Shown here one piece after another: positions 1-48,749 of a stretch of 48,749 bases of DNA (position 1 is its first letter; the number at the start of each line of letters is the position of its first letter). The position numbers were made by a program, and so were the translations under genes. The notes beneath the pieces were generated by a model. That model saw nothing but the letters and a program-made list of their open reading frames with translations, ran no database searches and was not told the origin of the DNA. Source of the DNA: Novipirellula herctigrandis (lineage in GTDB: Bacteria; Planctomycetota; Planctomycetia; Pirellulales; Pirellulaceae); NCBI GenBank assembly GCA_007859835.1, contig SJPJ01000002.1:586498-635246 (forward strand). Reading direction: 5' to 3'.

Positions 1-1
1 G

Positions 2-619
2 TCAATCCCCGGCAATCCCGAGGACTTCGATTCGCACTCAGTCACGATCAGCGATGTCAATGAAGCACCCACGATCACTCTGTCATCCGTGGTCAGCAAC
101 CTCGATGAAGATGCCGACACCAGTTCCGCGATTGTTGTCGCAACGATCGCTGTCAGTGATGATGCACTGGGCACCGAAACACTTTCACTGACCGGTACCG
201 ATGCGGGGCTGTTCGAAATCGTCGGCAATGACTTGCGATTGAGGGCCGGTTCGACTCTCAACTTCGAGACGAATCCGTCGCTCGACGTGACTGTTAATGT
301 GGACGATGCGTCAATCCCGGGCAGTCCGGACGACTTCGATTCGCACTCGGTCACGATCAGCGATGTCAATGAAGCACCCACGATCACGCTGTCGTCCGTG
401 GTCAGCAACCTCGATGAAGATGCTGACACCAGTTCCGCTATCGTGGTTGCGACGATCGCGGTCAGTGATGATGCATTGGGCACCGAAACACTTTCACTGA
501 CCGGTACCGATTCGGGGCTGTTCGAGATCGTCGGCAATGACCTGCGATTGAGGGCCGGTTCGACGCTTGACTTCGAGACGAATCCGTCGCTCGATGTGAC
601 CGTCAATGTGGACGATGCC
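2..619 (+). repeat. Tandem 309-bp coding repeats (2 full units plus start of a third)
   Basis: Units start at 2, 311 and 620, exactly 309 bp (103 codons) apart. Comparing the translations by eye, units 1 and 2 differ at only four of 103 residues (N/S, E/D, A/S, N/D). The third unit keeps about the first 23 residues and then diverges into another domain. Such near-identity indicates recent duplication or ongoing homogenisation, and it is the sort of array where short-read assemblies end. Confidence 0.95.
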
Positions 620-1687
620 GCCATCCCCGGCAATCCCGAGGACTTCGATTCGCACTCAGTCACCGTTGGTGATGTCAACGAAGCCCCCACGCTAGGCGAC
701 TGGACGGGTACGGTGGTTTCAGGTCAGCAACTAATCGTTAGCTCGGACGTTTTCCAAAGTCTCAGCAGTGATATGGACGGTGACCTCGTAACAGCGGTGC
801 TTGTCACCAATCCGGAATCTGGAACTTTAACATTGGATGCAGACGGACAATTTCACTATCGGTCTCGGCTCGGATTTGTCGGCGACGTGAGTTTCCAGTG
901 GAAGCCAAACGACGGGCTGCTGGATGGAAACACAGCGACCGTGGTCATCTCGGTCAGCCCCGCCCCTCTGCCACCACAACCTACACCACAACCGGATCCA
1001 GTTGAAACCACAGAAGACACCTCCAATGAAGATTTCGCTGAGGAAGCGGAAACCGATGACTCCGATGCGGACTCCTCCGAAGAAGACTTTGAAAACGAAT
1101 CCGAACCGGTTGCAGAGCCAATCCCAACCGCTCAAGAATCCGTTAAGGGCCATCACCAAGCAAAGAATGCAACAAATGTACTCGATGAGATCAACACGGC
1201 ACGGGACAACGACGATGTTGCCGTATTCACGAAACAGTTAAGTCTGAATACTGAAACACAATGTGTTAGAGATGCAAATGATTCTGCACGCAGCGAATAT
1301 CGATCAGACACAATTGCATCATCGACATACAGTTCAAATGGATCGGTAGCCGTCGCAATCTCATCGGTTGACTACGCATTGATGACCAAGCCAGGAAAAA
1401 TGTGGGATCAGTTAGACCATTGCCAAGAGGCACTGGAATCCCAGATCCGTGGTGACCTGATTGTTGTCGGTACCGCTGGAGCGGCCGCATCGAGCTTCAC
1501 AATCGGCGTTGTTGCCTGGGCGTTACGAAGCGGATTCCTAGTCTCGGGCTTGATCGCTCAAATCCCAGCTTGGAGAGGTGTTGACCCGCTTCTAATTATG
1601 CAGGGATTAAGCAGCGGAGACACTGGCGAAACCTTAGAAGAGTTGATGGATCGTCGCAGCCGAGAAATCGAAGATCAAGAAGATTGA
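2..1687 (+). CDS. Giant cadherin-like repeat surface protein, C-terminal part (5' truncated)
   Basis: The reading frame is open from the first bases of the window, so the gene begins upstream. Two almost identical 103-residue repeats (starting at 2 and 311) and the beginning of a third (620) carry cadherin-type signatures: a DVNEAPT linker, an LDEDADTSSAIVV stretch and an LSLTGTD strand. After them comes a different Ig/cadherin-like domain (about 680-960), then a Pro-, Glu- and Asp-rich linker (about 960-1130), a charged region, and near the C-terminus a hydrophobic segment (about 1450-1560) followed by IPAWRGVDPL and an acidic tail. I know this ending, membrane segment then xPxWRxxDPL, from very large planctomycete surface proteins; that is recall, not a search. 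The likely role is adhesion or cell-surface structure, with the C-terminus anchored in a membrane. Ligands cannot be inferred. Confidence 0.85.
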   Translation, partial: SIPGNPEDFDSHSVTISDVNEAPTITLSSVVSNLDEDADTSSAIVVATIAVSDDALGTETLSLTGTDAGLFEIVGNDLRLRAGSTLNFETNPSLDVTVNVDDASIPGSPDDFDSHSVTISDVNEAPTITLSSVVSNLDEDADTSSAIVVATIAVSDDALGTETLSLTGTDSGLFEIVGNDLRLRAGSTLDFETNPSLDVTVNVDDAAIPGNPEDFDSHSVTVGDVNEAPTLGDWTGTVVSGQQLIVSSDVFQSLSSDMDGDLVTAVLVTNPESGTLTLDADGQFHYRSRLGFVGDVSFQWKPNDGLLDGNTATVVISVSPAPLPPQPTPQPDPVETTEDTSNEDFAEEAETDDSDADSSEEDFENESEPVAEPIPTAQESVKGHHQAKNATNVLDEINTARDNDDVAVFTKQLSLNTETQCVRDANDSARSEYRSDTIASSTYSSNGSVAVAISSVDYALMTKPGKMWDQLDHCQEALESQIRGDLIVVGTAGAAASSFTIGVVAWALRSGFLVSGLIAQIPAWRGVDPLLIMQGLSSGDTGETLEELMDRRSREIEDQED

Positions 1688-1746
1688 GCATCCTGCGGGC
1701 ATACCGCCCACAGGGACAAAAGCACGGGAAAAGCAAGAGATAAACG

Positions 1747-4686
1747 ATGAAAATATTTCAACGAATTCCTATACGCATTCGCATTTCCTTCGGACTCGTC
1801 GGTCTGATGGTGGGGAGCTTACTCGTGGCTAGCGCCGCTGGTTTTTTCCCCAATGAGCAAGAGGAAATCCTGCGCGGTCGCGCCAAGCTATGCGAAACGC
1901 TAGCGATTAGCGGCACAGCAATGGCATCAAGTGGGCAAATTGACAACTTGAATGTAACGTTGGCTTCGATTGTCCATCGCGATCCCCAAGTCGTATCGAT
2001 TGGCTTGCGATCACGAGACGGAAATATGATCGTATCCGCAGGTCCCCACGAACAGAGATGGAACCCAGGTCTAGAGAACGGTATGGACCAAATGCACGTT
2101 CCGGTTTTTCGCTATGGAGAAAGATGGGGTGAATTGCAGATAACCTTTGAATCAACGGGCGGTATATTGGGGCTCAATTACTGGGCACCGGCGTGGTTGC
2201 TGATCGTGCTCGTCCCCGCTTGTTTTCTGCAATTTTCGTTCTTCCTCCGCAAAACTCTCGAGAGTCTCGACCCAAGCGGTGCAGTCCCAACGCATGTCGA
2301 AAAAGCGTTTGACACATTCACGGTAGGATTATTCTTACTGAATTCTCGTGGCCGGATCATTTTCTCAAACCAACGATTAGCGACATTATTGAACATCGAG
2401 TCTTCCAAATTGCTCGGCATGAAGCTCCGCGAATTGGAATGGATTGTTCCTGATGACTCAACGGGCGAATTGCCCTGGGATCAGGCGAAACGAAGCGGTG
2501 AATCCGTCCTCGACCAAATCATTCAATTCGACGTGGCCGACCGCCGTTTGACATTCAGCCTGAACTGCACGCCAATCGCCGGCCAGGGTTATTTAGTCAC
2601 GTTTGACGACATTACGTTGATCGAAGAAAACAAGCTGGCTTTGGCCGAAGCACGCGACGCCGCTCAGAACGCCAGCGAAGCCAAGAGTGCGTTCTTGGCC
2701 AATATGAGCCACGAAATCCGCACCCCGCTGAACGCCGTGCTCGGTTTCACCGACGTGTTGCGACGCGGATTGGTCAGCGATAGCGAAGAAGCGATCGGTC
2801 ACTTGAACATGATCCATACCAGTGGTGCACACCTTCTTGAATTGATTAACGACATTCTCGACCTTTCGAAAATCGAAGCTGGCCGATTACAGTGCGAATC
2901 GATTGAGACTCAATTGGATTTGATCGTTGAAGACGTTGCGAACGTTTTAAACGTCCGTGCGCACGAGAAAGGGATCGCGCTTCGAACCGAATTCAAATCG
3001 GCGATCCCCAAAATGATCCACACCGATCCAACGCGACTTCGCCAAGTGATTACGAATCTCGTCGGAAACGCAATCAAATTCACGGACGAAGGCGAAGTGA
3101 CGATCGTCACAAAAATGATTGGCTCAGAAGACACCTCGCCACAGATACAGATTGACGTCAACGATTCGGGGATTGGCATGACGCCCGAACAACAAAGCAA
3201 GATTTTTGAATCTTTCGTCCAAGCCGATAGCACGACAACTCGAAAATTTGGTGGCACGGGATTAGGACTTTCGATTAGCCGACGCTTGGCCGAGGCGATG
3301 GGTGGCCAATTGACGGTCGCAAGCGAAGCCGGCGTCGGAAGCACCTTTACTATCTCGATCCCAGTTAACGCCAATAGCAGCCAAGAATGGTTAACGCCTG
3401 AGCAAATTCAAAGTGGGGCGGCTAAGCGAGCTGCTAATGACTCGGCCGGTGGCTTGATCCGCTTGCCAAACAAACCGATTTTGGTCGTCGATGATGGCGA
3501 TGCGAATCGCCGATTGATCGAACTCGTTCTTTCCCGCGCAGGTGCCGTTGTTTCCAGTGCCGAGAACGGCCTCGAAGCCATCAAGGCTGTCAGCGAAAAT
3601 GACTATTCGATCATTTTGATGGACATGCAGATGCCAGTGCTCGACGGTTACACAGCAACACGTCGATTGCGTGAAGCGGGCCTGACAACGCCGATCATCG
3701 CCTTGACAGGCAACGCAATGAAAGGCGACCGCGAAAAATGCATGGACGCCGGTTGCGACGACTTCCTTACTAAGCCAGTCGACATCGACAATCTGCTCGT
3801 GTGTGTCAGTTCTTACATCGGAACTGGCGAATCGTCGCCAGACGAACCACAAACGACAGAGGTAAATGCACTGGTTCAGCCCGCGGCTCCCCTCGCGTCC
3901 AGCGATTCGGTCCGATTCGATGCACCATCGGCGATTCACCCAACGCTGCCAATGGATGATGAAGATTTCCGTGCGATCACAACCGACTTTATTCACCGAC
4001 TCGGTAGCCGGCTCGACCAAATTGAAATCGCCATCAAAGCGAATGACTTTGAAACCGTTCGATCGGACGCTCACTGGTTAAAGGGGGCTGGTGGAACAGT
4101 CGGACTGCCTGCATTTAACGAACCAGCCAAGTCACTTGAGGAAGCATCCAAGGTGTCCGATGTAGAGCGAGCAGAGGAATTACTAACCCAAATCCGCGAC
4201 ATCCATTCGCGAGTGGTCATTCCCGGGATGCCGCAAGCCCCAGCGGCGGATTCGAACACACCTCTACCCACAAAACCAACATCCGATTCGACCGAGATTT
4301 CATGCACGATGGAATCGGACGAGCATCCGATCTATTCGTCGCTACCACTCGATGACGCAGAGTTCTGTGCAATCATCATCGATTTCGTCACCAAATTGGA
4401 TACTCGATTGTTGGAAATGCAAAATTTGCTTGAGTCCAACTCTTTTGTCGAGTTATCCGAACGAGCTCATTGGCTCAAAGGTGCCGGTGGAACAGTCGGC
4501 TACGGTGACTTTACGGAACCCGCCGCCGAACTCGTCAGTGCTTCGCGGGGTTGCGATTTCGAACATAGTGAACATTTGCTGAGACAAATCCAAGCCATCC
4601 GAAAACGCCTTGTGGTTCCAAAGATCGAAGTCGCCCATTCCCCCCAAGAACCATTGGATGCTCCCCACAACTGCGAGCCGATTTAA
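1747..4686 (+). CDS. Hybrid sensor histidine kinase with receiver and two HPt domains
   Basis: 979 residues. The order is: membrane segment (about 13-33), periplasmic sensor region (about 35-145), second membrane segment (about 147-167), PAS domain (about 185-290), HisKA with SHEIRTPLNAVLGF (phospho-accepting H322), HATPase with NLVGNAIKF and GTGLGLSISR, a receiver domain with phospho-accepting D626 in MDMQMPVLDGY and K676 in LTKPVD, and two HPt domains with phosphorylatable H776 and H908. Both HPt domains share HWLKGAGGTVG and the surrounding sequence, so they arose by internal duplication with an offset of 132 residues. The protein holds a complete His-Asp-His relay inside one inner-membrane polypeptide. 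The HD-GYP response regulator 136 bp downstream on the same strand is the obvious candidate output, but that link is inference. The stimulus is unknown. Confidence 0.93.
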   Translation: MKIFQRIPIRIRISFGLVGLMVGSLLVASAAGFFPNEQEEILRGRAKLCETLAISGTAMASSGQIDNLNVTLASIVHRDPQVVSIGLRSRDGNMIVSAGPHEQRWNPGLENGMDQMHVPVFRYGERWGELQITFESTGGILGLNYWAPAWLLIVLVPACFLQFSFFLRKTLESLDPSGAVPTHVEKAFDTFTVGLFLLNSRGRIIFSNQRLATLLNIESSKLLGMKLRELEWIVPDDSTGELPWDQAKRSGESVLDQIIQFDVADRRLTFSLNCTPIAGQGYLVTFDDITLIEENKLALAEARDAAQNASEAKSAFLANMSHEIRTPLNAVLGFTDVLRRGLVSDSEEAIGHLNMIHTSGAHLLELINDILDLSKIEAGRLQCESIETQLDLIVEDVANVLNVRAHEKGIALRTEFKSAIPKMIHTDPTRLRQVITNLVGNAIKFTDEGEVTIVTKMIGSEDTSPQIQIDVNDSGIGMTPEQQSKIFESFVQADSTTTRKFGGTGLGLSISRRLAEAMGGQLTVASEAGVGSTFTISIPVNANSSQEWLTPEQIQSGAAKRAANDSAGGLIRLPNKPILVVDDGDANRRLIELVLSRAGAVVSSAENGLEAIKAVSENDYSIILMDMQMPVLDGYTATRRLREAGLTTPIIALTGNAMKGDREKCMDAGCDDFLTKPVDIDNLLVCVSSYIGTGESSPDEPQTTEVNALVQPAAPLASSDSVRFDAPSAIHPTLPMDDEDFRAITTDFIHRLGSRLDQIEIAIKANDFETVRSDAHWLKGAGGTVGLPAFNEPAKSLEEASKVSDVERAEELLTQIRDIHSRVVIPGMPQAPAADSNTPLPTKPTSDSTEISCTMESDEHPIYSSLPLDDAEFCAIIIDFVTKLDTRLLEMQNLLESNSFVELSERAHWLKGAGGTVGYGDFTEPAAELVSASRGCDFEHSEHLLRQIQAIRKRLVVPKIEVAHSPQEPLDAPHNCEPI

Positions 4687-4822
4687 TCGTCAAATTCGAC
4701 AAAGCCAGCGTAGGCTTTCATCGTAATAGGTCGGCTCGATCATAGGATCGAACCAGCGTACCGTTTTGTAAGCCACGTTTAGATACCCGAGAAACAACCA
4801 ATCCGGTTTTTCACACAATAAC

Positions 4823-6070
4823 ATGAGCACTCCAATACCAACCGCGACGCCACCCAACGCTTTCCCCACATCGGAATCCGCCGCCAGCATGCCTGTCGGC
4901 CACGGTAAACCAACGGTGGGGAATACGGCAGCGCGTTCGTTGCATGGCAAGATCATGATTGTCGACGATGAAATCGCGAACGTTCTCGTCGCGAAGAAGC
5001 ATCTCGAGCGTGCGGGTTACTATATGTTCGAAACGACGACCGACTCTTCGGTCGCGGTCAATTTGATCTGCTCGACTCGACCCGACGTCGTGTTACTTGA
5101 CATTAACATGCCGGACGTCAATGGCGTTGAAATTTTGCGACAAGTCCGCCACCGTCCCGAGTTCCGTCATTTACCAATACTGATTTTGACAGCGAATAAC
5201 GACGCGGAAATCAAACATTCATGCTTAGAACTGGGCGCGACTGACTTCCTGGTCAAGCCAGTGGACCCAATGGAATTGGTTCCACGGGTTCGCAACTCAC
5301 TGCAAATCAAATCCTATCACGACCAACTTGAAAATCATGCCGCCGACCTTGAAGAAAAGATCAGTCAACGGACGGCCGACTTAGAGAAATCACGACGCGA
5401 AGTGATCTATTGTCTCGCAAGGGCTGCGGAACTTCGTGACAACGACACGGGGAATCACGTGATTCGTGTCGGACGCTTCGCAGGCTTAATCGCGGCTCAA
5501 TTGGATCTTCCTCAGTGGTACGTGGAAGATGTAGAATTGGCAGCACAACTACACGATGTCGGTAAGATCGCTGTGCCTGACGCAATTCTTTTAAAACCAG
5601 GCTGTTTGGAGCCTGAAGAATTCGAGGTCATCAAGAGCCACGTGAAGCTTGGACGACAAATCATCAAGCCACATACGATTAACGATGCCGATCTAATTCG
5701 AAGGCACGCAGATATTGGCTGCGAAATGCTGCGTGACGGAAGTTCGTTGATGAGATTGGCCGCCAGTATCGCGCAAACGCATCACGAGAAATATGATGGT
5801 AGCGGCTATCCAATCGGATTGGCCGGTGAAGACATACCACTTGAAGGACGCATTACCGCGGTAGCCGACGTCTACGATGCTCTGGCGTCCGAACGTCCCT
5901 ATAAGAAGGCGTTGCCACGTCAGAAGTGCTTCGACATTCTCGAAGAAGGTCGTGGTACTCATTTCGACCCGAATGTTCTAGATGCTTTCTTTCGTGCGTC
6001 AAAAGACATTGTTCGAGTTCAAGTGGAATTCATGGACTTCTGCACCCCCGCAACAACACCCGCGTCGTAG
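4823..6070 (+). CDS. Response regulator with HD-GYP c-di-GMP phosphodiesterase domain (RpfG type)
   Basis: 415 residues. After a roughly 40-residue low-complexity N-terminus comes a receiver domain with the phospho-accepting D93 in LLDINMPDVNG and the lysine of FLVKPVD. A coiled-coil linker follows (about 170-200), then an HD-GYP domain. The metal-binding LHDVGKIAVPD (H244, D245), HHEKYDGSGYP (G328-Y329-P330) and DVYDALASERPYK are all intact, so cyclic-di-GMP hydrolysis to pGpG/GMP is expected. It probably receives phosphate from the HPt-bearing kinase just upstream. The start is uncertain, because no convincing ribosome site precedes 4823 and a downstream start just before the receiver would also give a complete protein. 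Confidence 0.93.
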   Translation: MSTPIPTATPPNAFPTSESAASMPVGHGKPTVGNTAARSLHGKIMIVDDEIANVLVAKKHLERAGYYMFETTTDSSVAVNLICSTRPDVVLLDINMPDVNGVEILRQVRHRPEFRHLPILILTANNDAEIKHSCLELGATDFLVKPVDPMELVPRVRNSLQIKSYHDQLENHAADLEEKISQRTADLEKSRREVIYCLARAAELRDNDTGNHVIRVGRFAGLIAAQLDLPQWYVEDVELAAQLHDVGKIAVPDAILLKPGCLEPEEFEVIKSHVKLGRQIIKPHTINDADLIRRHADIGCEMLRDGSSLMRLAASIAQTHHEKYDGSGYPIGLAGEDIPLEGRITAVADVYDALASERPYKKALPRQKCFDILEEGRGTHFDPNVLDAFFRASKDIVRVQVEFMDFCTPATTPAS

Positions 6071-6413
6071 TCTTGGCGATGCGACCGTCGTGAACGGATC
6101 GGCTTATTGGACGTCGTTGCGAAAAACACATAGCAACCGGACCAACATTGGCGTTTCGTTCGCTAAAGTCACGGCGAATTGTTTCTTGTTCACGTCCGAG
6201 GCGGAACACTCCAATTAAGGGCTGCGCGACTGTGGTCTTCGATACACCACACCGTCCTTACTGGGACAACGCCACTTTCATCAGCCGCAGCACGTTAACG
6301 AGTGGGAAGTTGCATGACAAAGCCCAAGAAACAAAGGGCATGAACTTAGTGAGCTCTCATTCGCTTGGATGATCGTCCTCGCCTTTGTTCAGGCATTAGG
6401 TTGAAAGAAGGAA
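6071..6413. other. Intergenic stretch between HD-GYP gene and rnpB, nothing recognised
   Basis: This 343-bp gap lies between the plus-strand HD-GYP gene and the 3' end of minus-strand rnpB. The open frames in it are short, begin inside or overlap neighbours, and have no recognisable product. I see no clear hairpin with a T-tract for either convergent transcript. A short GCCT/AGGC stem just beyond the rnpB end is too weak to call. Confidence 0.5.
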
Positions 6414-6843
<430 letters not shown>

Positions 6844-6976
6844 CACCAACACATGATAGATTAACCACAAAACGGCAAAAGGCTGACTCTCGCACAGCCG
6901 CCCATAATGTGGATAATTTCGGTTTGAAGCGGACAGAATGTTGAGCAAATTGCCCGAGGAGTAGTAACAAAGGCTC

Positions 6977-8239
6977 ATGGTGGATCCCGACGACACGAAT
7001 GATCGAGACGAGCAAGCTGATCGAGACGAGAAAACAGACTCGCTCGACGAAATCCGCGTCGCGTTAGTGGGGCGTTTCGGTTCGATGTCGCGCCGCGAGG
7101 CTGCCAATGTCCTGAGGTCGTTCGGTGCGACTGTGGTCGATCAGAAACAACCGGACGTCGATTGGGTGGTGATTGGCGCCGATCAATCGCCGCTCGCTGA
7201 AGCAGAACTTCTGACCGAATCGACGCAACAGCAGATTGCGATCGGCGCACGAGAATTAATTCACGAAACGGAACTTTGGCAACGCATTGGACTGTTGGAT
7301 CTCGAGCAATCAAACCGCCAATACTACACACCGGCAATGTTAGCCCATTTGCTTGGCGTTTCCGTAAGGGTGGTACGTCGTTGGCACCGCTTGGGGTTGA
7401 TCACTCCGGTGGAAACCTTGCACCGGTTGCCATACTTTGACTTTGCCGAAATTACAACGGCCAAGCGTTTGGCGCGTTGGATCGCCGAGGGGGAAAGCGC
7501 CACCGCAATCGAACACCGGTTGGTCGAATTGGTGGAATTATTACCGAATATCCATCGCCCCCTCGATCAATTGTCGATCTTGATCGAAGGTAAGCACGTG
7601 TTGCTTCGGGGCGGCGAAGGACTAATTGAGCCAGGCGGCCAAATGCGGTTCGATTTCGATTCGCTCGACGATTTCGTCCGCCAAGATCATGACCACCAAG
7701 CAACCACCGAGCCTCGCCAAGTGTTGTCGATGGTCCGAGAAGAAGATGCTTCGTTTCCTTCAAGGAGACAACACCTCGAACCCGAGGATTCTCTTTTAAC
7801 AGCTGCCTATCAAGCCGAAGATGAAGGGAATTTGCAACGGGCAATCGACTATTACCATGCGATTCTTTCACGTGACGGCGCACACGCCGATATTTGTTTT
7901 CAAATTGGCGAGTTGCTCTATAGGCTCGGCGAGCCGGTGGCAGCACGCGAGCGATACTACGCCGCGATTGAATTGGACCCAGAATTTGTCGAAGCTCGCG
8001 CGAGTCTCGGCATCGTTTTGAATGAAACCGGACAGTTGGACTTAGCGATCGCCGCGTTTCGCGGTGCGCTGCAAATCTTCCCCGACTACTGCGACGTCCA
8101 CTATCACTTGGCAAGAATCCTAGATGAAACCAACCTTGCTTCCGAAGCGACGCATCATTGGAAACGCTTTCTCGAACTGTTCCCTGACAGTCCATGGGCG
8201 GAAGAAGCGAAGATGCGACTAGAGGATCGGCAAGACTAA
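6977..8239 (+). CDS. BRCT-like / MerR-type HTH / TPR three-domain protein
   Basis: 420 residues. A charged, Asp-rich start (1-24) is followed by a BRCT-like region (about 25-95: RVALVGRFGSMSRREA, then FGATVVD and DWVVIGAD). Next is a MerR-type winged helix-turn-helix (about 116-175: YYTPAMLAHLLGVSVRVVRRW, HRLGLITPV, LPYFDFAEI). A variable linker follows (about 190-270), then three to four TPR units (about 272-415: YQAEDEGNLQRAIDYYHAIL, ADICFQIGELLYRLGE, ASLGIVLNETGQLDLAIAAF). The parts suggest a DNA-binding protein with two protein-protein interaction modules, in the cytoplasm. I recall the type only as a conserved planctomycete protein without function. It ends 18 bp from the convergent kinase gene. 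Confidence 0.82.
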   Translation: MVDPDDTNDRDEQADRDEKTDSLDEIRVALVGRFGSMSRREAANVLRSFGATVVDQKQPDVDWVVIGADQSPLAEAELLTESTQQQIAIGARELIHETELWQRIGLLDLEQSNRQYYTPAMLAHLLGVSVRVVRRWHRLGLITPVETLHRLPYFDFAEITTAKRLARWIAEGESATAIEHRLVELVELLPNIHRPLDQLSILIEGKHVLLRGGEGLIEPGGQMRFDFDSLDDFVRQDHDHQATTEPRQVLSMVREEDASFPSRRQHLEPEDSLLTAAYQAEDEGNLQRAIDYYHAILSRDGAHADICFQIGELLYRLGEPVAARERYYAAIELDPEFVEARASLGIVLNETGQLDLAIAAFRGALQIFPDYCDVHYHLARILDETNLASEATHHWKRFLELFPDSPWAEEAKMRLEDRQD

Positions 8240-8257
8240 GATCAAGTATTCGACCGA

Positions 8258-9769
8258 CTAATACGACCCCAGAGCCCGACGCTTCATACCCGACCCAATC
8301 AACACCAACGCCAAGGCCGTTCGTAATTCGCGAACCTTTAGCGGCAAACCAAGCATTTTGCGGTTTTCACCTCGAGTCGCTGTCGCGATCAAATTGGTTT
8401 GACGCCGGTCGACTAACAAAATGGTCGGAATGTCTCTGGTCAATTCGTTCTCGGCGAACCGGTTATGCGCGTCCAATGCGGCAGTTCCTAAGTCCGAAGC
8501 ACCAAAAATCACGACGTCAGCGGGTCGTTCTTCGCCTTCGTCGAATCGGGCCAGCGCCCGATCGGGGTCTTGGATAATCAACACACGATATCCGCGTGCC
8601 TTGAGTCGATCGCGAACGGCGTTTTGCAGTGTTGGTTTGGATTCCACAAACATCACAACATAGCCTTCACCTTCATTGGAAGGCAATTCATCATCGTCAT
8701 GGTGTTCTGCCATTGGTTGTTCATAACCATCGGCCCCAGTGACACTATGACCCTTTTCCAGAATCGTGATTGCCTTTTTAACTTCCGCCTGCATCTCGGC
8801 CGCAGTTTGAAAGCGTTCGTTCACATTGTACCGCATCGCCTTTTGAACGATTTGGTTCGCAACCCCCGGCACATCAGGCACAAGCGTTGGGAGCGGAACA
8901 ATGTCAATGAACCGATTGATATTCAAACGCTGCAACCGGTCGCGAGTTTCCGTCAATGCGGGCTCACCGGCAAGCATGTGATAGAGCATATTGCCAGCGA
9001 AAAATACATCGCTACGCGGATCGTCTTTGCGAACCCCTGTACCACGTTCAAGAGCGGCATAATCGATCGCGCGGGCATTGGGGCAATCCGCAACCTGCTC
9101 AGGATTTTTACGATCCGCAAGCGCAGCAAGCCCAAAGTCTACTAACTTCGCTTTGCCCTCCGTCGAAATCAGTACGTTGGACAATTTCAAGTCGCGATGT
9201 GATATCCCGAGCGAAGCCGCATGAGCTAAGGCCGAACAGACTTCATAACTCAATTTTAACGCTAAGTCCGCTGGCAGCTTTCCGCGAACTTTCACGAGCT
9301 CTCGAAGCGTTTGCCCTTCGACAAACTCCATCACCAAAAAAGGATGACGGACATCAGGCACAACTTCGTAAATACTCACAATGTTTGGATGCCGCAGCTT
9401 CAACCCCATCTTGCCTTCACGCAAGAATTGTTCGAGCTCCTTGGGTTCGTCGCGAAAGCGTTTTCGCAACACCTTCACTGCGAAAACCTCTCCGTCTTTC
9501 GACGCTCGGTAAACGCGTGCGAAGGTACCCGCACCAATCATATACAAAACTTTGTATTGACCATAGAAATAGCCTGATCGATCACCCCGCAATATCTTTT
9601 CGGTTTGTAGCGTGCTGACAACACCAGCACGCTGCATCGCATCAATGATATCTTGGAGCGTATGGTCACCGGTTCCAATATCGCTACGTACACGATCGAC
9701 CGTGCGACTGTCCGCAAGTCCAAGATCCTTGATCCGCAGGATAAATTGTTCGGGGGTAAGCGAACTCAT
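8258..9769 (-). CDS. Serine/threonine protein kinase with degenerate receiver domain
   Basis: 503 residues. An N-terminal helical region (1-70) precedes a Hanks-type kinase domain (about 72-340) with a glycine loop GAGTFARVY, K99 in FAVKVL, HRDLKLSNVL (catalytic D193) and DFGLAAL (D211), so it should be active. After an acidic linker, a receiver-like fold occupies about residues 375-500 (VMFVESKPTLQNAVRDRL at its start). In it the strand that normally carries the phospho-accepting Asp reads DVVIFGASDLG, with Gly at the expected Asp position. The C-terminus is therefore probably a pseudo-receiver used for binding. No membrane segment or PASTA repeat is visible, so the protein is cytoplasmic. 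Substrates are unknown. Confidence 0.9.
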   Translation of the reverse strand: MSSLTPEQFILRIKDLGLADSRTVDRVRSDIGTGDHTLQDIIDAMQRAGVVSTLQTEKILRGDRSGYFYGQYKVLYMIGAGTFARVYRASKDGEVFAVKVLRKRFRDEPKELEQFLREGKMGLKLRHPNIVSIYEVVPDVRHPFLVMEFVEGQTLRELVKVRGKLPADLALKLSYEVCSALAHAASLGISHRDLKLSNVLISTEGKAKLVDFGLAALADRKNPEQVADCPNARAIDYAALERGTGVRKDDPRSDVFFAGNMLYHMLAGEPALTETRDRLQRLNINRFIDIVPLPTLVPDVPGVANQIVQKAMRYNVNERFQTAAEMQAEVKKAITILEKGHSVTGADGYEQPMAEHHDDDELPSNEGEGYVVMFVESKPTLQNAVRDRLKARGYRVLIIQDPDRALARFDEGEERPADVVIFGASDLGTAALDAHNRFAENELTRDIPTILLVDRRQTNLIATATRGENRKMLGLPLKVRELRTALALVLIGSGMKRRALGSY

Positions 9770-9985
9770 ACAGCTAAAAAAGTTAAAACGCCATAACTAG
9801 AAAAAAAATCGCTGTACCGCTGAACACATAGTCAGAGGGGAAGGGATCCAAAGCGAGACCATACTCAGTTTACACAAACCACTGCGTTTTGCGCCACTTC
9901 GTTTTTGTGGTTTCTCTCTTCAAATCAGCGGATCATGCGACAAACGAGCCCCAAAACCGGGTTTTCCGTCGCAGTCACCACAAGC

Positions 9986-10345
9986 CTAACGAGATACTGC
10001 CTCGAGCAGGTCGAGTGCTTGACGTGTCTGATCGTACCCACCCAATTGGTTGCTGATTTCCTTTAATTGCAACAAAGCCTCAAACGAAGTCGTTCTAACA
10101 GTCGAAGTTTTCCTGACCGATCGAGAGGCCGATGTCGACTTTTTGCCAGCCGGACGGCCGCGTTTTCGGCTCATGCCACTGCTCTTCCTAGCCTGCGATC
10201 GAATCGTGCTAACGTATTGGACACTAACGTTGACGCCATTCTTCTTCAATTCTGCAGCAACAACGGTCGGCGACGTGCCTGGATGGGCTTCGTCGAATTC
10301 ACGGATTGCTGCAGCACGATTGACTTTCGACTTCTTTTTAGCCAT
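9986..10345 (-). CDS. Small basic AT-hook-like protein
   Basis: 119 residues, very basic. The N-terminal half (MAKKKSKVNRAAAIREFDE, then HPGTSPTVVAAELKKNGV and VSVQYVSTIRSQARK) looks like a small helix-turn-helix: a two-helix unit that asks for a partner sequence and is followed by a basic helix. The middle contains RKRGRPAGKK, a good match to the AT-hook core (GRP flanked by basic residues) that binds the minor groove of AT-rich DNA. The C-terminal 35 residues form a predicted helix (LLQLKEISNQLGGYDQTRQ). A nucleoid-associated or regulatory DNA-binding role is likely. I recall similar small proteins in planctomycetes but no characterised member. Confidence 0.75.
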   Translation of the reverse strand: MAKKKSKVNRAAAIREFDEAHPGTSPTVVAAELKKNGVNVSVQYVSTIRSQARKSSGMSRKRGRPAGKKSTSASRSVRKTSTVRTTSFEALLQLKEISNQLGGYDQTRQALDLLEAVSR

Positions 10346-10414
10346 CTGTTTAAATTACCTATTGGTTAAAAAACATCCATGTCTCAGAAACTGCCTATTT
10401 TCCGTCTCGGATAA

Positions 10415-10440
10415 ACTATAGAAAAACGCGGAGACGTCAA
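10415..10440 (-). promoter_or_regulatory. Possible promoter of the AT-hook gene
   Basis: On the minus strand TTGACG (plus 10435-10440) matches the -35 consensus in five of six bases, and TATAGT (plus 10415-10420) resembles a -10 box. The spacing is only 14 bp, shorter than ideal, and other weak -10 candidates lie just beyond, so this is tentative. It would leave a leader of about 65 nt. Confidence 0.3.
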
Positions 10441-10524
10441 TTGTCTATTCACGAGCAGAGAACAAGTTATGGATGAATGATTCTTATGGCGCGATCGACG
10501 ACCAAAGTTTTGAGGACCAAGGTC

Positions 10525-12504
10525 CTACATTCTGGCGATAACTCGAATCCCCAAGAGATCCAACCCAAGACGCAGCACTCGTCCGCACAATGTGACAAGT
10601 GCAAGACGTAGCGTCGCAATTTCTTCGCTCTCCGCTTTCAACACATGACAATTGTCATTGAACACGGCATACGCTTTTGCCGTTTCATACAAATAGTCAA
10701 CCAGTGCGTTGGGCGCATAATCTTGATGAACCGTTGCCAATGCCTCCTCCATACGTAGCAGTAGCAGCGCCAACGCTCGTTCAGCAGGATGGGTGAATTC
10801 GCATATCGATGGATCGATCGACGTGACACTCTGTTCGCTCCAACCCGCTTTGCGAAGAATGCCTTGAGTTCTCGCAAAGGAATACTGAATATAGGCCGAG
10901 GTATTACCGTCAAGCGAAACCATTTTGTCGAGACTAAATCGATAGTCGCTGGTTCGATGATGGGACAAATCGGCATATTTGATCGCTCCTAGACCAACCA
11001 CTTCGGCGACTTCGCTTTGCTCAGCAGCATCCATCGGTGGATCAATCTTCATAATTCGATCGGGATTACAAACGACTTGCCGCGCTCGATCCACTGCATC
11101 CGCAAGTAATCCTTCCAAACCGATCAAGGTACCACTTCGCGTTTTCATCGGACGACCATCTTCGCCGAGCACCGTACCGAAATTGACATGCACAAGCTTG
11201 ACATCTTCCATGCCGATATTCTTTGCTAGCGCAAACAGTTTCTCGAAATGCTCGCTTTGACGCGTATCAACCACATAAACAATTTCGTCTGGATGAAATT
11301 GTTCAAGCCGATACGAAAGCGTCGCAAGGTCGGTCGTTGCATAGAGATACGCACCGTCCTTTTTCTGGACGATCATCGGCGCATCGAAACCGTCAAGGAA
11401 GACACAAACCGCACCTTCACTGTCACGCGCCAATCCACGTTTTTCGAGATTTTCGACGACTCCGGCCAGCATTGAATGATAGAAACTCTCGCCGAGCGTA
11501 TGATCAAATTCGATCGATAACGCATCGTACACACGGTTGATCTCGTTTTTGCAATGAGGCAAAAACTCTTCCCACAAACGCAAATTCTCAACATCGCCCT
11601 GATGCAGCTTGACGGTCTCTTGCAGGACCGCTTCATCGACATTCACATGAGCTTCCGCTTTGGCAAAAAGATCCGAGTCACTTTCCACCGCTGCGATTTT
11701 TTTGTTCGCCCCCTGCAGTTGCGATTCGGCGCTCTTGAGTTTCGACTGAGCACTCGCCAATCTCTTCTTGGCTTTCTTGCCTTCCTTGGGGTCCGAAATC
11801 GATTCAGATTCTTGTTGACATGCCGACAACTCCACTTCAGCGACCGCAATGTTTTCGGCAAGCGTTTCCGTCGACCGTTTGGCCTTGCGATACTCAATCA
11901 GTTGGTTGACCAATCGATAGAGCTTGGCTAGTTCTGGCACCGGGTCTTTCGCAACTTGCTCGGGATCACCGAAGTGTTTGTAGCCATAAATAATGATGCC
12001 GAACTGGGTGCCCCAGTCACCGAGATGGTTGTCGGTGATCACTTCGTGACCGAGAAAACGAAGCGTCCGCGCAAGCGAGTCGCCGATCACCGTGCTTCGG
12101 ATATGACCGACATGCATCGGTTTGGCAACATTAGGTGAAGAAAAATCAACGATGATGCGACGTGGCGATTCCACTTTGGAAACCAAACATCGATCGTCGA
12201 CGAGCATCGCGCGCAGTTGATCCAGTAGAAAGGCATTCTTCAATCGCAAATTGATGAATCCTGGACCTGCAATTTCAGGTGGATCACAAAACTCATCAAC
12301 CTTCAACTGCTCGACAATTTCCGCAGCCAATTCGCGTGGTTTTTTGCCTCCAAGCTGTTTGGACAGTGGCATCGCACAATTGGCTTGATAGTCACCGAAC
12401 TTGGGATCGTTGGTCGAACGGATCATCGACGCGTAAGTGACGTCGTCGGTCAGGTTCTTCAGAGCGTCGGCGAATCGCAGACTGAGTTGTTTGGGTAGAT
12501 GCAT
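10525..12504 (-). CDS. argS: Arginyl-tRNA synthetase with coiled-coil insertion
   Basis: Class I synthetase that charges tRNA-Arg. 659 residues, against a typical 550-600. It has the N-terminal additional domain (PKFGDYQANCAMPLSKQLGG), the HIGH motif as HVGH (131-134, in NVAKPMHVGHIRST), the ArgRS-type replacement for KMSKS (GRPMKTRSG), and the DALR anticodon-binding domain at the C-terminus (ALLLLRMEEAL near its start). The excess length is an insertion at about 205-290, rich in Lys, Glu, Ala and Gln with heptad-like spacing, in the catalytic-core region. I recall similar insertions in planctomycete ArgRS. It follows rsfS by 21 bp, so the two are probably co-transcribed. Confidence 0.96.
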   Translation of the reverse strand: MHLPKQLSLRFADALKNLTDDVTYASMIRSTNDPKFGDYQANCAMPLSKQLGGKKPRELAAEIVEQLKVDEFCDPPEIAGPGFINLRLKNAFLLDQLRAMLVDDRCLVSKVESPRRIIVDFSSPNVAKPMHVGHIRSTVIGDSLARTLRFLGHEVITDNHLGDWGTQFGIIIYGYKHFGDPEQVAKDPVPELAKLYRLVNQLIEYRKAKRSTETLAENIAVAEVELSACQQESESISDPKEGKKAKKRLASAQSKLKSAESQLQGANKKIAAVESDSDLFAKAEAHVNVDEAVLQETVKLHQGDVENLRLWEEFLPHCKNEINRVYDALSIEFDHTLGESFYHSMLAGVVENLEKRGLARDSEGAVCVFLDGFDAPMIVQKKDGAYLYATTDLATLSYRLEQFHPDEIVYVVDTRQSEHFEKLFALAKNIGMEDVKLVHVNFGTVLGEDGRPMKTRSGTLIGLEGLLADAVDRARQVVCNPDRIMKIDPPMDAAEQSEVAEVVGLGAIKYADLSHHRTSDYRFSLDKMVSLDGNTSAYIQYSFARTQGILRKAGWSEQSVTSIDPSICEFTHPAERALALLLLRMEEALATVHQDYAPNALVDYLYETAKAYAVFNDNCHVLKAESEEIATLRLALVTLCGRVLRLGLDLLGIRVIARM

Positions 12505-12525
12505 CGTGCGTCAGTGGTTCTGGAT

Positions 12526-13035
12526 TCAGGAGTTTTGCGTCAACCCGAACTCTTCGAGTGGAATTCGCGTGCCGTCAGCCCAGAGTGATTCGAGGTCGTA
12601 GTATTCGCGAGTCTCTTCGTCGAACAAATGAACCACAACACTGCCATAATCGAGCACGATCCAGCGGCTCTCCTGATAACCTTCGATTCCGAGACGCTTG
12701 TCGCCGATGACTTTTTCCAATTCATCGTCGATCTGTTCGCTAATCGCGTGCAATTGGCGCCGGCTCGAACCGCTGGCGATCACAAACAGATCGAATTCGG
12801 CAGTTTGGCCACAGACATCGAGGATCAAAACATCTTGCCCCTTATTTTCCAGGGCAATTCGGGCGGCAGCAGCAGCCAGTTTTCGGCTGTAATCCGTTCC
12901 GTGCGGGCGGATCGCTCGCGTGGCAGTCAACATGGGATTTTTGGGTTTCTTTCCAGGTCCCGCGCCGGCTGACTCAGCTTGGACCGCTTCCGCAGTCTTT
13001 TTCGAGGCGTCATTTTCGTTTATAGATTCAGTCAT
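12526..13035 (-). CDS. rsfS: Ribosome silencing factor RsfS (Iojap family)
   Basis: 169 residues. The core (about 50-155) shows AARIALENKGQDVLILDV, FDLFVIASGSSRRQ and the family hallmark SRWIVLDYGSVVVHLF followed by REYYDLESLWADG. RsfS binds ribosomal protein uL14 on the 50S subunit and blocks subunit joining when nutrients are short. The first about 48 residues are a disordered extension rich in Ala, Glu and Lys that is absent from short family members; the start could lie further in, but the ATG at 13035 fits the gap to the upstream gene. It sits 21 bp before argS and 37 bp after the isochorismatase-like gene. Confidence 0.93.
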   Translation of the reverse strand: MTESINENDASKKTAEAVQAESAGAGPGKKPKNPMLTATRAIRPHGTDYSRKLAAAAARIALENKGQDVLILDVCGQTAEFDLFVIASGSSRRQLHAISEQIDDELEKVIGDKRLGIEGYQESRWIVLDYGSVVVHLFDEETREYYDLESLWADGTRIPLEEFGLTQNS

Positions 13036-13072
13036 ATCGGCAGTTTACTGGATTTATAGAAACTGTCACGCC

Positions 13073-13642
13073 TTAGAGGCGTTGTTTCTTGACCAATTGG
13101 CTAATCGCTTTGAATTCAGGATGTTTCGAGGTTCCGAGCCACTCGAACATGACCGATTCGGCCGTTAACACCGTCGCTCCGCAGATCACCATACGCCCAA
13201 TGGCCGTTTCGTGATCACGACCATGACGCGAAGCAACCGCTTCGGCAACCACATAAACACGGAATCCTTCGGCGATTAGATCCAAAACGGTCTGCAACAC
13301 ACACACGTGTGTTTCGATGCCAACGATGACAATTTGGTCCCTGCCTTGGTTCGCCCATGAATCGATCGCTTGGCGACAAACAGCAGCACTGAAGGCGGTC
13401 TTTTCCTCCGGTTCTGGGACCCGATTTGCGATCGGTGGAACGAGATTGCCAAGTCCTTGTGGATACTGGACCGTCGCCGCGAAAGGAACATCTAACCGGT
13501 CGGCGGCATCGATCAACCGCTCGGTCTGTTTCACCACGGCTTCGCCCGAGGGGATCACCGGTACTAGTTTTTCCTGCAAATCGACGACCAACAAAGCACT
13601 GCGGTCGGCTGACAAACGCAGTGGAGATTGAACGTGGGGCAT
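13073..13642 (-). CDS. Isochorismatase-family cysteine hydrolase
   Basis: 189 residues, a complete single-domain member. The catalytic triad is in place: D21 in LLVVDLQEKL, K81 in EEKTAFSA, and C114 in IVGIETHVCVLQT, which precedes the usual ASR...GRDHETA region (RHGRDHETAIGRM). Family members hydrolyse small amides or vinyl ethers. The sequence resembles the YcaC/hydrolase branch rather than true isochorismatases, and no siderophore or nicotinamide genes are near, so the substrate cannot be named. It begins 2 bp after the stop of the zinc-ribbon gene. Confidence 0.88.
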   Translation of the reverse strand: MPHVQSPLRLSADRSALLVVDLQEKLVPVIPSGEAVVKQTERLIDAADRLDVPFAATVQYPQGLGNLVPPIANRVPEPEEKTAFSAAVCRQAIDSWANQGRDQIVIVGIETHVCVLQTVLDLIAEGFRVYVVAEAVASRHGRDHETAIGRMVICGATVLTAESVMFEWLGTSKHPEFKAISQLVKKQRL

Positions 13643-13644
13643 CG

Positions 13645-13956
13645 TTAAGAATCCTTGCTGCTAGATTTCGGTTTGGATTCCGCCTTGGGCGTGCTCTTGG
13701 CTTCGCTTTTTGACCCGCTTTTTGACGCGATCTTAGACTTTTTGTCCGCCTTAGCAGCCTTCTTATAGCCTTCGCTGCGGTAGTCCGTTTGATAGAAACC
13801 ACTGCCTTTGAAGACGATCGCGGCACCACTGCCGAACAGTCGTTTCAGCTTATTCTTTTTGCATTTAGGACATTTCTTTTTGATAGGATCATTGATCCCT
13901 TGAAAAATCTCGAGAGTATGTTCGCAAGCATCGCACTCGTAATCGTAGGTTGGCAT
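13645..13956 (-). CDS. FmdB-family zinc-ribbon protein
   Basis: 103 residues. MPTYDYECDACEHTLEIFQG is the standard start of this family, so I chose the ATG at 13956 over an in-frame TTG 15 bp upstream. Four cysteines (C8, C11, C29, C32) form the zinc ribbon. The segment FGSGAAIVFKGSGFYQTDYR matches the conserved second half of the family. The last 45 residues are a Lys- and Ser-rich, probably disordered tail. The family's function is poorly known; regulatory roles have been suggested. It lies between grpE and the isochorismatase-like gene in the same run. Confidence 0.9.
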   Translation of the reverse strand: MPTYDYECDACEHTLEIFQGINDPIKKKCPKCKKNKLKRLFGSGAAIVFKGSGFYQTDYRSEGYKKAAKADKKSKIASKSGSKSEAKSTPKAESKPKSSSKDS

Positions 13957-14022
13957 TGAGGTTTGCCCCAAAAAGAGACGGTAGTTGATAATGGAATTTT
14001 GTGATTGGCGTGACAGATCGAA

Positions 14023-14613
14023 TCACTCCGATGGTCCACTGCTGACCACCACTTGGCTTGGTCGAACGACTCGGTCATGCAATTGGTATCCAATCACAGC
14101 CACATGCGAAATCGCACCCGCCGGATGCTCATCACTTGGCATTTGCGAAATCGCCTCATGCACGTTTGGGTCAAACGACTCTCCATCGGTCGGAATGGGG
14201 CGAACGTTATACTTGGCTAGCGTGTCATCAAGTTGTTTAACGACCATGGCTACACCCTCTCGCAATCCCGCAGCATCACTGCTCGATTCGGCCGCTTCGA
14301 TCGCCCGATGCAAGTTGTCGCGGACAAGCAACAAATCGTTGACCAATGGCAGCGAAGCGAAACGGAGCTGGTCTTCGTAATCGCGACGCATCCGTTTTCG
14401 AAAATTCTCGGCTTCGGCCTGAGCTTGCAGCACTCGCTTCTCCGCCGATTCGGACGACACTCGCAAACGCACAATTTCCTCATCGCGAGTTTCTGCCTGA
14501 GCGACGTCCTTGGCAAGATCCTCCGAAAACTCGCCCGAGTCGAAATGGTCGTTAACCGATTCTTCCGTGTTCACAGCCGAAGGTTCACTTTCGGGTGATT
14601 CGTGTTCGTTCAT
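14023..14613 (-). CDS. grpE: Nucleotide exchange factor GrpE
   Basis: 196 residues. An acidic N-terminus (1-45) leads into the long dimerising coiled coil (about 45-100: EEIVRLRVSSESAEKRVLQA, then AEAENFRKRMRRDYEDQLRF). The four-helix and beta-wing region follows, with LPLVNDLLLVRDNLHRAIEA, the GVAMVVKQLDDTLAKY segment and FDPNVHEAISQM. GrpE releases ADP from DnaK. dnaJ ends 36 bp upstream, so grpE is the second gene of a dnaJ-grpE pair. dnaK itself is not in this window. Confidence 0.96.
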   Translation of the reverse strand: MNEHESPESEPSAVNTEESVNDHFDSGEFSEDLAKDVAQAETRDEEIVRLRVSSESAEKRVLQAQAEAENFRKRMRRDYEDQLRFASLPLVNDLLLVRDNLHRAIEAAESSSDAAGLREGVAMVVKQLDDTLAKYNVRPIPTDGESFDPNVHEAISQMPSDEHPAGAISHVAVIGYQLHDRVVRPSQVVVSSGPSE

Positions 14614-14649
14614 TTTTGCGTCTCTGTATCTTAATCTGTCGTCTAAAAA

Positions 14650-15801
14650 CTAAACTTCTTGAGCTTTGTCATCGTGTTCAAAAAACGTCTTCAATTTCTC
14701 GAGAAAGGAATTGCGGTGAGGCAAAACTGACTCTCGTTCCAAATCCGCTAGCTCTCGCAATAGTTTTTCTTGATCGCCCGAAAGCTTCTTCGGTACTTCA
14801 ATAAAGACTTGCACGAGCAAATCACCGGCCCGGCCGCCTCGCGGATCCATAATGCCTTTGCCCTTCAGCGTGAAGACATCGCCACTTTGAGTCCCTGCTT
14901 GGACTTGAAGCGAATTGGGGCCTTCAAGTGTTGGTACTTCAATGTCTGCCCCCAGGGCTGCTTGGGTGTACGAAATCGGCAATTGCAAAATCAGGTGGTT
15001 GCCATCCCGTTTGAACAATTCATGTGGCAGCACGGAGATAAAGCAATAGCAGTCGCCCTGCGGCCCACCGTCGGGGCTTGCTTCGCCTTCGTTCTGCAAT
15101 CGCACTCGCATGCCATCATCGACTCCCGCAGGAATCTCGACCGTCAATTCTGCCTTCTCTTGCTGCAAACCGGTGCCGCGACAATCGCTGCACTTTTGGC
15201 TGATTTGTTGCCCTGCGCCGTGACAATTGGGACATGCAGTTTGCACTCGCAATATCCCGGCGGACTGGATCACTTGGCCGTGACCACCACACGTTGTACA
15301 CATTTCGGGTTGGCTGCCCGGCGCCGCACCGTTTCCGTCGCACGTTGTGCAGCGAACTTTTCGGCGAAACGTAATATCTTTGCTAACACCTCGAGCGGCT
15401 TCTTCGAGCGTCAGTGTCACGTTGCAGCGAATATCGGCGCCACGACGTGTTCGACGTCGTCCACCGCCACCACCCCCACGATTCCCAAACAAATCGCCGA
15501 ACATCCCGCCGCCAAACAAATCACCAAAGGCTTCAAAGATGTCTTCCGCATTATTGAATTGGTGAGCGGCCCCCTCGACACCTGCGTGTCCATATCGATC
15601 GTAGCGTTCACGTTTTTCGGGATCGCAGAGGATCTCGTATGCTTCGGAAGCCTCTTTGAATTTCTCCACCGCGTCTTCGTCGTTGCGGTTGCTATCGGGA
15701 TGAAATTTGATCGCCAACTTTCGATAAGCGCGGTCAATTTCCCCTTTCGCCGCACTGCGTGAGACACTGAGGACTTCGTAGTAGTCGCGTTTTTCAGCCA
15801 T
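14650..15801 (-). CDS. dnaJ: Chaperone DnaJ
   Basis: 383 residues, a full type I Hsp40. It has the J domain with HPD at 34-36 (KFHPDSNRN), a Gly/Phe-rich linker (GDLFGGGMFGDLFGNRGGGG), and four zinc-binding CxxCxGxG-type repeats (CTTCDGNG, CTTCGGHG, CPNCHGAG, CSDCRGTG). The C-terminal substrate-binding domains follow (TVEIPAGVDDGMRVRLQNEG, then LKGKGIMDPRGGRAGDLLV). It recruits unfolded clients to DnaK and stimulates its ATPase. It is preceded by a 145-bp gap holding terminator-like hairpins after groEL1, so dnaJ-grpE may start its own transcript. Confidence 0.97.
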   Translation of the reverse strand: MAEKRDYYEVLSVSRSAAKGEIDRAYRKLAIKFHPDSNRNDEDAVEKFKEASEAYEILCDPEKRERYDRYGHAGVEGAAHQFNNAEDIFEAFGDLFGGGMFGDLFGNRGGGGGGRRRTRRGADIRCNVTLTLEEAARGVSKDITFRRKVRCTTCDGNGAAPGSQPEMCTTCGGHGQVIQSAGILRVQTACPNCHGAGQQISQKCSDCRGTGLQQEKAELTVEIPAGVDDGMRVRLQNEGEASPDGGPQGDCYCFISVLPHELFKRDGNHLILQLPISYTQAALGADIEVPTLEGPNSLQVQAGTQSGDVFTLKGKGIMDPRGGRAGDLLVQVFIEVPKKLSGDQEKLLRELADLERESVLPHRNSFLEKLKTFFEHDDKAQEV

Positions 15802-15868
15802 AAGAGAGGGCGGTGGTTCCGTGTGCTGCTATGATCCAACTAGTTTCAATTACCATTGATTTAACGAA

Positions 15869-15908
15869 AACGGGTCGCGCACCAACGTCTCGATGGCGAC
15901 GACCCGTT
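15869..15908 (-). terminator. Probable terminator after groEL1
   Basis: A perfect 9-bp inverted repeat, AACGGGTCG (15869-15877) and CGACCCGTT (15900-15908), is separated by 22 bp. Read on the minus strand it is followed by TTCGTTAAAT, a short T-rich tract. It lies about 40 bp beyond the groEL1 stop. A second, 19-nt near-perfect palindrome (ATGAACTCA and its complement, 15922-15940) lies between the stop and this hairpin. The long loop and weak T-tract keep confidence moderate. Confidence 0.45.
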
Positions 15909-15946
15909 CGTTAACTCGAAAATGAACTCATTGAGTTCATCTGACT

Positions 15947-17566
15947 TTAAGAAACGACGCCTTCAACTTGGCGCTTTTCTTTGTCTTCATCTTCAAAGTT
16001 CGTCACGAGCGCTTCGGTCGTTAGAAGCAATCCCGAGATACTGCCGGCATTGGCCAGCGCGGTGCGTACAACCTTCACCGGATCAATCACGCCCGCTTTG
16101 ACGAGGTCAACGTATTTCCCCGTGTTGGCGTTGTAGCCCATCGCCCCGGTCTTCTGCAAGACTTCGTCAACCACGACACTGCCGTCGATGCCGCCGTTGT
16201 CTGCAATTTGACGCATCGGAGCATCCAAGGCACGCAAGACAATATCGACGCCGATCTTTTCGTCGCCCCTTGCCTTCTTCTTAGCGGCCTCAACCGCTTC
16301 GAGACAGCGAACCAAAGCCACGCCGCCACCTGGCAACACACCTTCTTCTACCGCAGCACGTGTGGCATGAAGGGCATCTTCCAAACGAGCCTTGGTTTGC
16401 TTCATTTCCGCTTCGGTTTCTGCACCGACGCTGACCACGGCGACTCCGCCGGAAAGCTTCGCCAAACGCTCTTGATACTTTTCCTTGTCGTACTCCGAAT
16501 CGGTTTGATCGATTTGAGCACGGATCTGGCCGACTCGTTTGTCGATCTCTTGGCGGCTTCCGCTACCTTCGACAATCGTCGTGTTGCCCTTTTCGACGGT
16601 CACCTTCTTGGCACGCCCAAGTTGTTCAAGCGTGACATTTTCCAGTTGAATACCGAGATCTTCGCTAATCAGCGTACCGCCGGTCAACACAGCGATATCG
16701 CCAAGCATTGCTTTGCGACGATCACCGAAACCAGGAGCCTTCACAGCACAAACGTTTAACGTGCCACGCAGCTTGTTAACCACCAACAATGTCAACGCTT
16801 CTGCATCGACGTCTTCGGCGATAATCAGAAGCGGCTGACTCGTTTGAGCGCTCTTTTCCAACAAGGGAACAAGATCACGGATGTTGCTGATCTTCTTCTC
16901 ATAGAGCAGCACCAAAGCGTTTTCAAGGTTCGCCTCCATCGTGCCGGGGTCATTAATGAAGTACGGTGAAATGTAGCCCTTATCGAACTGCATCCCATCC
17001 ACGTAACTCACTTCGGTCTTGCGGCTCTTGCCTTCTTCGACAGTGATCACGCCATCTTTGCCAACTTTTTCCAGTGCATCGGCGAGCAAATCGCCAATTT
17101 CACGGTCATTATTGGCACTGATCGCACCGACGTTGGCGATCTGATTTTTGCTGGAAACCGGAGTCCCCATTTCGATCAGCTTCTCCGAAGCAGCATCCAC
17201 AGCCTTTTCGATCCCACGACGGATCGCCGCTGGATTGCTGCCAGCGACGATATTGCGAAGACCTTCTTTGAAGATCGCTCGCGCCAAGACGGTTGCGGTC
17301 GTGGTGCCATCGCCAGCGATATCGCTAGTTTTTTGCGCCACTTCCATCACCAACTTGGCACCCATATTTTCGAAGCGGTCTTCGAGTTCAATTTCTTTTG
17401 CGACCGTGACGCCGTCTTTCGTGACGGTAGGACCACCGAACGATTTGTCGATAATAACGTTTCGGCCAGTCGGCCCCATGGTTACCGCAACCGCGTTGGC
17501 CAACTTTTCTACCCCCGCCAACATGCGTGTGCGGGCGTGGTCGTCGAATAACAATTGTTTTGCCAC
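15947..17566 (-). CDS. groEL: Chaperonin GroEL, copy 1 (adjacent to groES)
   Basis: 539 residues, full-length Hsp60. ATP-binding elements [13 protein letters not shown] and [14 protein letters not shown] are present, as are [16 protein letters not shown] and the C-terminal equatorial segment ending near residue 525. The C-terminus lacks the usual GGM tail and instead ends in charged residues ([13 protein letters not shown]). It starts with GTG at 17566, supported by a GAGGA ribosome site (plus 17575-17580). groES lies 141 bp upstream on the same strand, so this is the partner copy of a groES-groEL operon. It folds proteins in the cytoplasm together with GroES. Confidence 0.97.
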
Positions 17567-17707
17567 GACAGGATTCCTCTAAATGGTAAGTTGATTTGTT
17601 GTTTGGTATTTGTTGGAACTCGGCCTTTAGGATGCTACGTACGACAAAGCACTTGCGGCTTGATCCGAAGCACCCCAATGGAGTGAACTCCAACTTCGCT
17701 CGGCTGG

Positions 17708-18004
17708 TTACAGAACCTTCGCCAAGATGTCGCTTTCACGAAGGATCTTCAATTCCTTGCCATCGACTTCGATGTCGCTGCCACCGTAACGACCGTAGAT
17801 CACGGTATCACCAACGGTGACCGACAATTCGCCACGGTTGCCGCTGTCGAGCAATTTGCCAGGACCAACGGCGACGATCGTTCCACGAAGCGGCTTTTCG
17901 CGAGCTGCATCCGGGAGCACAATTCCGCCTGCGGTCATCTCTTCGGCTTCTTGAGGTTCAACAACGACGCGATCATCCAAAGGACGTAAACTGAGTTTTG
18001 CCAT
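17708..18004 (-). CDS. groES: Co-chaperonin GroES
   Basis: 98 residues. LRPLDDRVVVEPQEAEEMTA, then GGIVLPDAAREKPLRGTIVA (mobile loop region) and GDTVIYGRYGGSDIEVDG are diagnostic. It caps the GroEL cylinder as a heptamer. It is placed between two groEL genes, 204 bp after the stop of groEL copy 2 and 141 bp before copy 1. The 204-bp gap includes a 24-bp tandem repeat and an AT-rich leader, so groES may have its own promoter. No CIRCE operator (TTAGCACTC and its inverted copy) is visible upstream. Confidence 0.97.
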   Translation of the reverse strand: MAKLSLRPLDDRVVVEPQEAEEMTAGGIVLPDAAREKPLRGTIVAVGPGKLLDSGNRGELSVTVGDTVIYGRYGGSDIEVDGKELKILRESDILAKVL

Positions 18005-18084
18005 GTTAGTTATTCTTAGTGTTAAAAAATGTTTTGATTGATAAAGGAAATTACGAGGTGGTGTTGGTGCCTTGGCTTTTGCTG

Positions 18085-18156
18085 CCTAACCCTCAAGCCG
18101 GGCAAGGCCCTAACCCTCAAACCGGGCAAGGCCCTAACCCTCAAACCGGCCAAGGC
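18085..18156. repeat. Intergenic 24-bp tandem repeat, three copies
   Basis: Units start at 18085, 18109 and 18133, each with the core CTAACCCTCAAACCGGGC followed by AAGGCC; they differ by only one or two bases. The array lies in the gap between groEL copy 2 and groES. It does not look like an operator or a CRISPR (no spacers). It could be a variable-number tandem repeat. Confidence 0.9.
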
Positions 18157-18208
18157 ATCGGACAACCCGACGCCCAAAACGCTTGAAGGCCTGCACCAAC
18201 ATCCGACA

Positions 18209-20265
<2,057 letters not shown>

Positions 20266-21765
20266 CTATCGGCCCGCTCGTTTGCACATATCACGAATGC
20301 GATTGGCCAATTCTTCGGTCAACGCATTGGATTCCAACCGCCATGCCCAACTGCCGGTCGCTTTACCGGGCTGGTTCATACGTGCCTCGCTGCCGAGGCC
20401 CAAGAAATCTTGAATGGGAATGATCGCTGTATCCGCCGCCGAATTAAGCACAGCCGCGACAAGCTGCATATGAATGTCATCTTCGCTCGTCACAACCTCT
20501 TGGACCAAATCCCCTTCAGCAGGATCGATGGTTCGACTGTAGTACCATCCCATCACCGTGTCGTTGTCGTGCGTTCCCGTGTAGGCAACACAGTCCTCGG
20601 GAAAGTGACTCGGCCGATGATAGACGTCATCTCTTTGCGAAAAGCCAAACTGTAGCACGCGCATCCCAGGAAAACCGAGGCGATCACGCAGTTGATGCAC
20701 CCCATCGGTAATCATCCCAAGGTCCTCGGCGATCAGCGGTAGCTCACCGAGTTTGAAACGGGCCGCTAAAAAAGGCTTCTCTTGTGGCCCTTGTTGCCAC
20801 TTACCACCGATCGCAGTCTTTGCTCCGGCGGGAACTTCCCAATACGATTCAAAGCCTCGAAAATGATCGATACGCATCAAATCGAATTGATGAAGTGCAT
20901 GTGCAAACCGCTGTGTCCACCATGCATATTCGGTTGATTCCAAAACGTCCCATCGATATTGCGGGTTACCCCACAATTGGCCTGTCTTGCTAAAGTAATC
21001 CGGCGGCACACCGGCGATCAGGGTTGGTTTGCCCGATTCATCGAGGCTGAAAATTCCTTGGTTTGCCCACACGTCCGCACTTTCATGAGCGACAAAGATC
21101 GGCATGTCACCATAGGTGCGAATCTGACGCTCGTTTGCGTAGTGCTTTAGCGCCATCCACTGTTTGTCAATGACGAACTGCTGAAACTTGACGAACTCGA
21201 TCGACTCAGCGAGTTCGTGATCCCAATGAGCCAACGCCGCGGGATCACGATGAACCAATTCCACGGGCCACTGAGTCCAATCGCTTTGGTCAAAATGGCG
21301 CATGAGCGCTTCGTAACGAGCAAAATCGTCGAGCCACCATGCCTGTTGAACAGCAAACGCTTTGAATGCCGCACGCTGCTCTTCCGACCCGGAACGCAGG
21401 AAATTGACAAACGCCTTTTCCAACAGCGGCCGGCGGAACTCTGCAACCGACTCAAAATCAACGTGGTTCGGATCGGCTGTTTGTGAGGGCCGCGCCAGGT
21501 CAATTTCTTCGTTAGTCAACAAGCCATCGGCAACCAGCAGCCGAGGATTAATTAACAACGGATTACCCGCGAACGCCGAGTAGGCGCTATAAGGCGAATT
21601 TCCATGCGCGGGGGGACTGAGCGGCAGGATTTGCCAGATCGTTTGGCCCGCAGCATGCAAAAAATCAACGAAACGGTAAGCCGCTTCACCAAAATCCCCA
21701 ATGCCGAATTCGTTCGGCAAACAGGTCAAATGACAAAGCACTCCCGAAGAGCGAGGGAACCGCAT
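20266..21765 (-). CDS. malQ: 4-alpha-glucanotransferase (amylomaltase, GH77)
   Basis: 499 residues from the ATG at 21765. I preferred this start because MRFPRSSGVLCHLTCLP matches the family N-terminus and overlaps the stop of glgP. The GH77 signatures are in order: GQTIWQILPLSP with GNSPYSAYSAFAGNP, MRIDHFRGFESYW (nucleophile Asp), LIAEDLG (acid/base Glu), and GTHDNDTVMGWY (third Asp). The enzyme transfers maltodextrin segments between chains, supplying substrate for the phosphorylase encoded just upstream. The two act together in glycogen and maltodextrin breakdown in the cytoplasm. Confidence 0.96.
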   Translation of the reverse strand: MRFPRSSGVLCHLTCLPNEFGIGDFGEAAYRFVDFLHAAGQTIWQILPLSPPAHGNSPYSAYSAFAGNPLLINPRLLVADGLLTNEEIDLARPSQTADPNHVDFESVAEFRRPLLEKAFVNFLRSGSEEQRAAFKAFAVQQAWWLDDFARYEALMRHFDQSDWTQWPVELVHRDPAALAHWDHELAESIEFVKFQQFVIDKQWMALKHYANERQIRTYGDMPIFVAHESADVWANQGIFSLDESGKPTLIAGVPPDYFSKTGQLWGNPQYRWDVLESTEYAWWTQRFAHALHQFDLMRIDHFRGFESYWEVPAGAKTAIGGKWQQGPQEKPFLAARFKLGELPLIAEDLGMITDGVHQLRDRLGFPGMRVLQFGFSQRDDVYHRPSHFPEDCVAYTGTHDNDTVMGWYYSRTIDPAEGDLVQEVVTSEDDIHMQLVAAVLNSAADTAIIPIQDFLGLGSEARMNQPGKATGSWAWRLESNALTEELANRIRDMCKRAGR

Positions 21766-24266
21766 TATGAATCCTGGAGCGGTTTGGCGCCCCAGATCTC
21801 GTCGGCGTACTGCTGGATCGTTCGATCGCTCGAAAACCAACCACTATTGGCCGAATTGAGGATACTCATTCGGTTCCACTTGTCTTGATCCGAGTAGGTT
21901 TTGGATGCTTCGGCTTGTGCATTGATATAGCCTCGCAAATCAGCAATCGTGAGCCATTGATCGTAGCCGCTACGAATTCCCTTGGTCAGCAAATCAAAAA
22001 TGCCAGGTTCCTGTTGATTGAACGCACCACCTTCGAGCAGTTCCATGATGCGTTGAATATCAGCGTCACCCGCTATGATCGCATTGGGATCATAGTGTTT
22101 TTTGGCTTCAACAACCCCTTTGGCATCGAGTCCAAACAGAAAGAAATTTTCATCGGCTGCTTGTTCGCGAATCTCGATGTTTGCACCGTCAAGCGTTCCG
22201 ATCGTCACCGCACCGTTCATCATGAATTTCATGTTTCCGGTTCCCGACGCTTCTTTGCCTGCCGTCGAGATTTGTTCGGACAATTCCGTGCCTGGGCAAA
22301 TGATTTCCATCGACGAGACACGATAGTTCGGGAAGAAGACCAATCGCAACAAATCCTTGGTTTTCGGATCCGCATTCACGACGGACGCGACATTGTTGAT
22401 CAATTTGACGATCAATTTTGCCACATGGTATCCGGGAGCAGCTTTACCGCCAATCAAAACGCATCGCGGGACCATGTCCTTGGTATCGCCCCGCGAAATG
22501 CGGTCATACAAGTGAATGACGTGCAACACGTTCAACAATTGACGTTTGTATTCGTGGATTCGTTTGACTTGAACATCAAACATCGCCGACTCCATGAACT
22601 CGACGCCCGTGTGGGATTTGACATACTCCGCCAAACGGCGTTTGTTCTGAAGCTTGACATCCTGCCATTTGTGACGGAAACCAGCATCGTCGGCGAATGG
22701 AACCAGCTTTTTCATATGCTGCATGTCCGATTCCCACTCGGTGCCAATGGCGTCATACAACAAATTCCGCAATCCGGGATTACAGTGCGACAACCAACGA
22801 CGCTGGGTCACACCGTTGGTCTTATTATTAAACTTCTCGGGCCAAATGCGATAGAAATCGGAGAACAAGCCATTTTTGAGGAGCTCGGTATGCAAAGCAG
22901 CAACACCGTTGACCGAAAAGCTTCCAACGATGGACAAGTAAGCCATCCGAATATGAGGCTGGTCACCTTCTTCAATGAGCGAAACGCGCCGACGCAGCTC
23001 GGTATCTCCAGGATGCTTCTTGGCAACTTGCGTCAAGAACCGTTCGTTGATTTCGTAGATGATTTCCAAGAGCCGTGGCAACAAACGACTGAACAATGCG
23101 ACGGACCAACGTTCGAGTGCTTCGGGAAGCAGCGTATGGTTGGTGTATGCCATGCATCGCGTCGTGATTTGCCAGGCGGAATCCCAATCGACTTTGTGCT
23201 CGTCCATCAATAGACGCATCAATTCGGGAACCGCACAAGCCGGGTGCGTGTCGTTCAGTTGGAAACAGTTTAAACGGCCAAAGTCAGTGAAGTCTTCGCC
23301 GTATTGGTCGACCCATTTTTCGAGCACATCCTGCATACTCGCCGAAACAAGGAAGTACTGCTGTTTCAGCCGTAATTCCTTACCATTCTCGCTAGCGTCA
23401 TTCGGATACAAGACCATCGAAATTTGTTCGGCGTTGTTCTTTTGAACCACTGCATCCGGGTAATTACCCGAGTTAAATTCTTCGAGGTCAAACGTTTCGG
23501 TCGCTTCGGATTTCCATAATCGCAGCGTGTTGACAGTCTCGTTCTTGTAACCGGGAATCGGCATGTCGTAAGGAACCGCTAACAAGTCATGCGTTCCGAC
23601 CCAACGGCTAAAGGGGGTTCCCTTTTCATCGAAACAGCGTTCGGTATGCCCGAAGAACTTGATCGTCTTGGTGTGTTCGGGACGCTCGATTTCCCAAAGG
23701 TTGCCATCACGAAGCCAGTGATCGGGAGCTTCCACTTGGCGACCGTCTTCGATGAATTGGTGGAACATGCCGAATTCGTAGCGGATGCCGTAACCAGCAA
23801 CTGGCAACTTCAAATTCGCACAACTGTCGAGAAAGCATGCTGCCAACCGACCAAGACCACCATTACCAAGTCCGGCATCATGCTCTTCCTCTGCGATTTC
23901 TTCGAGCGTCACACCATATTGATGAAGCCCCTGGCGCGCTTCGGCATCGAGGTCCAAGTTTTGGACTGCGTTATTCAGGGACCGACCGAGCAAAAACTCG
24001 AGCGACAAATAATGGACGCGGCGCTCGGTACTTTCGCGGAATCGATGACGCGTCTCACGCCAATAAGGCACAACGCGGTCTCGGACGGCCGTTGCCAATG
24101 CGCTGTAGCAATAGCTCGGGTCCGACTCGTTCTCATGAATCCCCAAAGTGTAATACAGATGACGACGAATCTCGTCCGGCAGCGGTGCCAGCAATTCCGC
24201 CGTACTATCAAACGAGGAAGCGTCCGTGTCACGCGATGTTTCAGTATGTGAAGTCTGGTCGAGCAT
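21765..24266 (-). CDS. glgP: Glycogen/alpha-glucan phosphorylase (GT35)
   Basis: 833 residues, the usual length. It shows the LGNGGLGRLAACFLDS loop, NHTLLPEALERW, the GGKAAPGYHVAKLIVKLIN strand, and the pyridoxal-phosphate site EASGTGNMKF with the cofactor lysine at K680. It releases glucose 1-phosphate from the non-reducing ends of alpha-1,4-glucans. Its TAA stop overlaps the malQ ATG by one base (TAATG on the minus strand), a hallmark of translational coupling. Upstream is a 174-bp gap with no gene. Confidence 0.97.
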   Translation of the reverse strand: MLDQTSHTETSRDTDASSFDSTAELLAPLPDEIRRHLYYTLGIHENESDPSYCYSALATAVRDRVVPYWRETRHRFRESTERRVHYLSLEFLLGRSLNNAVQNLDLDAEARQGLHQYGVTLEEIAEEEHDAGLGNGGLGRLAACFLDSCANLKLPVAGYGIRYEFGMFHQFIEDGRQVEAPDHWLRDGNLWEIERPEHTKTIKFFGHTERCFDEKGTPFSRWVGTHDLLAVPYDMPIPGYKNETVNTLRLWKSEATETFDLEEFNSGNYPDAVVQKNNAEQISMVLYPNDASENGKELRLKQQYFLVSASMQDVLEKWVDQYGEDFTDFGRLNCFQLNDTHPACAVPELMRLLMDEHKVDWDSAWQITTRCMAYTNHTLLPEALERWSVALFSRLLPRLLEIIYEINERFLTQVAKKHPGDTELRRRVSLIEEGDQPHIRMAYLSIVGSFSVNGVAALHTELLKNGLFSDFYRIWPEKFNNKTNGVTQRRWLSHCNPGLRNLLYDAIGTEWESDMQHMKKLVPFADDAGFRHKWQDVKLQNKRRLAEYVKSHTGVEFMESAMFDVQVKRIHEYKRQLLNVLHVIHLYDRISRGDTKDMVPRCVLIGGKAAPGYHVAKLIVKLINNVASVVNADPKTKDLLRLVFFPNYRVSSMEIICPGTELSEQISTAGKEASGTGNMKFMMNGAVTIGTLDGANIEIREQAADENFFLFGLDAKGVVEAKKHYDPNAIIAGDADIQRIMELLEGGAFNQQEPGIFDLLTKGIRSGYDQWLTIADLRGYINAQAEASKTYSDQDKWNRMSILNSANSGWFSSDRTIQQYADEIWGAKPLQDS

Positions 24267-24440
24267 CTTCGTTCAGTGTCCTTGGGGAAGAGTCTTTGAC
24301 TGAGTGATATCGGCTAGCGAAGCGGCATTCTTGCGAAATTATAGAGTTTTGTCGATGTTCATTCTCGTACAAACATCGCGAACGATCGATCAAAACCGAT
24401 TGTGAATCGCGGCGGCAGAACGACCACCCAAAATCCGTGA

Positions 24441-24917
24441 CTAGGGCGTTTCGCTTGCTTTTGACTTTCGGATTGCCTTGGTCAACAATCGATCAAAAGT
24501 CGCTGCAAACGCCTTTTTATCCGTTTCTTGGTAAGGCGCACTGCTGCCAACCGCCATCCCCGTTCCCCGCAATTCATCCATAAAGTTGCGCATCGAGAGC
24601 CGAGTGGCGATCGTGTCTGGCGAATATTCGTCACCGCGAGGATCGACTACAAAAATCCCTTTTTCTACAAGCAATCCCGCGAGTGGCAAATCCGCTGTTA
24701 TCGCCAAATCGCCCATCTTGCCATTCGCGACAATGTATCGATCTGCCTCATCAGCCCCGTCTCGCACTTGAACGGACCTGACAGTCGTGAACGCAGGGGG
24801 AATATCGAGCGAGCGATTGGCTACCAAAATCGTCTCGATCCCCAATCGCTTCGCGGCACGAAACACGATTTGCTTGACCTCTTGTGGAGCCGCGTCGGCG
24901 TCGACCCAAACAATCAT
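24441..24917 (-). CDS. DUF188 family protein (YaiI/YqxD type)
   Basis: 158 residues. The N-terminus [19 protein letters not shown] matches the family consensus (VDADACP with Cys replaced here by Ala). Further features are [41 protein letters not shown] and [16 protein letters not shown]. The fold belongs to the PIN-like/NYN group of small nuclease-like proteins, judged by the conserved Asp pattern, but no activity is established. It is the third gene of a tight group with the [2Fe-2S] protein (ATGA overlap) and the peptidase. Confidence 0.9.
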
Positions 24918-25186
24918 GGTCCAAGCCTCGGTTTGATGTTACGCACTTTGTCTCGGTAGTCGCGTCGCTGATTCTGATAGGTTTCGCTATCGGGCAGTTG
25001 CACCGATTCGGGATGTTCTTTTTCCATCAACTGTTTCAAAAATGGCCGACACCAACCACATCCTGTCCCTGCACCAAAACACTCCGACAACTGACTGACA
25101 CGGGTCGGTTTTTCGACACGGATGTACTGGATGACCTTCCGCCGGTTGACATGAAAGCAAACACAAAGCTCTTCGTCGTCATTCAC
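24914..25186 (-). CDS. BFD-like [2Fe-2S]-binding protein
   Basis: 90 residues. Cysteines C8, C10, C43 and C46 form the CxC...TGCGWC pattern of bacterioferritin-associated ferredoxin and of the NifU/nitrite-reductase middle domain. The spacing fits a Fer2_BFD domain at about 6-58, followed by a charged C-terminus. BFD proteins donate electrons to release iron from bacterioferritin, but no bacterioferritin gene is near, so the partner is open. Its last four bases (ATGA) overlap the start of the DUF188 gene, and it begins directly after the peptidase stop. Confidence 0.85.
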
Positions 25187-25187
25187 A

Positions 25188-26432
25188 CTATGCTCCTGCG
25201 GTAATCAACCAAGACGCGATTCGGCAAGCATCAAGAAAGTCCCCGATCTCCAACCGTTCGTCCACGGTATGGATGTTCTTTTGGCCACATCCAAGTGTGA
25301 CCGCTTCGATACCATGTTGGAATAACCAATTCGCATCGAGCCCTCCATTAGCAACCTCACAGGTAGGCGTTCGGTCGATTCGCTTGATCGCGACACTGGC
25401 CGCTTCGACCGACGGATGATCGTCGGACAAACGGAACGATTCGTAATCAACATTCGAATCAAAATCGATTGTACCTTTGACGCCCGAATCGGTCATCACA
25501 CTTTCAGCCGCCTTAGTGAATGCGTCCCGAATCTCTTGCACGATCCGAGTTCGCATCGCCGCGTCGTGACTACGGCCTTCGGCCCGCAAAGTTACCTCGG
25601 GAGTGATTACGTTGGTGGCGTCACCCCCGTTGATGATTCCCACATTGGCCGTCCCCACGCCTTCATCCTTGACCACTTTCCCGAGCCAACCTCGACCATC
25701 CAAATCGGCAATGGCTTTGGCTGCCATCACGATCGCACTGGCACCTTGCTCTGGGGCGACACCGGCGTGGGCAGGCGTTCCCGTTAGCTTGATGTTGATC
25801 CGCTCGCCACCGACCGCGCCAGTTCGGATTTTGTCGGGCGACCCGCCATCAAAGTTAAATGCGCGATCAATCTGGCCAACCTTAGCGACATCTAAGCATC
25901 GAGCACCGTGCAGCCCGATTTCTTCTTGAATGAAAAACGCAATCACTGCGGGCGGAAAGTTCTCGTCGCCCAATCGGATGCGTTCGATCGCCGCGGTCAG
26001 GATCGCGGCGCATCCGCTTCGGTCATCAGCCCCTAATCCCGTTTTGACGCTGCTTCGGACTTGCCCCTGGTCGACGACCGGTTGGCTGCCGACACAGATC
26101 GGAACGGTGTCCATGTGAGCCGAGAGCATCGTTCGCACGCCGCTACGGTTGCCGGGAAGCGTCACGATCAGATTGCCGCAATTTCCTTTCAGGTGCGTTC
26201 GCGAATGGGCATCATCAAATTGAATCTGGGATTCGTCCAACCCAGCGGTCACTAGCATTTCAACAATTCGATCGGCAACGTCACGTTCTTCGCCACTGCG
26301 GCCAGGGATTTGGGTCAGATCGATGAATCGTTTCAGTGCGATGTCGGCATCCATGTCGTTTTCCGATTTCATGTCATTTTCCGATTTCAATGAGGGGGCG
26401 TTAAGCGAGTCGTCCAAAACAGACCAGGGCAT
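25188..26432 (-). CDS. M20-family metallopeptidase (PepT-like)
   Basis: 414 residues from 26432. Zinc-binding and catalytic elements are visible: SAHMDTVP (His and catalytic Asp), GADDRSGCAAIL (bridging Asp), IQEEIGLHGARCLD (general-base and metal Glu), FNFDGG (metal Asp), and a late His in LGCGQKNIHTVDE. A dimerisation domain sits between (INIKLTGTPAHAGVAPEQGA). The layout is that of tripeptidase T-like and related M20/M42 enzymes, so cytoplasmic peptide hydrolysis is likely. The start is uncertain: in-frame Met codons 21 and 27 lie in a duplicated 18-bp segment and either could be used. Confidence 0.88.
   Translation of the reverse strand: MPWSVLDDSLNAPSLKSENDMKSENDMDADIALKRFIDLTQIPGRSGEERDVADRIVEMLVTAGLDESQIQFDDAHSRTHLKGNCGNLIVTLPGNRSGVRTMLSAHMDTVPICVGSQPVVDQGQVRSSVKTGLGADDRSGCAAILTAAIERIRLGDENFPPAVIAFFIQEEIGLHGARCLDVAKVGQIDRAFNFDGGSPDKIRTGAVGGERINIKLTGTPAHAGVAPEQGASAIVMAAKAIADLDGRGWLGKVVKDEGVGTANVGIINGGDATNVITPEVTLRAEGRSHDAAMRTRIVQEIRDAFTKAAESVMTDSGVKGTIDFDSNVDYESFRLSDDHPSVEAASVAIKRIDRTPTCEVANGGLDANWLFQHGIEAVTLGCGQKNIHTVDERLEIGDFLDACRIASWLITAGA
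26352..26387 (-). repeat. 18-bp direct duplication in the peptidase 5' end
   Basis: CATGTCGTTTTCCGATTT (26352-26369) is repeated with one mismatch at 26370-26387. On the coding strand it gives two KSENDM copies, each ending in an in-frame Met codon. The repeat therefore duplicates a possible start codon. Confidence 0.85.
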
Positions 26433-26522
26433 CCTGAAAAACGAAAGTTACCATTTTCTCGCGTTCCGCGTCAGAACACCGTTTTTGGCTTTGGATTCTG
26501 TAAACCGGAATCGTGGGTTAGA

Positions 26523-27680
26523 ATGCATCATCGTTTTCTCGTTCTCTTTCTCAATGTGAGTGCTGTGGAATTACCTGTTGTCCAATCGACGCCCGATATC
26601 GGAACTGCCCCAAGTGCTGATACGAGGGATGCCACCAACCAACCAACACGCCAACACCTGCTCGACATCAATCAAACGTCGTTGAAGGCTTGGCTTGCGG
26701 AAAAGGGACAACCTTCCTTTCGAGCCAAACAAATATGGGAATGGGTCTATGCTCAGCGAGCAAGTTCGTTTGACGAAATGACCAATTTGCCAAAATCGCT
26801 GCGTGAGGAGCTTGCAAAATCGTTTGTGATTTACCAAGCCACCGAAGCAGCTGTGACCACTTCGACCGATGGCACCGACAAGCTTCTGATTCGCTTATGC
26901 GACGGAGGCGAAGTCGAATGCGTACTGCTGCGTGATGGCCCGCGGCGAAGCATTTGTGTCAGCAGCCAAGTCGGTTGCGCGATGGGATGCGTATTTTGTG
27001 CCAGCGGACTCGATGGCGTTGATCGCAATTTGACTCGCGGTGAAATTCTCGAACAAATGCTTCGTCTTCAAGCGAGGCTAATGCCCGACGAACGGCTAAG
27101 CCATATCGTGATGATGGGAATGGGGGAGCCACTTGCGAATCTAGACCGAGTCCTCGAATCACTCGATGTCGCTCGGAGCCCTGAAGGTTTGGGAATCAGC
27201 CCGCGCCGGATCACGATCAGCACCGTTGGATTACCCCCCGCGATCGATCGGCTGAGCCAACATGGTGTACCCTACAACTTGGCCGTCAGCCTGCATGCCC
27301 CCAACGATGAATTGCGGAGCGAATTAGTCCCTGTGAACAAGAAGATCGGGATCGATGCGATCCTCGACGCTGCCGACCGTTACTTCGATTCAAGCGGACG
27401 ACGGTTGACGTTCGAGTACGTGTTACTCGGCGGGGTAAACGATTCGGATGCATGTGCCCGCGAACTCGCGTCGCTGCTTCGCAAACGGACGGTGTTGTTG
27501 AATGTGATCCCTTACAACCCCGTATCCGGGTTGCCATACAAAACGCCCAGCCCACAGGCGATTTCAAGGTTCAAAGAGACGCTTGTCAGCGGTGGAATCA
27601 ATGTGATGTTTCGCCAAAGAAAGGGGGATGAGATCGATGCCGCCTGCGGCCAATTGCGGCGAAACCGAAAAACAACCTAG
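26523..27680 (+). CDS. rlmN: 23S rRNA (adenine-2503-C2)-methyltransferase RlmN
   Basis: 385 residues. A radical-SAM enzyme with the cluster motif CAMGCVFC (CxxxCxxC), the N-terminal helical domain (SFRAKQIWEWVYAQRASSFD), MMGMGEPLANLD, the radical-SAM strand ISTVGLPPAIDRL, LAVSLHAPNDELR and VLLGGVNDSD. The C-terminal region ends GGINVMFRQRKGDEIDAACGQL, with the methyl-carrying Cys of the family in the expected place. It methylates A2503 of 23S rRNA and A37 of some tRNAs. The start is uncertain: ATG at 26523, or GTG at 26556, closer to the conserved part. Confidence 0.94.
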   Translation: MHHRFLVLFLNVSAVELPVVQSTPDIGTAPSADTRDATNQPTRQHLLDINQTSLKAWLAEKGQPSFRAKQIWEWVYAQRASSFDEMTNLPKSLREELAKSFVIYQATEAAVTTSTDGTDKLLIRLCDGGEVECVLLRDGPRRSICVSSQVGCAMGCVFCASGLDGVDRNLTRGEILEQMLRLQARLMPDERLSHIVMMGMGEPLANLDRVLESLDVARSPEGLGISPRRITISTVGLPPAIDRLSQHGVPYNLAVSLHAPNDELRSELVPVNKKIGIDAILDAADRYFDSSGRRLTFEYVLLGGVNDSDACARELASLLRKRTVLLNVIPYNPVSGLPYKTPSPQAISRFKETLVSGGINVMFRQRKGDEIDAACGQLRRNRKTT

Positions 27681-28053
27681 CGGCGTCTAGCCTGTGGCCG
27701 TGGAAGTCTAGCCTGTTGCCGTGGAAGTCCAGCCTGTGGCCCAGGATGGCAGCAGCGGAATATTTCATCGCCGGATGCGGCATTTTGCGGAACTCACATT
27801 AGCTTGGACACAAACAAATCAGCTAATTTTTGATAAAACATTCCGCTCGTAACGATCAGGAGACTATCGGGTTGACCTTTTTCAGCTCAAAAGGTGATTT
27901 TCGCTCATTACTGCATTGAGTGCGACAGCAAGACAGATACGATCGACACTGTGGCCATTGGATTTCATGGTCATGCCACGGTGGTGGATTGGACCATCCA
28001 CTGTGTTGATCACGCTGATTTTTTGTTGTTTTACCTCCCCAGGTTTCCTACTT
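27681..28053. other. Intergenic gap with a short tandem repeat
   Basis: 373 bp between rlmN and the next plus-strand gene. The first 62 bp carry a 21-bp tandem repeat. The rest has a few short open frames without a recognisable product, and no promoter or terminator I could defend. Confidence 0.5.
27685..27742. repeat. 21-bp tandem repeat, two copies plus a partial third
   Basis: Units start at 27685, 27706 and 27727 with the core TAGCCTGTGGCCGTGGAA; the second differs by one base and the third is cut short (GTCCAGCCTGTGGCCC). The array begins only 5 bp after the rlmN stop. Confidence 0.85.
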
Positions 28054-28614
28054 ATGGACATGAGCGAGACGAGCCGCCCCGTCGTCGATGAGGTCGATTT
28101 GATGCTGGCCAATGCCCGCTTGCGCGATGAACTTGAACCGTACCGCGACGAGTCGGTCGAGAGTCACTCGCTGCACCGGATGCCCCTGCAAACCGAAAAT
28201 GAGTATCTCGCGTCAATGTTGGCGTGGGAACGGGCTCCTGCTTTGGCGATCGCCAATTGGTTTGATCCTCCGATGCAATTGCCGGCTCCAGAAACCGTCT
28301 CAGACGCCGCATTGCCTCGTCTGTTGCAGAATACGGTTGAACGCCTGTATGGCGAAAAAGTTGTGCTGAAATTCACCGACCATTTGTCCGATCGCGAGCT
28401 CTACAAGATCATCTACCGCGACATTTTACCGTCGTGTGAAAAGAAGCTCGACATTCCTGGAAAATTCCTTGAATGGCGATGCGTCGAAGACAACGAAACG
28501 TGGCTTCGCTATTATGCATCACCGGTCGAACGACGTCGCTTCCAAGAAGAACACGACATCGATTTGCCGCCGTCGCAACAGCCTGAGCTGAAACGAAACC
28601 TGCCAGGTAATTAA
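28054..28614 (+). CDS. Conserved hypothetical protein
   Basis: 186 residues from the ATG at 28054 (a second ATG at 28060 is equally possible); the frame extends further upstream, but that part reads as non-coding. The protein is acidic, with no signal peptide or membrane segment. It has a helical N-terminal half (DEVDLMLANARLRDELEPYR, LASMLAWERAPALAIANWF) and a central block LPRLLQNTVERLYGEKVVL. A charged second half follows, with ILPSCEKKLDIPGKFLEW and WLRYYASPVERRRFQEEH. The last block has a Cys and many aromatic residues. I do not recognise a domain; recall suggests a planctomycete-conserved family. Confidence 0.7.
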   Translation: MDMSETSRPVVDEVDLMLANARLRDELEPYRDESVESHSLHRMPLQTENEYLASMLAWERAPALAIANWFDPPMQLPAPETVSDAALPRLLQNTVERLYGEKVVLKFTDHLSDRELYKIIYRDILPSCEKKLDIPGKFLEWRCVEDNETWLRYYASPVERRRFQEEHDIDLPPSQQPELKRNLPGN

Positions 28615-28632
28615 TCTCTACCTTTGGTAGTC

Positions 28633-29493
28633 CTAGCCTTTGCGATAACGCCACATGCAGCCCAGTGCCGCGAACGCGTCTTTCCATCCAATTTTCTTGC
28701 CTTGGTCATAACCACGGCTCGAATATTCGGTAGGCACTTCCAGAACACGAATGTCCCTAGCGGCAATTTTTGCCGTAATTTCCGGCTCAAAACCGAATCG
28801 ACATTCCTTCAATCCGATCGCTCGGATCGTGTCGCCATCGAATGCTTTGTGGCACGTTTCCATGTCCGTTAATCGCAAACCAGTCATCGAGTTGCTCAAT
28901 TTGGTGAGAACCCAATTGCCGATTCGATGCATGAGTGACGGGTCCGAACTTCCGTCAAGGTAACGCGAGCCATAGACCACTTCGGCATCGCCATCGAGGA
29001 TTGGCCAAACCACTCGCAGCAAGTTCGCAGGATCGTATTCGAGGTCCGCGTCTTGAATCGCCACCACGCCACCACGACTGTGCCGAATCGCAAGTCGAAC
29101 TGCCGAGCCCTTGCCATGATTGCGGCGACGACAAACAACCGTGCGGCCTGCTCGTTCGGGCAATTCGGATAACCATTCGCTCGTTCCATCGGTGCTGCCG
29201 TCGTCAACAATGATTGTTTCCGTCGACGGTGGCATCACTTCGTCTAGCCGATCGAGCACCTTAGGAAGTGTTTCGCGTTCGTTGTAGACAGGTACGATAA
29301 CGGTTAAGTCATACCGATTGAGCGGCGTTACGGTCTGTGCTGCGGTGACTGCTTCGGCCAACAGCTCGAGAGAATCCTCGGCACGACGAATCACGTCACA
29401 AGCAGCGTCAAAGGAATCAAGGGTCCAAGTTCCGGTGGACTCTTCGACAGACACGTCGGTGATTTCTTCGTGAGTTTTCGAAACGGATGGCAT
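28633..29493 (-). CDS. Family 2 glycosyltransferase (dolichyl-phosphate mannosyltransferase-like)
   Basis: 286 residues. After a 65-residue N-terminal region lies a GT-A domain: LTVIVPVYNERETLPKVL, the nucleotide-sugar motif IVDDGSTDGTSEWL, NHGKGSAVRLAIRHSRG, and the metal-binding QDADLEYDP. VVYGSRYLDG, RLTDMETCHKAF and FGFEPEITAKIA follow, as in DPM1/GtrB-like enzymes. No C-terminal membrane segment is seen, so it is a soluble or peripheral enzyme. It probably transfers a sugar to a lipid carrier. It ends 18 bp from the convergent gene at 28614. Confidence 0.92.
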   Translation of the reverse strand: MPSVSKTHEEITDVSVEESTGTWTLDSFDAACDVIRRAEDSLELLAEAVTAAQTVTPLNRYDLTVIVPVYNERETLPKVLDRLDEVMPPSTETIIVDDGSTDGTSEWLSELPERAGRTVVCRRRNHGKGSAVRLAIRHSRGGVVAIQDADLEYDPANLLRVVWPILDGDAEVVYGSRYLDGSSDPSLMHRIGNWVLTKLSNSMTGLRLTDMETCHKAFDGDTIRAIGLKECRFGFEPEITAKIAARDIRVLEVPTEYSSRGYDQGKKIGWKDAFAALGCMWRYRKG

Positions 29494-29858
29494 AACAAGC
29501 TCTACGGTGACTAGCAGGAAAAGACAACAATCGGTCCGTCACCTGAAACTTGGCCTACCAATGGCCCTCTGGCCCAAACAATGATTCCAACCCAACGAAA
29601 CGGACAGCCTTGTACGGACGAGTTTGCCGGTTATGTCGATCGCACCGATTGAGGCTGATGGTGCGATACCCCCGTTTGGTCCACTGCCCTAGCCCTGAGC
29701 TGTCCTGTACGCACCTGAGCTGTCCAGTACGCACCTGAGCTGTCCTGTACGCACCTGAGCTGTCCTGTACGCACCTGAACTGTCCTGTACATTGTGTTAA
29801 TGGCACCTGAGTCGATGCCCTTTTCGCTTTTGTATTCTCTGACGTTTGAATTTTCACC
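29494..29858. other. Divergent intergenic region with inverted and tandem repeats
   Basis: 365 bp between the start of the glycosyltransferase (minus) and the antiporter (plus). It contains an 8-bp perfect inverted repeat ATCGCACC/GGTGCGAT (29639-29667, 13-base loop) and a 20-bp tandem array (29695-29794). Both promoters must lie here, but I cannot assign them. Confidence 0.55.
29695..29794. repeat. 20-bp tandem repeat, five copies
   Basis: Five units start at 29695, 29715, 29735, 29755 and 29775 with the consensus CTGAGCTGTCCTGTACGCAC. Unit 2 has one change and unit 5 diverges at its end. There are no spacers, so this is not a CRISPR. It ends 64 bp before the antiporter start. Confidence 0.93.
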
Positions 29859-31775
29859 ATGGACCTACTGCTTTACTTAGCGATGATCCCGGCGCTCGGC
29901 GTGACGGCCCAGTGGTTGGCTTGGCGTACGAATCTGCCAAGCATTTTGCTGCTTCTGCTTTTCGGCCTATTGATGGGTTTTTTCGTTCAGCCCGATAGTT
30001 TCTTGGCAAAATTGGTCGACGGTGATCCTGACCGAACTGGCCCTGAGTTATTGTTCCCTGTGATTTCGTTGTCCGTCGCGGTGATTATGTTTGAAGGTGG
30101 CTTGTCACTAAAATTTCACGAACTGCGAGAAGCAGGCAGTGCCGCATTTCGGCTCGTCACAGTCGGAGCCCTGATTACCTTTATCGGAACGGCAGCAGCG
30201 GCCCACTGGACGCTTGGCTTTGCGTGGCCACTGAGCCTACTGCTTGGGGCGATCTTGGTGGTCACTGGGCCTACGGTGATCGGACCACTGCTTCGCCAAG
30301 TTCGACCGACACGCCGTGTTGCTTCAACGTTGAAATGGGAAGGGATCGTGATCGACCCTATCGGCGCGGTGTTGGCCGTTCTGGTGTTTGAAAATGTACT
30401 CCTTCATTCGGCACAAACGGACTTTGCATCGGCCGCGTGGATGTTGGGTAAAACGACACTCGTTGGTGTTGGAATGGGCGTCGCCGGCGGTGCGTTTTTG
30501 ACGAGCATTTTTCGCCGTTTTTGGGTACCCGACCATTTGCACGGTATCGGAACGCTTGCCGTTGCATTGGTGCTTTATGCGATCAGCAACACACTGGCCC
30601 ACGAATCGGGCTTGATCACGGTCACCGTCATGGGGATTTGGTTGACCAATCAACACAAATTCGATATCGAACATATCGTCGAACTCAAAGAGAACCTGCG
30701 GACGCTATTGATTGGCTGTCTTTTTATTGTCCTCGGTTCGCGGGTCCAACTCGAGGACCTTACCGCGATCGGATGGCCAGGATTGGCGTTCTTGATCCTG
30801 ATGATCCTACTGGTTCGACCGATCTCGGTATTCATATCCCTATTGGGATCACCGTTAACTTGGCGCGAACAAGCCTTCGTCGCATCGCTCGCGCCGCGCG
30901 GGATCGTTGCCGCGGCGGTCAGCAGCGTCTTCGCACTTGAAATGGAACGTCACGGCGAAACCTTGGCCATTGCCGGTGCCGATCAATTAGCCACGGTCAC
31001 TTTTTTGGTAATCGTGGGAACGGTGGCCATCTACGGCATGTTGGCCTCGCCAATCGCAAAACTACTGGGTTTGGCTGACGAATCAACAAACGGAGTTCTG
31101 ATCGCTGGCGCAGATGATTGGGTTCGCGATTATGCCTTGGAATTGCAGAAAGCGGGCATATCCGTTTTGTTGGTCGATACGAACTTCAACAAAGTCTCCC
31201 AGGCTCGCGTCAGCGGATTGCGAGCAGAATGCATCAACATTCTGAATGAACACGCACGGATCGATTTACCTCTAGCGGGAATTGGACGCTTTTTAGCAAT
31301 GACCCCCAACGACGAAGTAAACTCATTGGCGGTACGCGAATGCCGTGAACTGTTCGATCGGGTCAAGTTGTATCAGCTGACCTTTAACGCAAAAAATTCG
31401 CAGGGTCGTCGTGGATTGACCCGCAATTTGATGGGGCGACCACTGTTTAACGAAGGATGGACGTTTTCGAAGATTCGCGAGACGGTCCATTCGGGTGCCC
31501 AGTTCAAAGCAACGCGATTGAGCGAATCATTTACTTACCCTGAATTCCAACGTCGCTACAATGATACCGCAGAGCTTTTCAGTCTGATCAAAAGCGATGG
31601 GACTTTGCAGGTGAACACGGTCGACGCTCCACTCGTGCCCGAACCGGGACAAACGATCATTTGTTTGGTGTCGTCGGTTCCGATTCCCTTGGACCATGTT
31701 GCCACTGAGAACAAGAGCGAAATTGAGCCCGAACCGGGGACCGAAACCGATTCCCAAACCGATTCCCAAACGTAG
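29859..31775 (+). CDS. Cation:proton antiporter with TrkA-N domain
   Basis: 638 residues. Around 12 hydrophobic segments fill about 1-410, with CPA-type features (LFPVISLSVAVIMFEGGLSL, VVTGPTVIGPLLRQV, EGIVIDPIGAVLAV, ASLAPRGIVAAAVSSVF). A TrkA-N Rossmann domain follows (about 415-520: GVLIAGADDWVRDYALEL, LLVDTNFNKVSQAR). A TrkA-C-like part and an acidic tail, rich in Thr, Glu and Gln with a duplicated TDSQ, end the protein. It probably exchanges Na+ or K+ for protons at the inner membrane, gated by nucleotide binding. The next gene starts 12 bp after its stop. Confidence 0.92.
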   Translation: MDLLLYLAMIPALGVTAQWLAWRTNLPSILLLLLFGLLMGFFVQPDSFLAKLVDGDPDRTGPELLFPVISLSVAVIMFEGGLSLKFHELREAGSAAFRLVTVGALITFIGTAAAAHWTLGFAWPLSLLLGAILVVTGPTVIGPLLRQVRPTRRVASTLKWEGIVIDPIGAVLAVLVFENVLLHSAQTDFASAAWMLGKTTLVGVGMGVAGGAFLTSIFRRFWVPDHLHGIGTLAVALVLYAISNTLAHESGLITVTVMGIWLTNQHKFDIEHIVELKENLRTLLIGCLFIVLGSRVQLEDLTAIGWPGLAFLILMILLVRPISVFISLLGSPLTWREQAFVASLAPRGIVAAAVSSVFALEMERHGETLAIAGADQLATVTFLVIVGTVAIYGMLASPIAKLLGLADESTNGVLIAGADDWVRDYALELQKAGISVLLVDTNFNKVSQARVSGLRAECINILNEHARIDLPLAGIGRFLAMTPNDEVNSLAVRECRELFDRVKLYQLTFNAKNSQGRRGLTRNLMGRPLFNEGWTFSKIRETVHSGAQFKATRLSESFTYPEFQRRYNDTAELFSLIKSDGTLQVNTVDAPLVPEPGQTIICLVSSVPIPLDHVATENKSEIEPEPGTETDSQTDSQT

Positions 31776-31787
31776 AATAAGTTGCCA

Positions 31788-32450
31788 ATGTCGATAGCGC
31801 CATTCACCATCCTCCTCGCTTTCTTACCGCTGGTCGGTTACTTGCTATTGCTCGGAGCGATTCGCATGCTGGGCCGGACACTGATCACGACCGGATCACG
31901 CGACATTGCGGCACTCGGAATCGCGATCAGTGGGCTGGTCGCCGTCGGCCCTGCGGAACTTTTTTTTCCGTCCGCCGCCGCGACCGTTTTCGGGCCCTAC
32001 GTTTGGGTTTCGCTAGCGATCTTCTACTTGCTCTGTGTCTCTTTGATAGCGCTCACCAGTACGCCAAAGTTGGTCGTCTACGGTCGATCGCCCCAGCAGA
32101 TTTACGAACCGCTGCTGCGAGCGGCTCAGCATCTCGACCCTGCGGCGAGCGGCGACCCCAATACCATGCAGGTCCACCTACCCACCGCCAAGGTTCGGCT
32201 TCGCCTCGACAGCCAACCCGGTGCCGATTACGCCCAAATTTTCGCCTTTGAACCAAACCTCACGCTAAGTTTTTGGAATCGGCTTCAGGCTCACCTTCGC
32301 AATGAAGTTGTCGAAAGTCGCATCCCACGAGGTGTCGGCGGATTGGCAATGCTGGTTACTGCGGCACTAATGATCGCCTTTCTCGTTTGGCAAAGTGCGG
32401 GTCGTGAAGAGTTGGTGGTTGAGGGCTTTCGGAAGTGGCTATCCCGATGA
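31788..32450 (+). CDS. Membrane protein of unknown function
   Basis: 220 residues from the ATG at 31788 (an in-frame TTG lies 6 bp upstream). It has about three N-terminal hydrophobic segments (FTILLAFLPLVGYLLLLGAI; DIAALGIAISGLVAVGPAEL; VSLAIFYLLCVSLIAL). A soluble middle domain follows (about 90-180, with VVYGRSPQQIYEPLLRAA and VHLPTAKVRLRLDSQPG), then a last membrane segment near the C-terminus (GLAMLVTAALMIAFLVW). I do not recognise the family. The 12-bp gap suggests co-transcription with the antiporter. Confidence 0.8.
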   Translation: MSIAPFTILLAFLPLVGYLLLLGAIRMLGRTLITTGSRDIAALGIAISGLVAVGPAELFFPSAAATVFGPYVWVSLAIFYLLCVSLIALTSTPKLVVYGRSPQQIYEPLLRAAQHLDPAASGDPNTMQVHLPTAKVRLRLDSQPGADYAQIFAFEPNLTLSFWNRLQAHLRNEVVESRIPRGVGGLAMLVTAALMIAFLVWQSAGREELVVEGFRKWLSR

Positions 32451-32563
32451 AATAATGTCGCTCGACTTTCGTACAATTTCTCCTCGGTGGTCTGTCCCAT
32501 AATAGGCTTCGATCGGCCACGGACAACCAACTCCTAAACAGGCAAACATAGACAGGCAGGCTC

Positions 32564-33127
32564 ATGCTGGCAAAAGAACTGAAACCGGGAACCGTTGTTA
32601 ATCACGACGGCAACCCCATTCTGATTGGATCAATGACCGTCCAGTCCCCCTCGGCTCGTGGCGCGGCGACGTTGTACAAATTTCGCGGCAAGAATGTGTT
32701 GACGAAAAACAAGGTCGACATCACCCTCAAAGGGACCGATGTGATCGATGAAGCGGACTTTTCGAGGCAAAACGTCCAAGTGATGTATTCTGATCCAACC
32801 CACATATTTTTGATGGATCAAGAAAACTACCAGCAATACGAATTGCCGCTGGAAGACGTTGCTGAACAAATCCCCTACATCACCGAAGCACTCGAAGGGA
32901 TTCGTGCACTGATTTACAACGATCAATGCATCGGTATCGACATTCCCGCTTCGGTGGAATTAGTAATTCAACAATGCGACCCAGGTGTCAAAGGAAATTC
33001 GGCGACTTCTCGCACCAAACCCGCGACGCTTGAAACCGGCTTGGTGATTCATGTTCCCGAGTACATGAAAGAAGGCGAGTTGGTCAAAGTCGACACGCGA
33101 ACGGGCGATTTTCTCTCCCGAGCGTAA
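32564..33127 (+). CDS. EF-P paralogue of the YeiP/EfpL type
   Basis: 187 residues with the three beta-barrel domains of elongation factor P. The domain I loop is not the EF-P type with a modified Lys (KPGKGQA). It reads VQSPSARGAATLYKFR, which closely matches the E. coli YeiP loop (QSPTARGAATLYK); Arg32 stands at the tip. The C-terminal part (PATLETGLVIHVPEYMKEGE) also resembles YeiP, while VDTRTGDFLSRA is EF-P-like. EF-P relieves ribosome stalling at polyproline; the YeiP/EfpL branch acts with an unmodified Arg tip. No lysine-modifying enzyme is encoded nearby. A generic label of efp would hide this difference. Confidence 0.9.
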   Translation: MLAKELKPGTVVNHDGNPILIGSMTVQSPSARGAATLYKFRGKNVLTKNKVDITLKGTDVIDEADFSRQNVQVMYSDPTHIFLMDQENYQQYELPLEDVAEQIPYITEALEGIRALIYNDQCIGIDIPASVELVIQQCDPGVKGNSATSRTKPATLETGLVIHVPEYMKEGELVKVDTRTGDFLSRA

Positions 33128-33229
33128 CGCGAACCGGGGTCGAATGGGGCAAGAACAGGACAGTCCCGAAATTCTTGTACGTAGTTCCAACTTGGACTCA
33201 CTAAACCAGTAAACTTCTGCCGAACTACT

Positions 33230-33257
33230 TTGCTGACCGCCTAAGCGAGTCTAAGAT
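33230..33257 (+). promoter_or_regulatory. Possible promoter of the small RNA
   Basis: TTGCTG (33230-33235) and TAAGAT (33252-33257) are separated by 16 bp and match three and four of six consensus bases. The predicted start (about 33261-33265) falls at the first base of the 5' hairpin of the candidate RNA, which is the main reason for listing it. Confidence 0.35.
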
Positions 33258-33260
33258 ATG

Positions 33261-33475
33261 GTTGTGCGAGCTGAAAAAGCTCCCACAACCGCTTTGATCG
33301 TCTAATTTCGGCAGAGGGATCATTTTTAGGGTTCGCCAAAGTCATTTCAAGGCTTGTGCAGTAGCACGCTGAGACTTTCGCGTTTCTCCCAGCGGCTCCA
33401 TTTTGCCGCCGATCGATCGAAGCATTTACAATAGCCGGCCGATGATGTGAAAACATCATCGGCCGGTTTTTTTTT
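33261..33475 (+). ncRNA. Candidate structured small RNA, about 215 nt
   Basis: A non-coding segment begins with a hairpin (33261-33289: GTTGTGCGAGCT pairs with AGCTCCCACAAC around a GAAAA loop, one C-C mismatch). A middle region contains two alternative stems (CGCTGAGA with TCT/CAGCG, 33367-33394; GCGGC with GCCGC, 33392-33409), and the segment ends with an intrinsic terminator. A promoter-like pair precedes it. It could equally be the long 3' untranslated part of the upstream EF-P-like mRNA. It has no resemblance I can defend to tmRNA, 6S or SRP RNA. Confidence 0.42.
33435..33475 (+). terminator. Strong intrinsic terminator
   Basis: A perfect 14-bp stem, CCGGCCGATGATGT (33435-33448) with its complement (33453-33466), is closed by a GAAA tetraloop and followed by nine T (33467-33475). 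The T-tract is on the plus strand, so it ends transcripts from the EF-P-like gene or the candidate small RNA, not from the sulfatase gene on the other strand. Confidence 0.95.
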
Positions 33476-33501
33476 CGAATAGATGCGACTACAGAATATC
33501 G

Positions 33502-35121
33502 CTAATTCACCCCAGCGTTGATTGCCCCAGCATGTCGAGGCAAATCCTCGATCTTTGTCGAACCAACCCCCATCGGTGGCTCCGAGGGATTGATCTTATG
33601 ATCTTCCCAGTACCAACCGTCCTCTCGCTCATCCAAAGTTCGATGTTTGCTGCCGACTGCGAGGGGAGCTGGATCTTTTGGGATGTGCTGACGCAAACGA
33701 GATGCGATGTCCACAAGTGACTCGTCATGGATCCGATTCCTAAATTCGTTTGGATCCTTTTTCAAATCGTAAAGTTCTTCGCTGCCATCGGCGTAATGAA
33801 TTAGCCGATAGCGTTCATCGCGGACTGACGCGTTACCAGGATTGTGCTCGGTGATTGCCGGACGTGGCACCTTTGCATCGGGGTCACGAATCAGCGGCAC
33901 CAGACTAATCCCATCGATAGACTCGGGAGCCGACAACCCGGCCAAGTCGGCAAGTGTCGGATAGACATCGATTAACTCCACCGGTTGCTCACTCGATCGA
34001 GGCTTAATCCCAGGACCGGCAAAGATCAGCGGTACATGGGTCGATCGTTCCCACAAAGTATTCTTGCTCGTCATTTCTTTTTCACCCAAATGGAATCCGT
34101 GATCACTCCATAAACAAATGATCGTGTTGTCTGCATGAGGCGAATTTTCGAGCGTCGTTAATACGCGTGCAACTTGGCTATCCATAAAACTGATACTCGC
34201 TAGGTACCCGCGGACGAGATTCTTGTGTTCGCCGTAATGCTCCAGCCAACTCAAACGCGGTTCGGGAAGATTCCAGTGCAAGTACCAACTAAAAGGTGAG
34301 CAATCGGCGCGGTCATCTTTTTGCATCGCTGGCATTTGCAAGGTTTCCTCGGGATACATGTCCCACCATTTTTGTGTGACGTGGCATGGAACGTGTGGCA
34401 AAAAGAAACCAACTGCCATAAAGAACGGTTTGTCCTCGGGCATTTCCTCCAACGTTTGCTCGGCCCAATCAGCAACAATCCAATCCCCTTTTTGGCTGTC
34501 CTTGTGATCGAACACCCCCCAATCAACCAAGCGGTTGTTTCCAGCGGGCGTGGGTGGAACGATCTTCTTTGATGGCATCACCCCGGGCCCTCCCCGGGGA
34601 CCCCAGTGAAAGAATTCTGGCTCGGCTTCGGCAGGCGGATTCCTGCCCTGACTATTGTGATAGACCTTGCCGCCCGTATAGGTTTCGTATCCCGCGTCGG
34701 CAAAGTGCTGGGGTAGCGACTTCGTGTTCAGGTGCTCGGGCATACTACGGAACCATGGAGCCAAGCCATAGATACCGGTTGTCGATGGACGCAGCGACAA
34801 CATCAAACTGGTTCGCGAGGGATTGCATAGCGGTGCTTGACAGTGGGCGTTGCGAAAGTTCAAACCTCGCGTGGCCAACGAATTGATTGCAGGAGTTTTC
34901 ACCTGAGAATGCCCACCCAAAGGTTCAATCCAATCGTTCAAATCGTCGATGCAGATCATTAGCACATTCGGCTTTTTTGTTTCCTCGGAAGCACCAGACG
35001 GATCCTCCGCAACCGATCGATACGGACTAAGTAACAACAACCCGAGCAATGGAACCAACAGCCGAAATTGCCTTGGAAGTTTTGGACGTAACGTGGTGAA
35101 GTGGTACGATAGTCGGATCAT
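33502..35121 (-). CDS. Exported sulfatase (type I, iduronate-sulfatase-like)
   Basis: 539 residues. A basic start and hydrophobic segment (FRLLVPLLGLLLL, about 19-31) form a signal peptide or anchor. The mature protein opens with the metal-binding NVLMICIDDLNDW (paired Asp) and has the formylglycine motif LCNPSRTSLM with C99 as the residue to be oxidised. Further metal and active-site segments are WSDHGFHLGEKEMTSKNTLW and HYADGSEELYDLKKDPNE. Planctomycetes carry many such enzymes for sulfated polysaccharides; the sequence is closest in feel to iduronate-2-sulfatase-type enzymes, but the substrate is open. Activation needs a formylglycine-generating enzyme from elsewhere. Confidence 0.94.
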   Translation of the reverse strand: MIRLSYHFTTLRPKLPRQFRLLVPLLGLLLLSPYRSVAEDPSGASEETKKPNVLMICIDDLNDWIEPLGGHSQVKTPAINSLATRGLNFRNAHCQAPLCNPSRTSLMLSLRPSTTGIYGLAPWFRSMPEHLNTKSLPQHFADAGYETYTGGKVYHNSQGRNPPAEAEPEFFHWGPRGGPGVMPSKKIVPPTPAGNNRLVDWGVFDHKDSQKGDWIVADWAEQTLEEMPEDKPFFMAVGFFLPHVPCHVTQKWWDMYPEETLQMPAMQKDDRADCSPFSWYLHWNLPEPRLSWLEHYGEHKNLVRGYLASISFMDSQVARVLTTLENSPHADNTIICLWSDHGFHLGEKEMTSKNTLWERSTHVPLIFAGPGIKPRSSEQPVELIDVYPTLADLAGLSAPESIDGISLVPLIRDPDAKVPRPAITEHNPGNASVRDERYRLIHYADGSEELYDLKKDPNEFRNRIHDESLVDIASRLRQHIPKDPAPLAVGSKHRTLDEREDGWYWEDHKINPSEPPMGVGSTKIEDLPRHAGAINAGVN

Positions 35122-35303
35122 GGGATAGACAATTCCATCGGAATAAGGGGCGGGTGGAAAACGGAGTTCCCCAAACCTTCTCTAAGGTGATCACAGAAAC
35201 TAAATATCGATCGTACTTCAACGGCGGTCCCAAAACTAGAACGGTTCATTGACATTCTATTGATGGCGTTTCTTTCCATTGAAATCTCGGTAAACTGCTT
35301 CGC

Positions 35304-36659
35304 ATGAACCGCTTGCCAAGACACACCGTCAAGTCACGACGCTCGTTGCCCCTTGGACAGCCATGGCAAACGCCACGGTTGACGATGTTGGCGTTAATCA
35401 GCCTTCCCGCGGCTTTGGCAATCCTCACGATGCTGTGGATTGGGACTTGGTGGATGGCCGTCTTTGTTACGATCGTCACCGTGGCATGCATATGGACGGC
35501 AAAACGCTTGGACCAAAAACAAGCAGTCTCTGCGGAAGAGGTTTTCCAAAATTGTGTTTCCGAAACGCGTCAACATGAACTCGCACTAACGTCGCTCCGA
35601 ACTTCAGCAGAGCAAGCCACCATGGCGCTTACCAAAATGCGAGACGGCGTCATCATGTTGTCGCCGACACGAGAAATTTTGGTAATTAACCCATGGTCGC
35701 GTCGACTACTGGGGCTTTCCACCGAAGGCGATTTACGTGGCCGGTTGTTTCGCGAAGTGGTTAGAATCCCCGAACTTGTCAACGCCGTCGAGGTGGCTGT
35801 TGGCGGTCAAACACCACAAAAATTGTTGCTCGAAATCGTCGATGGCGTCACAACACGCCCTGTGAAAGCAAGAGTCGATCGAATCACGACTGACAAGGAT
35901 TCGAACCTGCTTATGACCCTGCGTGACGAAACCGAAGCACAGCAAATCGAATCCATGCGCCGCGAATTCATCGCTAACCTTTCACACGAAATTAAGACAC
36001 CATTGGCGGCCATCAAAGGCTACGCCGAAACCGTCGAATTGGCGATCGAGGATGACCCCGCAGCGGCAACTCATTTCATGGCGCAAATCCGTGGGCAATG
36101 CGTTCGGTTGGAACGATTAGTTGCCGACATGATGCAATTGGCACGAGCTCAATCAGGGCGGGAAAACCTGCAGCTAAAAACCGTTTCGCTCGCCGAAATT
36201 GTTGACGAGTCACTCTTGTCTTACCGTCCTGTCGCCGAGGCGAACCAGATCACCATTTCTCTCGATGAACACCTTGATCCGAGCGATCGAGATCGAACTT
36301 CCGAGCCCAACGTCGTTGCAGATCACGAAGCTGTTCTGACAATCGTGAACAATTTGGTAGGTAACGCGATCCGTTATACACCCCAAGGAGGCGATGTACG
36401 ACTGGCATGCCGCCGACGACTTGACAAGTGGGTCTTGATTGTAGCCGACACCGGAATGGGGATGACCGAAAGTGAACAACGGCGTGTGTTCGAACGCTTC
36501 TATCGAGGCGAGAAAACACGCAAATTGGCTGCAGGCGGAACCGGTATCGGATTGTCAATCGTGAAAAATCTAACCAAAGCACTGCGTGGCGAAGTGCGAC
36601 TTGAGAGTGAACCGGGAAAAGGATCCACATTCGAAATTTCACTTCCCGCTGCCGATTAG
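35304..36659 (+). CDS. PhoR-like membrane histidine kinase
   Basis: 451 residues. Two hydrophobic segments lie close together (about 27-45 and 49-65) with almost no periplasmic loop. Then come a coiled-coil region, a PAS domain (about 108-210: MRDGVIMLSPTREILVINPW), HisKA with NLSHEIKTPLAAIKGY (H228), and an ATPase domain with NNLVGNAIRYTPQG, DTGMGM and GGTGIGLSIVKNL. The layout matches PhoR/WalK-type kinases that sense membrane or cytoplasmic signals. A PhoB-like regulator follows 191 bp downstream on the same strand, most likely its partner. Confidence 0.92.
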   Translation: MNRLPRHTVKSRRSLPLGQPWQTPRLTMLALISLPAALAILTMLWIGTWWMAVFVTIVTVACIWTAKRLDQKQAVSAEEVFQNCVSETRQHELALTSLRTSAEQATMALTKMRDGVIMLSPTREILVINPWSRRLLGLSTEGDLRGRLFREVVRIPELVNAVEVAVGGQTPQKLLLEIVDGVTTRPVKARVDRITTDKDSNLLMTLRDETEAQQIESMRREFIANLSHEIKTPLAAIKGYAETVELAIEDDPAAATHFMAQIRGQCVRLERLVADMMQLARAQSGRENLQLKTVSLAEIVDESLLSYRPVAEANQITISLDEHLDPSDRDRTSEPNVVADHEAVLTIVNNLVGNAIRYTPQGGDVRLACRRRLDKWVLIVADTGMGMTESEQRRVFERFYRGEKTRKLAAGGTGIGLSIVKNLTKALRGEVRLESEPGKGSTFEISLPAAD

Positions 36660-36850
36660 CACGCCCTCAGCCTCGCTGGTGAGCCAGCCAAACCGCATCG
36701 CTTAACTCAATTTTAACAATAGTTTCACACGATGATGGCTGTCGTACGGGTGCCCATCGGCGACTTGATCGATCAAAATACTCCCTTCATGAACGATGCC
36801 CAATCGAGGCTAGTCACTGACTGTCCGCCCGAACGAGAAAACAAACATAG

Positions 36851-37537
36851 ATGTCTACCACGAAGGTTCTTGTCGTCGAAGACTACCGCCCTTTGGCAGA
36901 AACACTCGAATATCAATTGCGACGTGCCGGTTATGAAGTGTCACGTGCCGCCGACGGACGCGACGCGCTCAACCAAGCCAAACTTTTGTTGCCCGATGTC
37001 GTGTTCCTTGACGTCGACCTTCCAATCCTCAACGGCGTGGAAGTGTGTAAACAATTGCGAGCCGACCCGGCGACCAAAGATACGATGATCTTGATGCTAA
37101 GCGCACTCAGTGAAGAATCGGATCAAGTCGTCGGTTTCGCGGTTGGTGCCGATGACTACGTGGTCAAGCCAGTCGAAAGTTACAAGGTACTGCTACAGCG
37201 TCTCAAAGCGCTTCTACGTCGCCGGGAACAGACATTCGAGGAATCCGATTCCGTCACTCGGCATGGTGTCACAGTCGACCGACGCCGTTTCGTCGTAACA
37301 ATCACGGGCGAAGTGCTGAAATTGACCAAAAGTGAATTCCGATTGCTCGAAACACTGATCCGGCAACCCGGCCGTGCGTTCGGGCGAAATGAATTGGTGG
37401 ATGCGGCACTTGGCGAAGACACCATGGTGCTCGATCGCACGATCGATGTTCATGTCCGTGCCCTAAGAAAAAAGATGGGGCCCGCTGCTGATTTGGTCGA
37501 AACGGTTCGCGGGATTGGGTATCGGTTCAAAGAGTAA
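36851..37537 (+). CDS. OmpR/PhoB-family response regulator
   Basis: 228 residues. A receiver domain (1-120) has D54 as phospho-acceptor (VVFLDVDLPILNG) and K109-type lysine in DDYVVKPVE. The C-terminal winged helix (about 130-228) has LTKSEFRLLETLIRQPGRAF, TMVLDRTIDVHVRALRKKMG and the ending VRGIGYRFKE typical of PhoB/OmpR. It binds DNA as a dimer when phosphorylated, probably by the kinase upstream. Regulated genes cannot be named from this window; no Pho box was identified. Confidence 0.94.
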   Translation: MSTTKVLVVEDYRPLAETLEYQLRRAGYEVSRAADGRDALNQAKLLLPDVVFLDVDLPILNGVEVCKQLRADPATKDTMILMLSALSEESDQVVGFAVGADDYVVKPVESYKVLLQRLKALLRRREQTFEESDSVTRHGVTVDRRRFVVTITGEVLKLTKSEFRLLETLIRQPGRAFGRNELVDAALGEDTMVLDRTIDVHVRALRKKMGPAADLVETVRGIGYRFKE

Positions 37538-37544
37538 AGACACG

Positions 37545-38195
37545 CTAAATCCACTCCTTGGGGGGCAGCTCTTCAGCAAGGTTTTCAAAAGATTTTGAGA
37601 GCTGTGCCATAAACTCCCTTTTTGGCAATGTCGAATCAAGTGGATGGCCAACGAAGACGTCACAAAAAAACGGCACCAAGATCGCTTCTCCTTTCGGCAA
37701 AGCCTTGCCGAGTCCATGCATGAAAACGGGAGTGACCGGGACTTCGGGATGACGCCGTGCTAGGTGGGCAACGCCCGCTTGAAACGCATCAAGCTTCTCG
37801 GGCTCGCCTCGCGTCCCCTCGGGAAACAGTAAAACGATACCGCCATCGCGAAGCACTTCGGATATCGGTTCAAGGGGATGATGACCTCCATCACCGCGCC
37901 GTGATTTGGTTCGGTCGATCGGGATAATGCCAACAATTCGAGTTGCAAACCAACGACGAAACGGACGGGTCATAAAATAGTCCGCCGCCGCAACCGGTCG
38001 CACCGAAGCAAGCGGTTTGAGCCCCAAGATATTCATCAGCGCAAAAACATCCAAGTGACTATTGTGATTGGCAACAATGAGCGCCGGACCTTCCTTGGGC
38101 AATAATGCATGGCGACGGACATTCGTCCCCAGTACGACCATCATTAACGGGCGAACAATTAAAGCAAAAAACAAAGGTCGCAGAATTGAGTTCAT
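37545..38195 (-). CDS. Lysophospholipid acyltransferase (PlsC-like)
   Basis: 216 residues. The acyltransferase HX4D motif is H44-NSHL-D49 (VANHNSHLDVFALMN), and the glycerophosphate-binding block is LFPEGTRGEPEKLDAFQAG. A further conserved segment, HPEVPVTPVFMHGLGKALPK, follows. A hydrophobic N-terminus (LFFALIVRPLMMVVLGT) suggests membrane association. It adds an acyl chain to lysophosphatidic acid or a similar acceptor. It starts 13 bp after the cdsA stop, which makes the two enzymes consecutive in phospholipid synthesis and probably one operon. Confidence 0.93.
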   Translation of the reverse strand: MNSILRPLFFALIVRPLMMVVLGTNVRRHALLPKEGPALIVANHNSHLDVFALMNILGLKPLASVRPVAAADYFMTRPFRRWFATRIVGIIPIDRTKSRRGDGGHHPLEPISEVLRDGGIVLLFPEGTRGEPEKLDAFQAGVAHLARRHPEVPVTPVFMHGLGKALPKGEAILVPFFCDVFVGHPLDSTLPKREFMAQLSKSFENLAEELPPKEWI

Positions 38196-38208
38196 TCGCG
38201 TTATTCAA

Positions 38209-39177
38209 TCATCCATAGGTGTAATATATAAAATGAAAAAACAGCGGCGAGGTAAAGACCAACGAATCGACTCGGTCCAAGACGCCGCCGTGACCGGGAA
38301 GCGACGCACCAAAATCCTTGATCTTCAAATCTCGCTTCAGCGCCGACATGCACAAGTCGCCCGCAAAGCCAGCGATGGCAATAATGGTTCCTGCGATCAA
38401 AGATTGCCAAGGTCCCATCAACGTCAATTTGGGGCCAAGAATGCCAGCGAACAAAATTGTCGTTGCGATGCCTCCAAGCAAACCTTCCACCGTTTTTCCA
38501 GGGCTCACTCTCGGAGCGACTTTGTGCCGTCCAAATGTTTTGCCCCATAGATACTGAAAAATATCGTTCAATTCCGTCACCAAAATCAGGAACAATAACA
38601 AACCGGCCCCTGGATAAAGGGCACCGAGTTCCGATGGAAATTGAGCGGCGATGCGCGGCGTCGGCCCTTCCTGAAAAACCAATAAATAGGCAGCGTGAGA
38701 AAGACTGAACACGGTGATCATCAATGCCCAATGCAACGTGCCGGCGGCTCGTAGAAAACCATCTGTTTGGCCGATCATCAACATCCGCGTCGGGAGCCAA
38801 ATGAACATCAACACGGGGATGAACATGATGAACATCCCATACCAAGCACTGGCGGCAAAATAGTATTGGCCAGCAATCGACAAGTACGCGTAGAACAACA
38901 CTCGCCGATCCGATCGGCGTGTCGGCGTCATCGACAAAAATTCCTTCAACGCCAAGAAACTGACAAAAGCAAAGAAGACAATCGCCGCGGTTCTTGACCA
39001 AAACAAAGCGCACGAAAAGATACCAACGATCGCCCACCACGTGCGTACCCGTTCACGGAGTTCCACGAAATCGCGATCCGGATTGAGTCGTTGAATCACA
39101 ATCGACACAACGCTTGCGATCAACAACGCTGCAAAAATGCAAACAATCGCGATCCGAACTTCGGGACTCAATTCCAT
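38209..39177 (-). CDS. cdsA: Phosphatidate cytidylyltransferase
   Basis: 322 residues with about eight membrane segments. The family signature SALKRDLKIKDFGASLPGHG, continuing GVLDRVDS, is complete near the C-terminus, and RVSPGKTVEGLLGG is also present. It converts phosphatidic acid and CTP to CDP-diacylglycerol in the inner membrane. It lies between alaS (176-bp gap) and the acyltransferase gene (13-bp gap), all on the minus strand. Confidence 0.95.
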   Translation of the reverse strand: MELSPEVRIAIVCIFAALLIASVVSIVIQRLNPDRDFVELRERVRTWWAIVGIFSCALFWSRTAAIVFFAFVSFLALKEFLSMTPTRRSDRRVLFYAYLSIAGQYYFAASAWYGMFIMFIPVLMFIWLPTRMLMIGQTDGFLRAAGTLHWALMITVFSLSHAAYLLVFQEGPTPRIAAQFPSELGALYPGAGLLLFLILVTELNDIFQYLWGKTFGRHKVAPRVSPGKTVEGLLGGIATTILFAGILGPKLTLMGPWQSLIAGTIIAIAGFAGDLCMSALKRDLKIKDFGASLPGHGGVLDRVDSLVFTSPLFFHFIYYTYG

Positions 39178-39232
39178 GGTAGCTCATTGGTGATGGAGGC
39201 TAAACAATTGCAGCATCAGTCTAACAGGAGCC

Positions 39233-39253
39233 CGCGCAGCGTGTTTCTGCGCG
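39233..39253 (-). other. Short hairpin between alaS and cdsA
   Basis: CGCGCAG (39233-39239) and CTGCGCG (39247-39253) form a 7-bp GC-rich stem with a 7-base loop in the 176-bp gap after alaS. There is no T-tract on either strand, so it may be an RNA processing or pausing site rather than a terminator. The rest of the gap holds nothing I recognise. Confidence 0.35.
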
Positions 39254-39353
39254 AAAGAAACGAGAAAGCCGGACAAGATTTCAGCAATCACCTACCGAGC
39301 TTAAAAGCTTCGACTACATCGCGTTTGCAGACCAAAAGTGGAACCGCCTGGCG

Positions 39354-42185
39354 TTAAGACGAAGCCAATTTTTCTCGCATGTTGTCCTTTGCTACTCCGA
39401 TGGCTTCGGGCAACTTGCTAGGGTCTTTGCCACCGGCTTGCGCCATATCGGGGCGACCTCCGCCACCTCCGCCGACAATTTTCGCTGTGGCTCCGACCCA
39501 TTCGCCCGCCTTGATGCCTCGCTCCACCAATTCACGGCTGACTCCACCTACCAAAACCACCTTGTCGCCTTGGATAGCGGCCAACAAAATGGCCGTTGGC
39601 AGATCGCTTTTTTTGCGGATTTGGTCAATCCAACCTCGCATCACATTCGGGTTCGCTCCTGGCGTTTCAGCTACGATCACCATTGAATCGCCGATCGTTT
39701 CACCACCGGCAATCAAATCATCTGCTGTCAACTTGCCGCCCGCTGTGACTTGACTCAGCTCTTTGACAAGTTTCTTACGATCACCAAGCAATGAACCGAT
39801 TCGATCGACAACATCACTAACCGAGACATTTAGTCGACGCGTAATTTCGCGAACCGCAGCCCGAACCGAATTGTAATCGTCGGTATCCACTGGCTTGTCC
39901 GCTTTTTTGGCGACAAACGCTTCCGAGTGTTGCAAAGGCTTGCCAGCAGAAAGCTCCTTTTTCAATTGCCGCACTTCGGCCGACAATTCTTCCGTTGCCG
40001 CAATCGCGTCTTTGGCATCACACCCTAAAGTCTCGGCAACCTTTCCGAGTAATTCACGTGTTTCAACGCGGTGAGATTGAGCCCGCGTGCCTGTCAATGC
40101 TTCGATCCGTCGTGTTCCAGCCGAAACACTTTCTTCGACCACCAACTCGAACGCTTCGACTTGCTTGGTGTTCGACAAGTGAGTTCCACCGCAAAGCTCT
40201 TTGCTGTACTCGCCCATCGAAACCATGCGAACCGGGTCAGGATACTTTTCGCCAAACAACATCATCGCTCCAGCGGCTCTCGCGTCGACCAGCGGCACGG
40301 TATTCCAAACGATTGGGTCAGCCGCTTCGATGCACATCCAAACATCTTTTTCGATTTCGACAAGGGTATCTTCATCGATCGCTTGTTGATTGGTGAAGTC
40401 GAACCGCAAGCGATCCGCTTCGACCTTACTCCCCTGTTGCTGAGCGTGTTTGCCGATGTTTTTGTGCAGAGCAAAGTGCAGCAGATGGGTGGCCGAGTGC
40501 GCACGGCACAACGCTGCGCGATGTTTCGTATCCACGGTGGCGGTACAGGTTTCGCCTTCGTGAATTTCCCCATTTATCAAATGGCCGTGGTGAACAATCA
40601 AGCCTGCGTGACGCTGTGTATCGGTCACGAGAAACTCAAACTTGTCACTCGAAATCACACCATTATCGCCAACTTGGCCGCCCGACTCTCCATAGAACGG
40701 AGAATGATCCAAAACGAGCCGAAGATCACTCTTTCCAGGTCGATCGACATGACTAAGAAGTTGCCCGTCGTCGTCCCTACCGCCTTGGCCTGTGATGACG
40801 CCCTTGATAATTGCTTGAGACTGAGTTTCCTCGTAGCCCACAAACGGGGTCTCTCGGAGTGCTTCTTTGAGTGTTTCGAGTGGTCCGGTTTGGAACAATT
40901 CACGCTGACCAGCACCGCTAACCAATGCATGTTCGTCCATCGCCTCGCGATACCCTGCCCAATCGAACGTAAAGTTCTGTTCGGCGCTAAGCGTTTGCAA
41001 CAACTCCGGTGGCACGCCATAGGTGGTATTCAGGACTGCCGCTTCGGCACCAGGAACCATCACGCTTGATTCATCTCGCATTTGCTCAAACAGTTGCTCA
41101 ATTCGTTTCATCCCTCCATCGATCGTGCCAAAGAATGCGTTCTCTTCTGACTTAATCACCTGCGCAACTCGCTCGCTCGTTTCGCTCAATTCCGGATAAG
41201 CAACCTTCGATGCTTCGGCAACCGCTTCGACCAGCTTGTAAAGGAATGGTTCGCGCAGATCCATTTGATAGCCGTCCAATACCGCACGACGAATCAACCG
41301 CTTGATGACGTACTTGGCATCCTTGGGACCAGGATAAACGTTTTCGTGAATCGCAAAAACGCTGGCACGAGCATGGTCGGTAATCCTGCGCAACCGGCGA
41401 CCATTGTCGCTGAGGTAGTCATATTTGACACCGCAAACTTCCGAGGCAGCCTCAACGATCGGGAACAGACTGTCAATGTGAAAATTGGTCGGAACGCCTT
41501 GCATCACACTTGCCGTTCGTTCCAACCCCATTCCCGTGTCAATGTTCTTGCTCGGCAACGGGTTGAGGTTTTCGGGTGGTTCGCCGACGCGGTTGAATTG
41601 GGTGAAGACCAGATTCCAGATTTCAACGTCGCTGCCGTCATCAAGGTGGTAATAGACTTCGCTACAGGGACCACAAACGCCATCGGGGCCTTGGCTGGGA
41701 GCCGAAGCAGGCCAAAAATTTTCGTCTTCGTCCATGCGAACAATCCGCGACTCGGGAAGTCCGACTTTGTCTTTCCAAAGGTTGAACGCTTCGTCGTCAT
41801 CCTTGTAAACGGTCACCGACAACCGCTCACCGGGAATGTTGAGCCATTTTTTGTCGGTTAGGAATTCCCAAGCCCATCGGATCGCATCTTCTTTGAAGTA
41901 ATCTCCAAAGCTGAAATTCCCTAACATTTCAAAGAACGTATGGTGAAACGCCGTACGGCCAACGTTGTCGATATCGCCCGTTCGCAAGCATTTTTGGCAC
42001 GTTGCCGCCCGAGTGAACTCCAGTTTCACTTTGCCAAGAAAATGGTCTTTAAACTGATTCATCCCCGCCGGGGTGAACAGAACCGAGGGGTCCCAAGTCG
42101 GTACGAGCACATCGCTCGGTTTGCGAACACACCCTTTTGACTCGAAAAAAGCTAAATATTTCTCGCGTAACTCGTCAGTTTTCAT
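39354..42185 (-). CDS. alaS: Alanyl-tRNA synthetase
   Basis: 943 residues, slightly longer than usual. The class II catalytic domain is at the N-terminus (LFTPAGMNQFKDHFLG; TAFHHTFFEMLGNFSFGDYF; DTGMGLERTASVMQG). The editing domain carries the metal-binding HSATHLLHFALHKNIG and CGGTHLSNTKQVEAF. The C-Ala domain ends with GGGGGGRPDMAQAGGKDPSK. The enzyme charges tRNA-Ala and clears Ser- and Gly-tRNA-Ala. It is divergent from the SelA-like gene across 178 bp. Confidence 0.97.
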   Translation of the reverse strand: MKTDELREKYLAFFESKGCVRKPSDVLVPTWDPSVLFTPAGMNQFKDHFLGKVKLEFTRAATCQKCLRTGDIDNVGRTAFHHTFFEMLGNFSFGDYFKEDAIRWAWEFLTDKKWLNIPGERLSVTVYKDDDEAFNLWKDKVGLPESRIVRMDEDENFWPASAPSQGPDGVCGPCSEVYYHLDDGSDVEIWNLVFTQFNRVGEPPENLNPLPSKNIDTGMGLERTASVMQGVPTNFHIDSLFPIVEAASEVCGVKYDYLSDNGRRLRRITDHARASVFAIHENVYPGPKDAKYVIKRLIRRAVLDGYQMDLREPFLYKLVEAVAEASKVAYPELSETSERVAQVIKSEENAFFGTIDGGMKRIEQLFEQMRDESSVMVPGAEAAVLNTTYGVPPELLQTLSAEQNFTFDWAGYREAMDEHALVSGAGQRELFQTGPLETLKEALRETPFVGYEETQSQAIIKGVITGQGGRDDDGQLLSHVDRPGKSDLRLVLDHSPFYGESGGQVGDNGVISSDKFEFLVTDTQRHAGLIVHHGHLINGEIHEGETCTATVDTKHRAALCRAHSATHLLHFALHKNIGKHAQQQGSKVEADRLRFDFTNQQAIDEDTLVEIEKDVWMCIEAADPIVWNTVPLVDARAAGAMMLFGEKYPDPVRMVSMGEYSKELCGGTHLSNTKQVEAFELVVEESVSAGTRRIEALTGTRAQSHRVETRELLGKVAETLGCDAKDAIAATEELSAEVRQLKKELSAGKPLQHSEAFVAKKADKPVDTDDYNSVRAAVREITRRLNVSVSDVVDRIGSLLGDRKKLVKELSQVTAGGKLTADDLIAGGETIGDSMVIVAETPGANPNVMRGWIDQIRKKSDLPTAILLAAIQGDKVVLVGGVSRELVERGIKAGEWVGATAKIVGGGGGGRPDMAQAGGKDPSKLPEAIGVAKDNMREKLASS

Positions 42186-42306
42186 AGCGTTTGCAGCGGA
42201 TAATCAGTGAAAAGACCCAGAAAATTTCGATGGAACATCAGTCCCGCAACTGTGATGATATCGAAACGAGTCTTTTCAGCAGAGGGTACATCGAACCGAG
42301 AGCGGA

Positions 42307-42312
42307 TATAAT
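42307..42312 (+). promoter_or_regulatory. Consensus -10 box before the SelA-like gene
   Basis: A perfect TATAAT at 42307-42312 lies 51 bp before the ATG at 42364. No good -35 box is found at normal spacing (the nearest, GTACAT, is 15 bp away), so an activator or an extended -10 may be needed. It is the best promoter candidate in the alaS divergent gap. Confidence 0.42.
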
Positions 42313-42363
42313 GCGACAAGTCGAAACTGTTTCCTCCCCTCTCAATCAACGAAATGCTATCTG

Positions 42364-43707
42364 ATGGCTATCCCTCCTTGGACTGTTGAATTGCTCCGCC
42401 GTGGCCTGAGCGATGTCGCGCGGCGTGCCAGCGAACCTGAAACGCTCGAAAAACTAAAAACTCAAGCGACCGAGATTATCAACGAACTACCGCAAACGGC
42501 CGCTCGCGGGTTCGACGCGGTCATGCGTGCCACCGAAGCGGGCCGCAAGAATGTTCAGCGCTGGAGCCAAAGGCAATCGGCCGTGACGATTCCGCTGGTC
42601 AACGCGAGCGGTGTGCTGGTTTCACCTTATGGCACCGGCGTTCGGGTGTCCGACCAAGCGGTCGAAGCAGCCTACGCATGTCTGCACGGCGATATCCGCA
42701 AAGACCATCAAGCAATGGAGCGTTTGCAACGGCATTTGCACCGCCAACTGCCATCGACGTCCGATGTCGATATCGCTGTGACGACCAACTTCCAGGCCAC
42801 CCTGGTCGCGCTCGTGATTGGCATGAGCCAAAAAGACATTTTGGTACATCGCAGTCAAGCAATTCGGCTTCGTGGCGGCACATCCCTTGTCGACACGATG
42901 AATGCTCTGGTACCGATCGTTCAAGAGGTCGGCGCGAACGACGGCGTTGAAATGTCGGACTTTGATGAATACGATTCGTTTTGCCTCGTTCTTGCCGATG
43001 ACGAGACTCACGACGCCTTGCCAAAGCCGCTTGAATTGAACGATCGTGACTGTATCCAAGTGGTCGTTTTGCCAATCGCGTCGCTAAAGCAATCAGCCAA
43101 CGATACTCTTCCCTCGGTCGAAAAGATGCTCGACGCAGGAGCCGATTTGGTCATCGTCGAAGGAGGTGGCGTGTTCGGCGGACCGGAATGTGGAATCATG
43201 ATCGGAAAAACAAACTTGGTTCGATCGATCACCTCGACCGCAATTTGGCCCTCGTTCGCAGCCGGCAGCGCGGTGATGGCGATGTTAGCATCGACAATGC
43301 AAAACTTAACCAGTGCGCTCGGTGCGTCGCTGCCGATTGAAGAATTAATTGAAACGAGTGATGACAATTTACGTTTACGAGCCGAACGAATGGCGACCCG
43401 ATTGAGTGCTTCCGATTCGATCAAAAGTTGTCAAGTCACCAACGATGAGGCTCGAGTGACCACGAAAGGCCGATGGCGATTCCCATCGCGTCAAGTGCGT
43501 ATTGAACACGCATCGCTTGACGGACAGGAATGGGCCGACCAATTGAGAGACGAATTTCCATCGCTATTGGTTGGGGTCGAAGGCTCGGCAATCAAGATCG
43601 ATTTACGTTGGATCGCTCCGGCCAATGACGCTCGGATTGGTGAGCTTTTGGTTCCGCAGCACGATGTTGACGCTACGGAGAATCCCGAGACGACGAGTAC
43701 GCCATAG
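42364..43707 (+). CDS. SelA-like PLP-fold protein lacking the cofactor lysine
   Basis: 447 residues. The order of blocks matches L-seryl-tRNA(Sec) selenium transferase. An N-terminal helical domain is followed by IPLVNASGVLVSPYGTGV (VINATGVVLHTNLGR in SelA), VAVTTNFQATLVALVIGM-type sequence near 138-155 (VVNNNAAAVLL), RGGTSLVDTM, IVQEVGANDG (LVEVGTTNRT), and VEGGGVFGGPECGIMIGK (SGDKLLGGPQAGIIVGK). The SelA lysine that binds PLP falls on Gly269, so catalysis of the usual kind is not expected. It may be a binding or scaffold protein, or have gained another activity. It overlaps queG by 105 bp, tail to tail. Confidence 0.82.
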   Translation: MAIPPWTVELLRRGLSDVARRASEPETLEKLKTQATEIINELPQTAARGFDAVMRATEAGRKNVQRWSQRQSAVTIPLVNASGVLVSPYGTGVRVSDQAVEAAYACLHGDIRKDHQAMERLQRHLHRQLPSTSDVDIAVTTNFQATLVALVIGMSQKDILVHRSQAIRLRGGTSLVDTMNALVPIVQEVGANDGVEMSDFDEYDSFCLVLADDETHDALPKPLELNDRDCIQVVVLPIASLKQSANDTLPSVEKMLDAGADLVIVEGGGVFGGPECGIMIGKTNLVRSITSTAIWPSFAAGSAVMAMLASTMQNLTSALGASLPIEELIETSDDNLRLRAERMATRLSASDSIKSCQVTNDEARVTTKGRWRFPSRQVRIEHASLDGQEWADQLRDEFPSLLVGVEGSAIKIDLRWIAPANDARIGELLVPQHDVDATENPETTSTP

Positions 43708-44673
43708 AGGCGTTTTACGGTAACGGGCCCGAAAGGTTTCGTCCGTCATTTCCGCCCAACCGTCAAGCGGTAATGTTTGCATCGGGTACGACTGGGTGCT
43801 TGTGGTTTCTTGACGATTGGTTTGTCGACCTGGGCGCCGCCTATGGGGCTTTCGATTCCATGGACAAACCTCTTGGCAAACATCGCACCCGAACACCCAA
43901 TCGCCGATGCCCAATTCGAGGTTCGGATCGATCGATTGTTCAGCCTTCGATTCGCTATCACATCGCTTTTCAATCGTCAAATAGCTAATGCAGCGTGTCG
44001 CATCGAGCACGCCGGGTCGAGGAAAAGCATCGGTCGGGCACGCATCGAGACAAGCCGTACAGGTCCCACAATGCGACGAAACGTGAGGTTCATCTGGTGG
44101 CAATGCGACATCCGTAAGGACACAAGCAAGAAAGAAGTAGCTGCCGAGTTGTTTGTTTAGCAGCAGTGTGTTCTTTCCTCGCCACCCCAAACCCGCAAGC
44201 TGCGCCACTTCGCGTTCCATCAACGGCGCAGTATCAACAATGCCTCGCGCCTTTGATTCGCTGTTCCAATTGCGAAGCATTCGACAGAGTCGTTTGAGTT
44301 TCGGATGGATTTGATCATGGTAATCGTCGCCACTCCAAGCATAACGTGCCACTTTTCCCCTGCCGACCGGGACTGTGGGGGTCGGAGTGTCGGACGGGTA
44401 AGGATAGGCAAGACAGATCACTGACTGGCATCCTTCGAGAACGCCGCGAGGGTGTCGGTAGGCATCGAGCCGATCAGCAAAGTATTGCATTTCGCCCGCG
44501 AAACCAGCATCAATCCACTCGACTAATCTTGAAAAGCCCGTTGCATTGACCGCTTGCGCCACACCGACTTTGGCAAACCCAAGACGAGCCGCTCTTGCTC
44601 GAAAGGCATCCATGAAAGCTTCCGGCGAAAAACCGGATAGAGCAGTCGTTTCGTTTCCAAGTATTTCGTTCAT
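43603..44673 (-). CDS. queG: Epoxyqueuosine reductase QueG
   Basis: 356 residues from the ATG at 44673; a longer frame begins with TTG at 44706, but MNEILGNE with GGGGATTGG before it is the better start. Cobalamin- and iron-sulfur-dependent reductase for the last step of queuosine synthesis in tRNA. It shows the N-terminal B12-binding part (LGFAKVGVAQA; YFADRLDAYRHPRGVLEG), GLGWRGKNTLLLN, and two [4Fe-4S] sites (CGTCTACLDACPTDA; GCDVCQEVCPWN). The C-terminal R.TPLWRTRR.GILR segment lies inside the overlap with the convergent SelA-like gene. Confidence 0.95.
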   Translation of the reverse strand: MNEILGNETTALSGFSPEAFMDAFRARAARLGFAKVGVAQAVNATGFSRLVEWIDAGFAGEMQYFADRLDAYRHPRGVLEGCQSVICLAYPYPSDTPTPTVPVGRGKVARYAWSGDDYHDQIHPKLKRLCRMLRNWNSESKARGIVDTAPLMEREVAQLAGLGWRGKNTLLLNKQLGSYFFLACVLTDVALPPDEPHVSSHCGTCTACLDACPTDAFPRPGVLDATRCISYLTIEKRCDSESKAEQSIDPNLELGIGDWVFGCDVCQEVCPWNRKPHRRRPGRQTNRQETTSTQSYPMQTLPLDGWAEMTDETFRARYRKTPLWRTRRLGILRSVNIVLRNQKLTNPSVIGRSDPT

Positions 44674-44818
44674 CCAATCCCCATGGCGCGAAGCGGCGCG
44701 ATACAATTACGGTCACTTTCCATTTTGTCTGTTTTCATCTAGCTCGCGCTTAGCCGCTTGGCCGATCGTGGATACGCTAATGTGCCAGCCAAGCCCTTCA
44801 TTCTTTGTGGAGCCGAGT

Positions 44819-45457
44819 ATGACCAGTGACGAAAACCTGTCGACCGACCTGAACGCATCCGACTCAACAACAACCGAAACGCCTTCCGCGAAACAATCGA
44901 GTTCCCGTCGATTGCTTCTATTGCTTGGCGTCTTGGCGCTAATGTGCGGTGCACTGGCATTTGACTACAAAGTCGCGCGACCGTCGGTACAAAATGCCCA
45001 TGATGCGGTCGCCGATTTGAACGTCATGCATAACGCGGTGCCTCAGTTTAACGTAATGACCAATCAGATGGTTGAGGAGATTGTCGGCAAGCCACCTGCA
45101 GATACATTCAAGGATGGCAATTACACGGTTGAAGTCTATAGCTGGCAATCGGGGCTTCCTTTTCGTACTTACAAATTGTACGCCGTTTACCAAACCGTTG
45201 GAAAGAACCTGATGTTGTTTCGTTTACATAAGTTCAATTACGAATTGACCAAAGACGTGATTCCGTTCCCCGAATCAACGGTTATGAAAGCCACCACTGA
45301 GGAATTAGCGGCGTACAAAATTGAAGAAGACTTAGCTGCAATGGAATCGATGCGTTACCTTGAAGAGTACAAAAGTTCGCAAAGCTTATATACACCGATT
45401 AATGTGTTTAAAGACATCTCACCCAAATCATCCGGCAACCCTCCAACCGGAATCTAA
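44819..45457 (+). CDS. Hypothetical single-pass membrane protein
   Basis: 212 residues from the ATG at 44819 (frame open further upstream, but that part overlaps queG and looks non-coding). It has a Ser/Thr-rich N-terminus (1-40), one hydrophobic segment (about 42-62: LLLLLGVLALMCGALAFDYK), and then a soluble domain with VGKPPADTFKDGNYTVEVYS, WQSGLPFRTYKLYAVY and TVGKNLMLFRLHKFNYEL. The topology suggests the soluble part faces the periplasm. I recognise no domain. Confidence 0.8.
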   Translation: MTSDENLSTDLNASDSTTTETPSAKQSSSRRLLLLLGVLALMCGALAFDYKVARPSVQNAHDAVADLNVMHNAVPQFNVMTNQMVEEIVGKPPADTFKDGNYTVEVYSWQSGLPFRTYKLYAVYQTVGKNLMLFRLHKFNYELTKDVIPFPESTVMKATTEELAAYKIEEDLAAMESMRYLEEYKSSQSLYTPINVFKDISPKSSGNPPTGI

Positions 45458-45528
45458 CCGCCGCGCAGATGGTGAACACCTTGATGGTTCCACGCGGTTC
45501 TTGGGCGACTTTCCTGGTCTTGGCGATT

Positions 45529-45616
45529 TCCCCCGTCACTGATCCCCCCGTCACTGATCCCCCCGTCACTGATCCCCCCGTCACTGATCCCCCCGTCACT
45601 GATCCCCCCGTCAACG
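45529..45616. repeat. 15-bp tandem repeat, about six copies
   Basis: The unit CCCCCCGTCACTGAT is repeated in full at 45544, 45559, 45574 and 45589, with a slightly shortened first copy at 45529-45543 and a partial last copy from 45604. No spacers are present. It lies in the 266-bp gap before the FGE-like gene. Because 15 is divisible by three, it would keep frame if translated (PPVTD), but I see no gene using it. Confidence 0.93.
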
Positions 45617-45723
45617 CCGCACATTTACTCAATGAACTCGGTTACAATAAGGGTCCTGCCTAGCAACTTACCTCGCCTGCGAGACTCTCACTTGCGTCCT
45701 TTGTTTTTGGATACGCTGAATTG

Positions 45724-46779
45724 ATGCTTTCTCGATCGCCTTCTTCATTGTTCGTCATTTGGGTTGCCTTTGCGTTCACCCTACCTACGCTTTCCTCCGC
45801 GGACGATCTCGTCCTACCGCTTGCCGATGCAGTAGCAACTTCCCAAGCGGAAATGAAACCCTACGCGGAAGCCATCGAGCATACTGACCAGGAAATCGAG
45901 ATGATGCCAATTCCCGGTGGCACGTTCCTGATGGGCAGCCCTGATTCGGAAGCCAATCGACGGAAAGACGAAGGGCCGCAGCATGAAGTCTCGGTCGCGC
46001 CGTTCTGGATCGGCAAATACGAAATCACTTGGGATCAATACGATGCTTGGAGTGAGAAAATGGACCAACTTCGACGCCAAATGATGTCACTAGCAGCGTC
46101 TCCGCGTGATGCTTTAGTCGATGGTGTTTCAAGACCAACCGAGCCCTATACCGACATGAGTTTTGGAATGGGAAAAGGCCAATTCCCGGCGATTTGCATG
46201 ACCCAGCACGCCGCCAGAAAATTTTGCCAGTGGTTATCAGTCAAGACAGGAAGGTACTACCGTCTGCCCACCGAGGCCGAATGGGAATATGCCGCTCGCG
46301 CCGGAACGACAACGTCCTATTCATTCGGCGAAGACTCTGAACAGCTTGATGACCACGCGTGGTACTTCGACAACAGCGACGATGCTTATCACGAAATTGG
46401 TCTGAAAAAGCCAAATCTTTGGGGGTTACACGACATGCACGGCAATGTCGCGGAATGGGTCTTGGATCAATATATCGCGGACGGCTATTCGCAAAACGCC
46501 AATACGGATAACCCGCTTACCATACCAACCACCTTGTTTCCGCGAGTGGTGCGCGGTGGCAGCTGGAACAATGATCCCGCGATGCTTCGATCAGCCGCGC
46601 GCGAAGGATCTTCCGCAAAATGGAAAGATCAAGACCCTCAATTGCCGCAAAGCATTTGGTACCTAACCGACGCTCTTGGCGTTGGATTCCGTATCGTGCG
46701 TCCGCTGACGGAACCGACCGAATTAGAAAAAACAGAAAAATGGGCCAACACCGCTCCTGAACAAAAGGACCAAGAATAA
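45724..46779 (+). CDS. Secreted formylglycine-generating-enzyme-like (SUMF1 fold) protein
   Basis: 351 residues from the ATG at 45724 (a TTG precedes it directly). A signal peptide (LFVIWVAFAFTLPTLSSADD) leads to an FGE-sulfatase domain: IPGGTFLMGSPDSEANR, EVSVAPFWIGKYEITWDQYD, YYRLPTEAEWEYAARAGTTT, NLWGLHDMHGNVAEWVLD, VVRGGSWNNDPAMLRSAARE. True FGEs have two cysteines after the RGGS segment; here that stretch has none, so sulfatase activation is unlikely. Only two Cys are in the protein (AICMTQHAARKFCQW). The fold probably serves binding or another oxidation. Confidence 0.92.
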   Translation: MLSRSPSSLFVIWVAFAFTLPTLSSADDLVLPLADAVATSQAEMKPYAEAIEHTDQEIEMMPIPGGTFLMGSPDSEANRRKDEGPQHEVSVAPFWIGKYEITWDQYDAWSEKMDQLRRQMMSLAASPRDALVDGVSRPTEPYTDMSFGMGKGQFPAICMTQHAARKFCQWLSVKTGRYYRLPTEAEWEYAARAGTTTSYSFGEDSEQLDDHAWYFDNSDDAYHEIGLKKPNLWGLHDMHGNVAEWVLDQYIADGYSQNANTDNPLTIPTTLFPRVVRGGSWNNDPAMLRSAAREGSSAKWKDQDPQLPQSIWYLTDALGVGFRIVRPLTEPTELEKTEKWANTAPEQKDQE

Positions 46780-46857
46780 CACTCAGCTGCAAATTGAATC
46801 ACCTCTGCTCGTTTCCCACCAAAGTTTTCCTATCCCCTCCTTCAAAGGAATCACCCG

Positions 46858-48240
46858 ATGAAAACCACGCTTACTCCCTCCAATGAATCACGTCGTGAAT
46901 TTTTCAAAAACACTGGCAAGATTGCGGCCGCATCGACGTTGGTCGCCGCTGCGAATAGCCGCGTCCATGCAGCAGAGGACAACACGATTCGTGTCGCATT
47001 GGTTGGTTGTGGCGGGCGTGGAACCGGTGCCGCACTGAACTGCTTGGAAGTCGACAACGGACCGGTGAAATTGGTTGCGTTAGCGGATGTTTTTGAGCAA
47101 GATTTGCGAAGCACTCATGCGGCACTTTCGGGACATAAGAAAATCAAAGCAAAGGTCGATGTTTCGGAGGATCAAAAATTCATCGGGTTCGATGCCTACA
47201 AGAAGGCGATGGATTGCCTGCGACCGGGTGACATTGTCATTCTCGCAACGCCTCCCGGATTTCGTTGGGTTCATTACACCTACGCGATCGAGAAAGGACT
47301 GAATGTTTTCATGGAGAAGCCGGTAACGGTGGACGGGCCGACATCCAATCGGATGTTGGAACTCAACAAGAAAGCGCTCGACAAAAACTTAAAGGTTGGC
47401 GTCGGATTGATGTGCCGTCATTGCAAGGGACGCCAAGAACTATTTGACCGCATTCAAAATGGCGAAATTGGTGACGTTTTGATGATGCGTGCCTACCGGA
47501 TGTCGGGGCCAACCGCGACCGCCGCTGTCATGCCCAATCCAGGGAAGATGAGCGACTTGATGTACCAAATCAAAAAATTCCACGGCTTCCTTTGGCTCAG
47601 TGGCGGTGCAGTCAGCGATTTTTTGATCCACAACATCGACGAGTCTTGTTGGATGAAAAACGATTGGCCAGTCAAAGCGATTGCTCTTGGTGGTCGTCAT
47701 TATCGCGGCCAGTGTATCGACCAAAACTATGATTCTTACGGAATCGAATACACCTTTGGTGATGGGACCAAGTTGTTCGTTGACGGCCGAACCATCGCCG
47801 GTTGCAAGCAAGAATTCGCTAGCTACGCACATGGTTCGAAAGGCTTGGCCGTGATCAGTAGCGCCTCACACACCCCTGCAAAATCGCGGATCTATGAGGG
47901 TCAAAACTTTGACAAAAACAAGATCACTTGGGCATTCCCGCAACCTGAACCGAGCCCGTATTTCGAAGAGTGGGTCGACCTGATTGATGCAATTCGCAGC
48001 GACAAGCCGTACAACGAGGTCGAGCGAGGCGTGATGGCGTCAGCCGTGACTTCGATGGGGCGTATGGCTGCTCACACTGGCCAAGAAATCACGCTTGAAC
48101 ATTTCATGTCGCAAGACCATGAATTCGCTCCCGAAATTGACAAGCTAACTCTCGACTCGGAGCCACCGCTGAAGCCGAACGCAGAAGGCCGCTACAGCGT
48201 CCCAATGCCTGGCCTCGTCAAGAAGCGCGAATACCTATAA
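46858..48240 (+). CDS. Gfo/Idh/MocA family oxidoreductase, Tat-exported
   Basis: 460 residues. The start has SRREFFKNTGKIAAASTLVA, a twin-arginine signal typical of planctomycete members, with cleavage probable near VHAAED. A Rossmann domain follows (IRVALVGCGGRGTGAALNC), with the family motif VFMEKPVTVDGPTSN, then the C-terminal alpha/beta domain (IHNIDESCWMKNDWP, YGIEYTFGDGTKLFVDGR, EEWVDLIDAIRSDKPYNEVE). It would act on sugars or polyols with NAD(P), probably with the cofactor bound before export. It starts 78 bp after the FGE-like gene and may be co-transcribed with it. Confidence 0.94.
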   Translation: MKTTLTPSNESRREFFKNTGKIAAASTLVAAANSRVHAAEDNTIRVALVGCGGRGTGAALNCLEVDNGPVKLVALADVFEQDLRSTHAALSGHKKIKAKVDVSEDQKFIGFDAYKKAMDCLRPGDIVILATPPGFRWVHYTYAIEKGLNVFMEKPVTVDGPTSNRMLELNKKALDKNLKVGVGLMCRHCKGRQELFDRIQNGEIGDVLMMRAYRMSGPTATAAVMPNPGKMSDLMYQIKKFHGFLWLSGGAVSDFLIHNIDESCWMKNDWPVKAIALGGRHYRGQCIDQNYDSYGIEYTFGDGTKLFVDGRTIAGCKQEFASYAHGSKGLAVISSASHTPAKSRIYEGQNFDKNKITWAFPQPEPSPYFEEWVDLIDAIRSDKPYNEVERGVMASAVTSMGRMAAHTGQEITLEHFMSQDHEFAPEIDKLTLDSEPPLKPNAEGRYSVPMPGLVKKREYL

Positions 48241-48267
48241 CGACTGGGTTCGCCCTGGTAAGTCAAA

Positions 48268-48298
48268 AGCCTCTGACTAGATCACCCCCGCAGAGGCT
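48268..48298 (-). terminator. Possible dnaE terminator
   Basis: An 8-bp stem AGCCTCTG (48268-48275) with CAGAGGCT (48291-48298) has a 15-base loop. On the minus strand it is followed by TTTGAC, a short T-run. It lies 130 bp after the dnaE stop and about 30 bp after the Gfo/Idh/MocA gene. Confidence 0.35.
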
Positions 48299-48426
48299 CG
48301 TGTCGGGCCGTTTAGCGGCAGCGTCATTCGACCGGATTGCTGCCCTGAAACACGCCGGTGGTTTGTCTTGACGCTTGCTTTGTCTTGACACTGAATGCCA
48401 TTTTTTGCCAACACGCGTATTTCAAC

Positions 48427-48749
48427 CTACCGGCCCGACGGTTTGCTCATCATGAGTTTGTAATGTCCCGTACCGAGTAGATCGTCGATCCTAGTTCGCA
48501 ACTCCGGCGTGATGTCGACCTTATACTTATCGCTCTTCATATGGACGACTTCCCCCTCATCCAAGCTCAAACTGAGTAGCATTTCTTTGGGACCAGGATA
48601 GCCACGCAGAATCTCTCTTAGTCGGTTCAGCACTTCGGGAGTATGCGTTTTTTCATCGATCCGAATTCGCATTCCATGCGTGTATCTTTGGTCGAGTCCT
48701 TCCAGTGGAATCAACTCATCCACAATTAGATTCGCCTCATCCCCCCCCC
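48427..48749 (-). CDS. dnaE: DNA polymerase III alpha subunit, C-terminal end (truncated by window)
   Basis: The minus-strand frame is open to the window edge, so only about the last 107 residues are seen. The segment NLIVDELIPLEGLDQRYTHG, then MRIRIDEKTH and SLSLDEGEVVHMKSDKYKV, matches the C-terminal OB-fold/tau-binding part of DnaE. A protein starting at the GTG near 48723 would be an artefact. The frame runs into nine C at the very end (48741-48749), probably a contig end, so the upstream codons there are unreliable. DnaE is the replicative polymerase. Confidence 0.82.
   Translation of the reverse strand, partial: GGDEANLIVDELIPLEGLDQRYTHGMRIRIDEKTHTPEVLNRLREILRGYPGPKEMLLSLSLDEGEVVHMKSDKYKVDITPELRTRIDDLLGTGHYKLMMSKPSGR

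Follow-up and report, generated by a model that had tools for sequence, protein, structure and literature searches.

What becomes of selenocysteine synthase (SelA) once the lysine that holds its cofactor is gone? The question is raised by a gene in a stretch of 48,749 nucleotides from Novipirellula herctigrandis (contig SJPJ01000002.1, positions 586,498 to 635,246; hereafter the window), the product of which carries a glycine at the site where SelA forms the Schiff base with pyridoxal phosphate (PLP). A first-pass annotation had read the protein as SelA-like and possibly a pseudo-enzyme, and had guessed at a role linked to tRNA from its neighbours. The features of the locus are collected in Table 1.

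Table 1. Features of the SelA-like locus, with positions counted from the first letter of the window.
Feature	Position	Strand	Basis
Probable SelA-like pseudo-enzyme, 447 aa (ATG-initiated, unbroken ORF)	42364..43707	+	ORF, Pfam SelA, profile and fold match
N-terminal helical domain, residues 1-77, MAIPPWTVELLRRG...	42364..42594	+	Best conserved part of the subfamily
Gly92, replacing selenophosphate-binding Arg86 of Aquifex SelA	42637..42639	+	Alignment
EGGGVFGGPE loop, residues 266-275, counterpart of SelA SGDKLLGGPQ	43159..43188	+	phmmer alignment
Codon GGC, Gly269, site of PLP Schiff-base lysine Lys285	43168..43170	+	Alignment
Residues 296-299, with Pro296 and Ala299 replacing selenophosphate-binding Arg312 and Arg315	43249..43260	+	Alignment
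TATAAT, possible -10 box, 51 nt upstream of the ATG	42307..42312	+	Weak
alaS, divergent upstream neighbour	39354..42185	-	Pfam; no conserved partner
queG, convergent neighbour	43603..44706	-	Pfam; no conserved partner

The kinship with SelA was evident from both sequence and predicted structure. The Pfam SelA family (PF03841) matched the window protein with 58.2 bits (E 9.7e-16, gathering cut-off 22.8) and matched all 22 members of the family alignment at E 0.01 or better. The profile of these 22 members aligned with Aquifex SelA (3w1h) over profile positions 35-428 at E 4.3e-31, which bears out the earlier observation that the sequence blocks run in the order of selenocysteine synthase. When the AlphaFold model of the protein (mean pLDDT 81.1) was compared with the PDB by Foldseek, ranks 1-22 were all SelA, with a best E of 5.9e-23. 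Given the strength of the profile and fold matches, the homology is not due to chance, and both kinds of search returned SelA instead of an unrelated family. The score against TIGR00474, the selA equivalog model of NCBI, was 79.5 bits with a cut-off of 267.9. The sites of Thr191 and Thr192 in SelA are occupied by Ala191 and Asn192, which is at most suggestive as regards the pentamer-of-dimers assembly; in the depentamerised SelA mutant 3wco the two threonines are changed to Tyr-Tyr.

While the fold has been conserved, the catalytic residues have been lost. The single-sequence phmmer alignment set Lys285 of SelA against Gly269, just as the first-pass annotation had proposed from the loop motif, and Asp284 against Gly268. 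In PMC4607533, Arg86, Arg119, Ser217, Ser282, Asp284, Lys285, Arg312 and Arg315 are described as binding PLP or selenophosphate or as positioning the residues that do so. At these sites the window protein has, in order, G, L, I, E, G, G, P and A, and thus keeps none of the eight. Of the Lys-bearing SelA proteins, 26 of the 28 from the order and 26 of the 27 from other parts of the phylum retain the complete set. The Asp of the SelA YDAGSG block, to which we assign an active-site role, is V235 in the window protein.

The same erosion was seen in the relatives of the protein. We delimited a subfamily of 64 proteins, consisting of 54 rows with an N-terminal PW motif and a further 10 chosen manually, all of which have a P-x-W N-terminus; the PW motif was found in none of 55 Lys-bearing rows. 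At most one of the eight active-site residues was present in 56 of the 64, two were present in 2 and three or four in 6. The other Lys-less proteins had zero or one in 32 of 41 cases and two or three in the remaining nine. In the subfamily, which was drawn from rows without lysine, the lysine site was occupied by G (38), P (11), V (11), T (2), H (1) or R (1), and 14 different residues were found there across the sampled Lys-less homologues. A relocation of the cofactor lysine was rejected, because no column of the core had more than 50% Lys among the 64 members; the only columns above this level were residues 21 and 32, both in the N-terminal domain.

It could be argued that catalysis has persisted, either with PLP bound in the absence of a Schiff-base lysine or with the old pocket adapted to a different ligand and chemistry. 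In favour of this, both the glycine-rich loop and the N-x-x-G block survive, R163 (97%), E188 (90%) and D261 (92%) are conserved in the subfamily when counted over 60 of its 64 proteins, and in ColD a His reportedly stands in place of the PLP lysine and the enzyme works nevertheless. However, Asp284, Ser282, Ser217, Arg86, Arg119, Arg312, Arg315 and the Asp of the YDAGSG block have been lost jointly, and the variability of the lysine site means that there is no single replacement base. We therefore consider continued catalysis unlikely.

The glycine of the window protein is part of a larger pattern of Lys-less homologues in this planctomycete order. At E 1e-5, 112 of the 196 genomes searched in the order contained a homologue, and in the family a match at E 1e-20 was obtained from 89 of 241 genomes. 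A scan of genome contigs with the single protein gave no relative, and a scan based on the alignment gave 21 loci; the relatives include Rhodopirellula maiorica SM1 (Rhodopirellula appears only in a figure legend in the available part of PMC5330540). Among 133 distinct homologues that were aligned, 28 have the lysine and 105 another residue, proportions which are no census because the homologues were taken from the better matches to a Lys-less query, and these were fetched first. In the search of the whole phylum a match was found in 194 of 294 genomes, and the lysine was present in 27 of the best 30 loci, the three others being the window gene and two proteins from its own family; thus the loss of the lysine appears to be confined to the order, as sampled.

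Phylogenetic analysis suggests that the Lys-less family arose once, from inside the true SelA proteins of the order. In an IQ-TREE analysis of 53 hand-picked rows out of 160, from which the motif columns had been removed, all 27 Lys-less rows formed one clade (ultrafast bootstrap 96, SH-aLRT 94) that lay within the Lys-bearing SelA of the order, and in 96% of 200 bootstrap replicates a single change of the lysine state was sufficient. Concordant results came from quick trees of 77 rows (41 of them Lys-less; SH-aLRT 95) and of 99 rows (unrooted), and the long branches of L026 and L087 call for some caution in reading the topology. The Lys-bearing row nearest to the Lys-less clade, L058 (96/77), keeps seven of the eight active-site residues. 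It comes from the one-contig genome G005 (C1:3163500-3168000), in which selB and tRNA-Sec were not over the cut-off, and it may represent a half-way state between true SelA and the Lys-less clade.

Is the gene, then, merely a relic in decay? An eroded active site would fit such a reading, and yet the frames are open across many genera, with only a few relatives having one stop within the match, and the N-terminus is better conserved than the core. Of 61 close pairs, one of them from a sister clade, six were saturated in dS; the other 55 gave dN/dS ratios of 0.032-0.258. The window gene itself differs from its five nearest relatives by dN 0.22-0.29 and dS 1.6-2.5, the latter near saturation. 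The dN/dS values, well below 1, led us to reject pseudogene decay, and we give the relic next to no credence; purifying selection acts on the Lys-less family. The gene had been called intact and not decaying, and this holds. A conserved fold, lost catalytic residues and purifying selection are together what is expected of a pseudo-enzyme, which makes that part of the earlier reading likely as well.

We then considered whether the Lys-less proteins occur together with the machinery for selenocysteine (Sec), a subject treated for planctomycetes in PMC4807772; SelA homologues without Sec are dealt with in general in PMC1794560. The tally covered 80 hand-picked genomes, 28 with a Lys-bearing SelA and 52 chosen for their Lys-less homologues. 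selB exceeded the cut-off in 25 of the 28 Lys-bearing genomes (the exceptions being G001, G005 and G162) and in none of the 52 Lys-less-chosen genomes. tRNA-Sec was over the cut-off in 27 of the 28, with at least 60 bits in 26, and in four of the 52, three of them at 50-55 bits and G173 at 79.9. In the genome of the window neither selB nor tRNA-Sec was found above the cut-off, and no second SelA homologue was detected, the only match elsewhere being of 36 residues at E 1.9. Lys-bearing SelA thus tracks Sec decoding, and the sampled Lys-less proteins occur mostly without the Sec machinery. The two are not mutually exclusive, since G113, G117 and G180 each encode, besides a subfamily member, a Lys-bearing SelA, selB and tRNA-Sec, and a link with Sec may exist there. 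Accordingly, a true selA beside selB, which the first-pass annotation had thought worth looking for, was not found in the window genome and is present in these three.

The strong match to the selA model was the Lys-less gene itself in 51 of the 52 Lys-less-chosen genomes. The exception, G173, has a second, truncated SelA on the contig that bears its tRNA-Sec and is therefore probably a Sec user carrying both genes; G046 has an additional weak match (35.5 bits). The Lys-less gene passed the TIGR00474 cut-off in five of the 52 genomes (G015, G046, G078, G093 and G173). In a separate observation, the Lys-less protein L054 (G173:C166, noted together with G173:C164) has Glu for Lys, a local deletion and one of the eight residues, and still scores 281.3 bits against TIGR00474. 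An annotation as SelA, or a score alone, does not show the use of Sec in planctomycetes.

These counts also bear on the possibility that the protein serves, within a hetero-oligomer, as the inactive partner of a catalytically active fold-type I enzyme. There is a precedent in hLCB1, a chain that has no PLP lysine and forms a pair with hLCB2 (PMC3794620), and a Lys-bearing SelA that might serve as the partner is present in G113, G117 and G180. However, the window genome holds no other SelA homologue (the search covered SelA homologues only), and in 51 of the 52 genomes the strong match was, as described above, the Lys-less gene itself. Such a pairing is in our judgement quite improbable.

The surroundings of the gene gave little indication of a partner. 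The identification of the flanking genes as alaS and queG was upheld by Pfam, and the 3' end of the queG ORF overlaps that of the SelA-like ORF by 105 nt (43603-43707). Within the genus of the window the two further genomes differ, L158 having both alaS and queG and L159 neither. Across 41 context loci of the subfamily (some truncated at contig ends, and with L139 left out) alaS was at most two genes away in five and queG in one, and no neighbour was constant; a sulfatase, a DUF1501 protein and an Nramp transporter are among the neighbours at other loci. As the neighbourhood varies from locus to locus, no partner can be named from it, and because the alaS and queG neighbourhood is local, the guess of a tRNA-linked role is not supported. 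The consensus -10 box that had been pointed out is present as TATAAT, but it is weak evidence of a promoter because two hits of this type were found in the window with 5.5 expected by chance, and a promoter scan gave no -35/-10 pair 5' of the gene and a single hit inside it. Elsewhere in the window, two ORFs on the minus strand that lie near one another (15947-17566 and 18209-19942) have starts that we take to be GroEL-like.

Two further arrangements were observed at other loci. At L132 (G371:C58:25000-41000) two SelA-like copies lie in opposite orientation with mirror-image flanks, either an inverted duplication or an assembly artefact. At L045, L046, L048 and L049, from two other genera, a Lys-less SelA is followed on the same strand by an ORF of 278-306 amino acids, with an HHEWA motif at L045 and L046; the downstream ORF of L045, the only one examined, had no match in Pfam. 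The product of this ORF is a possible partner for that branch.

The most conserved part of the subfamily is its N-terminal domain. About 75 residues long, it occupies the place of the tRNA-Sec-binding domain of SelA and cannot be aligned with it: hhalign gave a probability of 1.8 for 58 subfamily N-domains compared with 28 of Lys-bearing SelA. For the N-domains of 35 other Lys-less proteins the corresponding probability was 99.7, six further Lys-less proteins being left out. In the Lys-bearing SelA of the order, mean column identity rose from 0.52 at the N-terminus to 0.73 in the large domain and 0.93 in the first active-site loop, and the same regions of the subfamily gave 0.62, 0.47 and 0.63; among the 24 nearer members the N-terminus reached 0.83, the large domain 0.64 and the C-terminal domain 0.67. 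The N-domain was modelled by AlphaFold as a pair of helices, at a low confidence of 40-66 when averaged over blocks of ten residues (residues 1-80). No Pfam family was over the cut-off for this domain, the best being DUF6381 in a relative (16.3 bits, with 26.6 required), the PDB gave only weak matches (best E 0.033), and the window genome contained no second copy (next match E 0.57). A polar patch in the C-terminal part, N335, R339, R342, S375-Q377 and D413-W416, is likewise conserved in the subfamily, as counted over 60 of the 64 proteins. From this distribution we infer that the chemistry was lost first, with the SelA-type N-domain kept, and that the window subfamily later replaced or remodelled the domain.

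A SelA-type N-domain is retained by 35 other Lys-less proteins from the order, and this, along with the place of the gene between alaS and queG, could also speak for an accessory function in tRNA or Sec metabolism. Nevertheless, selB is over the cut-off in none of the Lys-less-chosen genomes, tRNA-Sec reaches at least 60 bits only in G173 with its truncated second SelA, the alaS and queG neighbourhood is not conserved, and the N-domain of the window's own subfamily does not align with that of SelA. An accessory role of this kind seems very improbable to us.

Taken as a whole, the sequence data make it likely that the window protein descends from SelA but has lost both catalysis and PLP, and that it is retained as a binding or scaffold protein. 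Selection keeps the gene despite the lost active site, and many of its hosts are without the Sec machinery, which probably indicates a new, non-enzymatic job. The trigger may have been the loss of Sec decoding or the release of a duplicate, after which the SelA body, oligomeric in the ancestor, would have been retained as a non-enzymatic scaffold. Such a protein would bind no PLP and catalyse no reaction, and would act through binding, as an oligomer inherited from SelA. In the window subfamily the working surface is probably formed by the N-terminal helices and the conserved polar C-terminal patch, and the partner might be a protein, a membrane or a nucleic acid. The scaffold role is deduced from what is absent. 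A bolder proposal is that the active site died a single time in this order and that its descendants radiated into a superfamily of PLP-free, ring-type scaffolds, in the window lineage of which a new helical docking domain took the place of the tRNA-binding domain; this is conceivable, but we hold it with some doubt.

In this family the conversion of a cofactor enzyme into a pseudo-enzyme, away from the pathway it once served, can be placed in order on a tree, and L058 of genome G005 is a possible surviving intermediate. No Lys-less SelA was described in the titles and the beginnings of abstracts among the matches listed from the open-licence literature. If the bolder proposal is true, this would, within the literature searched, be the first lineage in which an enzyme of Sec synthesis has been rebuilt as a non-enzymatic structural or regulatory protein.

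Compared with known systems, the window protein stands closest to SelA itself (PF03841, TIGR00474; 3w1h, 8uzw), with which it has the fold, the length and the order of blocks in common. It differs in having none of the eight active-site residues, an N-domain that is not recognisably of the SelA type and a score below the equivalog cut-off, and in coming from a genome in which selB and tRNA-Sec are not above the cut-off. DgaE (7lc0), MJ0158 (2aeu) and Cap15 (8t7j) are related to SelA and were the next-best folds, with weaker matches (E 1.8e-15 or worse, compared with 5.9e-23); all are PLP-dependent by name, 8t7j in its PDB title and DgaE and MJ0158 in the names of NCBI models. The hLCB1 chain of serine palmitoyltransferase is, like the window protein, a member of a PLP-enzyme family without the PLP lysine, but according to PMC3794620 it works beside a Lys-bearing homologue, whereas the window genome yielded no further SelA homologue. 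The orphan SelA of H. pylori is likewise under purifying selection where other Sec genes are absent, and in the account given in PMC4607533 it has lost the tRNA-binding N-domain and kept Lys285, Arg86, Arg312 and Arg315. Set against that account, the window subfamily appears as its reverse, the active site being gone and the N-domain, though not SelA-like, being the best conserved part of the protein.
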